From positions 434,001 to 498,000 of the forward strand of contig NZ_JAGSYB010000001.1 of the NCBI RefSeq assembly GCF_025685415.1: a stretch of 64,000 nucleotides of DNA, in the 5' to 3' direction. Position 1 is the stretch's first letter; each line of letters begins with the position of its first letter. The position numbers and the translations under genes are program-made. This stretch comes from Terriglobus aquaticus (GTDB taxonomy: Bacteria; Acidobacteriota; Terriglobia; Terriglobales; Acidobacteriaceae). The notes below the pieces were generated by a model, which worked only from the letters and a program-made list of their open reading frames with translations, made no database searches and was not told the DNA's origin. Below, in pieces: positions 1 to 64,000 of this stretch.

Positions 1-70
1 AGGTGTCGCCTTCCTACCACCTTTGTGTCGCGTTCTAACCCACTCGCTTCCAGGCGGGAAACAGGTGCGT

Positions 71-781
71 CTAAACCTGATCCACCAGCTTGTGCGAGAT
101 GGCAAACAGTGCCAACTCCAAGCGCGTGGAAACGCCGGTCTTGTCGAACGTGTTCGACAGGTGGCGCTTCACCGTCTCTTCCGAGATGTTGAACTGCTTC
201 GCGATGTCCTTGTTTGAGCAGCCCTCGACGATGCTCTGCACCACTTCCAACTCGCGCGGCGTCAGGCCATAGGTCTTCTTCTCGGGAACAGCGGCCGCCT
301 TCTGCATCAGGCCGTGCAGCGCCTGCAGCAGATTCATCACGCGCTCGCCGCCAATCCAGTAATCGCCGCTGTACACCGCGCGAATGGCCTCCGACAGATC
401 GCCTGCGACCGAGTCCTTCAGCACAATGCCGCGGGCGCCGATCTGCAGCGCCTCAATCACCTGCTGGGTAGAGATGGTGCTGGTCAGCAGAATGATCTTG
501 ATGCGCGGAGACTTGCCCATGATGGCGCGCATCGCTTCCAAGCCGGGCAGCCGTGGCATCTGCACGTCCAGCAGCAGGATGTCCGGTTCGTGCTCGAGGG
601 CCTGAGTGATGGCTTCATCGCCATCGTTTGCTTCGCTGATCACCTCAAAGGCGGGATCCTGCTGAAGCATGTTCTTTACGCCGAATCGCACCACCGGATG
701 GTCGTCCGCAACGATCAGGCGGATTGTGCCGGTGGGGCCGCTGCTTAGATCATTTTTTGCGCTGGTCAGTACGTTGGCCAC
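71..781 (-). CDS. NarL/FixJ-type DNA-binding response regulator
   Basis: Cytoplasmic two-component response regulator of about 236 residues. Residues ~20-140 form a receiver domain, with the acidic pair in VADDHPV, the phospho-acceptor Asp in LLLDVQMP and the conserved Lys in VLKDS. Residues ~170-232 form a LuxR-type helix-turn-helix (TPRELEVV, then SEETVKRHLSN). I place the start at the GTG at 781 because GGAG lies 9 nt upstream; a TTG at 811 would add ten residues without a clear ribosome site. It lies 50 nt downstream of the REC-Hpt gene on the same strand, so the two probably act in one phosphorelay. The sensor kinase is not in the window and the target genes are unknown. Confidence 0.93.
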   Translation of the reverse strand: MANVLTSAKNDLSSGPTGTIRLIVADDHPVVRFGVKNMLQQDPAFEVISEANDGDEAITQALEHEPDILLLDVQMPRLPGLEAMRAIMGKSPRIKIILLTSTISTQQVIEALQIGARGIVLKDSVAGDLSEAIRAVYSGDYWIGGERVMNLLQALHGLMQKAAAVPEKKTYGLTPRELEVVQSIVEGCSNKDIAKQFNISEETVKRHLSNTFDKTGVSTRLELALFAISHKLVDQV

Positions 782-831
782 GTGCGTCTTCTCCGGGGGG
801 CTGTAACACAATCGAGCCTGTGTACGTTCGC

Positions 832-1596
832 CTAAATTGGGAACAATGTTTCCAGCATAAGGCGAATCTCTTCACACGCAAGGTACATCTGTCGCACTGT
901 TTCGTCCAATGAACCTCCGGAGGACACCACGGGTGTAGTTTCTGCAATTGCGGCAAGGGCGGCCAGGCGTTGAGCGCCGATCATGCCGGCAGAACCTTTC
1001 AGCGCGTGAGCCTCCTTGCGGAAGGTACCGTCGTCGCCCTGGCTGAGACTCGTCTGCAGTCGTTTCAGCCGATCGCCCGCGTCCGCCAAGGCAAAGGCAT
1101 ACAGGTCTTTGGCTCGCGCGCCCATCTGCTGTTCGAGCTTCAACAGGGTTGCCGGCGCGATCACGGCGAGATCGTTTTCTTCTCGCGTCGTGGACGCGCC
1201 TGATTGCGCCATCCCCACTCTGCGCGAGCCGCTTGAAGCGCCGGCTCGCCATTGCTCCCACGCCGCACGCACGTCCGCTGGCGCCAATGGTTTCTGCAGG
1301 ACGACATCGTACGCCACTCGCTCTGCCGCACTCGCTTCAGACGCGGACATGGCGAAGCGGCCGGCATTCGGTGCTACCTCTCGGAGTGCATCCGCAAGCG
1401 GCGCCCCTTGGATGCCAGGCAGGCGCAGGTCACACAGGATCAGGTCCGGAGCAGTCTCGCCCTTGCCCAACATCTGCAGAGCTATCTCACCGCTCTCGGC
1501 CGCGCTTACCTCCCAGCCGTCCAACTCCAGCAGCAAGGTCAGCACCTCGCGCGTCGTTGCGTCATCTTCCACCAGTAGCAATGGCTCACGGTTCAC
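832..1596 (-). CDS. Receiver-Hpt phosphorelay protein
   Basis: Two signalling domains and no output domain. The N-terminal receiver has VEDD near residue 10, the phospho-acceptor Asp56 in LILCDLRLP and the Lys in LQKPL. The C-terminal half is a histidine phosphotransfer domain with the phospho-His near residue 197 in EAHALKGSAGMIGA. A protein of this kind passes phosphate between a hybrid kinase and a final regulator, and the NarL-type gene directly downstream is the obvious acceptor (inference). The start is uncertain: the GTG at 1596 precedes the receiver fold by a few residues but has no clear ribosome site, and a TTG at 1647 is the alternative. It is divergent from the DUF3999 gene. Confidence 0.88.
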   Translation of the reverse strand: MNREPLLLVEDDATTREVLTLLLELDGWEVSAAESGEIALQMLGKGETAPDLILCDLRLPGIQGAPLADALREVAPNAGRFAMSASEASAAERVAYDVVLQKPLAPADVRAAWEQWRAGASSGSRRVGMAQSGASTTREENDLAVIAPATLLKLEQQMGARAKDLYAFALADAGDRLKRLQTSLSQGDDGTFRKEAHALKGSAGMIGAQRLAALAAIAETTPVVSSGGSLDETVRQMYLACEEIRLMLETLFPI

Positions 1597-1671
1597 CCCA
1601 GAACTGTAACGCTGCGGATGCCTATCTTGAAACAGAAGCCGCTGCAACGGTGTCTACTGGGACAACACGGG

Positions 1672-2604
1672 ATGTCCGCCACTCTCATCGCCGCGCTGCT
1701 GTTGACCCCTCCCGGCAAACCGGCCGGCGGCTTTCGTTGGCAACGCATCATCACGCCGCCGCGCGGAGTCGAAACACAGCAGGCGTGCGTTGTGCTGGAC
1801 GCCGCGACCTTTGCGAATGTCGCACCGGCTCTGCGAGATCTGCGCCTGTTTCAGGACGGCACCGAGCTGCCCTACGTCATCGAAGAGAGTTACGACGAGC
1901 GTGCCCTGAACAGCGGTGTTACGTCGGACGACGATCGTTCCGAATATGAGCCGGTCGCCCGGAGCGAGATGTCCGGGCGCATGCCGGGCGGGGCCCCTGG
2001 GAACGGAGACCTTTCACCTTGGGGACACGGCCGCGATGGATACGGTGCCCGCCTGCTCGTTCCGCCCCATGTGCCGATCGAGCGCATCCGGATCGAGCCA
2101 GAGCTGAATGAGTCTCGCCACCTCCAGGTGTTCGGACGGACCTTCGGGGACGGCAAGGTGGAACAGGAGCAGCATGACCTTCCTGCCGGTCAGACTTCGT
2201 ACGCGTTTACCCTGGGTGCGAACCTGCAGCATGAAGCCGAAGTGACCGTCACGGACACCACGCCGGGGCCTCGTAGCGAGAGCGTCATTCTGGAAATGCG
2301 CAAGCGGTCCTTGTGCTACCAGCCGCGTTCCGCTTCGCCTCTGGTGCTCTACCTTGGTGGCGGCCAGGGCATCTCCGCGAAGACGTATGGCCTTGCGAAC
2401 GGCTTCTCCGTCTCCGCCAACCGGCCCTATGCGACCATGGGCCCGCTGGAGCCCAATCCTGACGTGGACCATCCAGCCCAGCACGCGGTGTCACGCCTGC
2501 TCATCGCTATCGGTGTGCTCGGCGCAACGCTGCTGCTTACGCTGTGGATCGGTCTGGAGCTTATCCGCAAAGACAGGGGCCGCCCGACGGCGGCCCACTC
2601 ATAA
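1672..2604 (+). CDS. DUF3999-like exported membrane-anchored protein
   Basis: About 310 residues. A hydrophobic N-terminus (SATLIAALLL) looks like a signal sequence. The main body is a beta-rich extracytoplasmic region containing FRWQR near its start and an LRDLRLFQDGTELPYVIEES segment typical of DUF3999 proteins, and there is one C-terminal transmembrane helix (LLIAIGVLGATLLLTLWIG). I use the ATG at 1672 because it sits at the signal-like sequence; an in-frame ATG at 1618 would overlap the possible TTG start of the divergent gene. The biochemical role of the family is unknown. It converges on ftsK with about 15 nt between the stop codons. Family assignment is from remembered motif similarity. 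Confidence 0.75.
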   Translation: MSATLIAALLLTPPGKPAGGFRWQRIITPPRGVETQQACVVLDAATFANVAPALRDLRLFQDGTELPYVIEESYDERALNSGVTSDDDRSEYEPVARSEMSGRMPGGAPGNGDLSPWGHGRDGYGARLLVPPHVPIERIRIEPELNESRHLQVFGRTFGDGKVEQEQHDLPAGQTSYAFTLGANLQHEAEVTVTDTTPGPRSESVILEMRKRSLCYQPRSASPLVLYLGGGQGISAKTYGLANGFSVSANRPYATMGPLEPNPDVDHPAQHAVSRLLIAIGVLGATLLLTLWIGLELIRKDRGRPTAAHS

Positions 2605-2619
2605 GCGAAGCTCCAGCGT

Positions 2620-5307
2620 CTACCGCAGCGCCTCGTCCACCTCGCGATAAAAGTCCGGCCGCTTCAGGATCTCGCGCGGCTTCGAACCATCTGCCGGACC
2701 TACCAGACCATCGCGCTCCATCAGATCGATCAGGTGGGCGGCGCGGCCGTATCCAATGCGGAGCCGGCGTTGCAACAGGGAAGTGCTTGCCTTGCCGAAC
2801 TCGAAGATCAGGCGAACGGCATCGTCGAACAACTCGTCGCCGTCATCCTCGCCCGGCTCCATGCCGTCGCGCCCGGCCTTCTCATCCTTCGGACCTTCCA
2901 GGAAGCCCTCCACGTACTCCGCCTCGCCCTGACCTTTCCAGAACGAGACCACGTCGCTGATCTCCTTTTCCGTCACAAACGGTGCGTGCACACGCTGCAG
3001 TCGCGACGTTCCCGGCGGCAGGAAGAGCATATCGCCGCGACCCAGCAGGCTCTCTGCACCGTTCGAGTCGATGATCGTGCGCGAGTCCACCTTGGTCGCC
3101 AGGCGGAAGCTCATGCGCGTCGGCACGTTGGCCTTGATGAGGCCGGTGATCACGTCCACGCTGGGCCGCTGCGTTGCCAGGACCAGGTGAATACCGACCG
3201 CGCGCGCCATCTGCGCCAGCCGCGTGATCGACTCTTCCACGTTGGCCTTGTCCAGCATCATCAGGTCGGCCAGCTCATCGATGATGATCATGATGTACGG
3301 CAGAGGCTCCTGCTCTTCGCCGTCTTCGTTGAAGAGCTGACCGCCGTTCTCAAATAGCTTGTTGTACTGGTCCAGGTTGCGCACGTGCCGGGACGCGAGC
3401 AGCTTGAGCCGGCGCTCCATCTCGCGCACAGCGTTGCGCAGCGCGTTCGCCGCCAGCTTCGGTTCCGTGATGATCGGTGTGAACAGGTGTGGAATGCCCT
3501 CGTACATGCCGAGTTCCACGCGCTTGGGATCGACCAGGATCATGCGCACCTGCTCCGGCGTCGCCTTGAACAGAACGCTCATGATCATGGCGTTGATCGC
3601 CACCGACTTACCCGACCCGGTCGAGCCCGCAATCAACACGTGCGGCATGGCGGCCAGGTTCGCCGTGACGATGCGGCCGTTGATGTCCTTGCCCATCGCC
3701 ATTTCGACCTTGCTCTTCGAGTTGGCAAAGCCTTCGCTCTCGACCACGTCACGGAGCCAGATGGTTTCGCGCTCGTGGTTCGGCACCTGAATGCCCACGG
3801 TCGACTTACCGGCCATGCGCTCGATCAGGATCGACTCGGCGGCCATGGCGAGGCACAGGTCATCCGCCAGTCCAGTCACGCGCGAGTACTTTACGCCGGC
3901 GTCGGGGCGGAACTCAAACGTCGTCACAACCGGACCAGGATTGATTTGCGTCACCTGACCGTCCACGCCAAACTCGCCGCACTTCTCCACCAGCACGCGG
4001 GCTTCTTCGCGCAGGGCGTCTTCGCGGATCGCGGCATGCTCCTCGTTGCGGTAGAGCAGGGAACTAGGCGGCAACTGGTATCCGCGCACGCTCTTCGCGG
4101 TCATCTGCACGGGCTGCAGGTTTTCATCGGCCCGACGCCCAAACGAGATGCTCTGCTCCGCGGGCGGTTCCGGTGCCGGTTCGGCCGCAGCAACCGGCTT
4201 GCGCGGAGCGGGAAAGGGCACCACCTCTGCTCGCGGACTCGCCGCCGTCTTGGGCTCGGCAGCTCTGGGAGATTGCAGCCAATCGAACGGTGATTCGGCG
4301 TGGAGTTCGGGCTCGGGCGCATTCCAGTCTTCGAAGCCAGCCTGGGCGGGCACCTCCGGAAACTCGGCCAACTCGGCTTCCAACTGCGAGTCGGCAGCCT
4401 GCTGCAGATGCGCGGGCAGGGGAGCAAACTCCGGCTCGGGGCCGGCGTCCACATCCGTGCGCGGCATTTGCGAAAAGAGGCTTCGCGACACCGGCAGCGC
4501 CTCTGCCACCGCTGCTCGGTCAGCCCGGATGCCTTTCCGCCAGAAGCCCCACTTGGCAAACAGACCGCCCAGCAGCGACCCATTCTCTGCCGCGCGACGC
4601 GCAGCCTCGGCCTTCTGCTCGGCGGCCTGCTGCTTGGCAAACTCGCGCTCGCGGCGGGTCTCCAATTGGTCCGCTTCCGCGTCGGACTGGCGATCGCGCC
4701 AAGTCTGCCAACGGTTCCGCAGGCGGCTCACCACGCCGACCCGCTCGGTCGCCCACTCCTGCGCCGTGTTGAACATGAAGGTGGTCGACAGGTACGCGGC
4801 GATGGCGACCAGTAACCCAGCAACCACGCAGGCTCCGGGATATGCCACGACCAGCAGCAACAGGTGGGCGAGGACGGCACCGACCACACCACCCACTGGC
4901 AGCGCGCCTTTGTACCGCAACCCTCCGGGCAAGAGTGCCAGTGCCACCGGTGCCGCCAGCATCCACAACACCAGCCCCAGCGTCCGCGCCAGCGGCGATC
5001 CCTGCGCGCGCGAACGAATCCAGCAAACGCCTAGACGGATCACCAGCAGCGGCAGGGCAAACGCGGCCACGCCCAGGATCTGCAGCAGGGCATCGCTCAG
5101 GCTGGCGCCCAGCCGCCCCACCCAATTGCTCACGTGCGGCGCTCCCGCCGCGCTGGCGGCCGCCAGCGTGTTGAGGGACGGGTCGCCCGGATGGTAGCTG
5201 ACCAGCGCCAGCAGAAGGAGCACGCCCGTGACCAGCACGGCCATGCCAAGCACCTCATTCACGCGGCGGTGTCGGGTGGGTGTGCTCTCCAGTCGGAGTG
5301 GTCGCAT
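2620..5307 (-). CDS. ftsK: DNA translocase FtsK/SpoIIIE
   Basis: Septum-anchored ATPase that pumps chromosomal DNA toward dif and supports dimer resolution at division. The ~895-residue protein has about four N-terminal transmembrane helices (from MAVLVTGVLLLLALVSY), a charged and Pro/Ala-rich linker to ~residue 410, then the RecA-like motor with Walker A GSTGSGKS (~555) and Walker B IIIDELADL (~675). A winged-helix gamma domain ends the protein (FGKASTSLLQRRLRIGYGRA), the module that reads KOPS sequences. The ATG at 5307 is preceded by GGAGG 11 nt upstream; a GTG at 5433 would add 42 low-complexity residues. Length is normal for the family. Confidence 0.97.
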   Translation of the reverse strand: MRPLRLESTPTRHRRVNEVLGMAVLVTGVLLLLALVSYHPGDPSLNTLAAASAAGAPHVSNWVGRLGASLSDALLQILGVAAFALPLLVIRLGVCWIRSRAQGSPLARTLGLVLWMLAAPVALALLPGGLRYKGALPVGGVVGAVLAHLLLLVVAYPGACVVAGLLVAIAAYLSTTFMFNTAQEWATERVGVVSRLRNRWQTWRDRQSDAEADQLETRREREFAKQQAAEQKAEAARRAAENGSLLGGLFAKWGFWRKGIRADRAAVAEALPVSRSLFSQMPRTDVDAGPEPEFAPLPAHLQQAADSQLEAELAEFPEVPAQAGFEDWNAPEPELHAESPFDWLQSPRAAEPKTAASPRAEVVPFPAPRKPVAAAEPAPEPPAEQSISFGRRADENLQPVQMTAKSVRGYQLPPSSLLYRNEEHAAIREDALREEARVLVEKCGEFGVDGQVTQINPGPVVTTFEFRPDAGVKYSRVTGLADDLCLAMAAESILIERMAGKSTVGIQVPNHERETIWLRDVVESEGFANSKSKVEMAMGKDINGRIVTANLAAMPHVLIAGSTGSGKSVAINAMIMSVLFKATPEQVRMILVDPKRVELGMYEGIPHLFTPIITEPKLAANALRNAVREMERRLKLLASRHVRNLDQYNKLFENGGQLFNEDGEEQEPLPYIMIIIDELADLMMLDKANVEESITRLAQMARAVGIHLVLATQRPSVDVITGLIKANVPTRMSFRLATKVDSRTIIDSNGAESLLGRGDMLFLPPGTSRLQRVHAPFVTEKEISDVVSFWKGQGEAEYVEGFLEGPKDEKAGRDGMEPGEDDGDELFDDAVRLIFEFGKASTSLLQRRLRIGYGRAAHLIDLMERDGLVGPADGSKPREILKRPDFYREVDEALR

Positions 5308-5706
5308 CGCTTGGGGTTCCTCCATCAGACACGCAGCCGCTGACCCATCCCGGCGCCAGACAGAAAACGCATCATGACTCAATTCTCGCCGGAGAAGAAG
5401 TGGCGAAGGAGGTGAAACTTCAAGGGGAATCACGCGAGCAACCCGTTCCCGCGCACCTGCTTCCTATGCTCCAGAACACGCCCGGCAGGCCCAGAGCCGC
5501 GGGTCCTTAGAAAAGCGAGACAGGGCAAGCGGGCGCGGGTTTTCGCGATTTCCTCCGCTTGTCGCCGGCAAAGGAGAATCGCGTCAGCCGGCGGACTGCT
5601 TGTCCTGATCGCCCACCCGCAGTACCGAGACACACGAGTTCACACGAATTTGTTGCAGCGGTTTGCGCTGCAAAGCCGGCAGATGCCGGAACAGAAAGGA
5701 AGCACC
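5308..5706. other. Intergenic region upstream of ftsK and of the PA2169-type gene, with an inverted repeat
   Basis: About 400 bp with no supportable gene. It must hold the divergent promoters for ftsK (minus) and the PA2169-type gene (plus). A perfect 8-bp inverted repeat with a 5-nt spacer (TTGCAGCG / CGCTGCAA) lies at 5653-5673, 33 nt before the downstream ATG, so it could be an operator or a leader hairpin. Just upstream is a near-perfect direct repeat, ACACGAGTT then ACACGAATT. I could not assign a clear -35/-10 pair. Confidence 0.45.
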
Positions 5707-6159
5707 ATGGCTGAGTTGCTGAAGGAAACCGAAGATACCCTCCGTGGCCTGATCAAGGTTCTGATTGATAGCCAGGCAGGGTTTCAGGATGTGGGTGAGC
5801 ACATCCAGGACGACACGCTGAAGAAGTTCTTCCTCGCGGAAAGCCTGAAGCGCGCCTCGTTCCGCGGCGACCTGGAAGATGTGCTTCACAAAGAAGGTGT
5901 GAAGGACGTAAAGGAGTCCGGCACCGTTGCCGGTTCCATCCACCGCGGCTGGGGCGATCTGAAGGCCAAGCTGGGTGGCGGCGACCACACCCTGCTCGAA
6001 ACTGCTGAGAGCGGCGAAGACACCATCAAGAAGGCATACGCCGAGGCGCTCAAGCTTGAGCTGCCGCTGCCGGTGCACCAGCTACTCAGCACTCAAGCCG
6101 CGCACATTCAGACCTCGCACGACTACGTGAAGGCCGCGCGCGACAGCCGCAAGTCGTAA
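5707..6159 (+). CDS. PA2169-family four-helix-bundle protein (DUF2383-like)
   Basis: 150 residues, almost entirely helical and charged, without signal peptide or membrane segment. It has the ferritin-like pattern of the PA2169/DUF2383 family: an opening helix with KETEDTLRGLIKVLIDSQ, a QDVGEHI segment, and a closing helix after LPVHQLLSTQAAHIQTSHD. The family's function is not established; members are often stress-associated. The ATG at 5707 has AAGGA nearby upstream. It is monocistronic: a strong terminator follows and ftsK is divergent. Recognition rests on motif memory, and the fold call is firmer than any role. Confidence 0.85.
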   Translation: MAELLKETEDTLRGLIKVLIDSQAGFQDVGEHIQDDTLKKFFLAESLKRASFRGDLEDVLHKEGVKDVKESGTVAGSIHRGWGDLKAKLGGGDHTLLETAESGEDTIKKAYAEALKLELPLPVHQLLSTQAAHIQTSHDYVKAARDSRKS

Positions 6160-6274
6160 GAGGAGGCGCGCCGGGGCAGCAGCCTCGGCTCCCTTCGCCT
6201 ATCAGGGTTCCCCGGCCGCAACGGAGTCGGGAACAACCTCCGCACCGGACCGCTTGAAGCGCGGTTTCTGCGGA

Positions 6275-6306
6275 AGAAAGCCCCGCCCGCGGCGGGGCTT
6301 TCTTTA
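6275..6306 (+). terminator. Rho-independent terminator after the PA2169-type gene
   Basis: A perfect 13-bp stem (AGAAAGCCCCGCC / GGCGGGGCTTTCT) with a 3-nt CGC loop, followed by a short T-rich run. It lies about 115 nt downstream of the stop codon and before the DoxX-like gene. Confidence 0.85.
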
Positions 6307-6339
6307 TTAGCCTAGCTAAGCTCCTGCCCGAGACCCACC

Positions 6340-6720
6340 ATGCCGCAGTCCAAACTCGCTCGCGCCGGGCTCTATGTGCAGTCCGCGTTCTACTTTGTGG
6401 CAGGCGGCCTTCACCTTTGGCGACCTCGCTTATACCTGGCGATCATGCCAGATCATTACAGCCATCCGGTCGCCTGGGTCGCCGCTACGGGAGTGGCCGA
6501 GATCGCCGGAGCCATCGGCCTGCTGCTGCCCGCGACACGGCGAGCCGCCGCAATCGGCATCATACTCATGCTGGTCGGCTATTTCGACGTTCACATTTTT
6601 ATGCTGCAGCACGCCGGAGACCGATTCGCGAGCATCCCGCACTGGGCCCTGATCGTCCGGCTTCCGCTGCAACTCGTTCTGATTGCCTGGGCAGCGGCGT
6701 ATGCTCGCCGGTCCCGCTGA
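6340..6720 (+). CDS. DoxX-like small membrane protein
   Basis: 126 residues with four predicted transmembrane helices, containing SAFYFVAGGLHLWRP, GVAEIAGAIGLLLPATRRAAA and LIVRLPLQLVLIAWAAAYA. The pattern of a GAxGLLLP turn followed by a short arginine-containing loop matches the DoxX superfamily of inner-membrane proteins, whose substrates are mostly unknown. It begins about 34 nt after the preceding terminator and ends 6 nt before the stop of the convergent uppP gene. No strong ribosome site is visible. No specific function can be assigned. Confidence 0.75.
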   Translation: MPQSKLARAGLYVQSAFYFVAGGLHLWRPRLYLAIMPDHYSHPVAWVAATGVAEIAGAIGLLLPATRRAAAIGIILMLVGYFDVHIFMLQHAGDRFASIPHWALIVRLPLQLVLIAWAAAYARRSR

Positions 6721-6726
6721 CCAGGC

Positions 6727-7599
6727 CTACAGCCGGTGCTCGTGCAACAAGAACAGCAACACCGCTCCCAGCAGAATGCGATATACCGCAAACACGGTGA
6801 AGCCGCGCCTCCGCACCCAATTCAGGAACCACGCCACTACGACGTAGGCCACGATGAAGGAGACGGCAGTGCCGATAATCAGCACCAGCCAGCGCTCCGG
6901 ACCCATGGTCAAGGGCGCCAGCGCCTCGGCTCCGACCTCGTGCGAAGGATGCAACGCCTTCAGTAGGGCGTAGCCGGTCGCCACAATCATGGTCGGAATG
7001 GAGAGCAGAAACGAGAACTCGAGCGCCGTCGCTCGATCTGTGCCGGCAAGCTGCGCCGCCGCGATGGTGCTCATGGATCGCGACGTTCCCGGGATCACCG
7101 CGCTTAATACCTGGCAGAGACCGATCCAGATCGACTGGCCCAGCGTCATCTCTTCCACGTGTGTTGTCCGCGGTTCCCGCCGCGCCGCCCACGCATCTAC
7201 GGCCCACATAATCACGCCGCCCACCAGCAACGCCAGCGCGATCACCGTCAGGTCTTCCAGGTTCTTGCCGACGACCTTGGTCAGCAGCTTCGCCGGAATG
7301 GCGGTGCAGACAAACGCGACAGTCACCAATGTCAGCGGATGCGTAAGCCACGTCTTCTCTCCGCGCTCACCCTGTGGAAAGGTGCGGAAGAACCGCACGA
7401 TGCGGCCCAGGAACAGCAGCATCAGCGCAAGAATGGCGCCCAACTGGATCACGATCGTGTACATCTTCCAGTACGGGTCGTCCAGCGGCACGTGCAGCAA
7501 CGCCTCAGTGATGCGCAGGTGCGCCGTGGAACTCACGGGCAGGAATTCGGTCAGGCCTTCAACAATGCCCAGAACCACAGACAGCAGATACTCGTTCAA
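6727..7599 (-). CDS. uppP: Undecaprenyl-diphosphate phosphatase
   Basis: Integral membrane enzyme that dephosphorylates undecaprenyl diphosphate, recycling the lipid carrier of peptidoglycan and other glycans and giving intrinsic bacitracin tolerance. The 290-residue protein carries both family signatures: EGLTEFLPVSSTAHL near the N-terminus and PGTSRSMSTIAAAQLAG in the second half, with about seven to eight hydrophobic helices. The start is TTG at 7599, with GGAG about 6 nt upstream; the open frame continues upstream but that stretch is arginine-rich and does not look coding. It follows the SH3-like periplasmic protein gene on the same strand. Confidence 0.95.
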   Translation of the reverse strand: MNEYLLSVVLGIVEGLTEFLPVSSTAHLRITEALLHVPLDDPYWKMYTIVIQLGAILALMLLFLGRIVRFFRTFPQGERGEKTWLTHPLTLVTVAFVCTAIPAKLLTKVVGKNLEDLTVIALALLVGGVIMWAVDAWAARREPRTTHVEEMTLGQSIWIGLCQVLSAVIPGTSRSMSTIAAAQLAGTDRATALEFSFLLSIPTMIVATGYALLKALHPSHEVGAEALAPLTMGPERWLVLIIGTAVSFIVAYVVVAWFLNWVRRRGFTVFAVYRILLGAVLLFLLHEHRL

Positions 7600-7655
7600 G
7601 CGTGCTCCACAGCAAACGGGATCGGGTCCGGCTGCGCGAGCGACGCACCCCCGAT

Positions 7656-8645
7656 CTAGTCGCGGTCTGTGCCGTAAATCGCGATGCCTTGCTCCACCCT
7701 GTATACCAGAGCCTGCGCGCGTGCCGTGTAGTCGCTTGCCGGGAACTTCGCCAGCATCTGGTCGCGCAAGGCATGCGCATGCTGCGCGGCGGCGTCGGCC
7801 CTCTTGGTGTTGTCCTCCGCGCCGTACATGGTTACCAGAACCCCTTGGCGATACGCCGCGTTCCAAAGCGCCTCGGCCGTTTTCGGCCCGTCCGGGTAAG
7901 CATTAGCGTACTTCTCGTACACCTCGCTCTCCAGCGCCGGGCACTTTGGCAGACCCTGCCAGTCTCCGCACAGTTTCGCGTCCAGCAGATCGAACGCGGC
8001 CAGCGCCGCATACTTTGTGCCCGCCTGCTGCTTGACTACCTTGCGCAGCGCGTCCTGGTACAGCTTGGGCCGGTTGTTCGGGTCTGGATCGCGGTAGCTC
8101 GGCAGCGTGCGCGCGTCGAACTTCTCCTCCTGCCAGCGAATGTCGGCGGAGCGCCAAGCGCTTTCGCCAGCCAATGGGGAGCTGGGGAAGTACTCCGCCA
8201 CGCGGCGGTACAGCAGGTGCGCGGAGCCGGCGGCGATCTTCGGAGCATGGGGCTCCGCGGCATCTGCTTCCGCACTCGCCGCAGCACCATACAGCAGCCG
8301 GTCGCCGTTCGGCGTTGCCGTGCTCACCACGCCCTTGTTGCGGATCCAGCCTGACCGCGGCACTGCATTCTCGTTCTCCGCAAACTCCGGCTCGTCGTCC
8401 GTGTTCTTTTCCTCCACGTCGGTATTAGCAAATACTTTGACCCACGGACCCGAACGGCTCACGATGACCACCTCGTGGCCTGGCGTTACTTCGCTCACCT
8501 TTTGCGAGTTTGCGTCCGCATCCACATACACGATGGCCGTGTGCAGCACCGTCGCGCGCTCTCCAGCGTGCTGGTTGGGCGATTGCGCCGCCGCAAACGT
8601 GGTAGGAAGCAGGAAGGCGACACTCAAGCAGGCGAAAAGACGCAT
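7656..8645 (-). CDS. Secreted protein with SH3-like and helical-repeat regions
   Basis: 329 residues starting with a clear signal peptide (MRLFACLSVAFLLPTTFAAAQ). Residues ~30-110 look like a bacterial SH3 fold (VYVDADANSQKVSEVTPG, then GPWVKVFAN and RSGWIRNKG). The rest is helical with spaced Ala/Tyr patterns (AHLLYRRVAEYFPSSPLAGESAWRSA; VYEKYANAYPDGPKTAEALWNAA), resembling tetratricopeptide or BamD-type repeats. Such a layout suits a periplasmic scaffold that binds peptidoglycan or proteins, but no enzymatic motif is visible. It lies between threonine dehydratase (15 nt upstream) and uppP on the same strand. Confidence 0.72.
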   Translation of the reverse strand: MRLFACLSVAFLLPTTFAAAQSPNQHAGERATVLHTAIVYVDADANSQKVSEVTPGHEVVIVSRSGPWVKVFANTDVEEKNTDDEPEFAENENAVPRSGWIRNKGVVSTATPNGDRLLYGAAASAEADAAEPHAPKIAAGSAHLLYRRVAEYFPSSPLAGESAWRSADIRWQEEKFDARTLPSYRDPDPNNRPKLYQDALRKVVKQQAGTKYAALAAFDLLDAKLCGDWQGLPKCPALESEVYEKYANAYPDGPKTAEALWNAAYRQGVLVTMYGAEDNTKRADAAAQHAHALRDQMLAKFPASDYTARAQALVYRVEQGIAIYGTDRD

Positions 8646-8660
8646 ACACGAGGTTAGACG

Positions 8661-9674
8661 CTACGACTCCGCTTCGATCAACTCCTGTCGCAACGCCGGA
8701 TCGATGTTGCCACCACTCACGACACAGACGACGTTCTTCGCGGCAGGCAGGTCATCTCCGTGGAACAGAGCAGCAGCCAGGGTTACGGCACCGCTCGGCT
8801 CGGCGACCAGGTTCGCCGCGGTCAGCAGCAACCGTGTCGCGTCCAGGATTTCGTCTTCAGTCACCGTCACAATCCCATCCACATACTTGACGATGTGGTT
8901 GTACGTGCGCTGCGCCAGGCTTTGCGTGCGCAGGCCATCCGCGATCGTCTTTACCGTCTGCGTACCGGGCCACTCCACAATCTGGCGCTTGCGAAAGCTC
9001 TCCGCCGCATCGCCCGCCAACTCCGGCTCGGCTCCCCACACCTTCACGCCCTCGCGTGATGATTTGATTGCGGTCGCGATGCCACTCAACAGCCCACCGC
9101 CGCTCACAGGGCTCAGGACCAGGTCGACTTCCGGCAGTTGCTCCAGTATCTCGAGCCCGCACGTGCCCTGGCCGGCAATGATCAGGTCATCATCGTACGG
9201 CGGCACCAGCACCGCCCCGGTCTCGCGCACAATGCGATCGGCGGTCTGAATGCGTTCCGTGCTCGCGGGTCCTACCAGCACCACCTCGGCGCCGTAGCCT
9301 GCGGTTGCATCGCGCTTGATACGTGGCGCGACCTCCGGCATCACGATCGTCGCCTTGGCGCCGTGCGCCCGCGCCGCGTACGCCACACCTTGCGCATGGT
9401 TCCCACTGGAATGCGCGACTACGCCACGCTGTAACTCTTCGTCGGTCAGGCTCGCGACTTTGTTGTACGCCCCGCGCAGCTTGAAGGAGCCGATCGGCTG
9501 CTCGTTTTCCGCTTTCAGCCAGATGGCAGGGAGGTTCTGCGGCAGCGCAAAGCCCAGCCCGCGCGCATGCTCCACATCCAGCCGGTACAAGCCCGTGCGC
9601 ACCGCGACACCCGCGATGCGCTCACGCGCCTGTTCGATCTGTTCCAAGGTCACCAGCGGCAGGGAAGTCTCCAT
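8661..9674 (-). CDS. PLP-dependent threonine/serine dehydratase, short form
   Basis: Fold-type II PLP enzyme, probably deaminating threonine to 2-oxobutyrate and/or serine to pyruvate. The PLP lysine is in GSFKLRGAYN, the substrate loop is SSGNHAQGVA, and the glycine-rich phosphate-binding loop is SGGGLLSG. At 337 residues it lacks the C-terminal ACT-like regulatory domain of biosynthetic IlvA, so it is likelier a catabolic dehydratase; a serine racemase-type activity cannot be excluded. The ATG at 9674 is chosen because the longer frame (from 9764) would run into the upstream hydrolase gene. Confidence 0.9.
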   Translation of the reverse strand: METSLPLVTLEQIEQARERIAGVAVRTGLYRLDVEHARGLGFALPQNLPAIWLKAENEQPIGSFKLRGAYNKVASLTDEELQRGVVAHSSGNHAQGVAYAARAHGAKATIVMPEVAPRIKRDATAGYGAEVVLVGPASTERIQTADRIVRETGAVLVPPYDDDLIIAGQGTCGLEILEQLPEVDLVLSPVSGGGLLSGIATAIKSSREGVKVWGAEPELAGDAAESFRKRQIVEWPGTQTVKTIADGLRTQSLAQRTYNHIVKYVDGIVTVTEDEILDATRLLLTAANLVAEPSGAVTLAAALFHGDDLPAAKNVVCVVSGGNIDPALRQELIEAES

Positions 9675-9708
9675 GCCCGATTCTTTCACGCGCCGTACCC
9701 GCTGCGCC

Positions 9709-10971
9709 TCAGCGCTCGATTGCGTGCAGCACTCGCGCCATGAAGTGAACCAACTGAAACTCATCCCAGGCGCTTGGCGACTTCTGCATGTCGATGTGCG
9801 AGAGCACGGGGCTCACGAGCGCTGCCTGAAGCGTGGTGCTGCGCAGTTCGCTCGCCATCCACAGCGTCTCGGCGGCGGGAATGATGTTGTCTGCCTCGCC
9901 GTGCAGCAGAAAGACCGGCACCGTCAGCTCGCCAAGGTGCGTCTCGGGCGACAGGCCGGCAAGTTCCTTCTGGTGACGCAGCGCACTGGTCCGCAGCATG
10001 GCCTGCACAGCGGTGCTGCCGGCGTCCATCAGTTCCGCTGCCTCAGCCTGTTGCCGGGGAGACAGGTCTTCCATCGCGTCCTGCTCGGCCTGCTTGTCCT
10101 CGTACAGGTGGGCGCGCAGCACTTTGCGAATCGCCTCAGTGTCGCCGCTGGGCACAAACTCTTCCACGTGCTCGTATTCCAGAACCAGCGGACCGTATTC
10201 GTGCGCAGGCAGCGTCTCCAGCGAACCGTCGGGACGCGGTGCTTCGCCGGTGCGGTAGTACGCCGCAACGCGCTCCATCGCATCCTGCGCACCCACGGCC
10301 AGCAGCACCTTCATCGATGGCCGGTACGCCGGATTTGCCGCCGCCACCAGCGACAGGCCGCCGCTGAAGCTCAATCCCAGCACGCCCACCGGCTTGCCCT
10401 TGCGCTGTGCAAACCATTTGGTGGACGAACCGATGACCGCAACACTGCTTTCGCTGATGTGGTAGTCCTTGATGTCCGGCAGCTCCGGCGTCAGCACTTG
10501 CAGCCCAACGCTCGCCATCGCGCTCGCAAAGCTCATCAGCCTTGGCTCGTTCATGCCCAGGTGGTGCACACCATGAAACACCACCAGCCCGGGCGCGTTC
10601 GGGTGCTTCACCGGCGTGTACATGCGCGCCAGCACCGGCCCGGCATCGGTTTGCAGAGTCAGATCCTGCGTGGTGAACGGCTCAACCGTGATCGCGCGAA
10701 TCGGCGCGGGTACCGTGTCGCCGCTCATCAGCTTCAGCGCGGTCAGCGCCTGCAGGTGGACGTGAATCAATGGCCACGTGATCAGCAGCAGCAGGGCGAC
10801 AACAAAAACAGCGATGCCGCTCCATACCCAGCCCGCGCCGTAGCGGTCGCGCGCCTCATCGTACCGCGCACCCAGACGTTCGCCCAGCAGGGAACGTCCG
10901 GTCGCAGCGACTCCGACATCGCGGTGCCGTCGTTTCAGGATGGATCGCGGACGTGGAAAGCGACGCGGCAT
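9709..10971 (-). CDS. Membrane-anchored alpha/beta hydrolase
   Basis: 420 residues. A basic cytoplasmic N-terminus of ~45 residues is followed by one transmembrane helix (SGIAVFVVALLLLITWPLI), placing the catalytic domain outside the cytoplasmic membrane. The alpha/beta-hydrolase domain shows the oxyanion segment VVFHGVHHLG, the nucleophile elbow GLSFSGG (Ser), the acid loop LLHGEADNIIP and a late His (SHIDM). The acyl-ester or peptide substrate is unknown. An inserted helical region (residues ~250-330) between core strands probably forms a lid. It lies between rnj and the dehydratase gene on the same strand. Confidence 0.82.
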   Translation of the reverse strand: MPRRFPRPRSILKRRHRDVGVAATGRSLLGERLGARYDEARDRYGAGWVWSGIAVFVVALLLLITWPLIHVHLQALTALKLMSGDTVPAPIRAITVEPFTTQDLTLQTDAGPVLARMYTPVKHPNAPGLVVFHGVHHLGMNEPRLMSFASAMASVGLQVLTPELPDIKDYHISESSVAVIGSSTKWFAQRKGKPVGVLGLSFSGGLSLVAAANPAYRPSMKVLLAVGAQDAMERVAAYYRTGEAPRPDGSLETLPAHEYGPLVLEYEHVEEFVPSGDTEAIRKVLRAHLYEDKQAEQDAMEDLSPRQQAEAAELMDAGSTAVQAMLRTSALRHQKELAGLSPETHLGELTVPVFLLHGEADNIIPAAETLWMASELRSTTLQAALVSPVLSHIDMQKSPSAWDEFQLVHFMARVLHAIER

Positions 10972-11010
10972 CGATCTAGGACCAGGCCTCCACAGGCGCA
11001 GCGTTCAGGG

Positions 11011-12672
11011 TCAGATCTCCAGGATGACAGGCATGATCATCGGCCGACGACCGGTGCTCTTCTGGATCTGCCGCTTCAGGTCCGACCGTACCTTTTCCTT
11101 AATCAGCATCCAGTCGCGCCGCTCCTCAATCGAGCTCGACTCGATCGTATGCGCAATCGTCTGCCGCAGCTCGGTCGCCATGGCTTGTTCATTCACCGCA
11201 AAGCCGCGTGTCACAATCTCTGGCGCGCCTTGCTGTCGTCCGGTCATCTTGTCGATGGTGATGATCGCCAGGACCAGGCCGCCCTCACTCAGGTGCTTGC
11301 GGTCGCGGATGATCATCTCTTCCACGGCCTCAGTCGCCGATCCCGAATCGATCAACACACGTCCGGTTGCCACCTTGCCCGTCTTGCTCATGCTGCCGGC
11401 GGTCAGCTCGATGACTTCGCCGTCTTCCACCAGCATCGCCTGCTGAGGAATCCCGGTGCCCACCGCCACTTCCACGTGCTGCGTCAGATGCCGGTAGTCG
11501 CCGTGCACGGGAATGAAGTACTTCGGGCGCAAGAGGTTGATCATCAGCCGCAGCTCTTCCTGCGATGCGTGTCCGCTCACGTGAATCAGGCCGGACCGGC
11601 CGTCGTCGTGAATCACGCGCGCTTTGCGGCGGTACAGGTGATCGATCACGTTGTAAATCGGCTTCTCATTGCCCGGGATCACACGCGATGAGAACACCAC
11701 GGTGTCACCCGCTTCAATGCGCGCATGCTTGTGGTTGTCCACCGCGGCCCGGCTCAGCGCGCTCATCGGCTCGCCCTGCGTTCCGCTGATCAGCACACAC
11801 ACCTTCTCCGGCGGCATGTCTTTCAACTGTCCGCTATGAATCAGCAGGCCGGGCGGCGGGTCGATATAGCCCAGATCCTGCGCAATCTCCGTAGCGTTGT
11901 CCATGGAGCGGCCGATCAGCGCGACCTTGCGGCCATGCTTGTGCGCCAGGTCCATGGCCAGCTTGATCCGGTGGATCGAAGACGAGAAGCACGTAAAGAA
12001 CAGCCGGCGCTCGGTCCGCGCAAAGATCTCATCCAGACGCGGCAGGACCGCCAACTCTCCCGGCGTAAAGCCAGGCCGATCCACGTTGGTGGAGTCCTGC
12101 ATCAGCAGCAGAACGCCCTCTTTGCCCAGCTCGGCGAAACTCTGCAGATCGAACGGGTGTCCGTCCGGGCTCGACAGATCAATCTTGAAGTCGCCCGTGT
12201 GCACGATGGTGCCGACCGGCGTGCGGATCGCCAGCGCCACGCAGTCCACCAGCGAATGCGTCACGCGCAGTGGCGAGACGCGGAACGGCCCAAGCTCAAA
12301 GCTCGAGCCCGGTAACATTTCGATCAGGTCGGCATCGTCCAGCAGCTTGTGCTCTTCCAGCTTGCCTTCCACCAGCGTCAGCGTGAACTCGGTGCCGTAC
12401 ACCGGCACGTTCAGCTCGCTCAGGATCCACGGCAGGCCGCCAATGTGATCCTCATGCCCGTGGGTCAACAGAATGCCGCGCACCTTCTCGCGGTTCTCTG
12501 TCAGAAAGCTGATGTCAGGCACGACGATGTTCACGCCGAGCATGTCATCCTCAGGGAACATCAGGCCGGCATCGATTACGACGATGTCGTCCTTCCATTG
12601 AACGGCCATGCAGTTCATGCCGAACTCCCCCAGGCCGCCCAGGGGTACAATCTTCAACGTTTCCAGACTCAT
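11011..12672 (-). CDS. rnj: Ribonuclease J
   Basis: Cytoplasmic metallo-beta-lactamase/beta-CASP nuclease with 5'-3' exonuclease and endonuclease activity in mRNA decay and rRNA processing. The 553-residue protein has the HxHxDH metal site at residues 71-76 (THGHEDHIGG), a downstream HTGDFKID aspartate, the beta-CASP motifs (SGHASQEEL; VHGDYRHL) and the C-terminal domain. Length matches the family. With the RNase E/G at 43.8 kb, this genome carries both main decay nucleases. The start ATG at 12672 lacks a strong ribosome site. The TMEM175-type gene is 128 nt upstream. Confidence 0.96.
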   Translation of the reverse strand: MSLETLKIVPLGGLGEFGMNCMAVQWKDDIVVIDAGLMFPEDDMLGVNIVVPDISFLTENREKVRGILLTHGHEDHIGGLPWILSELNVPVYGTEFTLTLVEGKLEEHKLLDDADLIEMLPGSSFELGPFRVSPLRVTHSLVDCVALAIRTPVGTIVHTGDFKIDLSSPDGHPFDLQSFAELGKEGVLLLMQDSTNVDRPGFTPGELAVLPRLDEIFARTERRLFFTCFSSSIHRIKLAMDLAHKHGRKVALIGRSMDNATEIAQDLGYIDPPPGLLIHSGQLKDMPPEKVCVLISGTQGEPMSALSRAAVDNHKHARIEAGDTVVFSSRVIPGNEKPIYNVIDHLYRRKARVIHDDGRSGLIHVSGHASQEELRLMINLLRPKYFIPVHGDYRHLTQHVEVAVGTGIPQQAMLVEDGEVIELTAGSMSKTGKVATGRVLIDSGSATEAVEEMIIRDRKHLSEGGLVLAIITIDKMTGRQQGAPEIVTRGFAVNEQAMATELRQTIAHTIESSSIEERRDWMLIKEKVRSDLKRQIQKSTGRRPMIMPVILEI

Positions 12673-12800
12673 TCGACTTCAGCGTAACACCGCTGTCGTG
12701 ACGGCATGGGCCGTTCGAGCGATCGCGCCGAGCAATTTCGAGCCGAAGTGAACCCGGCACGCCGCTCCGGGTGGCCGATCGTTTACCGATCCTCGCCGCG

Positions 12801-13550
12801 TCAGGAGGGCAGGGCGCTATGCAGAGAGCCGGTTGGCCGCGCCTGCCGCTGCAGAACGCGGATACGTTTACCAAAGTAGGATCCCGTAATCGTCTTCCAG
12901 ATACCGATCAGGCCGAAAAGGTAGCAGGCGGCCATCGCGTGCTGCGGAGCGATCAGCATCGCGACGATGGCGACGGCAACGCCACAGCAGGCAGTAGCAC
13001 CTAGATCGACCATCTCACCCCGGACGATCAGCCGCTCCAGTTCGTCCAGTTGCAGGGCATCGCGCTGCCGCCAGCCATTCCAGTTCAACAGAAAGAGGAA
13101 GAGGTAGATGGCAGTGAACCCGAGCGCGTACGTAACCGTAAGCTGGCGGAACTGGTACGCATGGGTGATCGGGTGGTGTTCCGTGTGCTCCGTGTAGAAC
13201 TGCGAGGTGAACAGCGTGAACAGGAACTTGAGCGGGTACACGTAAAACAACACGGTAAACAGCAGGGCCGCATTGATGACGATGGTCGCCAGATCGTGCA
13301 GGCCGAACCTGCGGAAGAATCGGAAGTGCGACAGCCAGACCGTCATCAGGAACAAGAAGCAGATGGAGAACGGCAGGAACCCCAGCAGGACATCCTGCAG
13401 TTCGTCGAAGGTCTTCGGCACTTCCAGCGACGCCACAATCAGTGTCAGTGCGAAGCCGAACACCACGTCGGAAAAGCCGTCGATCCGCGACATCTCCTCA
13501 CCACGTAAGCGGAAGCCGTCTTTGCCGACCAGAGCGTGTGTGATCTGCAT
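12801..13550 (-). CDS. TMEM175-family (DUF1211) potassium-channel-like protein, copy A
   Basis: 249 residues with about six transmembrane helices. The first helix carries the RxxxFSD signature that lines the selectivity filter in TMEM175 channels (RIDGFSDVVFGFALTLI), followed by FLPFSICFLFLMTVWLSHFRFFRR, also typical. Bacterial members can conduct potassium. It starts 15 nt after dapD stops, so it is probably cotranscribed with dapD. A second, divergent family member is at 15720-16358. Channel activity here is inferred from the motif only. Confidence 0.88.
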   Translation of the reverse strand: MQITHALVGKDGFRLRGEEMSRIDGFSDVVFGFALTLIVASLEVPKTFDELQDVLLGFLPFSICFLFLMTVWLSHFRFFRRFGLHDLATIVINAALLFTVLFYVYPLKFLFTLFTSQFYTEHTEHHPITHAYQFRQLTVTYALGFTAIYLFLFLLNWNGWRQRDALQLDELERLIVRGEMVDLGATACCGVAVAIVAMLIAPQHAMAACYLFGLIGIWKTITGSYFGKRIRVLQRQARPTGSLHSALPS

Positions 13551-13565
13551 AGGAGTGCCGACAGC

Positions 13566-14420
13566 CTAGCGCAGCAGGTCTTCCAACACCAGAGATAGTT
13601 CGGTTTTGCTGTCGCGATACTTCACGATGATGGGCGTGTACACGCTCAGTCCCTGCGTGCTTCCCTTGGTCACGGCGCGGGACCCAGGCACAACCACGGC
13701 TCCCTCCGGGATGATGAGCGGCGACTCCGCGGAGGCGCGCAGCACGGTGTCGTTCACCACGTCGTACACGGGGGTCCCGCGAGTCAGAATCGTACCGGCA
13801 GCCAGCACCGCGCCCTTGCGCACGATCGTGCCTTCGTACACGCCAGTGTTGCCGCCCACCAGAACGTCATCTTCGATGATCACCGGCGTTGCATTCACCG
13901 GCTCCAGCACACCACCGATCTGCGCCGCCGCACTCAAGTGAACGCGCCGGCCAATCTGCGCGCAGCTTCCCACCAGCGCGTGCGAGTCGACCATCGTGCC
14001 CTCGTCCACATACGCTCCCACGTTCACATACATGGGCGGCATGCAGACCACGCCGGCAGCCAGGTACGCACCCGACCTCACCGACGATCCGCCCGGCACA
14101 ATCCGCACGCCGTCTTCTGCCGTCCACACCCGCGCCGGATACGTGTGCTTGTCCACAAACGACCCCGCACCCATTTCCGTCATCGCGCCCAGCCGAAAGC
14201 CCAGCAGGATGCCCCGCTTTACCCAGGCGTTCACCTTCCAGCCCAAGGCGCTTGCAGCGTCCGGCTCGGCGGAACGCAGCGTTCCGCGCTCCAGAGCTTC
14301 CCGCAACTCATGAAAGCTGTCCAGGGCTTCGCGCTCCTGCGCGGCGGCCGCGCCAAGCGCGAAAAAATGCTCAATCCGGCTCTGAAGCGAGCCAGCGGAA
14401 ACGTCTGCAACCGGGGTCAT
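13566..14420 (-). CDS. dapD: 2,3,4,5-tetrahydropyridine-2,6-dicarboxylate N-succinyltransferase
   Basis: Acyl-CoA-dependent step of the succinylase branch to meso-diaminopimelate and lysine. The 284-residue protein has the helical N-terminal domain ([16 protein letters not shown], then [15 protein letters not shown]) and a left-handed beta-helix of hexapeptide repeats from ~residue 100 ([44 protein letters not shown]). The dapC and dapE partners are not in this window. A small unknown gene lies between it and dapA on the opposite strand, so dapD has its own promoter in the 49-nt divergent gap at 14421-14469. Confidence 0.95.
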
Positions 14421-14469
14421 ATCGCGAGTTTATCAATCGTCCCGGTGCGCGCCGGCATCTCAGCCCACG

Positions 14470-14796
14470 ATGGCTGCGCCACACCACTATCCGACGACAC
14501 CGGATGGCCGCTACTTCGTCGTTCGCGGCCGCTTGTGGCGTTGTCCCAACCCGCATCTCTCGGAGGACGAGCGGCTAAAGCTCGTGCACGAACTGATGCA
14601 GGCACGGAGCGCCAAAGGACGAGCCATGCGCGCTGGCGATCTTGAAGCACGGGAGCTGGCACGCCGGCGGGTGGACGCCGCCAAGCACGCCCTCGGCGAA
14701 CGCGGAAAGCCCTGGTGGACTGACGGCGCTCCCGACTACAACCGGCACATGGTGCGTAACTCGCCCTATGCCGGCTGGTTCGCCACGCTGGATTAA
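14470..14796 (+). CDS. Conserved small protein of unknown function
   Basis: 108 residues, soluble and rich in Arg, Trp and Tyr. It opens with PTTPDGRYFVVRGRLWRCPNPHLS, has a helical middle (DERLKLVHELMQARSAKGRAM; ARRRVDAAKHALGERGKPWW) and ends DYNRHMVRNSPYAGWFATLD. I recall similar short proteins annotated as hypothetical in many proteobacteria and acidobacteria but know no function. It lies on the plus strand between the divergent dapD and the convergent dapA. Codon usage is like that of its neighbours, which supports real coding. Confidence 0.72.
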   Translation: MAAPHHYPTTPDGRYFVVRGRLWRCPNPHLSEDERLKLVHELMQARSAKGRAMRAGDLEARELARRRVDAAKHALGERGKPWWTDGAPDYNRHMVRNSPYAGWFATLD

Positions 14797-14805
14797 TAAA
14801 GAGAG

Positions 14806-15705
14806 CTAAGCTCCCACTTCCTGCAGCAGCCGCTGCAACTCATCGCGCAGCGCTTCCGTGACCGGCACCAACGGCAGACGCACCGCATCGCTCTCGATCC
14901 GCCCGATGCTGTGGAGTAGCGACTTCACCGGGCACGGATTGGGCTCGCGAAACAGCGCGGTTGTCAGCGGCGCAAGCTTGCGTCCCAACGTATGCGCGGT
15001 GCTCCAGTCAGCTTCGGCAGCGCTGCGCGCCATGCGAACAACCTCGGTCGGCGCTGCATTGGACACTACCGAGATCACGCCCACTCCACCGGCCGCCAAC
15101 ACCGGCAACGCCAGGTAGTCGTCCCCGGCAAACACCCGAATGCCCGCCGGAACGCGCGCGATCAGATCCGTGATCTGCGGCATGCTCCCGCTGGATTCCT
15201 TCACGCCCACGATGTTCGGGCAAGCCCCGGCCAGCTCGACGACCGTAGCAGGCTCCAGGTTCGCCGCCGTTCGCCCGGGGATGTTGTACAGCAGCACCGG
15301 CACTGGCGCGACCGCATCCGCCACCGCTTTGAAGTGCAGGAACTGCCCGCGCTGGTTTGGCTTGCTGTAGTACGGGTTCGCGGTCAGGATTCCGCCCACG
15401 CCCGGCACCGCGGCCAATGCCTTTGCCCTGCGCACTGCCTCAGCCGTGCTGTTGTGGGTGCATCCTGCAAACACCGGCACGCGCCCGGCGGCAGCCTCGA
15501 CTACCGTCTGCACTACTTGCAGCGTCTCGTCTTCAGAAAGCGTTGCCGCTTCGCCTGTCGACCCGCACGCCACCAGCAGCGAGATGCCGCTAGCGATCTG
15601 CCACTCGGTCAGCAATCGCAGCGACTGCAGATCCAGCGATCCGTCCGCGTAAAAGGGTGTAACGAGTGCCGTACCAACGCCGCCGAGGTCTTCCTGTGTC
15701 TTCAT
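14806..15705 (-). CDS. dapA: 4-hydroxy-tetrahydrodipicolinate synthase
   Basis: Condenses pyruvate with aspartate semialdehyde, the first committed lysine/DAP step. The 299-residue TIM barrel shows GTALVTPF, the substrate loop GSTGEAATLS, YNIPGRTAANL and the Schiff-base lysine in GVKESSG. The start is ATG at 15705; the frame stays open further upstream but that stretch runs antisense through the TMEM175 gene and is not coding. The TMEM175 gene ends 15 nt upstream on the same strand, which suggests cotranscription. Whether lysine inhibits this enzyme cannot be read with confidence. Confidence 0.96.
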   Translation of the reverse strand: MKTQEDLGGVGTALVTPFYADGSLDLQSLRLLTEWQIASGISLLVACGSTGEAATLSEDETLQVVQTVVEAAAGRVPVFAGCTHNSTAEAVRRAKALAAVPGVGGILTANPYYSKPNQRGQFLHFKAVADAVAPVPVLLYNIPGRTAANLEPATVVELAGACPNIVGVKESSGSMPQITDLIARVPAGIRVFAGDDYLALPVLAAGGVGVISVVSNAAPTEVVRMARSAAEADWSTAHTLGRKLAPLTTALFREPNPCPVKSLLHSIGRIESDAVRLPLVPVTEALRDELQRLLQEVGA

Positions 15706-15719
15706 TTCCGCAGTCGAGT

Positions 15720-16358
15720 CTACCGCGATTCTCCCTTCGACGAACGCGGGAGCGGCGCGTGCATACGCGCCACGTGCTGCGTGCCCAGCCAAGGTGCGAT
15801 CCAGATCACCGTGACCGACGCCGTAAGCGCAAGCGAGAACAGCGGGTGCCAGTAAGCCGCAGGAACTGCGACGACGTACAGCAGCAGCGAGCCCACATGT
15901 TTCGCGACCTCGGCACGATCGTTCTCGCCAAACGTGCCGGTCTGCCGCTGCACACGCAGCAGCGTCATCCTCAGCAGGCCAAAGCTCGCGCCGGTCAGCA
16001 GCATCATCACGGCATACTGCATCACGGCAAACGCGCTGAACTGCTTCTCGTCCACGTACTCCGTCGACAGCGGAATGAGCGACGAGATGAATAGCCACAG
16101 CAGGTTCGTCAGCAGGGTGGAGTAGTGAACCCGCTCCACCCTGCGCAGCAGCTCGTGATGATTCAGCCAGTAAATGCCGATCATCACGAAGCTCAGGAAG
16201 TACACGCCCAACCGCGGCGCGATCTCACGCACCGCCGGCCAGCCATCGGTGTGTGGCACGTGCAGCTCCAGCACCATGATGGTGATGATCACCGCAATCA
16301 CACCGTCAGAGAACGCCTCCATCCGGCCGGTCGGCAGGGTTCGAGCTTCAACGCTCAC
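15720..16358 (-). CDS. TMEM175-family (DUF1211) potassium-channel-like protein, copy B
   Basis: 212 residues with six predicted helices. The first helix holds the family motif RMEAFSDGVIAVIITIMVLEL, including RxxxFSD, and is followed by FVMIGIYWLNHHELLRRVERV, which matches single-repeat bacterial TMEM175 proteins closely. It lies 15 nt before dapA and 4 nt after the M29 aminopeptidase gene, so it looks like an integral part of the same transcript. Compared with copy A at 12.8 kb it is shorter and clearly diverged outside the first helix. Potassium conduction is inferred from the family. Confidence 0.92.
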   Translation of the reverse strand: MSVEARTLPTGRMEAFSDGVIAVIITIMVLELHVPHTDGWPAVREIAPRLGVYFLSFVMIGIYWLNHHELLRRVERVHYSTLLTNLLWLFISSLIPLSTEYVDEKQFSAFAVMQYAVMMLLTGASFGLLRMTLLRVQRQTGTFGENDRAEVAKHVGSLLLYVVAVPAAYWHPLFSLALTASVTVIWIAPWLGTQHVARMHAPLPRSSKGESR

Positions 16359-16362
16359 CGAA

Positions 16363-17628
16363 CTAGACCCACTCGCCTTGCCGCATCAGCGGCTCGCTCG
16401 TGCCATCCGTGCGCACGCCGTCCACGTCCACCTCGCCCGACCCGATCATCCAGTCCACGTGAATCAGGCTGGTGTTCGCGCCCTTCGCGGCCAGTGTCGC
16501 TTCGTCCATGTGCTCGCCTTCGCGAATGCAGGTGGCGTACGCCTGGCCCAGCGCGATGTGGCTCGCCGCGTTCTCGTCGAACAACGTGTTCCAGAACAAC
16601 AGGCCGCTCTGTGCGATTGGCGAGGAGTGCGGCACCAGGGCCACCTCACCCAATCGCGAGGCACCCTCGTCGACGCTGATCAGCTTCCGCAGCGCATCCT
16701 GCCCAGCCGAGGCGTTCGCCTCCACGATGCGGCCGCCTTCAAACCGTACCTGGATGTTTTCGATCAGCGTGCCCTGATGCGACAGCGGCTTCGACGCGCT
16801 CACCGTCCCACTCACGCGATCCTTGTGCGGCGTGGTGAAGCACTCTTCCGTCGGGATGTTCGCGTTGCAGAAGATGCCGTTGCCGCACACGCCACCGCCG
16901 CCGGCCCAGAGGTGATCATCCGCCAGGCCGACGGTCAGGTCTGTGCCCGGCCCGCGGAAGTGCAGGGCACTGTATCGCTTCTCATTCAGCCGATCTACTT
17001 GCGCTGCAATGTTCTGCCCATGCTGTTTCCAATCCGCCACTGGATCGTCACCCGTGATGCGCGATGCTTTGAAGATTGCCTCCCAGAGCGCCGGTACAGC
17101 CTCCGCCTCGTGCAGATGAGGGAAGACCAGCTTCGCCCACGCGGGCGTCGCACCGGCCAGGATCGACCAATTGATCGCATGCCGTGTGATCGGTTCCATC
17201 GCGGGCTTCATCGCCTTGCTCGTCGCCACGTTGGCCCGGCTCACCTTGGCCGGATCTTGGTCCTTCAGCAGCGCTGGATTGGCACCCGCGATGCCCAACC
17301 GAGCCGCACCCGAACCATACGCCGCCGCAATGCCGTCGGCGAGCCACTTCGGCGTGAAGTCAAAGCTCGCGTCAGGCGCGTACTTATAGCGCGCCAGGAT
17401 CGTCTCATCGTCCGCGTACAGCGTCGTCACCGCCTTGGCGCCGGCCTTGTAGGCGTGTTCGGTGATGCGCCGGACGAACGGCACGTGATCCAGCGAAGCG
17501 CTGATCACCACTTCCTGCTCGGGTTGCAGGTTGAGACCAACACGCACCGCAACCAGCGCCAGCCGGTCCAGCTTTTCTTCAAAGGTCAATGTTCCAAACG
17601 GCTTGGCAGGGGCTTCAACGGTGCTCAT
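16363..17628 (-). CDS. M29-family aminopeptidase
   Basis: Cytoplasmic dinuclear metallo-aminopeptidase of the thermophilic M29 (AmpS/PepS) family. The 421-residue protein has an N-terminal nucleotide-binding-like lobe (VAVRVGLNLQPEQEVVISA) and a C-terminal catalytic lobe with the ligand-rich segment NIPTEECFTTPHKDRVSG and the later HSSPIAQSGLLFWNTLFDENAASH and SLIHVDWMIGSGEVDVDG. The spacing of Glu and His residues matches the known metal site. It lies between dapB (~70 nt upstream) and the TMEM175 gene (4 nt downstream). A role in peptide recycling that returns amino acids is plausible but inferred. Confidence 0.93.
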   Translation of the reverse strand: MSTVEAPAKPFGTLTFEEKLDRLALVAVRVGLNLQPEQEVVISASLDHVPFVRRITEHAYKAGAKAVTTLYADDETILARYKYAPDASFDFTPKWLADGIAAAYGSGAARLGIAGANPALLKDQDPAKVSRANVATSKAMKPAMEPITRHAINWSILAGATPAWAKLVFPHLHEAEAVPALWEAIFKASRITGDDPVADWKQHGQNIAAQVDRLNEKRYSALHFRGPGTDLTVGLADDHLWAGGGGVCGNGIFCNANIPTEECFTTPHKDRVSGTVSASKPLSHQGTLIENIQVRFEGGRIVEANASAGQDALRKLISVDEGASRLGEVALVPHSSPIAQSGLLFWNTLFDENAASHIALGQAYATCIREGEHMDEATLAAKGANTSLIHVDWMIGSGEVDVDGVRTDGTSEPLMRQGEWV

Positions 17629-17697
17629 GGCACTCAGTCTAAGCTGCTGAGCCCGTGCCGTGCGCTCCCGGACCGCAGTCCGGGCCCACCTGCGCCT

Positions 17698-18384
17698 CTA
17701 CCGCTTCAACTGCGCGTACACGTCCCGAAAGTCATACACGCCAGTCCGCCCGGCCAGCCACTCCGCCGCGCGCACCGCGCCTTCGGCAAATCCACGCCGA
17801 GAGAACGCCTCATGCGTTAAAACGATACGGTCCGCGTCGCTACGCGCTTCAAGGATGTGCAAGCCCGCCGCATCACCCTCGCGCTTCGACGTGATCGGCA
17901 CCTCATTCGGGCCCGCACTCACCGCCTGCTGCAGAGAGATCGCGGTGCCGGAAGGCGCGTCCAGCTTCGTCACGTGGTGCGTCTCTTCGATCGCAAACGT
18001 GTACCCCGCGTCGCGCAGAGATGTTGCCATTTCTTTCGCAAGCTGAAGCATCATCTGCACACCAACGGAAAAGTTGGTGCCGTAGAGCAGGCTCGCACTG
18101 CGACGCTCCGCCAGGTCGCGCATGTCGCGCAGGCTGCCGTACCAGCCCGTAGTGCCCACCACCACCTTGGCCCCGTTTGCCAGCAGCGCACGCAGATTCG
18201 TCTGCACCGCTTCCGGAGTCGTGAAGTCGATCGCCACGTCGAACCCCGCCACAAACGGGGCGGTCAGCGCTGCGCCGTTCGGGTTCTCTTTCGCGTCCAG
18301 CACGTGCACGCCGTGGCCGCGCTCGTGCGCCACCTCTGCAACCAGGTTGCCCGTCTTGCCGTGACCCAGAACCAGAATCCGCAT
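17698..18384 (-). CDS. dapB: 4-hydroxy-tetrahydrodipicolinate reductase
   Basis: NAD(P)H-dependent second step of the DAP pathway. The N-terminal Rossmann fold begins MRILVLGHGKTGNLVAE, a variant of the usual GxxGxxG loop, and VDFTTPE-type geometry is kept in VAIDFTTPEAV. The catalytic loop is EETHHVTKLDAPSGTAIS, containing the His-His and the Lys that bind dipicolinate. At 228 residues it is about 40 shorter than the common form. The ATG at 18384 has GAGGAG about 6 nt upstream. It follows lysC by 40 nt. Confidence 0.94.
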   Translation of the reverse strand: MRILVLGHGKTGNLVAEVAHERGHGVHVLDAKENPNGAALTAPFVAGFDVAIDFTTPEAVQTNLRALLANGAKVVVGTTGWYGSLRDMRDLAERRSASLLYGTNFSVGVQMMLQLAKEMATSLRDAGYTFAIEETHHVTKLDAPSGTAISLQQAVSAGPNEVPITSKREGDAAGLHILEARSDADRIVLTHEAFSRRGFAEGAVRAAEWLAGRTGVYDFRDVYAQLKR

Positions 18385-18424
18385 GTGTTTCTCCTCGGTA
18401 CTACGGTCGGCAGAGCCGTGCCCG

Positions 18425-19864
18425 CTACTGCTTGGACGCTGTCATGGCGTCCACGTCAAAGATCGCCGGATCGGGATCCGTGAAGAATGCCGCATGCAAC
18501 GAGCGCACCGCCTCCTCCACATCTTCTTCCTCGATCATGAAACTCATGTTGATCTCGCTTGCACCCTGCGAGATCATGCGCACGTTCACGTGCCCCACCG
18601 CGGTAAACACCTTGCCGGCAATGCCGTTGTGTCCGCGAATGTCCTCGCCGACCATGCAGATCAGTGCCTTATTGCTCTCGAACTTCACATCCGCGATCTG
18701 CCGCAGGTCCGCCGCAATCGCAGGCAGGCGATCGCTCGTGTCCACCGTTACGGATATCGACACCTCGCTCGTCGAGACCATGTCGATCACAACGTGGTGC
18801 TTGTCGAATACGTCGAACACAGCCTTCAGGTACCCGTGCGACATCAACATCCGGCTCGCGACGATGTCCACAATCGTCAACCGCTTCTTGACCGCAATGC
18901 ACTTGAACGGCGACTTGCATGGCGGAGCCACCGCCGTAATGCGTGTGCCCTCGTTGGTCGGATTTCGCGAGTTCAGCACCCACACCGGGATGTTCTGCTG
19001 CACCGCCGGCAGGATGGTCGCGGGGTGCAGTACTTTCGCGCCGAAATAGGCAAGCTCAGCCGCCTCCTCGAAGCTCACCGTCTTCACGCGCAGAGCGTCG
19101 GGGCAGATGCGCGGGTCCGTGGTCATGATCCCGTCCACGTCGGTCCAGATCTCAATCGCGCCGCTTCGCAACGCGCCACCCACCAGTGCGGCAGAGAAGT
19201 CGCTGCCACCACGCCCCAGCGTGGTTGTAACGCCAGCCTCGGTCGCCCCGATAAAGCCGCCCATCACGGGCAGCTTGCCCTCGTTCAGCAAGGGCAACGC
19301 AACCTGCTCCATCGCCTTCTCGATCATTGCTTCCTGCGGCACTGCCTTGCCGAAGCTGTCGTCTGTGACGATGCAGGTGCGCGCGTCCACATGCGCGGCG
19401 TCCAGCCCTGCATTCAAAAACGCCGCCGCGACAATGCGGCTCGAAAGCCGCTCGCCAAAGCTGACCACCAGGTCGGTCGTGCGCGGGGTCAGTTCGCCCA
19501 CCGCCGCGATCCCGCGCAGCAGATCGTCCAAGGCGTCGAACTCCGCATGCAGTGCGTTCGACAGCGGCACATCCGCCGCCGCGCTCACCAGCTTTGCCGC
19601 AGTCTCGAGGTGTCGTCCGCGCAGCCGCTGGCTCAATGCCAGCGCTCCCGCGCGATCGCCCCGGCCCGCGGCAGCAGCAGCAGCGAGCAAGGAATCCGTC
19701 ACCTTGGCCATTGCGGAAACCACTACAAACGGGCGCAGGTTCCTGTCGCGCCGGCCGGCGACAATGCCGGCCGTCCTCGCAATCGCGACCGCGTCTTCGA
19801 CGGACGTGCCGCCAAACTTCATCACCACCACGTCGCCGCGCAACAAACCCGCGTTCCCGCTCAT
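18425..19864 (-). CDS. lysC: Aspartate kinase
   Basis: Phosphorylates aspartate, opening the lysine, threonine and methionine pathways. The 479-residue protein has the kinase signature VVMKFGGTSVEDA, a catalytic core containing GRGGSDFSAALVGGAL and WTDVDGIMTTDPR, then two ACT domains at the C-terminus that normally bind the inhibitory amino acid. The layout matches monofunctional class III (E. coli LysC-like) kinases. It overlaps the upstream asd stop by 4 nt (ATGA), indicating translational coupling. Within the DAP cluster, feedback by lysine is expected but not proven by sequence. Confidence 0.96.
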   Translation of the reverse strand: MSGNAGLLRGDVVVMKFGGTSVEDAVAIARTAGIVAGRRDRNLRPFVVVSAMAKVTDSLLAAAAAAGRGDRAGALALSQRLRGRHLETAAKLVSAAADVPLSNALHAEFDALDDLLRGIAAVGELTPRTTDLVVSFGERLSSRIVAAAFLNAGLDAAHVDARTCIVTDDSFGKAVPQEAMIEKAMEQVALPLLNEGKLPVMGGFIGATEAGVTTTLGRGGSDFSAALVGGALRSGAIEIWTDVDGIMTTDPRICPDALRVKTVSFEEAAELAYFGAKVLHPATILPAVQQNIPVWVLNSRNPTNEGTRITAVAPPCKSPFKCIAVKKRLTIVDIVASRMLMSHGYLKAVFDVFDKHHVVIDMVSTSEVSISVTVDTSDRLPAIAADLRQIADVKFESNKALICMVGEDIRGHNGIAGKVFTAVGHVNVRMISQGASEINMSFMIEEEDVEEAVRSLHAAFFTDPDPAIFDVDAMTASKQ

Positions 19865-20931
19865 GCCGCGTCCTTCGGCAGCTTGCCGCTACGCGCCAGC
19901 ACCTCGGCGTTCAGCACCGCCGCGCCTGCCGCGCCACGCAAGGTGTTGTGGCTCAGCAGAACGAACTTCCAGTCCAGCAGCGTGCAGGGCCGCAACCGGC
20001 CGACCGTCGTGCTCATGCCATTCCCGGCGTTTACGTCCAGCCGGGGCTGCGGCCGGTCTGGCGCGTCGGTGTAGATCACGGGCGTGTCCGGCGCGGAAGG
20101 GAACTGCTTGCCGTCCAACGGCCGGAAGCTCCGCCACGCCTCCAGGACCTCGTCCCGCGTTGCCGGCGTCTTCAGCTTGATGCTGACGCACTCCGTATGA
20201 CCATCGATCACCGCGACGCGATTGCAATGCGCGCTCACCTTCGCAGAGAGCGGGTCCACCGCCGATCCGGTATACCGGCCCAGCAGCTTGCCGACCTCTT
20301 CCTGCATCTTCTCTTCTTCATTCCGGATGAACGGCACCACATTGCCCAAGATGTCGAGCGACGGCACGCCGGGGTAGCCGGCGCCGCTGACCGCCTGCAT
20401 GGTGCTCACAAACAGGCTCTCGATGCCGAAGCGCTGCTCCAGCGGCTTCAGTGCCAGCACCAGCCCGATCGCGGAGCAGTTCGGGTTCGTGACGATGTAT
20501 CCGCCACTTGCACGCCGCACCTCCTGCGACTCCAGCAGGCTCAGGTGATCGCCATTCACCTCAGGCACCACCAGCGGCACGTCGGCTGTCATGCGGAACG
20601 CGCTTGAGTTGGAAATCACCGCGCACCCGGCTGCCGCAAACTGCGGCTCCAATTCGCGCGCAATGTCGGTGTCCAGTGCCGCAAAGATGATCTTCGGCAG
20701 TGCCCCACCCGCCGCAGCAGGCGTGTTCGGCTGCACCACCATCTCTGCCACGCGCTGCGGCATGGGCGTATCCAGCTTCCAGGCGCATGCCTCGCGGTAC
20801 GTCTTTCCGGCAGAGCGGTCGCTGGCGGCCAGCCACGCCACCTCAAACCACGGGTGCCGCTCCAGCAGTTGCACAAATCGTTGGCCAACGGTGCCGGTTG
20901 CACCCAGAATGCCTACCCGTCTTCGCTCCAC
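19861..20931 (-). CDS. asd: Aspartate-semialdehyde dehydrogenase
   Basis: NADPH-dependent reduction of aspartyl phosphate. The 356-residue protein begins with a Rossmann GILGATGTVGQRF motif, has the catalytic Cys in TNPNCSAIGL and substrate residues in MQAVSGAGYPG, and a His in DGHTECVS. The TNPNCS context and length resemble the archaeal/fungal-type ASADH rather than the E. coli type (known family split; assignment by eye). The start is GTG at 20931 with AAAGGA upstream. First gene of the asd-lysC-dapB run, sharing ATGA with lysC. Confidence 0.95.
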   Translation of the reverse strand: MERRRVGILGATGTVGQRFVQLLERHPWFEVAWLAASDRSAGKTYREACAWKLDTPMPQRVAEMVVQPNTPAAAGGALPKIIFAALDTDIARELEPQFAAAGCAVISNSSAFRMTADVPLVVPEVNGDHLSLLESQEVRRASGGYIVTNPNCSAIGLVLALKPLEQRFGIESLFVSTMQAVSGAGYPGVPSLDILGNVVPFIRNEEEKMQEEVGKLLGRYTGSAVDPLSAKVSAHCNRVAVIDGHTECVSIKLKTPATRDEVLEAWRSFRPLDGKQFPSAPDTPVIYTDAPDRPQPRLDVNAGNGMSTTVGRLRPCTLLDWKFVLLSHNTLRGAAGAAVLNAEVLARSGKLPKDAA

Positions 20932-21043
20932 GTGCGGTGTTCCTTTACGTCTCGTTCGGTCTGTCAAGAATACGTGAACCGGCGCAGCCCATGCTCGGAC
21001 CTCTTTCACTCGCTGCGCGAACGCGCCGTTCTTGCACGAACAA

Positions 21044-21067
21044 AGGGCACAGCCTTGGCTGTGCCCT
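21044..21067 (-). terminator. Terminator downstream of the small membrane protein gene
   Basis: An 11-bp perfect inverted repeat (AGGGCACAGCC / GGCTGTGCCCT) with a 2-nt spacer. On the minus strand it is followed by TTTG. It separates the transcript from 25.5-21.1 kb from the asd promoter region. Confidence 0.7.
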
Positions 21068-21096
21068 CTCCTGCCAGTTATGCCATCTCGCCCGGT

Positions 21097-21405
21097 CTAA
21101 ACGTCGTCCGACCAGCGGCGCTGCACATACCTTCCGCCGATGCCGTACCACGCAATCACCGCCGCTATGGCGTGAATCAGGAACCATCCTGAGATGCCGC
21201 TGTCCGTGTACAGCATGTACAGGATCAGGGCCCGCGGCACGATTAGTGCGATCACCGTAGGCAGAATCGGAATGGCCAGCACATTCCCGTGTTGATGGTC
21301 CCACCACCAGACCAGCAGGCTGAGCCGCGGCAGAAACAGGCTAATCACCAGGAACCACAGCGGAAACACGTGCGTGGGACCGAAGCTGAGAACTCCAACG
21401 TGCAT
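21097..21405 (-). CDS. Small membrane protein of unknown function
   Basis: 102 residues with about three transmembrane helices: LWFLVISLFLPRLSLLVWWW, ILPTVIALIVPRALILYMLY and WFLIHAIAAVIAWYGIGG. The ATG at 21405 has AGGAG 6-7 nt upstream, a strong ribosome site, which supports coding. It lies 10 nt after the cupredoxin-like lipoprotein gene on the same strand, so the pair may be coexpressed. No family is recognised with confidence. Confidence 0.7.
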   Translation of the reverse strand: MHVGVLSFGPTHVFPLWFLVISLFLPRLSLLVWWWDHQHGNVLAIPILPTVIALIVPRALILYMLYTDSGISGWFLIHAIAAVIAWYGIGGRYVQRRWSDDV

Positions 21406-21414
21406 GCAGATCTC

Positions 21415-22191
21415 CTATTGCGCTTTGTATGTCACAGTGACGGACGAGTTCGTCTGCGGCTTGATGTTCACCTGCGCATGGCGCTCGCCAAGCTTCTCAT
21501 GCACAAACACCACGTCGTAGCTTCCCTCGGGCAGGCCGCTGATGCTGAAGCTCCCGTCTGGCGCGGTTACGGCAAAGAACACGCTTGGCGCCACGTTGAT
21601 GAATGCATTCATCCACGGGTGGTTGTTGCAGCGTACCGGAACCATGTTCTCCGGTTCGCGGTAGAACAGGCGCTCCGGCTTCGCGCCCGGACCCTGCGAC
21701 AGGTCCACATTGCGATTGCCCGCCTGCACCGCCATCGAGTGAACGTTGTGCATCGCGGGATCGGAGTTGCGGAACTCCACCGATCCGCCCGCCGCAACCG
21801 CGACCACGTGCGGCTGGAAGCGGCAACCATGCTGGTCGATCACTACGGGTTCCACGGGGGCCTTCAAGTGCGGAGCGCCCTTCACGTACACGAAGACGTT
21901 CGCCAGGTGCCCATGATCCACGATCACCTGTTCCGACAGGTTCGGCTGCCCCGCAAGCGAGCACGCTGGATCCTGACTCATGTCGATGGGTACGCGGGCC
22001 GGTGCGGCTCCCGCAAACTGAACCACGCCCGTTACCGTGCCGGTGCTCGCCGCGTTGGGCGCGGGATCGTACTTGATGTCGCTGCCGCGATCGACGACTG
22101 CACCCTGGCGAATCGCGCCATCCGGCTTGCACCCGGCCAGACCGAACATCGTTCCAAAACACACAGCAGCAGGGAGTATGAGGCGTCGCAT
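21415..22191 (-). CDS. Cupredoxin-like lipoprotein with carboxypeptidase-regulatory-type domain
   Basis: 258 residues. A lipoprotein signal ends in the lipobox FGLAGC. The mature part has a beta-sandwich with a likely copper site: HNVHSM, then a C-x2-H-x2-M motif in VRCNNHPWMNAF, the arrangement seen in many plastocyanin-like proteins. The end (PDGSFSISGLPEGSYDVVFVHEKLG) is typical of carboxypeptidase regulatory-like folds. The ATG at 22191 fits the signal peptide. It probably sits in the periplasm on the inner or outer membrane; electron transfer is an inference from the copper motif. It is 43 nt downstream of nrdR. Confidence 0.82.
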   Translation of the reverse strand: MRRLILPAAVCFGTMFGLAGCKPDGAIRQGAVVDRGSDIKYDPAPNAASTGTVTGVVQFAGAAPARVPIDMSQDPACSLAGQPNLSEQVIVDHGHLANVFVYVKGAPHLKAPVEPVVIDQHGCRFQPHVVAVAAGGSVEFRNSDPAMHNVHSMAVQAGNRNVDLSQGPGAKPERLFYREPENMVPVRCNNHPWMNAFINVAPSVFFAVTAPDGSFSISGLPEGSYDVVFVHEKLGERHAQVNIKPQTNSSVTVTYKAQ

Positions 22192-22234
22192 CCGTCTTGG
22201 GATGCAGCCGCTCGTCACTAGGTTGAACAGAAGG

Positions 22235-22717
22235 TTACAGCGAACTGTGCGAGCGACGCCGCGGCGAGCTCGACAGCAACTCCCGCAGCTCCGTCTCAAA
22301 CTCCCGCACGTCTTTGAAATCGCGGTACACCGACGCAAACCGGATGTATGCCACCGTATCCATGTCCCGGAGCCGGTTCATCAGCAGTTCGCCCAGTTCC
22401 GTCGTGGTCCGCTCGCGGTCTGGCGAATCCACCACGTACGCTTCGGCCTCGTCCACCAGTTGCTGCAGCTTCGCGGTGGAGATGGGCCGCTTCTGGCACG
22501 AGTGCAGCAGCCCGCTCAGCACCTTCTGCCGGTCGAACTTCTCGCGCCGCCCATCCTTTTTCACCACCATGTACGGAATCTCATCGATCCGCTCGTAAGT
22601 GGTGAATCGCTTGTTGCACCGCTCGCATTCGCGCCGGCGGCGAATGGAATCCGCCTCTTTGCTTTCGCGCGAATCCACCACTTTGTCCTGCGAGTAGCCG
22701 CAGAATGGGCACCTCAT
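22235..22717 (-). CDS. nrdR: Transcriptional repressor NrdR
   Basis: Nucleotide-sensing repressor of ribonucleotide reductase genes. The 160-residue protein has the N-terminal zinc ribbon (MRCPFCGYSQDKVVDSRES, then CERCNKRFTTYER) and an ATP-cone domain (VVKKDGRREKFDRQKVLSGL). Its start ATG at 22717 overlaps the stop of the upstream UPF0104 gene by 4 nt. The longer open frame upstream is antisense-like and ignored. Length is normal. No nrd structural gene or obvious NrdR box is visible in the window. Confidence 0.96.
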   Translation of the reverse strand: MRCPFCGYSQDKVVDSRESKEADSIRRRRECERCNKRFTTYERIDEIPYMVVKKDGRREKFDRQKVLSGLLHSCQKRPISTAKLQQLVDEAEAYVVDSPDRERTTTELGELLMNRLRDMDTVAYIRFASVYRDFKDVREFETELRELLSSSPRRRSHSSL

Positions 22718-23775
22718 GCCAATGCCTCCTCTGCCGACTCGCTCCGCGTCTTCAGGTCCGTCAGGCTCACCCCATCCAGCCGCGCATAGATCAGTCCCGC
22801 CGGAATGACGCAAAGGATATTCACGATCAGCAGCAGCGCGCCGCAAGCCGTGGCGGTCGCCAGCGGCGTGCCGTAGAAACCGTGCATCGACGCCGCCGTC
22901 GCCCCGATCTGGGTAAACCAGCCCAACACCGGTAGCTGCAGCAGGGAACTGCCCATCGATGCGCCCATCAGCAGCATCGTGCTCGCAAAAGACAATCCTG
23001 CCAGCGTCGGTTCCGCTGCGAACGCGTGCACCGTCTGCACGTAGGACAGCGCGATCAGAAGCCACTGAAATACACTCAGCGCGCCAGCCCATGCGGCTAC
23101 GCCGAAAGAACCTATGCCTTCCAGGCCATCACGAAAGGTCAGCACTTTCTCCTTCAGGCCGGTGCCAAGTTTCGGCGAGATGCGCGATCCAAGCTGCCCT
23201 AGTGCCGAAGCGAGGCCTACTCCCGCCACCCGGATCGCCACCGCGAAGCCCGCCAGAAACAGCGTTCCCGCCAGGCTCACCACGCCCACGCGTACAAAGA
23301 TTTCGTGGTGCGGCATGGTGGACGGTGTGAACGCCAGCGCGGTCGAAAAGATGAGGGCCGCGGCGCCGAGGTCGAACATCCGCTCCAGGGTGTACACCGC
23401 GATCTGGCTCGGCAGGGAGGTCTGCGACTTTCGCGCAATCAGGTATGGGCGCGAAAGATCGGCGATGCGACCGAAGATCGCAACCGCCGTAAAGCCGGTG
23501 AACTGCGGGCCCAGCAGAAACAGCGGTCCAACCTCTCGCTGCCGGCGCATGAACACCGACCAGCGGTAGCCGCGCACCACGTAGCTGCCATAAATCAACA
23601 GGATGCCAGCGACGATGTGCCACCACGCCACACCCTGCATCTGCCGCAGAAACTCGTGAACATCGAACGTCAGTCCGCGTCGCCGCGCCCACCACACACC
23701 CAGGCTCGCCAGCAACAGCACGATGGCAAGCACCACCAGGGCGCGGCCAGAACTTTTCTGCTTTGTCTCGGTCAT
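22714..23775 (-). CDS. UPF0104/lysylphosphatidylglycerol-synthase-TM-like protein
   Basis: 353 residues with about eight transmembrane helices, of the flippase-like YbhN/AglD superfamily related to the membrane half of MprF. Recognisable parts are YVVRGYRWSVFMR, GRIADLSRPYLIARKSQ, VYTLERMFDLGAAA and the glycine-rich GWFTQIGATAASMHGFYG. It lacks the soluble lysyl-transferase domain. The family's substrate is unknown; it is thought to act on polyprenyl-linked or other lipids (inference). It shares 4-nt overlaps with the transglycosylase gene upstream and nrdR downstream. Confidence 0.85.
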   Translation of the reverse strand: MTETKQKSSGRALVVLAIVLLLASLGVWWARRRGLTFDVHEFLRQMQGVAWWHIVAGILLIYGSYVVRGYRWSVFMRRQREVGPLFLLGPQFTGFTAVAIFGRIADLSRPYLIARKSQTSLPSQIAVYTLERMFDLGAAALIFSTALAFTPSTMPHHEIFVRVGVVSLAGTLFLAGFAVAIRVAGVGLASALGQLGSRISPKLGTGLKEKVLTFRDGLEGIGSFGVAAWAGALSVFQWLLIALSYVQTVHAFAAEPTLAGLSFASTMLLMGASMGSSLLQLPVLGWFTQIGATAASMHGFYGTPLATATACGALLLIVNILCVIPAGLIYARLDGVSLTDLKTRSESAEEALA

Positions 23776-24518
23776 CGTCCGGGCGCGACTCCCACCGCAA
23801 GCGCAGCCGCAGCATGCTGCGCCAGCAGCGTCCTCCGATTGAACTCGCGGATGATCCTGGCTACATATAGCCGCGTTTCGCGATACGGCGGCACGCCGTG
23901 GTACCGGTCTACCGCTCCCGGTCCGGCGTTGTAGGCCGCCAGCGCCAGCGGCAGGTCGTCGTGGTATCGCCGTAAGAGGCTGTCCAGGTAGTCCGTCCCT
24001 CCGCGCACGTTCTGTTCCGGCGCAAAGCTGTCCTTCACTCCCAGAGCCCGCGCTGTTCCGGGCATCAACTGCATCAGCCCCTGCGCGCCGGTGCGTGAAA
24101 CGGCGTGGACGTGCCCACCACTCTCGGCGTTCACCACGCTGCGCAACAAGTCCACGTTGATCTGCCGGGCAGCCCCGTTCTGCTGGATCAGCTCATCTAC
24201 ATTCAAGGCCATTGCAGAGGCGCTGCCCGCGATCGTTCTGCTCGCAGGAGCCACGCGACCGTCAACGGCATTAGACATTGTCGGCGCTGGCGCGTCCCGT
24301 TCCGCCGAGGCGATCGCGTCCGCAGAAACGTCCATGTAATTGCCCGACCCGGCGCTCAGGTACAGTCGCACGTGCTCTGCATCCAGCACCTCGCGGTGAT
24401 CGCACGTCAGGCTGAAGCCATTTCGCAGCGTGACGCGCTCCTCCGCCCGCGCAGCTGTGCACGCTGCAAGCAGCGCAGCCACAGCCAGGGTCTGGCACAG
24501 TCGTGTGCGGAATCGCAT
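23772..24518 (-). CDS. Lytic transglycosylase (SLT domain)
   Basis: 248 residues with a signal peptide (TLAVAALLAACTAARA). A short beta-rich segment (RVTLRNGFSLTCDHREVLD) precedes the transglycosylase domain at ~115-230: catalytic Glu in NAESGG, GLMQLMPGTA, and AYNAGPGAVDRYHGVPPYRET. It cleaves peptidoglycan glycan strands in the periplasm to give 1,6-anhydro ends. The LAAC in the signal could be read as a lipobox, but the residues that follow fit ordinary cleavage as well. First gene of the ATGA-coupled trio ending with nrdR. Confidence 0.92.
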   Translation of the reverse strand: MRFRTRLCQTLAVAALLAACTAARAEERVTLRNGFSLTCDHREVLDAEHVRLYLSAGSGNYMDVSADAIASAERDAPAPTMSNAVDGRVAPASRTIAGSASAMALNVDELIQQNGAARQINVDLLRSVVNAESGGHVHAVSRTGAQGLMQLMPGTARALGVKDSFAPEQNVRGGTDYLDSLLRRYHDDLPLALAAYNAGPGAVDRYHGVPPYRETRLYVARIIREFNRRTLLAQHAAAALAVGVAPGR

Positions 24519-24560
24519 ACCGTCAGCCTACCGGGGCCAATCGGCGCAGGCAAGGGAGGC

Positions 24561-25511
24561 TCATTCCACTATCAGGGCAGGCGTCTGCACCGTGGGTGTT
24601 GCATCGGCACCGCTGCTGTGGCGTGCGGTCAGCAGCGTCGCGAACCCCACGATCAGCCCGGCGCCAACCCACGCCGTCCAACCCATCCGCTCGCCGAAGA
24701 CCCACACGCTCAGCGCCGATCCGATCATCGGCTCCAGGTTCAGCAACACGCCCGCCTGTGACGCCGGCACCCGAGTCATGCCCCAGTTCCACAGCAGCGT
24801 AGTCGCCGTAGTGCACAGCGCGCCGCTGCCCGCCAGGGCCAGCCAGGCATTCAGGCTCACGTGGTGCACCGGCGGCAATCCTGCGTAACTCACCACAATC
24901 ACTAGCAGCATGGCCGTGCCCAGCAGCAGGCCATAGCTGCTTACCGCTGCCGGGCTATGCCGGTCCATCAGCCGACGATTCGTCAACACCCAGATCAGTG
25001 CCACCAGCATCGCCAGGATCACCAGGGCATCGCCCAGCACGGTCGCCTCGCCCTCCGTCGACGAGGAATGGCTCAACGCAATCAGGCCCGCACCCGCGCT
25101 CGAACCCGCCAACGCCAGCCAGCCCACGCGGTCCAGCCGCTCGCCCAGAAACATGGACGCGCCCACCGCCAGGATCACGGGCATTGTCCCCACCATCAGC
25201 GCCGCGTGGGCCAATGTAGTGTGCGCCAGGCCGTAGAACTCGACCAGGAACTGAATCGGAATGCCAAACAGAGCGCCCACGCTCAGGGTGACCCAGTCCC
25301 GGCCCGTAAACCGCGCCCGCTCCCGCGGCAGAAACGGCAGCACCGCTACCGCCGCAAACAGGAAGCGGTACAGCACCATGAACGGCACGGGCAGCTCTCG
25401 CAGCGCGATCTTGCCGAAAAAGAATCCCAGTCCCCACAAAAACGCGGCAGACCCGCAGGCCAGAAAGCCCATGCGAGGATCCCGTCGTACCATCCTTTGC
25501 TCGGTGTTCAC
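24561..25511 (-). CDS. EamA-family (DMT) transporter
   Basis: 316 residues, ten predicted helices in two EamA repeats: GFLACGSAAFLWGLGFFFGK, then the second repeat beginning ALVILAMLVALIWVLTNRR. The NLEPMIGSALSVWVFGERMGW segment is the family hallmark. Such inner-membrane carriers export metabolites or amino acids; the substrate is not predictable. The start is taken as GTG at 25511; a possible ATG at 25493 is the alternative. It is 42 nt upstream of the transglycosylase gene and divergent from the propeller-like gene. Confidence 0.9.
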   Translation of the reverse strand: MNTEQRMVRRDPRMGFLACGSAAFLWGLGFFFGKIALRELPVPFMVLYRFLFAAVAVLPFLPRERARFTGRDWVTLSVGALFGIPIQFLVEFYGLAHTTLAHAALMVGTMPVILAVGASMFLGERLDRVGWLALAGSSAGAGLIALSHSSSTEGEATVLGDALVILAMLVALIWVLTNRRLMDRHSPAAVSSYGLLLGTAMLLVIVVSYAGLPPVHHVSLNAWLALAGSGALCTTATTLLWNWGMTRVPASQAGVLLNLEPMIGSALSVWVFGERMGWTAWVGAGLIVGFATLLTARHSSGADATPTVQTPALIVE

Positions 25512-25605
25512 TGCATTTCAGAGTACCGGTAGCGGCGTTCCATGACGCCATCATGGTCCTCCGTGACCGCTCCGGCCCTGTCCGCCGTTCGTTACCATAG
25601 GGGCA

Positions 25606-26976
25606 ATGCGACTCCGGCTGCTTACGGTAATGGCAACGTTAGCGAGCCTGCCTGTGTGCTTCGCCGCCGGAGCTCGCGACGCCGTTCCTGATCTCGCTGT
25701 CATGGTGGGAGCGTCTGCACCGCGTCCTTCTCCGGCCACACCTGCGTATCGCATTCCGCTGGACACCCTCGGCTACCGTCCTGTCACCGCGGCCATGCTT
25801 CTGCGCGAAGGCTTCGCGCACAACACGCTCGACTTCATCGACAACGACAATGTCCTGCTCACCTTCGCCGCGCACAAACTGGTTCCACGCGAACAGGACG
25901 ACCCCGAAGGCGACCAGGACCGCCTGATCGAAGCGATCGTCGTTCACCTGCCCGATGGCGCCGTGATCCGGCAGGCTGAGTGGCGCGTGCATGACCAGGC
26001 ACGCTACCTGTGGCCTCTCACCCACGGCCGCTTCATGCTTCGCATTCGCAACGAACTTTTCTTTGTTGATCCCATGCGGCCGCACGCCACCATGCACCGC
26101 CACAGCATGCTCAAGCCAGACGGCGAGCTTGCCGCCATACAAGTCAGTCCGGACGGTGCGACCGTGCTCATCCAGACCACGCCCAAGCGCCACATCGGTG
26201 ACGATCCGACTCAGCCGCTGGATCACCCGCCCGTGCAGGCGACCTTTTATCGCGTCTCCGACGACGACCATCCGCAACTTCTCGAATTTGCCAAGACTGA
26301 GATCAGCCGGCCAGTCGAGGTGCCCTTTACCTCGCGCGGTTTCCTCGACGTGGTCAAGGAAGATCGCCAGCACTGGGGGTTTGACTTCCACCCCTTCGCG
26401 GGCGGAAAGATCGAGTTGGCCGGCCTCACCTCGACCTGCCGGCCCGAGGCGCAGTGGGTCTCGGAATCCACCTTTGTCGCCACCGGCTGCCGCGGTATGG
26501 ACGACCGCCGTCTCCTCTCCGGATTCGATATGCTCGCGCAGGCCAACTGGGTCTTCACCACCGACGACCCGCCGCTCTGGTCCGCGCTCAGCACTGCCTC
26601 CGGCGACTCGGGTCGATTCGCCTTCCGCAATGCACAGGAACCGAGCATCTCGACGCAGGACGAGGATCACCCCGCCGACCACCATACCCAGACGGTGCGC
26701 GTGTATGAGTTCCAGGGCGGAGTCGAGCTTCTTCGGGTGCCTGTCACGCCGGCCCAGCGCGCCGGCCTCAACTTCGATCTATCACCTGACGGACAGCACG
26801 TTGCCGTCCTGCAGGACCGCACGCTCGAGGTGTACAACCTGCCTCCGCTTAGCCCCGAAAACCGCCGAGAACAGGCGCGGGAACAGCAAGCGTTGGAGAA
26901 GATCGCGGTCCCGCACGCTGCCAAGGTGCGGATCGGCATAGCACCCACGGCAGACAAAGCGCCAGCCAAGCCCTAA
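25606..26976 (+). CDS. Secreted protein with propeller-like repeats, unknown function
   Basis: 456 residues with a signal peptide (LLTVMATLASLPVCFAAGA). Recurring blade-like segments (FIDNDNVLLTFAAHK; HGRFMLRIRNELFFVDP; AAIQVSPDGATVLIQTT; NFDLSPDGQHVAVLQD) suggest a WD40/YncE-like beta-propeller. The C-terminus is a charged helix (ENRREQAREQQALEKIA). AGGGG just before the ATG supports the start. I recognise no enzyme motif. It converges with mreD, 12 nt apart, and is probably a lineage-typical exported protein. Confidence 0.72.
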   Translation: MRLRLLTVMATLASLPVCFAAGARDAVPDLAVMVGASAPRPSPATPAYRIPLDTLGYRPVTAAMLLREGFAHNTLDFIDNDNVLLTFAAHKLVPREQDDPEGDQDRLIEAIVVHLPDGAVIRQAEWRVHDQARYLWPLTHGRFMLRIRNELFFVDPMRPHATMHRHSMLKPDGELAAIQVSPDGATVLIQTTPKRHIGDDPTQPLDHPPVQATFYRVSDDDHPQLLEFAKTEISRPVEVPFTSRGFLDVVKEDRQHWGFDFHPFAGGKIELAGLTSTCRPEAQWVSESTFVATGCRGMDDRRLLSGFDMLAQANWVFTTDDPPLWSALSTASGDSGRFAFRNAQEPSISTQDEDHPADHHTQTVRVYEFQGGVELLRVPVTPAQRAGLNFDLSPDGQHVAVLQDRTLEVYNLPPLSPENRREQAREQQALEKIAVPHAAKVRIGIAPTADKAPAKP

Positions 26977-26988
26977 GCTTCGCCCTTG

Positions 26989-27522
26989 CTATAGGCCGGT
27001 CTCGTCCGTCCTCAAGCGGTCCAGAACGAAAAACAGCGGAATCGCCACCGCGGTGTTCAGCCCGGCACGCAACACTTCGTGTCCCCACCGGCCGCTGTAC
27101 TCCTGCACGCCCAGCATCACGCGCTCCAGCACAAACAGCATCGCCGACTGCGCCATCGACAGGCCAAACACCAGCAGGGCGCGCGTCAGCGAGTTCTCCA
27201 CATCCACCTTCAGCCCGACCGACGAAGCCGCAAATCCCACCAGCGTCTTCGCAACCCCATTCACGCCGATGTACTGATTGCTTAGAGTGTCCTGCAGCAG
27301 TCCAACAAAGGCGCCCATGAACGTTCCGCCGATCGCACTGCGTTGCGACAGCGAAAAGAAGATGACCACCAGCAGTGGCAGATCTATCAGGGCGCTTGCT
27401 GGCACCAGCTTCGGCAGGTACGCCGCGATCAGCAGCGTTACCAGCGGCACGCCGATCAGCACCAGCCACGGAAAGTGGTGCTCCTCCAGCTCCCGCCGGG
27501 TGGTAAAGCGTCGAACCCGCAC
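26989..27522 (-). CDS. mreD: Rod shape-determining protein MreD
   Basis: 177 residues with five to six transmembrane helices and little sequence conservation, as usual for MreD. GVLIGVPLVTLLIAAYLPK-type N-terminal helix, then GTFMGAFVGLLQDTLSNQYIGVNGVAKTLVGF, the pattern that defines the family. It links cytoplasmic MreB to the periplasmic elongation enzymes. It starts at GTG 27522, overlapping the mreC stop by 1 nt. Position after mreC confirms the call. Confidence 0.93.
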   Translation of the reverse strand: MRVRRFTTRRELEEHHFPWLVLIGVPLVTLLIAAYLPKLVPASALIDLPLLVVIFFSLSQRSAIGGTFMGAFVGLLQDTLSNQYIGVNGVAKTLVGFAASSVGLKVDVENSLTRALLVFGLSMAQSAMLFVLERVMLGVQEYSGRWGHEVLRAGLNTAVAIPLFFVLDRLRTDETGL

Positions 27523-28619
27523 TACCGCCCTCCCGGCTGCAGATCCGCAGCGTTTGGCGCCGAGCCCGGCGAGTAGCGGTCCGGGTGCAGCGCCGGCTTA
27601 GCGCTCACGTGGCCCGCAGCTTTGGCCTGTGCCTCGGTCATGGGCGGCGCGTTCTTCTCATCCTGCGCGTTCTTCTTGTCGGCTTCTTTCAGTCCCGGCA
27701 GTCGCTCCGCCACGATCTCCGATGCGCGGCGGTTTGCATCGTCCCCGTCCGACGCCGCAGACGCCGCCAGTTGCTGCGCCACATCCGTGATCACCAGCAC
27801 CTCTTCCAGGCGGTCCAGGTTTGCCGCTGTCTTCAGCGTGATGGTCGTGTACGGCTGGTGATCGGGATCCATCTGCACGGAATCCACAACACCCACATTC
27901 AGACCGCGCGGAAACACGCGGTCGCCGCCGCTGGTCACCACTGGCTCTCCTGGCTTGATCCGGTCGTCCGGCAACAGGGAAGTGATCCGCACCCTGCCGT
28001 TCGCCGAGCCGCGCAGCACGCCGCGGCTGCGCACGTTGGTCAGCAGCACGCCTGTTCCGCTGCTCACATCATTGATCAGCAGCAGTTGCGAGCTGTTCGG
28101 GTACACATCGCGCAGCTTGCCGACGATGCCGTCTGGCGTGATCACCGCCATGTCCGGTTGTAGGCCATCATTGCTGCCCTTGTTGAGGATCAGGATGCGC
28201 GAACGATCGCTGCCGCCGGTGCCGATCACCTGTGCCGCGACCGTCTTGCCCACATATTGTTCTTTGAATCCCAGCAGGCGCTGCAGCCGCTGTCCCTGCC
28301 GTGCGTCTTCCAGCATGCCCGCTTGCTGCAGCCGCAACTGATCGATCTGGTACTGCAGGTCGCGGTCATGCTGCCGCACGTGTCGCAGGTCCACATAGCC
28401 GTGCCACGCTTCGCGTACCGTGTGGCCCACGCGCCAGAAGCCTTTTTCCACGGGCACAATCGTCCACGCTTCCCATGCCCGCGCCAGCCGCACGTGGTGC
28501 CCGTCGGCACGTCCGCCGTAATCCGGCCGGTGCATCTGCGTGGCCAGCGCGATGAACTGCAGCAGCAGCACCGCGAACAGCGTAATCAGGCTCTTGTACC
28601 GCGCGAAAAAAGAGTCCAC
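27522..28619 (-). CDS. mreC: Rod shape-determining protein MreC
   Basis: 365 residues: one N-terminal signal-anchor helix (ITLFAVLLLQFIALATQM), a coiled coil at ~95-130, then the double beta-barrel periplasmic domain (VGKTVAAQVIGTGGSDRSRI; VITPDGIVGKLRDVYPNSSQ; VTSGGDRVFPRGLNVGVV). An extra acidic Lys/Ala-rich tail of about 80 residues follows the barrel, longer than in E. coli MreC. The GTG at 28619 has AGGA just upstream. It assembles with MreB, MreD, PBP2 and RodA. Confidence 0.95.
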   Translation of the reverse strand: MDSFFARYKSLITLFAVLLLQFIALATQMHRPDYGGRADGHHVRLARAWEAWTIVPVEKGFWRVGHTVREAWHGYVDLRHVRQHDRDLQYQIDQLRLQQAGMLEDARQGQRLQRLLGFKEQYVGKTVAAQVIGTGGSDRSRILILNKGSNDGLQPDMAVITPDGIVGKLRDVYPNSSQLLLINDVSSGTGVLLTNVRSRGVLRGSANGRVRITSLLPDDRIKPGEPVVTSGGDRVFPRGLNVGVVDSVQMDPDHQPYTTITLKTAANLDRLEEVLVITDVAQQLAASAASDGDDANRRASEIVAERLPGLKEADKKNAQDEKNAPPMTEAQAKAAGHVSAKPALHPDRYSPGSAPNAADLQPGGR

Positions 28620-28705
28620 GTCCTGCCAGTGCCTCAGATAGGTGAGTCAGGAGTCCACGCCAAAACGCCGCTGACCTGCTGACCCGCTGACTCGCTGGTT
28701 CGCTT

Positions 28706-29770
28706 CTAATCGATGCTGATCTTGCGCAGGAGGCCGAAGTCCGAGAGCATGCGTCCCGTTCCAAGCACCACCGACGCCAGAGGATCGTCCGCGATCGAAA
28801 CTGGCAGCCCCGTTTCCTCGCGGATGCGGCGATCCAGGTTCTTGATCAGTGCACCGCCGCCCGTCAGCACAATGCCACGGTCCGAGATGTCGGCCGAAAG
28901 CTCCGGCGGGGTCCGTTCCAGCGCTACGCGGATCGCGTTCATGATCGTCGCAATGCACTCGCTCAGCGCGTCGCGGATTTCCGAATCGTCGATCGTGATC
29001 GTCTTCGGCACGCCCTCGATGAGGTTGCGGCCCTTGATCTCCATCGTCAGAGGCTTGTCCAGCGGAAACGCCGAACCAATCTCAATCTTGATCTGCTCCG
29101 CCGTGCGCTCGCCGATCAGGAGGTTGTACTTGCGCTTCAGGTAGTTCATCACGGCTTCGTCCATCTGGTTGCCGGCCATGCGAACCGAGCGCGAGTACAC
29201 AATGCCCGCCAGCGAGATAACCGCGATGTCCGTGGTTCCACCGCCGATGTCCACGACCATGTTGCCGCCGGCTTCAGTGATCGGCAGGCCGGCGCCAATG
29301 GCTGCGACCATCGCCTGCTCGACTAGATACACTTCACTCGCCTTGGCGCGGTAGGCCGAATCCTCGACGGCGCGCTTTTCCACCTGCGTGATCTCGCTCG
29401 GCACGCCGATAATGATCCGCGGATGCACCAGCATCTTGCGGTTGTGCGCCTTCTGGATGAAGTAGTTCAGCATCTTCTCCGTCTGCTTGAAGTCGGCGAT
29501 TACGCCGTCCTTCATGGGACGGATGGCGACGATGTTGCCCGGCGTGCGGCCTACCATCTCCTTGGCCTCTTTGCCCACCGCCTCCACCTCTTTCGTCACG
29601 GTGTTGACCGCGATAATGGAGGGCTCATTCACCACCACGCCCTTGCCACTGGCAAACACGAGTGTGTTTGCCGTGCCCAGGTCGATGGCCAGGTCATTCG
29701 AAAAAATGGAAAAGAGAGAGCGCAGGCTGCGCGATCTGGAGTTGCGTCCCTTGTAGTCGTTCTGCGGCAT
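28706..29770 (-). CDS. mreB: Rod shape-determining actin homologue MreB
   Basis: 354-residue cytoplasmic actin fold that organises lateral wall synthesis. Key motifs are [12 protein letters not shown] (phosphate 1), [16 protein letters not shown] (phosphate 2) and [11 protein letters not shown] (adenosine loop). The ATG at 29770 gives the expected length with a short basic leader; the frame is open to 29986 but that stretch is the divergent promoter region. mreC starts 87 nt downstream. In many bacteria mrdA and rodA follow; here they lie 10 kb away. Confidence 0.97.
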
Positions 29771-29985
29771 TCTCTTGGGCTGATCCTGGATGGGGCGTTC
29801 CTTTGATTCTAGCCCCATGGAACACACCGCACCGTCCCTCGCCCAACTTGGCACTTCATCAGGCGGGACAGCCTTGCCGTCCTGCAGCGCGAAACTGCTG
29901 TTCCGGTGCGCCAAACGCGCTCGCTCTGCGGCAGCGCCTCTCCCCCGCGCCGCGCTACCATGAAGATCGAGGTTACGAATTACCA
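29771..29985. promoter_or_regulatory. Divergent promoter region between mreB and ald
   Basis: 215 bp between divergent start codons. It must drive mreBCD to the left and alanine dehydrogenase to the right. I could not pick a convincing -35/-10 pair or operator by eye. Confidence 0.5.
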
Positions 29986-31098
29986 ATGATTGTTGGCGTT
30001 CCCAAAGAGATCAAGGATCACGAGAGCCGGGTCGGCATCACTCCCGCGGGCGTGCGCGCCCTGACTGAGGCCGGTCACAAAGTGCTCGTTCAGACCGGCG
30101 CGGGCGACCTGTCCGCCTTTCCCGACGATGATTACCAGAGCGCCGGCGCTGAAATCGTCGGCACCGCCTTTGACACCTGGCGCCTCGCCGACATGGTCGT
30201 CAAGGTGAAAGAGCCCACCGAAAAGGAATACGGCTTCTTCCGCGACGGGCTCACCCTGTTCACCTACCTGCACCTGGCGCCGCTGCCCGCGCTGACCGAC
30301 GCCCTGATGAACAAGGGCGTCACGGGCATCGCGTATGAAACCGTGCGCGACGCCGCCGGCACTCTGCCGCTGCTCACGCCCATGAGCGAGGTCGCCGGCC
30401 GCCTCAGCGTCCAGATGGGCGCTGCCTACCTGCAAAAGGAACACGGCGGACGAGGCGTCTTGCTGGGCGGCGTTCCCGGCACCCTGCCGGGCTCCGTCGT
30501 TATCCTTGGCGGCGGCATCGTCGGCACCAACGCGGCGAAGATGGCGCTCGGTCTTGGCGCGCGCGTCACCATGATCGACCTCAACCTGAACCGCCTTCGC
30601 GAGATCGACGACATCTTTTCCGGTCGCGTCCTCACCCTGGCGTCGAACAGCTATAACATCGCCAAAGCTGCCGAAGAAGCCGACCTGCTCGTCGGCGGTG
30701 TCCTCATCCCCGGCCACGCCGCGCCCAAGCTCGTTACTGCAGCCATGGTCAAGAACATGAAGAAGGGTGCCGTCATCGTGGACGTCGCCATCGACCAGGG
30801 CGGCTGCATCGAGACCGCGCATCCGACCACGCACTCCGATCCCTCCTATGTGGTCGACGGCGTTGTGCACTACTGCGTCACCAACATGCCCGCGGCGGTG
30901 CCGAACACCTCGACGCTGGCTCTGACCAACGCCACGTTCCCCTATGTTCTGCGCATCGCGAGCCAGGGCGCGGAGCAGGCAATCCGGAGTAATCCAGGCC
31001 TTGCAGAAGGCGTCAATACGTACAAGCAGAACTTGACCTACGCCGCCGTGGCAGAGTCACAGTCCCGCGACTGGAAGCCCGTCGCGGAGCTACTCTAA
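29986..31098 (+). CDS. ald: Alanine dehydrogenase
   Basis: 370 residues. Catalyses reversible NAD-dependent deamination of L-alanine to pyruvate and ammonium. N-terminal [20 protein letters not shown] with the pyruvate-binding Arg and Lys, LTYLHLAPL-type segment ([16 protein letters not shown]), the Rossmann loop [17 protein letters not shown] and [12 protein letters not shown] are all diagnostic. Divergent from mreB. A role in the L-alanine balance that feeds peptidoglycan is plausible, but nitrogen catabolism is equally likely. Confidence 0.97.
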
Positions 31099-31126
31099 AC
31101 CGCGAGACTGCGTACCGATCGATAGT

Positions 31127-31186
31127 GTCATCCTGAGCGGAGCGAAGGAGATGCTTTCTGCCCGCAGCAGCACCTCTGCTGCGGGC
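31127..31186. repeat. REP-like intergenic repeat with adjoining hairpin
   Basis: The segment at 31127-31153 (GTCATCCTGAGCGGAGCGAAGGAG core) matches a dispersed intergenic repeat that I recall from several phyla, including Acidobacteriota and Chloroflexota; its read-through translations give the familiar SFAPLRMT and LLRSAQDD peptides. It is followed at 31160-31186 by an 11-bp perfect hairpin (GCCCGCAGCAG / CTGCTGCGGGC, 5-nt loop) without a T-run. It sits between ald and ntrY. Copy number elsewhere in the genome cannot be seen. Confidence 0.6.
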
Positions 31187-31224
31187 CTCCGCACCAGCCC
31201 ATCGCACCCGGAGGCGACGGCACA

Positions 31225-33591
31225 GTGGAAAGCAGAAAGCAACGCGACATCATCCTGCTGGCCGTTGGCGCCACGGTCCTGTCGCTCCTCATCGCCGCGC
31301 TCAACGCCTTTCGCCTTCCGTTCCTGAACCCCTCCACCGCCGGCGAAATCCTCGCCTTCTCCACCGTCACGGTGGTCGCGTTTCTCCTGTTTCTCGTCTC
31401 GCTCGTTCTGCTTGTCCGCAACACGCTGCGCATCGCTGCGGAGGGCCGCAGCCGCGTCCTGGGTGCCCGCCTGCGCACCCGCATGGTCTGGGGCGCTCTG
31501 CTCATTTCGTTGCTGCCCATCACCGCCATGTTTGCCTTCAGCTATCAGCTCATGAACCGCGCCGTAGAGCGCTGGTTCTCGCAGCCGGCAGCAGCTCTTC
31601 GCGCGGAAAGCGCCAGCCTCGCGCAGAACCTCTCGCTCTACGTCACGGCGAACGCCCGCGCTGAGGCCGCCAGCATCGCCGTGGATTTCTCGAACGACGC
31701 CAAGGCAAAGGACAGTGCAAAGCTCTTCGCCGATGACCTCCAGTCGCACGAGGCCACGCTCCAGGGTGGCTTCGTCGTCCTGTACCAGGACGGCGTTCCC
31801 GCCACTCACTTCCGCACGCCCGTCAGCGACGACGCAACCGTCACGCTGGAGCAGGCTGAGGTAGCCTCCACCGCGGGAGCGCTGGACAGCCACGCTCGCG
31901 CGACGCCCCGCTCCGGCCCGTTGCGCACCGTGCTCTGGCAACTTGCGCAGGGTGGGGAAGACGGCATGCTCAGCATCAACGGCACCGACTACCTGGTCGG
32001 CTCCGCCTGGCACACGCCGCGCTCGCTCATCGTCGTCGCATTGCCGCTGCCGGCCGGTCTCAACGAGAGCATGCAGCGCCTGCGTCGCGACGGCAATCAG
32101 TACTGGATCCTCTTCCGCCAGCGCAAACAGATTCGCCTTACCTACATGCTGCTCATGCTCATGATCAGCACCCTCGCGCTCTTCTGCGCTTCATGGCTCG
32201 CGCTCCAGCTCTCTCGCCAGATCACGCGCCCGGTTGAGGCGCTTGCCGAAGCTATGACCGCGCTCGCCCACGGCGATTACGGCCGGCGCGTCGACGCCGC
32301 TACGACCGAGGAACTCGGGGAACTCGTCACGATTTACAACACCATGGCCGGCGAGCTGCAAAACAGCCGTCGCCTCGTCGAACGTTCGACCCAGCAGGTC
32401 GTCGACGCCAACGCCGCGCTCGAATACCGTCGCCGCGAGCTCGAGACGATGCTCCAAACGATCCCCAACGGCGTCGTCATGCTCGATCCCGAACGCCGCA
32501 TCCGCCTCGCCAATCGCGCCTTCGGCGAAATGCTCGATCCGGGCGGCCAGCGCGTCTTCGTTGGCGAAACGCTGCGCGACGTCCTTCCTGCCGACAACAT
32601 CGACCCCGTCGAGCGGCTTTTGCAGCGCTGCCATCGCATGAGCTCCGCCTCTGCCGAGATGGAGATGCGCGCACCATCGGGCACACTCAACATCGCCGTG
32701 ACCGCAGCCCTGCTGGAACCCGGCGGCACATCCGAACGCACCGCCATCGGCTACGTCGTCGTTCTTGAAAACGCCACCGAGCTCCTCCGCGCGCAAAAGC
32801 AGTCCGCGTGGAAAGAAGTCGCGCGCCGGGTCGCGCACGAGATCAAGAATCCGCTCACGCCCATTTCGCTTTCTGCGGAACAGATTCGTCGCCACATCGG
32901 CCGCATCGCCGACCTGCTCGCTACCAACAATCTCGAGTCACCCTCAATCGCCACGATCCAGCGTTCGAGCGAGGTCATCAGCGGCTCCGTCGAAAGCATG
33001 CGCTCGCTGGTCGACCAATTCTCATCGCTTGCCGAGTTTCCTCACGCCCGCCCGCGCCCGGCCGACCTGAACACCATCGTGGACAACTCGCTCGCCATGT
33101 TCGCCGGCCGCCTTCACGGCATCTCCGTCATCAGCGATCTCAGCCCTTCACTCCCGCTTGTTCTCGCCGATCCCGAAGCCCTGAAACGTGCCCTGTCCAA
33201 CCTGGTCGACAACGCGGCCGAGGCGATGAATCAAAGCCTGCTGCGCGAGATCCGCATCACCACCGCCTTGAGTCGAACGGCCGAACACATGGTCGAACTC
33301 ATCGTGGCGGACACCGGCCCCGGTGTGACCGACGAGATGCGCGAGCGCCTCTTCCTGCCATACTTCTCCACCAAGCAGCGCGGCAGCGGCCTTGGCCTCA
33401 CCATCGCGGCCAAAATCGTGGCTGACCACCAGGGCACGATTCGCGTCGAAAAGAACCAGCCCTCCGGCGCGCGGTTCGTCATCGAGCTTCCCATCGCGTC
33501 GCAGGGGATCGAAGCCTCAGCCGATCCCGCATCGTCCCAGGTTGCCGAAGCTTCCTTCCCTGCATCCACCACCGACGAGGTACACGCATGA
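31225..33591 (+). CDS. ntrY: Sensor histidine kinase NtrY-like
   Basis: 788 residues. Several N-terminal transmembrane helices (LLAVGATVLSLLIAALNAF; TVVAFLLFLVSLVLLV; GALLISLLPITAMFAF) precede a large extracytoplasmic loop, another helix near 315, a HAMP region (TRPVEALAEAMTALAHGDY), a PAS domain (LETMLQTIPNGVVMLDPE), then HisKA with phospho-His ~538 (RRVAHEIKNPLTPIS) and HATPase (LVDNAAEAMNQ; GSGLGLTIA). The start GTG at 31225 has GGAGG upstream. It shares ATGA with ntrX. NtrY kinases sense nitrogen or redox/envelope state in other phyla; the signal here is unknown. Confidence 0.94.
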   Translation: MESRKQRDIILLAVGATVLSLLIAALNAFRLPFLNPSTAGEILAFSTVTVVAFLLFLVSLVLLVRNTLRIAAEGRSRVLGARLRTRMVWGALLISLLPITAMFAFSYQLMNRAVERWFSQPAAALRAESASLAQNLSLYVTANARAEAASIAVDFSNDAKAKDSAKLFADDLQSHEATLQGGFVVLYQDGVPATHFRTPVSDDATVTLEQAEVASTAGALDSHARATPRSGPLRTVLWQLAQGGEDGMLSINGTDYLVGSAWHTPRSLIVVALPLPAGLNESMQRLRRDGNQYWILFRQRKQIRLTYMLLMLMISTLALFCASWLALQLSRQITRPVEALAEAMTALAHGDYGRRVDAATTEELGELVTIYNTMAGELQNSRRLVERSTQQVVDANAALEYRRRELETMLQTIPNGVVMLDPERRIRLANRAFGEMLDPGGQRVFVGETLRDVLPADNIDPVERLLQRCHRMSSASAEMEMRAPSGTLNIAVTAALLEPGGTSERTAIGYVVVLENATELLRAQKQSAWKEVARRVAHEIKNPLTPISLSAEQIRRHIGRIADLLATNNLESPSIATIQRSSEVISGSVESMRSLVDQFSSLAEFPHARPRPADLNTIVDNSLAMFAGRLHGISVISDLSPSLPLVLADPEALKRALSNLVDNAAEAMNQSLLREIRITTALSRTAEHMVELIVADTGPGVTDEMRERLFLPYFSTKQRGSGLGLTIAAKIVADHQGTIRVEKNQPSGARFVIELPIASQGIEASADPASSQVAEASFPASTTDEVHA

Positions 33592-34982
33592 AGCACGTCC
33601 TCGTTGTGGACGACGAAGCCGACATCCGCTCGCTGCTGGAAGAGATCCTGCGCGACGAGGGCTACATCGTCACCACCAGCGGCTCCGCGGTCGAGGCGAT
33701 GGAACTCATCCGCGACGCCGAGTACGACGCCGTCCTGCTCGACATATGGCTGCCGGATGGCGACGGCCTCGATGTCCTCGGCAAGGTGCGCGACCTGAAC
33801 CTGCCATCGCCTCCGGAGATCATCATGATCTCCGGCCACGGCACCATCGAATCCGCCGTGCGCGCTACCAAGCTCGGCGCCTACGACTTCCTCGAAAAGC
33901 CCCTCTCGCTGGAACGCACGCTGCTCATGCTCAAGAACGCGATCGAGGCGCGACAGCTTCGCCGCGACAACCGCGAACTGCAGCAGCAGCTCGCGCAAAC
34001 CGCATACGTCACCGGCGAGAGCGTTCCCATGAAGGCGCTGCGTCAGCAGATTCGCCTCATGGCACCCACCAACGGCCGGGTGCTCATCTTCGGCGAATCC
34101 GGCACCGGCAAAGAGCGCATCGCCCGCACCATGCACGCGCAGAGCCAGCGCGCCGACCGCGTCTTCGTCGAACTAAATTGTGCAGCCATCCCGGAAAACC
34201 ACATCGAAAGCGAGCTCTTCGGCCATCGCCACGGGGCTGTGGACGGCGGCGCCCACGAGAAGCGCGGTACCTTCGAACGCGCTGACGGCGGCACACTCTT
34301 TCTCGACGAAGTCGGCGACATGAGCCTGAAGACGCAGGCCAAGGTGCTGCGCGCTCTGGACGAGCAGCGTTTCTACCCCGTCGGCGCGCATAATCCCGTC
34401 CACGTGGACGTGCGCGTCATCGCCGCAACCAACAAGAACCTGGACGACGAGATCGCCCGCGGCAACTTTCGCGAAGACCTCTTCTACCGCCTCAACGTCA
34501 TCCCGTTCTACGTTCCGCCGCTGCGCGACCGCATCGAAGATCTCCCGCTCCTCGCCCATGAGTTCCTGCAGGAGTTCGGCCGCCAATACGGCCGGCCGCG
34601 TGTCGAGATCGCGTCCGATGCCGTCGCAGCCCTGCAGAACTATCGCTGGCCCGGCAACGTTCGCGAGCTGCGCAACGTGATCGAGCGCGTGCTCATCCTG
34701 AATCCCAAAGCCAATCGGATCGAGCGCAAACACCTGCCCACGCTGGCTCATCGCGAACTCCGCACCGACGGCGTGCCCGCGGCAGACGGCTCACGCGGCA
34801 GCAGTCTCGCGGAGGGCTCGCGCACGCTGGTCGAAGCCCGCGAAGCCTACGAGCGCGATTACATCCTGAAAAAGCTCGACGACTGCCACGGCAACGTCAG
34901 CCGCGCCGCGGAAGCACTCGGCCTGGAACGCTCGCACCTCTACCGCAAGATGAAAGCTCTCGGCGTGCCCATCCGGGAGTAG
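33588..34982 (+). CDS. ntrX: NtrX-like response regulator with AAA+ domain and Fis-type HTH
   Basis: 464 residues. Receiver domain with phospho-Asp52 ([12 protein letters not shown]), AAA+ domain with Walker A GESGTGKE (169) and Walker [12 protein letters not shown]-finger region, and a Fis-type DNA-binding helix-turn-helix at the end ([20 protein letters not shown]). The sigma-54-contacting GAFTGA loop is replaced by GAVDGG at 216-221, so classical sigma-54 activation is doubtful. ATP-binding motifs are intact. Translationally coupled to ntrY. Target genes are unknown. Confidence 0.94.
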
Positions 34983-34988
34983 CTGGAC

Positions 34989-36053
<1,065 letters not shown>

Positions 36054-36092
36054 GCTCTGTTCAGTCTACGTGGCCGGCATGGCGGCAGCAGC

Positions 36093-37424
36093 CTACTCTC
36101 GCCCGCGTTGCGGCGCCTCGGCCGGCTTCACCAGCAGTCGCACCCGCGTCACCAGACGCGCCGTGGATGCCAGCACCTCCAGCCGCAGGCCGTTCGCCTC
36201 TACCACCTCACCCGGCAGCGGGATGTGGCCCGCAAGCTCTGACACTAAGCCGCCCACGGTTGTCGACTCCAGGTCATCCGGCAACAGGCGGTACCGAACG
36301 CGGCTCTCGCCGTCCTGCTCGTTCTCCTCCACCTGCTCCTCGTACGCCTGCAGCAGGTCGCGCAAGTCGCTCATGTCCAGGTTGCCGGGCAGCACCCACA
36401 CACCGTCTCCCTCAGCCTGAATCTCCTGGTGCGGAACGGCTGGCTCGTCGTGTTCGTCCTCAATGTTGCCGACGATCGCTTCCAGCAGGTCTTCAATCGT
36501 CACCAGACCCGCCACCGCGCCGTACTCGTCAATGACGATGCGCATATGCTGCTTCTCGTTCTGCATCTCGCGCAGCAGCTCGTTCACGCGCTTCGGCTCC
36601 GGCGTAAACGCCGCCGGCCGCTGCATCTCGCGCACGGTGCGCTTCGCCGCGTCCTCGTCTGTCACGCTCAGCAGGTCATGCGCGAAGGCGATGCCCGTGA
36701 TGTTGTCCAGCGAGCCGTGGTACACCGGCACACGGGAGAACGCGCTCTCCACTAATTGCTCGGTGAACTCCGCCAAGGTCGTCGTGTCTGGAATCGCGAA
36801 CACCTCCGGTCGCGGTGTCATCACCTCGCGCACGACCATGTCGCCAAACTCCACCACGCTGCGCACCAGCGCGCGGTCGCTTTCCTCCAGAATGCCCTCT
36901 TCCTCGCCCGCCTCCAGCAGCGCATCCACGCCTTCACCGGTCGACGGAACCTCTTCCGCGTCCTCGTGTTCTGCCAACTGCGCAATGCCCAGCAGCAGTC
37001 CGACCAGCAGCGTCAGCGGCAGCACCACGTAAAACAGCACCTGGTATGCCCAGCGCACCCGGCGCACCCAGTTGCCGCGCGTTCGCAAGAAGATCAGTTG
37101 CGGCACCAGCCGGTCAAACACCACAACCACCAGCGCCAGCTCCAGCAATTGCACCACGTACCGCAGCACGCCCGGCTCCCGCGAGTGCCTCCCCAGCAAC
37201 AATCCCAGCGCGGCCACCGACGTCAGCCGCAGAACCGTGGCCGAAAGCGCCAGGGAATCCCGCGACAGTCCGAAGCGCGGCTCGATCAACTCGACCCAGG
37301 AGTCCAGGTTGTCTTGGTACGCGCGCGCCAGGAACTTGCCCATTTCCGAGTACACGCGGTCGGCGTACGCACTCAGCACCAAGGCCGCAAACAGCAGCAG
37401 CGTTACCAACGCGAGCATCATCAC
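36093..37424 (-). CDS. CorC/HlyC-type CBS-domain membrane protein
   Basis: 443 residues. The N-terminal part has about four membrane helices (LALVTLLLFAALVLSAYA; LELALVVVVFDRLVP; VLFYVVLPLTLLVGLLLG). Two CBS domains follow, signalled by VREVMTPRPEVFAI and HMRIVIDEYGAVAGLVTIEDLLEAIVGNI, and a CorC_HlyC C-terminal domain ends it (LPGNLDMSDLRDLL). The family is tied to magnesium/cobalt handling and, through the conserved neighbourhood, to ribosome maturation. Starts at GTG 37424, overlapping ybeY by 4 nt (GTGA). Confidence 0.92.
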   Translation of the reverse strand: MMMLALVTLLLFAALVLSAYADRVYSEMGKFLARAYQDNLDSWVELIEPRFGLSRDSLALSATVLRLTSVAALGLLLGRHSREPGVLRYVVQLLELALVVVVFDRLVPQLIFLRTRGNWVRRVRWAYQVLFYVVLPLTLLVGLLLGIAQLAEHEDAEEVPSTGEGVDALLEAGEEEGILEESDRALVRSVVEFGDMVVREVMTPRPEVFAIPDTTTLAEFTEQLVESAFSRVPVYHGSLDNITGIAFAHDLLSVTDEDAAKRTVREMQRPAAFTPEPKRVNELLREMQNEKQHMRIVIDEYGAVAGLVTIEDLLEAIVGNIEDEHDEPAVPHQEIQAEGDGVWVLPGNLDMSDLRDLLQAYEEQVEENEQDGESRVRYRLLPDDLESTTVGGLVSELAGHIPLPGEVVEANGLRLEVLASTARLVTRVRLLVKPAEAPQRGRE

Positions 37425-38026
37425 ACGCGTTCCTTTCCAGCGCCGCGCCGCGTTCCTTTTGTCGCCGCCTGCTTCGCCGATCTCTGCTTCACGGCAACGC
37501 TCTTCGCTCGGACGAGCTGTACGTTCTTCACCGCACCGTCACCCGCTGCGTTCGCATCCTCGCTGACGCGCTCGATCAACCCACCTGGCAACTTCAGCTT
37601 CAAGCGCAACTGGCTCTCCAGGGCGCGCATCTCGCCCTCGTCTGCCTCATGGTCATAGCCGGCCAAGTGCAGCACCCCGTGCAGCGTCAGCACCCGCAGC
37701 TCGTCTTCCAGGGAATGCCCGTGCTCCGCCGCCTGCCGCGCGGCTGTCTCCACAGAGATCGCCAGATCGCCCGCCATGCTCTCATCGCCGAGATCCTGAC
37801 CGTTCTCCGCCGCCGGGAATGACAACACGTCTGTCGCCTTGTTCTTGCCGCGAAACGCCTTGTTCAGCGCCTTGAGCCGGGCATCGTCCGCCAGCAAGAG
37901 GTTCACTTCGCCGGGCAACTGCACCGCGCGCTGCGCTGTCTTCAGGAACCGCGCAAGCACCGCCTTGCGCAGCGTCCGAAACAGGTCTTCGCTCCGCCCG
38001 CCATCCGGCTCTTCGATCACGATCAA
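37421..38026 (-). CDS. ybeY: Endoribonuclease YbeY
   Basis: Metal-dependent RNase that matures the 16S rRNA 3' end and supports ribosome quality control. The H-x3-H-x5-H zinc site is at His116, His120 and His126 in HGVLHLAGYDH, preceded by NKATDVLSFP. At 201 residues it exceeds the usual ~155 by a C-terminal lysine/arginine-rich tail (residues ~165-201) that may add RNA affinity. The start is uncertain: TTG at 38026 or GTG at 38020. Coupled to corC downstream. Confidence 0.95.
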   Translation of the reverse strand: MIVIEEPDGGRSEDLFRTLRKAVLARFLKTAQRAVQLPGEVNLLLADDARLKALNKAFRGKNKATDVLSFPAAENGQDLGDESMAGDLAISVETAARQAAEHGHSLEDELRVLTLHGVLHLAGYDHEADEGEMRALESQLRLKLKLPGGLIERVSEDANAAGDGAVKNVQLVRAKSVAVKQRSAKQAATKGTRRGAGKERV

Positions 38027-38102
38027 GCGAGCTTCTCGCTTCGGTAGGGGTCGTCCTTCATCCTGCTTTGGATGCTACCCGAACGTCCCCCGAGCGTTGA
38101 AA

Positions 38103-38126
38103 GGCCCTGCCGAAACCGGCAGGGCC
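38103..38126 (-). terminator. Terminator-like hairpin between phoH and ybeY
   Basis: A 10-bp perfect stem (GGCCCTGCCG / CGGCAGGGCC) with a 4-nt loop, followed on the minus strand by TTTC. It lies 26 nt past the phoH stop and may end or attenuate transcription before ybeY. Confidence 0.65.
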
Positions 38127-38151
38127 CCACATTTCAGTTTGGCAACGAGAC

Positions 38152-39192
38152 CTATTGCATCGTCTTCGTTCCCGGAGCAACCTCCACCGGCGCATCCACC
38201 CCGTCGGTCAGCGTCAACTGCATCTGCTGCTCGCGCGCATGCGTGTCGTACGCCTTGACGATGCGCTGCACCAGGCTGTGCCGCACCACGTCGTTGTCTT
38301 CAAAGTGCGTGAAGCGAACGCCTTCCACATCGGCCAGCACCCGCAGCGCGTCCAGCAAACCGCTCCGCTTCGGGTTGGGCAGGTCGATCTGCGTCAGATC
38401 ACCCGTGATCACAGCCTTCGAGTTCATGCCCAGGCGCGTCACAAACATCTTCATCTGCTCGATGGTCGTGTTCTGTGCCTCGTCCATGATGATGAAGGCG
38501 TCGCTCAGCGTCCGGCCGCGCATGAAGGCCAGGGGCGCGATCTCGATGATGCCTTTTTCCAGCAGCTTGTCGACGCGCTCCTTATCCAGCAGGTCGTACA
38601 ACGCGTCGTACAGCGGCCGCAGGTAGGGATCAACCTTTTCCTGCAGCGATCCCGGCAGGAACCCGAGCCGCTCGCCCGCCTCCACCGCGGGCCGCACCAG
38701 GATGATGCGGCTGACCTTCTTCGCCATCAGCGCGCTCGCCGCCATCGCTACCGCCAGGTACGTCTTGCCCGTACCCGCCGGTCCGATGCCAAACGTCATG
38801 TCTGCCGCTTCGATGTTCTCTACGTACTTGCGCTGATTGGTCGACCGCGGATTCACCATCCGCTTGATGCCGGTCGCCGTGCGCTGGCGCCCGGAATCGA
38901 CCAGTTGCCGCAACGTCACATTCGGGTCCGTGACGGCCAGCTTGATAAGCGCATGCAGTTCCGGCCCAGCCAGATGCACGCCCGAGCGCCGCAACGCCTC
39001 AAAATCCGCCACAATCCGCTCAACTCGGTTCACCGCTTCCGGCTCGCCGCTTACTTCCAACGCATGGGATCGCAGATCGATTGCGACGCCCAGCGCCTGC
39101 TCCATCAGGAAAAGGTTCTCATCGCGCGCTCCAAACAGGGCTTCAGTATTGGGCGAGATCTCCAGCGAGCTCTTCACGGACGTAGATACCAA
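38152..39192 (-). CDS. phoH: PhoH-family ATPase
   Basis: 346-residue P-loop NTPase with a KH-like N-terminal region (ENLFLMEQALGVAIDLRSHAL) and the PhoH domain: Walker A GPAGTGKT, Walker B AFIIMDEAQNTT, and RVRFTHFEDNDVVRHSLVQ-type end motif (EGVRFTHFEDNDVVRH). Probably an RNA-linked ATPase or helicase working with YbeY. The start is TTG at 39192, with GGAGG 11 nt upstream; a GTG at 39177 is less well placed. First gene of the phoH-ybeY-corC-era series. Confidence 0.94.
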   Translation of the reverse strand: MVSTSVKSSLEISPNTEALFGARDENLFLMEQALGVAIDLRSHALEVSGEPEAVNRVERIVADFEALRRSGVHLAGPELHALIKLAVTDPNVTLRQLVDSGRQRTATGIKRMVNPRSTNQRKYVENIEAADMTFGIGPAGTGKTYLAVAMAASALMAKKVSRIILVRPAVEAGERLGFLPGSLQEKVDPYLRPLYDALYDLLDKERVDKLLEKGIIEIAPLAFMRGRTLSDAFIIMDEAQNTTIEQMKMFVTRLGMNSKAVITGDLTQIDLPNPKRSGLLDALRVLADVEGVRFTHFEDNDVVRHSLVQRIVKAYDTHAREQQMQLTLTDGVDAPVEVAPGTKTMQ

Positions 39193-39571
39193 TGCGGGCT
39201 ATGCCTCCGGACAACGGGGTTGGCGTACAAGGATTGGATGGGAGAAGGAGAGACTTCGGCTCACCCCGTGGCGCAACCTGGTGCACAGAGACTGTGTCAG
39301 GTGTGTGGAACCCACGGGATTGGCGCGCATCACCAAATCGGCTCGAAGTTGGGCAAAGCATAGCGCCGGGTATCGGGGGCGTCAAGCAGGTTCTGCATGA
39401 ATCTTTGTGCAAAAAGCGTCCAGCCTAGTGCCCTCCGCACCGACAGCCTGTGATTGCGTCGGCTGTGAATTTCGCGTACATTGGAAGGGTTGCGTGCTAC
39501 GCGGCAGCGATCTGCTGTGTGCCCGCCCAAGACATTCGCCCGCGCGCCGGGCACCCAGAGAAAAGAGAACC
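39193..39571. other. Intergenic region between divergent phoH and rpsT
   Basis: 379 bp without a supportable gene. It holds the promoter for rpsT (listed separately) and must hold the phoH promoter on the other strand, for which I find no convincing hexamers. Short open frames across it lack coding character. Confidence 0.5.
39454..39482 (+). promoter_or_regulatory. Candidate sigma-70 promoter of rpsT
   Basis: TTGCGT and TACATT separated by exactly 17 nt, close to the TTGACA/TATAAT consensus. Transcription would start near 39489, giving a leader of about 80 nt before the rpsT ATG at 39572. Confidence 0.5.
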
Positions 39572-39847
39572 ATGGCAAACCACGTATCGTCCCTGAAGCG
39601 CGCCAAGCAGACGCTGGCCAAGACCGCCGTCAACCGCTCCAACCGTTCCAAGCTGCGTGGCAGCCTGCGCCTCCTGCGCGAAGCGCTCGTCAAGGGCGAC
39701 GCCAACGCCGCCAAGGAGCAGTACCGCTCCACCGTCTCCATCCTCGACAAGGCGGTCCAGAAGGGCGTGCTGCACGATAACACCGCGTCACGCTACAAGA
39801 GCCGTCTCAACGCCCGCCTGAAGGCGCTGGCGACCAAGGCCGCCTAA
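39572..39847 (+). CDS. rpsT: 30S ribosomal protein S20
   Basis: 91-residue basic helical protein that binds 16S rRNA during early 30S assembly. The N-terminus [26 protein letters not shown] and the later [20 protein letters not shown] are typical. The ATG at 39572 has a purine-rich AGAGAAAAGAGAA stretch upstream. Monocistronic, with its own candidate promoter and terminator. Confidence 0.97.
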
Positions 39848-39866
39848 GCGTTCTCGATCTACTGGA

Positions 39867-39898
39867 GCGGCACGGACCTGGTCCGTGCCGCTTTCTTT
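39867..39898 (+). terminator. Rho-independent terminator of rpsT
   Basis: An 11-bp stem (GCGGCACGGAC / GTCCGTGCCGC) with a 3-nt CTG loop followed by TTTCTTT, 19 nt after the stop codon. Confidence 0.9.
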
Positions 39899-39987
39899 GT
39901 CCGCACGTTCATTGAAGGTGCCCGGGCGCTCACCGCATCCGTTTTGGCGCGCCACATTCGATCGACTGCCATCTACACTAGCCACAC

Positions 39988-42015
39988 GTGCTGCCCACCG
40001 AACAAATCCCAGCCACCATCGGTACGCGCGAAGAGAAGATCTCGCCCGTCAAGCTGGCGGCTGTTCAGTACGTCATCGCGACCATCATCCTTGTCCTGCT
40101 CGCCGGCCTCTGGCGTCTGCAGGTGCTCAATGCCAGCGACTTCCGCATGCTGGCCGAGGCCAACCGCATCCGCAAGGTTCCCATCCTTGCGCCGCGCGGC
40201 AAGCTGCTCGACCGCGAAGGCCGCCTCATCGTCGACAACTACTCGTCGGTCGCCTGCTACCTGCTCCGCGAGCAAATGCACGACGCCGATGCCGAGATCC
40301 GCATGATTGCGGACGGCCTTCACCTGACGCCCGACCAGGTGCAGGACACCATCCGCCACTACCAGTACGCCCCCAAGTACCAGCCCATCCCGCTCAAGGC
40401 CGACATCTCGCCCGACGAGCAGGCCTTCATTGAAGCGCATCGTAACGAGCTGCCCGAGCTCGAACTTCTGGAGGAACAGCGCCGGCTGTACCCGCGCCAC
40501 GGCTTCGCCGCCCATCTGATCGGCTATGTCGGCGAAATCTCGGAGCAGGACCTGAACAACCCGAAGTACGCCTTCTACGAACCGGGCGATGTGGTGGGCA
40601 AATCAGGAGTTGAGCAGGCCTACGACTCGCTCTTGCGCGGCGAAGACGGCTCCCGCGACCTGATCGTGAACAGCCATGGCCGCGAGATCGGCAAGCTGGG
40701 CGAAGAGCTCGCCAAGCCCGGTCAGGACCTGCGCCTGACCATCGATCTCGACCTGCAGACTGCCGCCGAGAAGGCGATGGAAGGCAAGAACGGCGCCCTC
40801 GTCGCCATCGATCCGCACACCGGCGAGGTGCTCGCCATGGTTTCGAGGCCGGTCTTCGATCCAAACCAGTTTGCCGTGCGCCTCACTCGCACCTACTGGA
40901 ACAGCATCCTGACGGACCCCGAGCACCCCTTGCTCAACAAAGCGATTCAGGCCCAGGTCGCGCCCGGCTCCACCTTCAAGATCATCATGAGTGTCGCCGG
41001 CCTGGAGCAGGGCATCGCTCAAACGCAACACGTCGTTTGCTCCGGCGGTGCCGAGTTTTACGGCCACTACTACCATTGTGACGCGCACCACGGGAACGTG
41101 AGCATCGACAACGCCATCCCGCAGTCGTGCGATGTGTTCTATTACGTCTTGGCCCAGCGCCTCGGCATCGACACCATCGCGCGGTACGCCACCGCGTTCG
41201 GCCTTGGGCAGAAGACCGGCATCGACCTGCCGGAAGAGGCCGCCGGCACCATGCCCAGCTCTCAGTGGAAGATGAAGAACTTCCACCAGCAGTGGTTCGC
41301 CGGCGAGACCATCTCCGTCGGCATCGGCCAGGGCGCCATCGCAGCTACGCCGCTGCAAATGGTGCGCGCTCTCAGCGGCATCGCCTCGGGTGGAGCCCTG
41401 AAACGCCCGCACATCGTCTTCCCGCAGGAGATTCCGGAGGATCAGCGATCAGCCTTCGCCGAAAGCTTTCCGGGCAGTGGCGACAAAAACGTGCCGATCC
41501 AGTCCGCCGTGTGGCAGACCGTCACGGAAGGCATGTCCGCGGTGACCACCTACGGCACCGCCGCCAGCGTGCACCTGGACGGCATCGACTTCGCCGGCAA
41601 GACCGGTACTGCCCAGGTCATGAGTCATGACGCGTCCGCGCGCAACGGCGGCGGCAAGAAGACCCAGCCGAACTCGTGGTTCGTTGGCATCTCGCCGCGT
41701 CGCAACCCGGATATCGCCGTTGCTGTCCTTTGGGAGAACGGCAACTGGGGCTGGCACGCCGGCTCAGTCGCCGCACAGGTGATCAACGCCTTCGTTGAAA
41801 AGCAGCGTTCGCACAGCAAGAACCTCCTGATCGCACAGGCGCCCGCTCCGGCTCCGGCCGCGCAGGGGAGCGACGCCGACAAGCAGGACGACGGTGGGCA
41901 GAAGAACGGAGACACCGACGGCAACAAGAACGAGAAGGAGCCAACCGCCTCCGCAGAAGCGCCTGCAGCGAAACCGGTGCATGTAAAAGCAAGTGCCGGC
42001 GGTGCAGGAACTTAG
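39988..42015 (+). CDS. mrdA: Penicillin-binding protein 2 (elongasome transpeptidase)
   Basis: 675 residues. Class B PBP that cross-links peptidoglycan in lateral wall growth with RodA. One N-terminal helix (VQYVIATIILVLLAGLW), the pedestal domain (APRGKLLDREGRLIVDN), then the transpeptidase with nucleophile Ser328 (GSTFK), the SxN-equivalent QSCDVFYY and K538TG (AGKTGTAQV). The SCD in place of SxN is usual for PBP2. A disordered Ala/Pro/Gly/Asp/Lys-rich tail of ~60 residues follows the domain. The start is GTG at 39988. rodA follows after an unusual 177-bp gap. Confidence 0.95.
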   Translation: MLPTEQIPATIGTREEKISPVKLAAVQYVIATIILVLLAGLWRLQVLNASDFRMLAEANRIRKVPILAPRGKLLDREGRLIVDNYSSVACYLLREQMHDADAEIRMIADGLHLTPDQVQDTIRHYQYAPKYQPIPLKADISPDEQAFIEAHRNELPELELLEEQRRLYPRHGFAAHLIGYVGEISEQDLNNPKYAFYEPGDVVGKSGVEQAYDSLLRGEDGSRDLIVNSHGREIGKLGEELAKPGQDLRLTIDLDLQTAAEKAMEGKNGALVAIDPHTGEVLAMVSRPVFDPNQFAVRLTRTYWNSILTDPEHPLLNKAIQAQVAPGSTFKIIMSVAGLEQGIAQTQHVVCSGGAEFYGHYYHCDAHHGNVSIDNAIPQSCDVFYYVLAQRLGIDTIARYATAFGLGQKTGIDLPEEAAGTMPSSQWKMKNFHQQWFAGETISVGIGQGAIAATPLQMVRALSGIASGGALKRPHIVFPQEIPEDQRSAFAESFPGSGDKNVPIQSAVWQTVTEGMSAVTTYGTAASVHLDGIDFAGKTGTAQVMSHDASARNGGGKKTQPNSWFVGISPRRNPDIAVAVLWENGNWGWHAGSVAAQVINAFVEKQRSHSKNLLIAQAPAPAPAAQGSDADKQDDGGQKNGDTDGNKNEKEPTASAEAPAAKPVHVKASAGGAGT

Positions 42016-42094
42016 ACGAAATATCAAGAACTTGCACGCGGAATCAAGAACTTACGGCATCTCGAAATCCTAAGCCGCCCGGAAAGAAGAACTT
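42008..42094 (+). repeat. Array of GAACTT repeats with 20-bp spacing
   Basis: GAACTT occurs at 42008, 42028, 42048 and 42089, giving steps of 20, 20 and 41 bp. The second and third copies share the longer core ATCAAGAACTT. The first copy overlaps the mrdA stop codon. Spacing close to two helical turns puts the copies on one face of the DNA. It lies in the mrdA-rodA gap, so an operator for rodA or a vestigial tandem repeat are both possible. Confidence 0.6.
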
Positions 42095-42192
42095 GCAAAT
42101 CCGGTGGGAGGGGGAGGGAAGCTCTTCGACGCCTCATCGCTCTTTGCCCATGCACTGAACTGCTACTCCAGTACGACCTAGATACGACACAG

Positions 42193-43293
42193 ATGTTCCG
42201 CTTCTCCAGCTTTCGCGATTTCGATTGGGCGCTTCTCGGCATGGTTCTGCTCATGTCGGCCATCAGTGTTCTCGAAATCTACTCCGCGACACTTCACACG
42301 AAGTTCCACGGCTTTCACACGAAGCAAATCGGCTTCCTGCTTGCCGGCTTGGTCGTGATGTTCGTCGTCTCGCAGATCGACTACCACAAGCTCATCGACA
42401 TCTCGCCATGGGCTTACGGCATCAGCATCGTCTCGCTGCTGGCAGTGCTCGTGGTCGGGCAAAAGGTTCTGGGTGCGCGGCGCTGGATCAAGCTCCCCGG
42501 TGGCATCCACTTTCAACCTTCGGAATGGGTCAAACTCGTCCTGATCCTCGCGATGGCCCGGTACTTATGGGGTCTGGTCGGTCGAGAACTCGACTGGCGC
42601 GAGATTGGTAAAGCCTTTGCGCTCATCGGTGTGCCGATGCTGCTCGTTCTAAAGCAGCCCGACCTAGGAACTTCGCTTACCTATGTTCCTGTCCTGGTCG
42701 TGGGATTGTTTCTTGGCGGGATCCACTGGCGTCGCGCGCTGATCATCGTGGTCACGTTCGCCGTGTTGATCACCGGGATTTGGAAGAGCGGAAAGATCCT
42801 GAAGCCCTACCAAAAAGCACGCTTGACCAGCTTCCGCCACCCGGAAGACGACCCAAAAGGCACCGGCTACCAGGTGCGTCAATCCCTTATCGCCGTCGGC
42901 TCAGGAGGCGTGTGGGGCAAAGGCGCGACCAAGGGCACGCAGACGCAGGGTGATTTCCTGCCCATCCCCTACACCGACTTCATCTTTGCCGCGCTGTGCG
43001 AAGAGCACGGCTTCGTTGGAGCGGCCCTCGTTCTGCTGCTCTACCTATTTATTCTGCTCCGCCTGATCCAGAACGCGCAGACCGCAGCGGATCCGCCAGG
43101 GACCTTCCTGATCATGGGAGTCACAGCGGTGCTCATCTTCCAGATCGCGGTCAACGTAGGCATGGTGGTCGGACTGATGCCGGTAACGGGCATCCCTTTG
43201 CCGCTGCTCAGTTATGGTGGTTCCAGCGTCATCTTTTCCTTCTTTGCGCTCGGGATGGTGATGAACGTCCGTATGCGACGGTTTGTGAACTAG
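42193..43293 (+). CDS. rodA: Peptidoglycan glycosyltransferase RodA
   Basis: 366 residues, ten transmembrane helices, SEDS family. Polymerises lipid II in the elongasome with PBP2. Characteristic parts are GARRWIKLPGGIHFQPSEWVK, KQPDLGTSLTYVPV, GTGYQVRQSLIAVGSGG, LPIPYTDFIFAALCEEHGF and the end GLMPVTGIPLPLLSYGGSS. Length and motifs are normal. It follows mrdA and precedes the RNase E/G gene, an order seen in other phyla after mreBCD. Confidence 0.96.
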   Translation: MFRFSSFRDFDWALLGMVLLMSAISVLEIYSATLHTKFHGFHTKQIGFLLAGLVVMFVVSQIDYHKLIDISPWAYGISIVSLLAVLVVGQKVLGARRWIKLPGGIHFQPSEWVKLVLILAMARYLWGLVGRELDWREIGKAFALIGVPMLLVLKQPDLGTSLTYVPVLVVGLFLGGIHWRRALIIVVTFAVLITGIWKSGKILKPYQKARLTSFRHPEDDPKGTGYQVRQSLIAVGSGGVWGKGATKGTQTQGDFLPIPYTDFIFAALCEEHGFVGAALVLLLYLFILLRLIQNAQTAADPPGTFLIMGVTAVLIFQIAVNVGMVVGLMPVTGIPLPLLSYGGSSVIFSFFALGMVMNVRMRRFVN

Positions 43294-43818
43294 TCAAAAC
43301 GTTGAAGGCGGTGCAGGGACCTGTCCGCAAACGCTGGCGCGAAATCATTTCCTGTTGCACAATGAACGCAGCGAAGTTGTACCTGTACCGCCGAGGAGCG
43401 GCGGGACGCCGGGCGAACTGTCCGGCAACCAACGAGTTTTGAAGTTTTTTGCACCAACGAACAAGCCGCCGGGCAGAGGGCAACAGTCCACCGGGGCCGA
43501 TGCAGAACAATGAAGCGGTGCTCGCGGATGGCGAACGTTCCCGCCCGGCCTTTTGGCCCGGTTCGTGTGAACACAAGTCCTGCAAGGGCCCGCGTAAGTT
43601 AGAGGTTTGTATTTGGCAAGACCACCGCAGATGCGAAGCAACCATCCTGGCCGTTCCCCAATGGCCGGGCTGCCTTGCGTGCGCCTGCGGTTTTGGCGTG
43701 AGCGCATGAGCGTTCCTGCCGGTGTTGCCGTGCATTCTGTCTGCGCCAGCCTTCACGGGTAGCAGCACGCGCTGCGGACCACGGCTCTCTCTCCGCGTGG
43801 CGGAAAGAGCAAACAGAA
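43294..43818 (+). other. Long gap before the RNase E/G gene, possible structured leader
   Basis: 525 bp without a supportable gene. GC-rich and with several short inverted repeats, for instance GGCC boxes around 43650-43665 and CCGGCC/GGCCCGG around 43548-43564. I looked for conserved blocks of RNase P RNA, tmRNA and 6S RNA and saw none. In enterobacteria the rne leader is long and lets RNase E control its own mRNA; a similar role here is only an inference. Confidence 0.4.
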
Positions 43819-46800
43819 GTGTCCAAAGAAATCTATATCTCCACAACGCCGCATGAGACGCGCCTAGCGATTGTCGAAGACGAGCAGCTTTCGGAGATCT
43901 ATTACGAACGCGAGAACGAGTACACGCTCGCGGGATCCATTTACAACGGCAAAGTGACACGCGTGCTGCCTGGCATGCAGTCCTCCTTTGTGGACATCGG
44001 CCTGGAGCGCGACGCGTTCCTGTATGTGACCGACTTCATGGAGGAACAGGGCGACGCTGCCGACTTTGAGTCGGAGAACGGCGGCAGCCGCCGTGGCCAG
44101 CCGCGTGAAGCAGGCAGTCGCGATGAGGGTCGCCGCGAAGAGGGCCGTCGCGAAGAAGGCAGCCGTGGTGCGCGTGATCGTGGCCGCCGTGGTCGCCGGG
44201 ACGCGACCGAGCCAACGCAGGAGACCACGAGCTTTGATGAGCCGATTGCGCCCGCTCCGGTGGACGAGTCGGCGAACTATGACAACCAGGCGGCGCTGGA
44301 CGAGCAGGGAAGCCGCCGCTGGCGCGGACGTCGCGGGCGGCGCCGTGGTCGTGGTGGCCGTGAAGGTGGCAGCAGCGACGCCTCGACCGGAGGTTTCCCG
44401 GAGCAGGGCGACGTGCGGTCCGATCTGAGTGGCGAGACGATCGTGCTGGAAGGATCGTCGGACGATGAGGTTGAGTTCGACTCAGGCGTTAGCGCTGACG
44501 GAACGATCACGATCGATCTGGAAGGAGCTGCGGAGCCCGAGAACCTGGGGCGGCGCAACGTGCACCGGCCCGGCCGCGTTGGCCGGCCAGGCAGCGACGA
44601 GCGCGCTGCGCGCCAGAACCAGCCGGAGGAGCGAGAGCCGCGTCAGCGCGATGATCGTGGTCGCGATCGCCGCAGCTTTGGGTCGCGTGACCGGGAAGAG
44701 GATTTCGTGCCCGCGGGTGCGGCCGTCACGACTCTGCCGGGCGAGTCGATTCGCAAGTATCGCGATCCGGCCGAAGTGGCGGCCGAAGATGCCGCGCGTC
44801 AGGCTGCTGCGCCGCGTGCCCCCGAGCCCTTGGTTGCAGCGCAACCATCCATCGAGATCGTGGGTTGGAATGGTGGAGCCACCCTTCCAGGTGAGTCGAT
44901 CTCGCGCTATCAGCGGTCTGAACGCTCCAGCAGGTCAAAGTCAGTAGCCGCGGCACCTTCGACGATGGACCAGGCGGAAGATGCGCCGGCGGAGACGCCG
45001 GAGGTTGTTGCCGCAGCTCCGGAAAGCTCCGAAGATGCTCTGGAGATGGCCGCGCCCACGACCGCTGGTAGCGCCGAGGTCGTGACGGAAGAGGTTGCAC
45101 CCAGCCCGATTCCCGACCAGCAGAGCGATGTTGCCGCAGCGGCAGCACCGGATGAGACTGGCGGTCTGACGCAGCACCCGGCCCACGCAGACGAAAGCGC
45201 GGCAGTCAGCCCCCAAGTTGTGGACAATGCTCACGCCGCCGTAGAGGCTGCGGAAGAGAACGCCCCGGTGCCCGATGCCGGTGAGTATGAGCCGGCTGAA
45301 GGAACAGCCGCGCGGCTGAGCGAGACCGATCGTCGCGATCTGCGGCGCCGTACGCGGCGTTCTGAGGCTGTGGCCGCGGAGACGGGCGCCGACAGCGCCA
45401 GCGGCGAGCCAACTGCGGAAGATGTATCCGCGGACACCCACACCGTTTCCGGTGAGGAGCATGAAACGAGGGTGGAGGAATCGGCAGGCCTGATCAGCCT
45501 GTTCGGATCCGCCGGTGTACCCGGCCCGGTGGACCACACGATCACACAAGAGTCCGAAGCTCCCACTGCTTCCGAAGCTGCTGTGGACCAAGAGGTGGTG
45601 ACTGCGCCGGAACTGGAGTCCGCTGCAGGCTCTGCAACTGCGACCGAGATTGGACCGGAACAGGATGCTGAAATCGTCAGCGGGGAGGCCGCCGAGCCGG
45701 CAGCGCACGAGTTCACCAGCATCCAGCCGGACGGCGTGATGCTCACTGAGCCGCTGCAGGACAAGGCCGACGCTGAGCCAGAGCAACAGGAAGAACTGGC
45801 AACGCCGTTCGACGCTCACGCCTATGACGAGACAGAACTGAGCGTGGCGGAGCTGTCCGGTGCCGAGCCCGTGCCCCAGGTTCATGCGTATGGGGAAGGC
45901 GACTTTCACGAAGAGGAGCTGGACGGCGACGAGTACGAGTTCGATACGGCGTTCGCTGCCATTGAAGAGGACGACTTCGACGAGTACGAAGAAGAAACTC
46001 TGGATGAGGCTACGGAGCAGCATGCTGACGGGCTGGACCAGCACGGGGACGAGCGGTCGCTGCTGAGCGGAGACGAGGACGAAGACGAGTTAGAAGCCTC
46101 GCCGGATACGGGCGGCTTTACGGTAGACGACTTCGGCGGCGAGCCGGACGAGGATGCTGCCGAGGAGACGACCGGGAGCGCGCCGGCACAGGGCGGAGAG
46201 CGTCGCGGACGCCGCGACAACCGTCGTGGTGGACGCGATCGCGACCGGGGCGTGCGTGGCGAGCGGCCGTTCCGTGGTGGAGCAGGCGCAGACCGTGGCC
46301 GCGGCCGCAGCCGCCAGAGCGTGCAGACCATGGACCTGCCCGCGATCACGGATCTGCTAAAGCCGGGGCAGGAAGTTCTGGTGCAGATTGCGAAGGAGCC
46401 GATCGCCAAGAAGGGCGCGCGGATCACGTCGCATATCGCCTTGCCAGGGCGCTTCCTGGTGTTTATGCCAACGGTGAACCACACCGGCGTTTCCCGGAAG
46501 ATTTCGTCGGATGAAGAGCGCCGGCGCTTGAAGTCGATCCTGTTGTCGGAGAAGGGCGAGCACCAGGGCGGGTTCATCGTGCGGACGGCCGCAGAGGGTG
46601 CGACCGAGGAGGAGCTTCGCAACGATCTGCGCTTCCTGATCCAGCTTTGGCAGGACATCAAGATGCGTTCGGAGACGTCGAAGTCGCCGGCGCTGATCTA
46701 TCACGATCTGGGCCTGATTGAGCGCATCCTGCGCGACCAGGTAACGGACAACTTCTCGGCGATCTGGGTCGATTCCGAGCAGGAGTATGAGCGCGTGCTG

Positions 46801-47538
46801 CGTTTCCTGCAGCGCTTCCAGCCTTCGCTGGTGCGCCGCGTGAAGCTCTACACGAAGGAAACTCCGCTGTTTGAGCACTTCGGCATTACGCAGGAGATCG
46901 ATCGTGCGCTGAAGAGCAAGGTCTGGCTGAAATCCGGGGGATCGATCGTGATCAACCAGACGGAAGCTCTGGTAGCAATCGACATCAACACAGGCAAGTA
47001 CGTCGGCAAGACGGCTCGCCTGGAAGACACCATTCTGAAGACGAACCTGGATGCGATTCCGGAAATCGTGCGGCAGATTCGGCTGCGCGACCTGGGCGGC
47101 ATCATCGTCATCGACTTCATCGACATGGACGAGCGCAAGAATCGCGCCAAGGTGATGCAGGCACTGGAGGACGAACTGAAGACGGATCGCGCTCCTTCGA
47201 AGGTGCTGCCGTTCAACGACTTTGGCCTGGTCATCATGACGCGCAAGCGCGTAAAGCAGAGCCTGGAGCGCACGTTGTGTATTCCAGACCCGGTCACGGA
47301 AGGCACCGGCATGATCAAGTCGCCGGTTACCGTGGCGAACGAGATCTATGTGGAGGTTCGCAAGATGTACCGCCACATCGAAAAACCGGACATGATGCTG
47401 CGTGTCCACCCGGAAGTGGTGAAGCAGTTGAAGCAGAATGGTGCTCGTCGCTTGCAGGAGCTGGAAGAGATGACACACAAGACGATCCTGCTGAAGAGCG
47501 ATCCATCCCTGAGCCCGGAGCAGTTCGACATCCACTAG
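43819..47538 (+). CDS. Ribonuclease E/G with giant insertion in the S1 domain
   Basis: 1239 residues. Residues 1-75 are the start of the RNase E/G fold and the first half of its S1 domain (IYISTTPHETRLAIVED; GSIYNGKVTRVLPGMQSSFVDIGL). Residues ~76-840 are low complexity: Arg/Gly-rich, Ala/Glu-rich and acidic blocks. The fold resumes at ITDLLKPGQEVLVQIAKEP, with the 5'-sensor Arg922-Thr923, catalytic Asp1055 (VAIDIN) and Asp1099 (IVIDFIDMD). Their spacings equal those of E. coli RNase E (169, 303, 346) within one residue. The zinc-link CPxC is DPVT (1157-1160). The C-terminal small domain is short. The start is GTG at 43819. Confidence 0.93.
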   Translation: MSKEIYISTTPHETRLAIVEDEQLSEIYYERENEYTLAGSIYNGKVTRVLPGMQSSFVDIGLERDAFLYVTDFMEEQGDAADFESENGGSRRGQPREAGSRDEGRREEGRREEGSRGARDRGRRGRRDATEPTQETTSFDEPIAPAPVDESANYDNQAALDEQGSRRWRGRRGRRRGRGGREGGSSDASTGGFPEQGDVRSDLSGETIVLEGSSDDEVEFDSGVSADGTITIDLEGAAEPENLGRRNVHRPGRVGRPGSDERAARQNQPEEREPRQRDDRGRDRRSFGSRDREEDFVPAGAAVTTLPGESIRKYRDPAEVAAEDAARQAAAPRAPEPLVAAQPSIEIVGWNGGATLPGESISRYQRSERSSRSKSVAAAPSTMDQAEDAPAETPEVVAAAPESSEDALEMAAPTTAGSAEVVTEEVAPSPIPDQQSDVAAAAAPDETGGLTQHPAHADESAAVSPQVVDNAHAAVEAAEENAPVPDAGEYEPAEGTAARLSETDRRDLRRRTRRSEAVAAETGADSASGEPTAEDVSADTHTVSGEEHETRVEESAGLISLFGSAGVPGPVDHTITQESEAPTASEAAVDQEVVTAPELESAAGSATATEIGPEQDAEIVSGEAAEPAAHEFTSIQPDGVMLTEPLQDKADAEPEQQEELATPFDAHAYDETELSVAELSGAEPVPQVHAYGEGDFHEEELDGDEYEFDTAFAAIEEDDFDEYEEETLDEATEQHADGLDQHGDERSLLSGDEDEDELEASPDTGGFTVDDFGGEPDEDAAEETTGSAPAQGGERRGRRDNRRGGRDRDRGVRGERPFRGGAGADRGRGRSRQSVQTMDLPAITDLLKPGQEVLVQIAKEPIAKKGARITSHIALPGRFLVFMPTVNHTGVSRKISSDEERRRLKSILLSEKGEHQGGFIVRTAAEGATEEELRNDLRFLIQLWQDIKMRSETSKSPALIYHDLGLIERILRDQVTDNFSAIWVDSEQEYERVLRFLQRFQPSLVRRVKLYTKETPLFEHFGITQEIDRALKSKVWLKSGGSIVINQTEALVAIDINTGKYVGKTARLEDTILKTNLDAIPEIVRQIRLRDLGGIIVIDFIDMDERKNRAKVMQALEDELKTDRAPSKVLPFNDFGLVIMTRKRVKQSLERTLCIPDPVTEGTGMIKSPVTVANEIYVEVRKMYRHIEKPDMMLRVHPEVVKQLKQNGARRLQELEEMTHKTILLKSDPSLSPEQFDIH

Positions 47539-47587
47539 GCGCAGATCGGAAGCATCAGGAACCGTTGAGTTGGAAGAAAACGCGTAA

Positions 47588-47611
47588 GGGGAGCCACAAC
47601 GGCTCCCCCTT
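47588..47611 (+). terminator. Terminator-like hairpin after the RNase E/G gene
   Basis: An 8-bp stem (GGGGAGCC / GGCTCCCC) with a 5-nt loop, then CTTCCGTGTTT. The T-run is weak. It lies 50 nt past the stop codon. Confidence 0.65.
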
Positions 47612-47743
47612 CCGTGTTTCAGGCGCACAACATGGCGCAAACGGGCGTCGTCTAACGTTCGGTAGAGTACGTCGAACAACTTAGAGGGGCGGCCCGGGTT
47701 ACAGACCACTACCCAGATCGTCTCGTGGAGGAGTGCCAGACCC

Positions 47744-48727
47744 ATGACTTTATTTTCTCGACCGTTTGCAAAGGCGGCGTTCGTGGCGGGTGCGCTTGCC
47801 GCATCGGCAGTGGTGTACGCCGCAACGCCGGCTGCAGCCGAGCCAGCAAACGAAATCTCTCAGATGAATCGTGCCATGCTTACACCGGGTGCGTACTCGC
47901 TTGCGGATGTGAATGCAGATCTGCACTACCGTACGGATGGTGTGAGCAGCTCAACCGACGCGGTGACCGACGAAGTTGCAAGCCTGTCAGCCAATCCTGC
48001 CGATGCGGCGGAGGGAACCGGCGCGGGCCAGTATGGCGCCCGGCGCCGTAGCTACGGTCGCTCGCGCTACCAGGATCGCTGGCACAACGCTGACGGCTCG
48101 ACCAAGATCGCCTTTGTCGGCGGCGCGGGTCTGAATGTGCCCGTTGGTAATACGGGCAAGTTCTACACGCCCAGCTACGACGTTGAGGTGGGTGGTGGAT
48201 GGAACTTCAATCGCACCTTCGGTGTGCTTGCAGAGTTCCACTATGATCACGTAGGTCTTACGGGCGGAGCCATTCAGTACGAGTACAACAACCTGCTGAA
48301 CGCGGGTGTGACGGCGGATCAGTTGGACGGGTTCGATGCGAACGGACATGTTCTGTCGTTTTCTGTGAACCCGGTGGTGAGCCTGACCCAGAGTCATAGC
48401 AAGCTGGGCGCCTATGTGACGGGCGGCGTGGGCTACTACCGGAAGACGACGAACTTCACCCTGCCCAGCATCGGCACGGCGTGCGACTACTACTACTGCT
48501 ACCAGTACAGCAGCAACGTGAACGTGGACCAGTACACAAAGGGCGGTTTCGGGGCCAACGCAGGCCTCGGCCTGACCTACAAGCTCTCGGAGTTCTCAAG
48601 CGAGCGGCTGTTTGTGGAAGCGCGCTACCACTGGCTGAACCTGGCGAACAGTAACAACCAGGACTTCTTCCCGTTCAACCAGCGGAATTCGGAATACATT
48701 CCGGTTACGGTCGGTATCCGCTTCTAG
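47744..48727 (+). CDS. Outer-membrane beta-barrel protein
   Basis: 327 residues. A signal peptide (AAFVAGALAASAVVYAATPAAA), an Arg/Tyr-rich linker (GARRRSYGRSRYQDRW), then an eight-stranded-type barrel with alternating hydrophobic residues: KIAFVGGAGLNVPVG, VEVGGGWNFNRTFGVLAEFHYD, LGAYVTGGVGYYRK and the closing strand ending in VTVGIRF with the terminal Phe required by the BAM machine. A CDYYYCYQY loop may hold a disulfide. No enzymatic motif. Likely a lineage-specific OmpA/OmpW-like porin. Confidence 0.85.
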   Translation: MTLFSRPFAKAAFVAGALAASAVVYAATPAAAEPANEISQMNRAMLTPGAYSLADVNADLHYRTDGVSSSTDAVTDEVASLSANPADAAEGTGAGQYGARRRSYGRSRYQDRWHNADGSTKIAFVGGAGLNVPVGNTGKFYTPSYDVEVGGGWNFNRTFGVLAEFHYDHVGLTGGAIQYEYNNLLNAGVTADQLDGFDANGHVLSFSVNPVVSLTQSHSKLGAYVTGGVGYYRKTTNFTLPSIGTACDYYYCYQYSSNVNVDQYTKGGFGANAGLGLTYKLSEFSSERLFVEARYHWLNLANSNNQDFFPFNQRNSEYIPVTVGIRF

Positions 48728-48742
48728 CCGGGACCGGTTCAG

Positions 48743-48784
48743 CGCAGACGAGGAACAAGCCTGGCTTGTTCCTCGTCTGCGTTT
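48743..48784. terminator. Bidirectional terminator between convergent genes
   Basis: A 19-bp perfect inverted repeat (from CGCAGACGAGG on the left to CCTCGTCTGCG on the right) with a 1-nt centre, followed by TTT. It lies between the barrel protein and the convergent gene ending at 48798, and probably serves both. Confidence 0.85.
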
Positions 48785-48797
48785 ACGGGAAGTTCGA

Positions 48798-49211
48798 TTA
48801 CGGAAGATGCGCCATCAGGAAGAAGACCTTGTTGACGGACAGCGCGAAATACGTGCCCACCAGAAGAGCGCCGACATTCAAGAGCAAAGCGAGCGCAGAC
48901 ATCTGCCCGGGTAGTTGCCGGAAGCTCCGAAGTATCACCAGCCCGAAGATGATGGTGAGTACCAAGGGAAATCCGAGCATGCCGTAGGGCGGCAACGGCG
49001 AAAGCGTGGAGCAGAGATAAGTACCGGCGAACGCGGCTAGGCCCCAGACAACGGCGTGCAATGCCGTGTAGGCCGGCCGTACCTTGCTGTTCTGCACAAA
49101 GGTGCGCTGACCCAGCCTGGTGATCAGGAAAAGCATCGCCATGTAAACGCCGATTGCGACGATGTAGCCGGCGAACAGCGCTTCAGCAATCGGAATGAAA
49201 AAGCCGATCAA
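48798..49211 (-). CDS. Small membrane protein of unknown function
   Basis: 137 residues with about four transmembrane helices: LFAGYIVAIGVYMAMLFLI, AVVWGLAAFAGTYLC, GFPLVLTIIFGLVILRS and ALALLLNVGALLVGTYFAL. The spacing of helices and the absence of charged residues in them support a real membrane protein. It lies 48 nt downstream of the glycosyltransferase gene on the same strand. No family recognised. Confidence 0.65.
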   Translation of the reverse strand: MIGFFIPIAEALFAGYIVAIGVYMAMLFLITRLGQRTFVQNSKVRPAYTALHAVVWGLAAFAGTYLCSTLSPLPPYGMLGFPLVLTIIFGLVILRSFRQLPGQMSALALLLNVGALLVGTYFALSVNKVFFLMAHLP

Positions 49212-49259
49212 GGTTGGCAGACTCCAGGGTTTCAGTGTAGCCGTCAGGCGATGCCGCTG

Positions 49260-50888
49260 CTAAATGCCGACGGGATAGGGCTTCTCATGCATGGCGCTGC
49301 CGGTTCCAAGGCGCTCAAATCTGCCCTGCAGCAGGCTGAGCAGGCCGGTATACCAATAGCCCAATACGAACAGCAGAAGGAATGGCACGGTGAAGTAGTT
49401 CTCGCTCGCAATGGCATACCAGACGGTCGCGGCGAAGTAGCAGCCGATGACCAGTTCGATCCAGGGGATCAGGCCGAGACGCTTGCGGTACTTCTGTGCC
49501 TGCGTCTTCTCGCCCTTCTTCTGAACTCGATATTTTGGGGTGCGCGCAAAAGCACTCTGCACGCCGAAAAGAGCTTCCAGCACTGCTTTGGTGTTGGTGA
49601 TGGTCAGGCCGACGCCCAGCGCCATGAGAAACGGCAGATACAGGAAGGTGCGGTACCAGCGCCGGGGAAAGAGCTCCTTCTGAGAAACCAGGTAGAAGCT
49701 GGAGATGGAAAAGGTGCTGGCCATGAACAGCGGGAAGTCGATGAGCAGCATCTGCCAGATACCCTGCCACGAGCGGATGATCATGGCAGGCATGAGCAGC
49801 GTGCTGAGCACGATCATGAGCGGGTAACTGATGTTGGCGGTCAGGTGGTACCAGGCTTCCAGCTTGGTGTGCCAGGGCGCGTCGGAGTTGAGAACGCGCG
49901 GCAGGATCTTCTTGCCGGTCTGGATGAGGCCCTTGGCCCAGCGCGCCTGCTGCGTCTTGAACGCCGTCATCTCGATCGGCAGCTCGGCCGGGCACTCCAC
50001 GTCTTGCAGATAGCGGAACTGCCAGCCTTTGAGCTGCGCGCGATACGAGAGGTCGGTGTCCTCGGTGAGCGTGTCGTGCTGCCAGCCGCCGGCTTCTTCG
50101 ATTGCCTTGCGCCGCCACATGCCCGCGGTGCCGTTGAAGTTGAAGAAGACACCAGCGCGGGAGCGACCGCCGTGCTCGAGCACGAAGTGCCCGTCCAGCA
50201 GGATCGCTTCGACCTGGGTCAGGAAGCTGTAGTTGCGGTTCAGGTGTGTCCAGCGGGTTTGCACCATGCCTACCGCGGGGTCGGCAAACTGATCGACGAC
50301 GCGGCGCAGCCAGTCGGCGGGTGGGACGAAGTCGGCGTCGAAGATCGCCACGAGCTCGCCGCGTGCCGTGTTCAGGCCAGCATCCAGAGCGCCCGCCTTG
50401 TAGCCGTGACGGTCGGTACGGTGGATGTATTCGATAGGCTGGGGCGGCAGCCCTTCGGTTCCCTCGGCGTAACGCTGCACGATACCGGCCGCTACGTCCC
50501 GTGTCTCGTCGGTGGAGTCATCCAGAACCTGGATCTCGAAACGGTCGCGCGGGTAATCCATGCGGCAGCAAGCGTCGACGAGTCGGTCGATCACGTACTG
50601 CTCGTTGAAGATGGGAAGCTGAATGGTGACAGACGGCAGATCGGCTTCTGCAAAGCGGGCGGGCGGAGCGGAGGAGTGCTGGGCGCGCTTGCGGTTGCGG
50701 TAGTACAGCCACACCAGTTGGTAACGATGCACACCGTAGAACGCCAGGATCAGCATGACGATGAAGTACGGGATGAGCAGAGCCACATCGAACCAGTTCC
50801 AGCGGTACATCCCTTGGAAGGTTCGCTGAGCATAGTGGGTTCGCCAGTAGTGGCCGAGGCCGTGGGGTTCGGCGTAGATCAGCGTCAA
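49260..50888 (-). CDS. Cellulose-synthase-like glycosyltransferase (GT2)
   Basis: 542 residues, processive-type GT2 in the inner membrane. An N-terminal helix (ALLIPYFIVMLILAFYGV), a cytoplasmic catalytic domain with QLPIFNEQYVIDRLVDA, QVLDDSTDET, FDADFVPPADWL and TEDTDLSYRAQ, the QxxRW-type motif QQARWAKG, then about four to five C-terminal helices. The sugar and acceptor are unknown; CesA-like and glucomannan-type synthases share this layout. No BcsB or PilZ domain is nearby. The start is uncertain (TTG at 50888 or ATG at 50810). Confidence 0.9.
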   Translation of the reverse strand: MTLIYAEPHGLGHYWRTHYAQRTFQGMYRWNWFDVALLIPYFIVMLILAFYGVHRYQLVWLYYRNRKRAQHSSAPPARFAEADLPSVTIQLPIFNEQYVIDRLVDACCRMDYPRDRFEIQVLDDSTDETRDVAAGIVQRYAEGTEGLPPQPIEYIHRTDRHGYKAGALDAGLNTARGELVAIFDADFVPPADWLRRVVDQFADPAVGMVQTRWTHLNRNYSFLTQVEAILLDGHFVLEHGGRSRAGVFFNFNGTAGMWRRKAIEEAGGWQHDTLTEDTDLSYRAQLKGWQFRYLQDVECPAELPIEMTAFKTQQARWAKGLIQTGKKILPRVLNSDAPWHTKLEAWYHLTANISYPLMIVLSTLLMPAMIIRSWQGIWQMLLIDFPLFMASTFSISSFYLVSQKELFPRRWYRTFLYLPFLMALGVGLTITNTKAVLEALFGVQSAFARTPKYRVQKKGEKTQAQKYRKRLGLIPWIELVIGCYFAATVWYAIASENYFTVPFLLLFVLGYWYTGLLSLLQGRFERLGTGSAMHEKPYPVGI

Positions 50889-51030
50889 CGCAAGCGTGTG
50901 GATCGTTGCGAACAGGGGAATACTCCGAGCGGGTGCGTTGGCTTCAGTCTACGTGAAAGCGCCGGGCGTGTTCCGGCACGGAACGGGCTTCCATTCACGT
51001 CGGCGATTGCCGGAATGTCATACTGAGCGC
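50889..51030. promoter_or_regulatory. Divergent region between the GT2 and PagL-like genes
   Basis: 142 bp between divergent starts; the promoters of both genes must lie here. No hexamers stand out. Confidence 0.4.
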
Positions 51031-51657
51031 GTGACCCCTCTCCATTCATTGGTCCTGAGTGCTCTGGCGGCGCTTGTGCCGGTTGCAGCGTTTGCGCAAT
51101 CCTCCACGGAGATTCCGGCCTTCGGTACCGGAACGCAGGTGTTTGGGGCTTCAGCGGAATACGCGCCTGCGGCCGGCGAGATCTGGGGCTACACCACCCA
51201 CACTCGCTTTGAGAGTTTGCTGCTGCAGTACAGCGTTGCCATCACGCACGGCAAGCGCACACGGCTGCGTTACGCGCCCGAACTGGTTCCGTTTGCAACG
51301 CTGCTGGAGCGGACGCCGAGTGAGACAAACCCCACTGCACCTGTGCGCAGCTACGCGTACGGCGCCAGGCCGGTTGGCCTGGAACTGGATTTGCGGCGTG
51401 GCAGCCGGGTGGAACCGGTGTTTTCGACGAACGAGGGCTTCCTCTACTACAACCGGCGTGTGCTTTCGCCGGGCGGGTCGCAGTTCATGTACACGCTGGA
51501 CTTCGGCGGAGGCGTGCGCGTGTTTGCCTCGCCTCAGAACGCTTTGACGGTCAGCTACCGCTATCAGCACGAGTCGAACGCAAACATCAGCTTGCACAAT
51601 CCCGGGACCGATAACCACGTGATCGCGATCGGTTTTTCGCATTTCACGCGGCGGTAG
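51031..51657 (+). CDS. PagL-like lipid A deacylase / acyloxyacyl hydrolase family protein
   Basis: 208 residues with a signal peptide (LVLSALAALVPVAAFAQ) and a small outer-membrane barrel. The C-terminal YRYQHESNANISLHNPGTDN resembles the PagL active-site strand, where His and Ser act together in removing the 3-O-acyl chain from lipid A, and the ending FSHFTRR is barrel-like. The start is GTG at 51031 with no clear ribosome site. Substrate is inferred from the motif only. It is followed by the GH92 gene 46 nt downstream. Confidence 0.78.
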   Translation: MTPLHSLVLSALAALVPVAAFAQSSTEIPAFGTGTQVFGASAEYAPAAGEIWGYTTHTRFESLLLQYSVAITHGKRTRLRYAPELVPFATLLERTPSETNPTAPVRSYAYGARPVGLELDLRRGSRVEPVFSTNEGFLYYNRRVLSPGGSQFMYTLDFGGGVRVFASPQNALTVSYRYQHESNANISLHNPGTDNHVIAIGFSHFTRR

Positions 51658-51703
51658 CGTTTTTACGCAAGCGGTTGCCCGCTTGGTGTAAGGTGCGCTT
51701 GTG

Positions 51704-53962
51704 ATGGCTTCCCGGTTGATGGCGGCGTTGGCCGTGGTGGGTGCGATGGCAGGGCAGGGCGCAGTTGCGCAGGGCGATGGACCCAGCAAGTGGGTTGATC
51801 CGTACATTGGCGTGGACTGGGGCGGAAACACCTTCGTGGGGTCCACGGTGCCGTTCGGCATGGTGAAGCTGGGACCCGATATGGAGACCTTCGATGGCCG
51901 GAAGTCGGGCTTCGGGTACAGCAGCTACGGCCGGATCGAGGGCTTCAGCCACACGCACCTGAGCGGAGCGCAGGGCAAGTACGGCAACATCCTGCTGCAG
52001 CCGGTAGTTGGCCCAGTGAAGCCGGGGGACCTGGCGAGCGCTCGCGATGGGGAGCAGGCGCGTGTGGGATATTACCGGGCGCACCTGCAGCGATATGACG
52101 TGACAGCGGAACTGACGTCGTCGCGGCGAGTCGGATTTCACCGCTATACCTTTCCAAAGACGGATGACGCGCACCTTACGGTGGACGTGGAGCACTGCCT
52201 GAGCCGAGGTAGCGGCAAGGGTTGGGAAGACCAACACTTCGTGGGTGGCGAGGTGCACGTGGTCAGCGACCACGAGGTTGCCGGGTTCGGCCGCTACACC
52301 GGCGGCTGGAACCGCGGTGGAGAGTACCGCGTGTACTTCGACCTGATCACGGACAAGAAAGCCACGGCTGAGCGCACATGGACTGCCACAACGCTCACCG
52401 AGGCGAAGAACGCCACCGTGTCGACCGAGACGCCGCTGGGAGCAGTGCTCGACTTCAGCACCCGCGACGGTGAAGTGGTGCAGGCAAAGGTTGGCATCTC
52501 TTATGTGAGCGTTGATCAGGCCCGGCAGAACGTGCAAAAAGAAGTGCCAGGCTGGGACTTTGCGGCGGTGCAGCGTGCGACCGCTGCGGCGTGGGACAAG
52601 CAGCTCTCCGTGCTGAAGATGGGGCCGGCGACGCCCGATGCACAGCGGCGCATGCTGACGACCGCGATCTATCACACCATGCTGATGCCGGTGGACCGTA
52701 CGGGTGAGAACCCGGGTTGGCAGTCCGGCGAGCCCTATTACGACGACTACTACGCGACGTGGGACACGTTCCGGTCTTCCGGGCCCTGGCTGACACTGGT
52801 GGCGCCGGACCGGCAGCGTGACCTGCTGCGTTCGCTGATCGACATTTACCGGCACGACGGCTACATGCCCGACGCGCGTAGCGGCAATGTGAATGGGCGC
52901 ACACAGGGTGGCAGCAACGCGAACGTGGTTGTTGCCGACGCTTGGGTGAAAGGGCTCGCAGGCATCGATTACATGACCGCGCTGCAGGCCATGATCCACG
53001 ACGCGGAAGTGCCGCCCACGGACAAGCAGAAAGAGGGCCGTGGCGGTCTGCAGGATTACAACAGCAAGGGCTACGTGACGCTGGCGGATGAGAGGTCCGG
53101 GTCGCGCACGATGGAGTATGCGAACGACGATTTTGCAATCGCTACCGTCGCGTGCGGGCTGGGACAGAAGGACGTTGCCGCCAAGTATGCGGCACGGTCG
53201 AAGAACTTCGAGAATCTGTGGGACCTGTCGTTGAAGGAGGAGGGTTTCACCGGATTTTTGCGACCGAAGAACCCGGACGGAACCTGGGGTCCGCCAAACA
53301 CCAAGGTGCGCGGCACGTGGCCCGACTTCTTCTACGAGGGTGATGAGTGGACGTACTCGCTCTACGCTCCGCACGACGTGCGCGAGATCATTCGACTCGC
53401 CGGTGGTTCGCAGAAGTTCAACGATCGCCTGGACTGGACTTTCCGGCGCGGTCACTTTGATGTGACTAACGAACCGGGCTTCCTGCTGCCAGTGCTGTAC
53501 GACTGGAGCGGGCGGCCCGATAAGAGCGCTGACATCGTGCAGCTGCTGCTAGAGAAGTACTTTACCGCGGATCGCAGCGGTATACCGGGCAATGATGATT
53601 CGGGAGCCATGTCGAGCTGGCTGCTATTTCAGTCGATCGGTTTCTATCCCGTCGCGGGGCAGGATGTGTATGTGTTCGGTACGCCTGCGCTGGCCGATGT
53701 GACTCTCGACGTCGCGCCTGGAAAGCAGCTCCACATCGTCAGCAAGGGCTTCGATCCGAGCGGGGAAGTGCACTACATTCAGAGCGCGACGCTTAATGGA
53801 GAGCCGCTGAACCGGGCGTGGTTCCGCCACAGCGAGATCGTGAACGGCGGGACGTTGGAACTGGTGATGGGGACGGCGCCGAGTGATTGGGGCAAGACGG
53901 ATCCGCCGCCGTCGATGAGTGATCCCGGACCGGGCTTTTGCGAGCGGGTTCCGCGGCACTAG
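51704..53962 (+). CDS. GH92-family alpha-mannosidase
   Basis: 752 residues with a signal peptide (LMAALAVVGAMAGQGAVAQ). N-terminal beta-sandwich (WVDPYIGVDWGGNTFVGSTVPFGMVKLGPD) and C-terminal alpha/alpha barrel, both typical of GH92, calcium-dependent exo-mannosidases. Motifs include YDDYYATWDTFRSSGPW, GYMPDARSGNVNGRTQGGSNA, FFYEGDEWTYSLY and GNDDSGAMSSWLLFQSIGFYP, the last holding catalytic acid residues. Probably periplasmic or surface, acting on mannose-containing glycans. GTG at 51701 is an equally possible start. Confidence 0.93.
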   Translation: MASRLMAALAVVGAMAGQGAVAQGDGPSKWVDPYIGVDWGGNTFVGSTVPFGMVKLGPDMETFDGRKSGFGYSSYGRIEGFSHTHLSGAQGKYGNILLQPVVGPVKPGDLASARDGEQARVGYYRAHLQRYDVTAELTSSRRVGFHRYTFPKTDDAHLTVDVEHCLSRGSGKGWEDQHFVGGEVHVVSDHEVAGFGRYTGGWNRGGEYRVYFDLITDKKATAERTWTATTLTEAKNATVSTETPLGAVLDFSTRDGEVVQAKVGISYVSVDQARQNVQKEVPGWDFAAVQRATAAAWDKQLSVLKMGPATPDAQRRMLTTAIYHTMLMPVDRTGENPGWQSGEPYYDDYYATWDTFRSSGPWLTLVAPDRQRDLLRSLIDIYRHDGYMPDARSGNVNGRTQGGSNANVVVADAWVKGLAGIDYMTALQAMIHDAEVPPTDKQKEGRGGLQDYNSKGYVTLADERSGSRTMEYANDDFAIATVACGLGQKDVAAKYAARSKNFENLWDLSLKEEGFTGFLRPKNPDGTWGPPNTKVRGTWPDFFYEGDEWTYSLYAPHDVREIIRLAGGSQKFNDRLDWTFRRGHFDVTNEPGFLLPVLYDWSGRPDKSADIVQLLLEKYFTADRSGIPGNDDSGAMSSWLLFQSIGFYPVAGQDVYVFGTPALADVTLDVAPGKQLHIVSKGFDPSGEVHYIQSATLNGEPLNRAWFRHSEIVNGGTLELVMGTAPSDWGKTDPPPSMSDPGPGFCERVPRH

Positions 53963-53974
53963 CTCGTTGAGGCA

Positions 53975-54006
53975 AAGAAAAGGCCCGGCGACGCCGGGCC
54001 TCTTTG
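53975..54006. terminator. Bidirectional terminator between GH92 gene and mqnC
   Basis: AGGCCCGGC / GCCGGGCCT, a 9-bp stem with a 3-nt loop, flanked by CAAAG and CTTTG that can extend it. It lies between the two convergent stop codons. Confidence 0.88.
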
Positions 54007-54017
54007 TCGCTTAGCAA

Positions 54018-55064
54018 CTAGTTCAGGAACATGGTCGTGTAGAGCGTGTCGCGCTGCACGGGCTTGAAGCCGGCGTCGCGGATGATGCGGCGCAGTTCCT
54101 CTTCAGTGGTGCAGTTGGCAGTTCCCGCCGCTTTGACCACGTTCTCTTCCAGCATGACGGAGCCGACATCGTTCCCACCGAACCGCAGGCCCATCTGCAG
54201 GACCTTGAGCCCCTGCGTGACCCAGCTGCTCTGGACGTTCTCGATGTTGTCCAGGTAGAGCCTGCTAATCGCGAGCGTCTTCAGGTATTCGACAGAGGTC
54301 GCCTCTTCCCAGCCGCGGCCGCCGAGCGCGGTGTGGTTGGGCTGGAAGCTCCAGGGGATGAATGCGGTGAAGCCGCCGGTTTCCTCCTGCAGGCGGCGCA
54401 CCACCTCAAAGTGGTTCACGCGCTGCTCCATCGTCTCGCCTACGCCAAACATCATGGTCGCGGTTGTGCGCATGCCGAGCTCGTGCGCCGTACGGTGCAC
54501 GCTGACCCAGTCCTCGGTGCGGCACTTCAGGCGAGCGATGCGCTTGCGAACGTCGTCATCGAGGATCTCCGCGCCGCCGCCCGGGATCGAGTCGAGGCCG
54601 GCATCACGCAGGCGCGCGATGGTGGTGCGCAGATCGAGCTCGGAGTACTCCGCGATGGCAAGGATCTCGCTCGCGGAAAGGCAGTGAAGCCAAATCTTCG
54701 GGAACCGCTGCTTGATGCCGGTGAAGAGTGCCTCAAACCAGTCGATCTTCAGGTCGGGGTGAATGCCGCCCTGCATGAGTACGCCGGTGCCGCCCATCTC
54801 CTCCGTCTCGGCGATCTTCTGAAAGATTGTCTCGAAGTCGAGGATGTAGCCCTCTGCGGCGAGCTTGCCCTTGAGCGGCCGGTAGAACGCGCAGAAGGTG
54901 CAGTACTCCGTGCAGAAGTTGGTGTAGTTGATGTTGCGGTCGATGATGTAGCTGACGACGCCGTCCGGGTGCAGGCGGCGACGAACCGCATCGGCTTCCA
55001 TGCCAATGCCGATCAGATCGTCGGACCGGAAGCAGTCAATCGCTTGCTCACGCGTAATGCCCAT
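54018..55064 (-). CDS. mqnC: Cyclic dehypoxanthinyl futalosine synthase
   Basis: 348-residue radical-SAM enzyme of the futalosine route to menaquinone; it cyclises dehypoxanthine futalosine. The cluster cysteines are Cys51, Cys55 and Cys58 in FCTEYCTFCAFYR. Other typical parts are TGVLMQGGIHPDLKIDW, DSIPGGGAEIL, MMFGVGETMEQRVNH and FIPWSFQPNHTALG. The other mqn genes are elsewhere. Last gene of the minus-strand series before the terminator; its presence implies menaquinone made without chorismate-pathway men genes. Confidence 0.95.
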   Translation of the reverse strand: MGITREQAIDCFRSDDLIGIGMEADAVRRRLHPDGVVSYIIDRNINYTNFCTEYCTFCAFYRPLKGKLAAEGYILDFETIFQKIAETEEMGGTGVLMQGGIHPDLKIDWFEALFTGIKQRFPKIWLHCLSASEILAIAEYSELDLRTTIARLRDAGLDSIPGGGAEILDDDVRKRIARLKCRTEDWVSVHRTAHELGMRTTATMMFGVGETMEQRVNHFEVVRRLQEETGGFTAFIPWSFQPNHTALGGRGWEEATSVEYLKTLAISRLYLDNIENVQSSWVTQGLKVLQMGLRFGGNDVGSVMLEENVVKAAGTANCTTEEELRRIIRDAGFKPVQRDTLYTTMFLN

Positions 55065-55076
55065 ACAGCCTCTAGA

Positions 55077-55307
55077 TTACGCTCGCGCGTCGCCGGATGC
55101 GGGTGGCAGCGGTCCGCTTTCTGCCGCATCGCACAGCTTGCACGGAAGTGTTCGCCCCAGCATCGGGGCGCGGCCTTCCGGCGTGACGACCCATGGGCGC
55201 AACTGCCAGGGCGGATCGTGGCGAACGTGTTGGGCATGGCCGCAGGCGAGCTCGGCGACCCAGTCTGACTGCTCGTCCTGGTGGAAACCGGTGATCGGTT
55301 GGAGCAT
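55077..55307 (-). CDS. DUF3565 small zinc-ribbon-like protein
   Basis: 76 residues. The whole body matches DUF3565 as I recall it: ITGFHQDEQSDWVAELACGH, QHVRHDPPWQLRPWVV and LPCKLCDAAE, with conserved Cys and His that could bind a metal. Function unknown. The ATG at 55307 shares bases with the stop codon of the preceding gene (TGATG), pointing to translational coupling. It lies 12 nt upstream of mqnC. Confidence 0.82.
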   Translation of the reverse strand: MLQPITGFHQDEQSDWVAELACGHAQHVRHDPPWQLRPWVVTPEGRAPMLGRTLPCKLCDAAESGPLPPASGDARA

Positions 55308-55720
55308 CAGCGGTGCAGCAGGATTGAGGCGACCGCAGCGCCACACGCCAGCGCAGAGAATAGGGCGGCGACCAGGGCGTAGGCGCGGGTGACGCGCTGT
55401 GCCTTCGCGGCTACTTCGGCTTCGCTGGACAACTGGCGACCGAGAGTTTCGACTGCCTTGTGCAGGAGTTCGACCTTGCGGTCCACCACCGTGACCTGTT
55501 CGCGAAGCGTCTCAAGGCGGGCCGTCTGTTCGCCTACGGAGGTGACAAGCCCGGCGTGGGTGCGAGCGATGGCAGCCATCTCTGCATCGACTGTGGCCTT
55601 GATTTCGCGGGTATCTTTGCGGAAGCGCTCGCCCAGCCCGGCCACCAATTGCATCAGGTGCGGCGTCACTTCGCGCACCAGGGTGGGACCAAGTTTGGAG
55701 AGCAGACCTTCCAGTGCCAT
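55307..55720 (-). CDS. Coiled-coil protein with C-terminal membrane anchor
   Basis: 137 residues. A helical body with heptad character (RKDTREIKATVDAEMAAIA; RLETLREQVTVVDRKVELLHKAVE) and one C-terminal helix (ALVAALFSALACGAAVASILL), a tail-anchored layout. No family recognised. It lies 18 nt after the VKOR gene and overlaps the DUF3565 gene. It may tether a partner to the membrane, which is speculation. Confidence 0.65.
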   Translation of the reverse strand: MALEGLLSKLGPTLVREVTPHLMQLVAGLGERFRKDTREIKATVDAEMAAIARTHAGLVTSVGEQTARLETLREQVTVVDRKVELLHKAVETLGRQLSSEAEVAAKAQRVTRAYALVAALFSALACGAAVASILLHR

Positions 55721-55738
55721 TGCGCCAGCTTACACGGG

Positions 55739-56218
55739 CTAGACCGAGCGCAGGTGCAGACCGGCGCGGGCGCGCTGGCGATTGCCGACGTATAGATTGA
55801 TGCAGCTCAGAAGAAAGATGACGGCCATGATGGACTGCGACCAGACGCAGTAGATGCACCATTTCTGGAGGATGTATTTCTCCAGGAACGTGAGACCGAG
55901 CGCGAGGAAAAGGCCGATTTGGCTGATCTCAAATGCCCAGAAGTCGCAGCGGAAGAGCGCGAGCGCGGCGATGAGGACGTATCCGGCGATGCCTGCAATG
56001 GCCACGGGCAGATGACCCTTGGAGTTCGGGTCTTCGTCAAAGCTGCGCGGCGGGAAGACAGCGAAGCGGGAATGATTGACGGCGCCGCAATCCCAATGCT
56101 CGTCGACCGCACACGGCGGAGCGACCCCGGGATCCTGCAAGTGAACGCGAAGGGCCAGTACACTGACCACCGCACCGCCGACGGCAAGCAGCGCAATCAA
56201 CAGACGAAGCAAACGCAT
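55739..56218 (-). CDS. Vitamin K epoxide reductase family protein
   Basis: 159 residues, four to five transmembrane helices. VKOR homologues reoxidise periplasmic thiol oxidases by passing electrons to quinone, doing the job of DsbB. Visible are the loop cysteines Cys36 and Cys44 (CAVDEHWDCGAVNHS) and the CxxC pair Cys121-Cys124 in QKWCIYCVW. There is no fused thioredoxin domain, so a separate DsbA-like partner is expected. With mqnC in the same run, the quinone link is attractive but inferred. Confidence 0.93.
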   Translation of the reverse strand: MRLLRLLIALLAVGGAVVSVLALRVHLQDPGVAPPCAVDEHWDCGAVNHSRFAVFPPRSFDEDPNSKGHLPVAIAGIAGYVLIAALALFRCDFWAFEISQIGLFLALGLTFLEKYILQKWCIYCVWSQSIMAVIFLLSCINLYVGNRQRARAGLHLRSV

Positions 56219-56282
56219 ACTCTTTTGACTCTACCGTGAGTCGTTGGACAACCGGGAAAAGGAACCTGCTGCGCTGGTTCAG

Positions 56283-58619
56283 CTATGTGGGCGTACGCAG
56301 CAAGAGGTATCCGCCCAGCATGGCGAAGAGCAGGTCAGGGGACCAGGCGGCCAGCATGGGCGGAAGAGCGTTGACGTTGCCCATGGCTTCGAACACGCCG
56401 GACACGAGGGTGTAAACGACGGCCATGGCGATGGCGACGCCGACGCCCGCGAGCGATCCACGCTTGCCCATGGTCATGGCAAAGGGCACGGCCAGCAGCG
56501 CCATGATGAGAGTGATGAGCGGATAGGCGAGCTTGCGGTTGAGCTGAACGCGCAGTCGCATGGTATCAAAGCCACTCTGCTTCAGATCGGCGATGTACGT
56601 GTTGAGCTCGTTGAAGCTCATCTCCTGCGATGGGCGAACTTCTTTCTTGAAGTAAGCGGGCTGTTCGCGGATTTCGGCAAAGCTATTCAGCGTGAATGGC
56701 TGATATTGAACCACCGCACCATTCTGAAAGCTGCGCTGCCAACCGTTCTCCAGGATCCAACGCTGCACCTGTGCGTCCCAGTGAGCGCTGGTGGCGTAAA
56801 TGCGGCGGCTGAGCTGGAAGGTCCCGGGCTGGAACTCAAAGACGGTCAGGTTGGCGAAGACGTCCTTGTCCGGATCGAAGAATTGGTAGTAGAAGATGCG
56901 TGCCGGCTGGCCGACGGAATCCTGCTGTCCGCTGATCCACTTGCGGTCGGGGCGCAGAAACGTCTGAGCGGGTTTGCCCTTGATGACGGAGCGCAAGGCT
57001 TCCTGCCGTCGATTGGCCAGGGGCAGATAGAACTCATCAAAGGCGAAGAGCGAGACAGCAATGATGGCCGTGAGCACCATGATGGGTGCGATGAGGCGGT
57101 AGATGGACACACCGCTAGCCTTCATGGCGGTCAACTCGCTGGAGCGGCTGAGCGCGCCAAAGGTGACCAGCACCGCGAGCAGGGCGCATAGCGGTGTGAG
57201 GTTGTACAGCATGTAGGGGATCAGGTTCAGCAGGTAGTCGCCGACCGTAATCAACGCGGTGCGATTGCGGATGATGTCGCCCAGCAACTCAAAGAAGCTG
57301 AAGAACAGCGACAGCATGATGAAGCTGACCAGGATGAGCGCGAGTGTGGAAAGAAACTCGCGGAGGACATAGTCGTCGAAGATGAGCGGAAAGCGATTGC
57401 TGCGGCGAGGAGTGGGGCGGACTGTCGTCTCTGCCTGCTGCTTTTCCCTGGCCGGGCGGAACCGTTCCAGCGTGGAACGGATCCAGTCCATCGGATTGAG
57501 CAGGGCCGCATTGCTGGAACCTAGGTCGCCGGTCGACATGCGCCACAGCAGAAGCGTGCCGAACAGAGCGAAAACCAGATTGGCGCCCCAAACGCCAAGG
57601 ACCGCGCTGACCTTGCCCTGTTTCGCAAGGGCAACACCTACGGAAGAAAAGAAGTAGTAGACAAAGACGAGCAGGACGGTGAGCACGAATCCGCTGCTCT
57701 TGCCGCCACGCCGGGAAGCCAGACCAAGGGGCGTTCCAACCAGCATGAGGACCAGGCAGGCCGCGGGGTAGGAGAAGCGCTTCTGCAACTCGATGCTGTA
57801 TTGCCGGCCTCCAGGAGCGCGGCTGCGTTGCAGCAGCTCTGTGGGTGAGAGGGCCAGCAGCGGAGTCTCGGAGCGGGTGAGCCGAATGTCGTCCTGCGGG
57901 GCGGCCTGGATGGGCGTGTCCGCTTCCTGAAAGGTGGAGATGTCGTACTGGTTTGGATCCCTGGGAGAGATTTCGTGCCGAGATCCGTCTTCGAAGTGCA
58001 GCCTGACTATTCCCTTGGGGCCGTTCTGCACGATTGCCTGCTGCGCCGTGGTGATGTAAGGACTTGCGGGCTGCGACAGATCGGCGAGAAAGACGTGCTT
58101 CCACAAGGCGGCGCCCTGCGCAACGCTGGCGTCCTGCACGTAGAGAACGTAGTTGCGGAAGTCCTCATAGAAGACTCGCGGCTGCACTTCAAAGCTTGCT
58201 TGCGAGGTCTTCAGGTCGTTTTCAAGCCGGAGCAGAGCAGAGGAAGCTCGTGGCGCAATGTACAAGGAGTTCCAAAGTCCCAGAAGGACCGCGAAGCCCG
58301 CGGCTATGGAGACGACCCGGACGAAGTTGAAGATGCCGAAGCCCGCGGCGCGCATCGCGGTAACTTCGCTGTCGGCAGCAAGACGGCTGAGCCCAAGCAG
58401 AATGCCCACCAGTACGGCCATGGGTATGGTCAGCACGAGCGTGCTGGGCAGGGTGTACAGGATGACGCGGGAAACATCCAGAAGAGAAGCGGACCCGCGG
58501 ACGACGAGTTCGAGGATGCGGCCGAGGTCTCGGATGAAGAGGACGAAGGTGAAGAGAACTCCGCCCAGCAGCGTGTGCGACAGAACTTCGCGAAGGATGT
58601 ACCGGGAGAGAATGCGCAC
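56283..58619 (-). CDS. Fused LptF-LptG lipopolysaccharide export permease
   Basis: 778 residues, about twice the usual size, containing two YjgP/YjgQ-type halves. Half one begins MRILSRYILREVLSHTLLGG and runs to ~375; half two begins at ~410 with DDYVLREFLSTLALILVSFI. Each has the coupling-helix segment (DSEVTAMRAAGFGIFNFVR; SSELTAMKASGVSIYRLIA) and a periplasmic beta-jellyroll between two sets of three helices. In the Lpt system LptF and LptG are separate subunits that work with LptB. The start is GTG at 58619. Downstream of a kinase/regulator pair. Confidence 0.9.
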   Translation of the reverse strand: MRILSRYILREVLSHTLLGGVLFTFVLFIRDLGRILELVVRGSASLLDVSRVILYTLPSTLVLTIPMAVLVGILLGLSRLAADSEVTAMRAAGFGIFNFVRVVSIAAGFAVLLGLWNSLYIAPRASSALLRLENDLKTSQASFEVQPRVFYEDFRNYVLYVQDASVAQGAALWKHVFLADLSQPASPYITTAQQAIVQNGPKGIVRLHFEDGSRHEISPRDPNQYDISTFQEADTPIQAAPQDDIRLTRSETPLLALSPTELLQRSRAPGGRQYSIELQKRFSYPAACLVLMLVGTPLGLASRRGGKSSGFVLTVLLVFVYYFFSSVGVALAKQGKVSAVLGVWGANLVFALFGTLLLWRMSTGDLGSSNAALLNPMDWIRSTLERFRPAREKQQAETTVRPTPRRSNRFPLIFDDYVLREFLSTLALILVSFIMLSLFFSFFELLGDIIRNRTALITVGDYLLNLIPYMLYNLTPLCALLAVLVTFGALSRSSELTAMKASGVSIYRLIAPIMVLTAIIAVSLFAFDEFYLPLANRRQEALRSVIKGKPAQTFLRPDRKWISGQQDSVGQPARIFYYQFFDPDKDVFANLTVFEFQPGTFQLSRRIYATSAHWDAQVQRWILENGWQRSFQNGAVVQYQPFTLNSFAEIREQPAYFKKEVRPSQEMSFNELNTYIADLKQSGFDTMRLRVQLNRKLAYPLITLIMALLAVPFAMTMGKRGSLAGVGVAIAMAVVYTLVSGVFEAMGNVNALPPMLAAWSPDLLFAMLGGYLLLRTPT

Positions 58620-58692
58620 GGGCCGAGAGCGTTACCTGTTCAGTGTAAGGTTTGGACGCGTCCTGTCCCGCAAGCGCTTCAACTTTGATCGA

Positions 58693-59457
58693 TCAGGTCC
58701 ATGTGCCTTCGCCAACGAAGCGATAACCGACGCCGCGTACCGTGAGCAGGTGGACCGGGCGCGATGGGTCGGGCTCCAGGTAGCGACGGAGACGCACGAC
58801 GAAGTTGTCGATGGCGCGCGTGTCCGTGTCTTCACGAACGCGCCAGACCTCCTCCAGGATCTCGCCACGCGAAACCACTTTGCCCGGCCGTTCGATTAGG
58901 TAGCGTAGCAGCTCAGCTTCCATGAGGGTGAGGCGGACCTGCTGGCCGGGCGAGGACAGCTCCAGGCTGTCGAAATGGATTTCGCGGTCGCCGAAGCGAA
59001 ACAGATGACGCGGCGCAGGTTCTGGAGCAGCAGTCTCGGGTTCTGCGGCAGGCGGTGATTGAGAGCGCTGCCATTGCATGCGGCGCAGCAGGCCGTTGAG
59101 TCGCGCCAGCAGGATTGAGAGCTCGAAGGGCTTGGACAGGTAGTCGTCCGCGCCTGCCTCAAAGCCGGCTAGAACATCTTCGGCGCGCCCGCGGGCAGTC
59201 AGCATGAGGATCGGCGTGAAGTTGCCGGCTAGACGGAGCTGGCGCGCCACCTCGAAACCCTCGATGCCGGGAAGCATCACGTCGAGCAGGATCGCGTCGG
59301 GATTGGAGCCAGCGAGGTACTCGAGCGCGGTCTCGCCATCGGCGGCGTAGTGGGTGCGGTAGCCCTCGACACGCAAATTGAAGAGCACCACTTCTGCGAG
59401 ATGCGCCTCATCTTCGACCAGCAGCACCAGAGGCGCCGCTGCGCCCTGCGCGTTCAA
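58693..59457 (-). CDS. OmpR/PhoB-family response regulator
   Basis: 254 residues. Receiver domain with VLLVEDEAHLAEV, phospho-Asp in AILLDVMLPG and Lys in YLSKPF, a ~30-residue Pro/Glu/Ala linker, then a winged-helix DNA-binding domain (LTLMEAELLRYLIERPGKVVSRGEILEEVW; RAIDNFVVRLRRYLE; VRGVGYRF). The start is a TTG at 59457 that overlaps the kinase stop by 4 nt (TTGA). The lptFG fusion gene follows 73 nt downstream, so envelope stress is a reasonable, unproven input. Confidence 0.95.
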   Translation of the reverse strand: MNAQGAAAPLVLLVEDEAHLAEVVLFNLRVEGYRTHYAADGETALEYLAGSNPDAILLDVMLPGIEGFEVARQLRLAGNFTPILMLTARGRAEDVLAGFEAGADDYLSKPFELSILLARLNGLLRRMQWQRSQSPPAAEPETAAPEPAPRHLFRFGDREIHFDSLELSSPGQQVRLTLMEAELLRYLIERPGKVVSRGEILEEVWRVREDTDTRAIDNFVVRLRRYLEPDPSRPVHLLTVRGVGYRFVGEGTWT

Positions 59458-60419
59458 CGCGCAACCTCTGGCGTCGAACCGGAAACAGATACGGGAACCG
59501 AACTGGACGGCAGCAGAGGCAACTGCAGCGTGATCGTAGTGCCAAGGCCAGTGCCGTAGCTCTGCGCCGTGGCGTCCCCGCCGTGCTCGCGTGCGATGGC
59601 CCGGGTGATGAAGAGCCCTAACCCGGTGCCTTTGATCTTGCTGATCTCGCGCGACCCCACGCGGTAGAAACGGTGGAACACACGCTTCAGGTGAGACGGA
59701 GGTATGCCGACACCCTTATCGGTGATGCGCAGCATGGCCACATTGCCACGCAGGATGCTGACCTCAGCCGTGATGTCGACACCGTTCGGCGAGTACTTCA
59801 CCGCGTTATCCAGCACGTTGAGCAGAGCGGTGCGGAGACTCTGCACATTGGCCGAGACGAACACGCGTTGAGCGCTCTGGTTGTCGAGCCGTACTTGCTC
59901 CGGCTGCAGGTGATGCCGACGCACGGTCTCCGCAAGAGCCTCGCTGGCCAGATCAGCGAGGTCTACTGGAAGGCGCGAGGCGTTGTTCCGGATCACGCTC
60001 TTGGCGTTCGCTTCGCCGGCGCGCAATACCTGCTCGACCGTGTGCAGAAGCCGATCGTTGTCTTCCATCATGCGCGCGTAGAACTCCTGGCGTTGCGTTT
60101 CGTCCAGCGATCTGCGCTGCAGTGTTTCCAGGTAGAGCCGGATGGAGGCGATCGGAGTCTTCAGCTCATGCGTGACCGCGTTGAGGAAGCTGTCCTGGCG
60201 CTCATTGCGGCGAACTTCGCGGACCAGAAAAATGGTGTTCAGGACCAAGCCGGCAATCAGTACGGTGAAGAAGCAAATACCCAGGACCAGGAACACCACA
60301 TGGCGCTGGTGCACGTTCAGGATGATCCAGCCGACATTGAGCGCAACCGCTAGTCCCACCAGGCAAATGCCAAGCGTGATGAAGAAGGCAATCGCGCCGC
60401 GGCGGCGGGTGATGTTCAT
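59454..60419 (-). CDS. Sensor histidine kinase
   Basis: 321 residues. Two membrane helices (IAFFITLGICLVGLAVALNVGW and HVVFLVLGICFFTVLIAGLVL) separated by only about ten residues, so there is practically no periplasmic sensor. HisKA with NAVTHELKTPIASIRLYLE, then HATPase motifs (LLNVLDNAVKYSPNG; DKGVGIPPSH; KGTGLGLFITRAI). It probably senses through the membrane itself or a partner. The ATG at 60419 gives the natural N-terminus MNITRRRGAI. Coupled to the regulator gene downstream. Confidence 0.94.
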   Translation of the reverse strand: MNITRRRGAIAFFITLGICLVGLAVALNVGWIILNVHQRHVVFLVLGICFFTVLIAGLVLNTIFLVREVRRNERQDSFLNAVTHELKTPIASIRLYLETLQRRSLDETQRQEFYARMMEDNDRLLHTVEQVLRAGEANAKSVIRNNASRLPVDLADLASEALAETVRRHHLQPEQVRLDNQSAQRVFVSANVQSLRTALLNVLDNAVKYSPNGVDITAEVSILRGNVAMLRITDKGVGIPPSHLKRVFHRFYRVGSREISKIKGTGLGLFITRAIAREHGGDATAQSYGTGLGTTITLQLPLLPSSSVPVSVSGSTPEVAR

Positions 60420-60495
60420 GGACAGAAGTGTAAGAGTGCGACGTGGAAAGGAGAAGAGCCTGCGGCGAACGTGCGGGGTTAGGCCGTCGGACGCA

Positions 60496-60528
60496 AGAAA
60501 GGGCCGGAGATACTCTCCGGCCCTTTCT
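60496..60528 (-). terminator. Terminator of the desaturase gene
   Basis: A 15-bp perfect inverted repeat (AGAAAGGGCCGGAGA / TCTCCGGCCCTTTCT) with a 3-nt loop, followed on the minus strand by TTGC. It separates the desaturase gene from the kinase gene. Confidence 0.85.
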
Positions 60529-60546
60529 CTTGATCGTCTGTGCTGC

Positions 60547-61539
60547 TTACATGCCTGCCGGCTTCGGATCCATCGGGTCCCACTTGGCGACCTGGACCTT
60601 CTTGGCAAGGCCGAGCTTTTCCATGACCCAGATGCCGTAGTAGTTGATGTCGAACTCGTACCAGACCAGGCCGTGACGAGCGCTGACGGGGTGTGCGTGG
60701 TGATTGTTGTGCCAGCCTTCACCGCCGGTGAGCAGGGCCACCAGCCAGTTGTTGCGGCTGTCATCCTTCGTTTCAAAGCGGCGAGGACCCCAGATGTGCG
60801 TCAGCGAATTGACGAGCCAGGTGCTGTGCAGGCCACAGGTTACGCGCAGGAAGGTACCCCAAAGGCACATGCCGATGGCGCCCTTGACGCCGCCGAAGGC
60901 ATAGCCAATACCCATCTGGGCAAAGCCGGTGAGCGTCAGCGGCAGCCAGTGGTACTTGCTGAGCCAGCGCTGGCCGGGATCGCGGGTGAGGTCAGGAGCG
61001 TAGCGGCCCAGCAGGGCAGTCTCGCTATGCAGAGCGCGGCCAGAAAGGATCCAACCGGCATGCGACCACCAGGTGCCGTCGTGCGGTGTGTGGGGATCGC
61101 CCTCTTGATCGCTGTTCTGGTGGTGAACACGGTGCGTGGCCACCCAGAAGATCGGTCCGCCCTCAAGCGCCAAAGTGCCGCAGGTAGAAATCGCCAGCTC
61201 CAGCCAGCGGGGAACGCGGTAGCCGCGGTGCGTCAGCAGGCGGTGGTAGCCCATACCGATGCCGACATTGATGGCGAGGAAATACATGATGGCGAAGGCA
61301 AGCACGTTCTTCCACGAGAAGAAGAACAGCGCCGCGATAGCGCCAACGTGGAACAGGCCCATGGCGATCGCAGTAATCCAGTTCACACGGCCTTCCTGGT
61401 GCTCGCGACCCATGCGGAGGTCTTCGCGCACCTTGCGACGCGTCTCTGTAATCAGCGAGCGAGCATCGATGGGCGTGATTTCAGGGTGCGTTGCCGCGCT
61501 GGGCTTCTGCGACTCGACCGGTGACACAAGTGCGGACAT
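60547..61539 (-). CDS. Acyl-lipid/acyl-CoA delta-9-type fatty-acid desaturase
   Basis: 330 residues, integral di-iron desaturase introducing a double bond into saturated acyl chains, thus adjusting membrane fluidity. The three histidine boxes are visible: HRLLTH, HRVHH and HNNHH, with four transmembrane helices between and around them. The N-terminal ~45 residues are hydrophilic. The ATG at 61539 is preceded by AGAGG; a longer frame to 61578 is less likely. Monocistronic, divergent from manA. Confidence 0.94.
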   Translation of the reverse strand: MSALVSPVESQKPSAATHPEITPIDARSLITETRRKVREDLRMGREHQEGRVNWITAIAMGLFHVGAIAALFFFSWKNVLAFAIMYFLAINVGIGMGYHRLLTHRGYRVPRWLELAISTCGTLALEGGPIFWVATHRVHHQNSDQEGDPHTPHDGTWWSHAGWILSGRALHSETALLGRYAPDLTRDPGQRWLSKYHWLPLTLTGFAQMGIGYAFGGVKGAIGMCLWGTFLRVTCGLHSTWLVNSLTHIWGPRRFETKDDSRNNWLVALLTGGEGWHNNHHAHPVSARHGLVWYEFDINYYGIWVMEKLGLAKKVQVAKWDPMDPKPAGM

Positions 61540-61701
61540 GGAACCTCTATTCTGAGCAGTTTGCGTTGGCGCGCACACTGTCTATTAGCAACCTAGCAGC
61601 GTGTGCGCCGGGCGTTTGTAATGTTTGTGTAAGGTCGATCTGACGCAGCCGTATGTCGTTCCTTGACGTGGCAGTAGGCGTGGAGCCGATACCATAGAAC
61701 C
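61540..61701. promoter_or_regulatory. Divergent promoter region between desaturase gene and manA
   Basis: 162 bp, more AT-rich than its surroundings around 61615-61635, between divergent start codons. No confident promoter hexamers. Confidence 0.4.
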
Positions 61702-62685
61702 ATGGCCGGAACCCTCGCACCCTTTCTGCTCAAGCCTTTCTTTTCGCCTCGACCGTGGGGACGCGCGAATCTGCAGCCGTGGTACTCGCAGGCAGAGGTC
61801 GGGGACTCAGCAGAGCCGATCGGAGAATCGTGGCTGACCGGGCCGCAGAGTGAAGCCCTGGAAGGTCCGGAGGCCGGGCGGACGCTGGCGCAAGTCGCGC
61901 AGGAGAACACAGAAGCGTTGCTGGGTGAGTGGCGCGGCGAGAATGAATTTCCGCTCCTGCTCAAGCTGTTGTTTCCGGATGAGAAGCTGTCCGTGCAGGT
62001 GCATCCCGACGACGAGCAGGCTCGCGCCATGGGACAGCCGCGCGGCAAGACCGAGTGCTGGTACGTGGTTGACGCAGAGCCCGGCGCGGCCGTGGCCTGC
62101 GGTCTGCGCGCGGGTGTAGACCCGCAACAGATGCACGCTGCAGCCACGGACGGGACGATGGAGTCGCTGCTGCGCTACATCCCTGTTCAGCGCGGCGACA
62201 TGGTGTTTGTGGATGCGGGCACGGTTCACGCGATCGGGCCCGGCGTCACGCTTTTGGAAACGCAGCAGACTTCGGACACCACGTTTCGCCTGTACGACTA
62301 CGGCCGCCCACGCGAACTGCATCTGGACAAGGGCGTCGCCGTGAGCCGGGCAGAGACGCGCGCCGGCAAGGTGGAACCTGTGCTGATTGCGAATGGCGAG
62401 CGGTTGATTGAGGAACAGTACTTCACCGTGGATCGCTTCGTTCTGCGCGCGGGAGAGACGCTGCGATTGGAAGATGCCGTGGGACGGCCGCACTGCTTTA
62501 CCACGCTGCAGGGCAACGGGATCGTGAGCTCAGAGGCAGGCGCCGGAACGTTGCGATTCGCGGGTGCCACTGTCGTTCCGGCGAGCGCGGGCGCAGTCAC
62601 GGTGGAAGCCATGGAGGACCTGGTGGTGGTGCGATCGATGCCCTCGCGAGTTCCCGTCGCACCCAGCCACGGGCGGGCGCTGTAG
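61702..62685 (+). CDS. manA: Mannose-6-phosphate isomerase, class I
   Basis: Zinc cupin enzyme interconverting fructose-6-phosphate and mannose-6-phosphate, the source of GDP-mannose for glycans. 327 residues with the metal ligands in QVHPDDE, KTECWYV and GTVHAIGPG, the N-terminal PWGRANL and ESWLTG segments, and FRLYDYGRPRELH. Length matches the short Bacillus-like form. ruvC follows after 10 nt. Mannose supply links loosely with the GH92 and GT2 genes at 49-54 kb. Confidence 0.95.
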   Translation: MAGTLAPFLLKPFFSPRPWGRANLQPWYSQAEVGDSAEPIGESWLTGPQSEALEGPEAGRTLAQVAQENTEALLGEWRGENEFPLLLKLLFPDEKLSVQVHPDDEQARAMGQPRGKTECWYVVDAEPGAAVACGLRAGVDPQQMHAAATDGTMESLLRYIPVQRGDMVFVDAGTVHAIGPGVTLLETQQTSDTTFRLYDYGRPRELHLDKGVAVSRAETRAGKVEPVLIANGERLIEEQYFTVDRFVLRAGETLRLEDAVGRPHCFTTLQGNGIVSSEAGAGTLRFAGATVVPASAGAVTVEAMEDLVVVRSMPSRVPVAPSHGRAL

Positions 62686-62695
62686 ACTCAGACCC

Positions 62696-63199
62696 ATGCG
62701 CGTCTTTGGTATCGACTGCGGAACCGAGTACACCGGCTGGGGTGTGGTCGAGATGGTCGATGGCCCGCGGGAAAGCCGGTTGGAGCCCATCGCAGCGGGC
62801 GCGATCAAGCTGGACCGGAAGCATCGCACGCCGCAGCGGCTGCACCAGGTGTACGTGGAACTGACAGCACTGCTGGAGGCGTATTCGCCGGAGGTGGTTG
62901 CGATTGAGGACGTGTTCTTCGCTGCAAATGCAAAGAGCGCGTTGAAACTGGGGCACGTGCGTGGCGTTGCCATGCTCTCTGCCGCGGCGTGCGGCTTGCC
63001 GGTAGTCGAATACGCACCGCTCTCCATCAAATCCGCAGTGGTCGGGCACGGGCTGGCAGCGAAGGAGCAGGTGCAGTTTATGGTCGCGCGGCTGTTAGAC
63101 CTGGAGCGCGCGCCCGAACCGGCAGATGCCGCGGACGCGCTTGCCATTGCCATTTGCCACATCCACAACGCGCGTTCTGCGCAAGGACTTCTTCGTTGA
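62696..63199 (+). CDS. ruvC: Holliday-junction resolvase RuvC
   Basis: 167-residue endonuclease that cuts four-way junctions made in recombination. The RNase H-like acidic tetrad is visible: Asp in FGIDCGTEYTGWG, Glu in VVAIEDVFF, and Asp pair in PADAADALAIAICH. The common GIDPG is GIDCG here. ATG at 62696. ruvA and ruvB are not adjacent within the window; the next gene starts at the overlapping TGATG. Confidence 0.95.
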   Translation: MRVFGIDCGTEYTGWGVVEMVDGPRESRLEPIAAGAIKLDRKHRTPQRLHQVYVELTALLEAYSPEVVAIEDVFFAANAKSALKLGHVRGVAMLSAAACGLPVVEYAPLSIKSAVVGHGLAAKEQVQFMVARLLDLERAPEPADAADALAIAICHIHNARSAQGLLR

Positions 63200-63861
63200 T
63201 GCATCGCCCGAAACTTCTGCTCCGTTCCGTTCCATTCCTGATGTTGCTGAGCGCGAGTGCCGTGCAGGCCCAGGTTGCTTCGGGATTTCGGCTGAACGCC
63301 ACCTATGATCGCCCGGGACTGCCGGTGCCGCATTGGCAATTGCGCATCGCACCCACGGGTCAGGCTGAGTACACGTCAGAGCACGCCGCTGGAGCACCCC
63401 CCGCTGCTGCTACACCCATCACCTTCAAGCTGTCGCAGGCGGGAAGCGCGAAGCTGATGAAGTTTCTGAGCGATTCCCACGGAATGCAGCCCTGCGAGAC
63501 GAAGACCAAGGGCCTAGCGCGGATGGGGATGAAGACGCTGGAATTCCAAGAGGGCACGCACGCAGCGGCGAGCTGCACCTTCAACTACACGGATAACAAA
63601 CCGCTGGCCGCAGCTACGGAGTATTTGCTGGCGGTGAGTTACACCATCGAACAGGGAGCCACGCTGGATCACCTGCACCGGTATGACCGTCTCGGTCTGG
63701 ACCCGGTGATGACGCAGCTTGCGACGGCGTTCAAGAACGGGCAGGCCCAGGAAGTGCAGGCCATCCGGCCGACTCTGGCGTCGCTGGCGAACGACGACGC
63801 CGTGTTGGAGCGGGTACGCCAGAAAGCGGCGGAATTGCTGGTGGCAGCCGACCGCCCCTGA
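63199..63861 (+). CDS. Secreted protein of unknown function
   Basis: 220 residues with a signal peptide (LLLRSVPFLMLLSASAVQAQ). A beta-rich N-terminal half (PHWQLRIAPTGQAEYTSE; FKLSQAGSAKLMKFLSD) contains two Cys (MQPCETKTKG; AASCTFNYTDN) that could pair in the periplasm. The C-terminal half is helical. No recognised family. Its ATG overlaps the ruvC stop (TGATG), so the two are translationally coupled even though the functions look unrelated. Confidence 0.75.
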   Translation: MHRPKLLLRSVPFLMLLSASAVQAQVASGFRLNATYDRPGLPVPHWQLRIAPTGQAEYTSEHAAGAPPAAATPITFKLSQAGSAKLMKFLSDSHGMQPCETKTKGLARMGMKTLEFQEGTHAAASCTFNYTDNKPLAAATEYLLAVSYTIEQGATLDHLHRYDRLGLDPVMTQLATAFKNGQAQEVQAIRPTLASLANDDAVLERVRQKAAELLVAADRP

Positions 63862-63901
63862 CACTGGCCTCTGAACTCGTAGTGGGCGTATGCTCAGCGC
63901 G

Positions 63902-64000
63902 ATGAGGGCACATGCGGTAAGTCGGTTGGCTTGCGTTCGGCGATGGAGCGGGTCACAGGGAGTTGTATTGATTTGCGCCATTGCGGGCAGCCTCGCCTGC
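63902..64000 (+). CDS. Start of a gene cut by the window edge, probably exported
   Basis: 33 codons open to the right edge. The translation has a basic start and a hydrophobic run (GVVLICAIAGSLAC) like a signal peptide, perhaps of a lipoprotein. An in-frame ATG at 63890 could be the true start. The product cannot be identified. Confidence 0.4.
   Translation, partial: MRAHAVSRLACVRRWSGSQGVVLICAIAGSLAC

Follow-up and report, generated by a model that had tools for sequence, protein, structure and literature searches.

A motif-bearing insert in the S1 domain of an RNase G-like enzyme of Terriglobus aquaticus as a candidate degradosome-like scaffold

The RNase E/G protein encoded in a 64,000-nucleotide stretch of the Terriglobus aquaticus genome (the window; contig NZ_JAGSYB010000001.1, positions 434,001 to 498,000) contains a disordered insert of 761 residues in its S1 domain (residues 77-837, positions 44047-46329, as delimited by alignment to orthologs). 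We favour, with somewhat better than even confidence, the interpretation that the S1 loop of this RNase G-like enzyme serves as a degradosome-like scaffold, which would dock a partner protein through a conserved LPGES motif. The docking platform, which is borne on a tail in related enzymes, would here probably have been relocated to the interior of the enzyme. All positions refer to the window, and all features lie on its plus strand unless stated otherwise.

The gene (positions 43819-47538) starts with GTG and encodes a protein of 1239 residues with an RNase G-like core. It scores 464.8 bits against TIGR00757, above the cut-off of 325.95, and 346.6 bits against PF10150 (cut-off 25.5), the latter at residues 875-1145. 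Its best NCBIfam score is obtained with PRK11712 (RNase G), in a match that is split by the S1 insert; since this score, 477.6 bits, misses the curated cut-off of 594, we name the enzyme RNase G-like only. The RNase E equivalogs PRK10811, cyanobacterial and mycobacterial yielded 255.1, 270.8 and 266.1 bits and stayed below their cut-offs of 908, 900 and 1400, respectively. The catalytic and 5'-sensor residues are kept: D1055, D1099, R922 and T923 align with D303, D346, R169 and T170 of E. coli RNase E, the first two being the catalytic aspartates and the last two the Arg and Thr of the 5'-sensor. When the complete protein was searched against the 4.16-Mb genome, this gene was the sole match, and the two matches counted for this genome in the family and paralog searches are read as both halves of it. 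Since PNPase and RNase J are encoded in the genome and a search of it for RNase Y gave no match, RNase E/G is likely to be the main mRNA endonuclease in T. aquaticus. The RNase J homolog (TIGR00649, 563.9 bits) is located at positions 11023-12657 on the minus strand, about 31 kb from rne.

The insert was first noticed in an earlier note made from the sequence of the window, and most of what that note claimed about its position holds up. A phmmer search of the PDB aligned the protein with E. coli RNase E (2vrt) in two segments, residues 6-76 with 6-76 and residues 840-1172 with 87-419. The S1 domain of the E. coli enzyme comprises residues 36-118, according to the accessible part of PMC4245959, and because the match breaks at 76/87, the interruption falls within S1, as proposed. 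The size first estimated, about 765 residues (44047-46340), is close to the 761 residues of the ortholog alignment, and the S1 domain resumes where it was expected to, near residue 840, at the start of the second phmmer segment. The assignment of the first 75 or so residues to the start of the S1 fold was only partly correct: the RNase H-like part takes up the protein as far as about residue 38, and S1 begins near residue 39. The insert is thus preceded by N-terminal RNase H-like strands and the first S1 half (residues 1-76, positions 43819-44046) and followed by the second S1 half, the 5'-sensor, the DNase I-like catalytic domain with D1055 and D1099 and the small domain (residues 838-1239, positions 46330-47535). 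There the protein stops, again in line with the earlier description: its end coincides with that of RNase G (residues 837-1238 align with 87-486 of the 489 positions of PRK11712), and neither this protein nor its insert-bearing orthologs have a C-terminal extension after the small domain.

The predicted disorder is likewise confirmed: by charge and hydropathy, 65 of 72 fifty-residue segments of the insert are classed as disordered, compared to 8 of 36 in the core. Nine disorder-promoting residue types (A, E, G, K, P, Q, R, S and D) make up 77% of the insert, which contains 76 arginines, 3 lysines and no cysteine; no Pfam domain was detected within it at E-values up to 1. In an AlphaFold2 model, its pLDDT block means range from 31 to 48, and it shows no secondary structure.

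That relatives may bear insertions at the same place, as the earlier note had allowed, is evident from the orthologs. Matches were found in 97 of 100 genomes of the window's family, and of the 110 loci collected at first, 106 had a readable frame (all but L095, L097, L098 and L105; a later reading of L095 gave an insert of 38 residues). On a tree of 117 cores (117 of 140 usable rows, with near-duplicates in the family thinned, a quick search and midpoint rooting), insert length grows stepwise. It amounts to 11-50 residues in the eight complete loci that do not belong to the acidobacterial rows, 12-84 residues in short-loop Acidobacteriota, 138-294 residues in a clade of 11 rows, none of which contains LPGE[ST], and 328-803 residues in a clade of 62 rows (SH-aLRT 99), in which this motif is present in all 57 readable rows, five being unreadable. 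Whole inserts of more than 60 residues were measured in 83 proteins (138-294 residues in seven, 328-803 residues in 76). The motif counts given below refer to these 83 loci, in which both insert flanks are readable, the rest being cut, partial or short-loop. With 761 residues, the T. aquaticus insert lies near the top of the range but is not extreme, the insert of L045 (labelled Granulicella) having 803. Two of the contigs analysed, L095 and L099, are labelled Acidimicrobiia and Rhodanobacteraceae, although their genes fall inside the acidobacterial tree; they are likely mislabelled bins.

The same architecture recurs in isolates and metagenome-assembled genomes of Edaphobacter, Granulicella, Bryocella, Terriglobus and others. 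Together with the single open frame, a coding-like G+C content by codon position and a dN/dS below 1, this recurrence led us to reject an assembly or frame artefact, whose probability we consider negligible. The insert is instead a translated, constrained and fast-evolving segment under purifying selection, with a dN/dS of 0.11-0.33 in all seven ortholog pairs and of 0.006-0.078 for the core, at a dS that is high in several of the pairs. Of 608 aligned positions, 267 are identical between T. aquaticus and its genus relative L002. This fast divergence and the variation in length from 328 to 803 residues are what would be expected if a disordered loop with little function had simply been tolerated as it grew, but a dN/dS below 0.35 in each of the seven pairs and the presence of the LPGES motif in every one of the 76 long inserts make such an origin highly improbable.

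LPGE[ST] occurs in each of the 76 inserts that reach 300 residues or more and in none of the seven shorter ones; after shuffling, it is present in 0.21 of the 76 on average and in 2 at most. The stricter pattern LPGE[ST][LI].[KR][YFH] is found in 75 of the 76, the exception, L026, reading LPGEALQKY. At least two LPGE copies are present in 54 of the long inserts and a single one in 22; the first two copies are spaced by 43-64 residues in 52 of these 54 proteins and by 14 and 104 residues in the other two. The usual sequence of the first copy is P[FI][VI]LPGESLSKY, and that of the second is WDG[GS]..LPGESLSRH. In T. aquaticus, the two copies of LPGE[ST][LI]x[KR][YFH] lie 50 residues apart, as LPGESIRKY (residues 306-314, positions 44734-44760) and WNGG...LPGESISRY (residues 350-364, positions 44866-44910). 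The long inserts without exception thus display a conserved short motif within a disordered region, as expected of a degradosome scaffold. A search with the LPGES region against solved structures gave a best match at E = 1, to an unrelated protein.

Searched with a degenerate nucleotide pattern that encodes the motif, the T. aquaticus genome gives two matches, both of them inside rne. Across 60 genomes of the family, this pattern gave 87 matches in 54 genomes (2 for a reversed-pattern control), of which 75 were placed in rne by hand comparison with the rne matches, 9 lie elsewhere and 3 could not be assigned. The 9 matches outside rne and the 6 genomes without any match count against a scaffold, as does the finding that, in the two pairs from the window's genus, the dN/dS over the 24 codons of motif and flanks (0.24 and 0.31) is just modestly lower than the average for the insert (0.28 and 0.33).

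The constraint on the motif could just as well be due to contacts that it makes with its own enzyme. LPGES and its neighbours may fold onto the S1/5'-sensor channel or onto another subunit of the tetramer and thereby gate the entry of RNA, an explanation that we rate as unlikely. It is favoured by the near-confinement of the motif to rne and by the AlphaFold2 model of a shorter ortholog, L073, in which PIVLPGESLAKYR (residues 193-205) is the sole insert stretch of at least 10 residues outside the listed segments with a pLDDT below 50. This stretch, the longest one not under 50, lends weak support to the motif. Self-binding is also kept alive by the S1 insert of Caulobacter RNase E, which, according to the accessible text of PMC4245959, lies within the RhlB-binding fragment and is partly helical in the RNA site. 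Against it, neither of the two AlphaFold2 models docks the motif confidently, the pLDDT being about 51 at the motif of L073 and 31-48 in the block means of the T. aquaticus insert, and the proteins with inserts of 138-294 residues lack the motif and still keep the core. In both models (pTM 0.33), the S1 barrel is poorly built and its halves are not convincingly rejoined, which is also a point against a scaffold seated in this domain; in the model of L073, the strands preceding the insert pack with residues that follow it, up to about residue 590, in the RNase H-like fold.

Further conserved elements are distributed along the insert. An Arg-rich patch, SRRWRGRRGRRRGRG (residues 165-179, positions 44311-44355), is conserved in an alignment of 54 sequences and may represent an RNA-binding segment; the pattern R[RW].{0,1}RGRR recurs in 61 of the 76 long inserts (shuffle mean 0.09). 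Residues 492-511 (positions 45292-45351) align with an ASASR.DP..PS.FR island of the relatives that has diverged here, PS.FR being present in 39 of the 76. The sequence GEGDFHEEE (residues 692-700, positions 45892-45918) is a degenerate version, lacking the F.PG part, of an F.PG.G..EEE island whose pattern [FY].PG.G..EEE is found in 43 long inserts, and the acidic EEETL island (residues 723-730, positions 45985-46008) corresponds to EEET[LI] in 41 (shuffle mean 0.45). That each of these last three islands is restricted to about half of the long inserts again weakens the case for a scaffold.

The alternating charged blocks described previously are also real: the Arg-rich segments at residues 165-179 and 791-837 stand alongside an acidic one at 691-790. 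Net charge per residue falls to -0.41 at residues 691-790 and rises to +0.21 at residues 791-837 (positions 46189-46329), an Arg/Gly-rich block with 34% arginine directly before S1 resumes. The average over the 76 long inserts follows the same course: it stays between -0.08 and -0.01 over the first four tenths, drops to -0.26 and ends at +0.09 in the last tenth, so the charge pattern is a property of the clade. Such blocks, together with the C. crescentus RNase E treated in the accessible part of PMC12691583, would suit a loop that tethers RNA through its arginines and forms condensates by charge-driven clustering, with no dedicated protein partner. We nevertheless think this improbable, as bulk charge does not require a conserved motif of eight to nine residues at near-constant spacing. 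The suggestion of a membrane-binding segment was not supported: an approximate scan of the insert returned no positively charged amphipathic helix candidate, a difference from the scaffold of E. coli RNase E.

The idea that a scaffold was relocated into S1 gains a second line of evidence from a tail-bearing paralog. A second gene, of the RNase E type, is present in 77 of 297 genomes of the phylum (E <=1e-100 against the core of L156). All seven paralogs sampled (L146, L147 and L152-L156) have an S1 loop of 4-13 residues and about 257-316 residues beyond the core; the three RNase E-type paralogs in the tree form a separate clade, and four of the seven sampled fell below its score filter. These proteins share enzyme family and phylum with the T. 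aquaticus protein but differ from it in that they lack an S1 insert and are extended by a C-terminal tail, whereas the latter has a large insert and no tail. The comparison covers the 116 genomes with a listed RNase G-type row, the 77 genomes of the RNase E type and the match spans having been copied by hand. In these, the paralog accompanies none of the 35 RNase G-type matches spanning at least 490 residues, none of the 16 spanning 445-489 and 26 of the 65 spanning fewer than 445, and it is found in 0 of 33 genomes of the window's own class. Its absence is consistent with relocation of the scaffold but no proof of it, because the clades are not independent and the paralog is likewise missing from 39 of the 65 short-loop genomes; for the latter reason, the insert is not a necessary replacement. 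This phylogenetic clustering of the exclusion detracts from the scaffold interpretation as well.

On balance, the conserved short motifs and the lack of a tailed paralog in the insert-bearing genomes compared fit relocation and strengthen the view, already put forward in the earlier note, that any scaffold of this enzyme would sit within its RNA-binding domain. In this arrangement, the LPGES sites would dock a partner in RNA decay, be it PNPase, RNase J, a helicase or another protein, the Arg-rich blocks may bind RNA beside the S1 channel, and the alternating charge could promote clustering or condensation. The S1 loop would then take over, at the site of RNA entry, the role that the scaffold at the C-terminus has in E. 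coli RNase E. A more far-reaching proposal, which we advance only tentatively, is that the clade including the window's family has built a separate degradosome, in which an S1-borne scaffold on an RNase G-like enzyme uses LPGES(L/I)x(K/R)Y, paired in the family, to dock an undescribed partner by the RNA entry channel.

Among known systems, E. coli RNase E has a scaffold that is likewise disordered and patterned in charge, with short conserved microdomains; it spans over 500 residues at the C-terminus, according to the accessible part of PMC4435900, whereas the candidate scaffold of T. aquaticus lies inside S1. As far as PMC4245959 is accessible, S1 inserts of about 50-150 residues occur in alphaproteobacteria and plants, and the RNase E of Caulobacter crescentus (PDB 4OXP) shares with the T. 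aquaticus protein a charged, predicted disordered insertion inside S1. Because it is part of the fragment to which the helicase RhlB binds, the Caulobacter insertion is the nearest precedent for a scaffold in this domain. The Caulobacter enzyme, as described there, combines its S1 insert with a C-terminal scaffold, whereas the T. aquaticus protein has its 761 residues in S1 and no tail. Since S1 inserts of 50-150 residues are already known, the insert is a much larger variant of them, and its novelty consists in its size, the phylum, the series of motifs and the absence of any tail, not in the existence of an S1 insert as such. The LPGES series does not appear in the accessible part of PMC4245959, and no report of an acidobacterial S1 insert was found in the open-access literature searched. 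With RNase G (CafA), the T. aquaticus protein shares the C-terminal end and the best NCBIfam score, and the neighbours of its gene are cell-shape genes. The E. coli RNase G gene, too, adjoins cell-shape genes; to our knowledge, its product (model length 489) has no such loop. S1 inserts may be mentioned in the 2015 classification of RNase E homologs by Ait-Bara and Carpousis. A survey from 2011 lists the Fibrobacteres/Acidobacteria group with an RNase E/G of 511 residues and no degradosome potential (accessible part of PMC3071783). This entry does not suit the present clade, because its proteins reach 1281 residues (L045) and have a conserved motif series. If the loop does recruit partners, scaffolds arose at different positions of one enzyme family, the C-terminal tail and the S1 loop, and the LPGES motif would offer a short, testable bait.

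The T. aquaticus enzyme also deviates from the E. coli type of Zn-linked tetramer. In place of the Zn-link CPxCxGxG, it has the degenerate sequence CIPDPVTEGTG (residues 1154-1164, positions 47278-47310), without the two cysteines of the CxxC. Mutation or deletion of CPxCxGxG blocks tetramer formation and lowers activity, according to the accessible part of PMC2631609. Of 102 readable orthologs, 98 retain the CxxC; within the window's genus, 7 of the 18 genomes with a match keep it and 11 do not, so the loss arose within the genus, in the subclade of the window. Judged from the sequence, it suggests a zinc-free interface or an altered assembly, and it provides a natural test of how the tetramer holds without zinc.

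The neighbourhood of the gene is largely conserved. In T. aquaticus, the ORF directly upstream of rne (positions 42193-43293) and the one before it (positions 39988-42015) are a rodA-like and an mrdA-like (PBP2) gene, respectively. Of the 59 loci for which 1500 nt or more of upstream sequence are available, 56 show a match to rodA no further than 1.2 kb upstream; it is at about 1.3 kb in two more, and L090 has none. Where the upstream sequence amounts to 3300 nt or more, 49 of the 56 loci show a match to mrdA. The gap between rodA and rne (positions 43294-43818, 525 nt) could accommodate a long leader for autoregulation; a search of positions 43200-44000 for an element of the RNase E 5'-UTR type returned no Rfam match up to E = 1.

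A sequence shared by the RNase insert of T. aquaticus and the tail of PNPase, ETIxLEG, was considered and dismissed as chance, as it is absent from the other orthologs scanned. The PNPase L143 has a low-complexity tail of about 119 residues, which is first acidic and then continues as RRRRRRGGRRGG; its charges are opposite to those of parts of the RNase insert, which could allow the two proteins to co-assemble.
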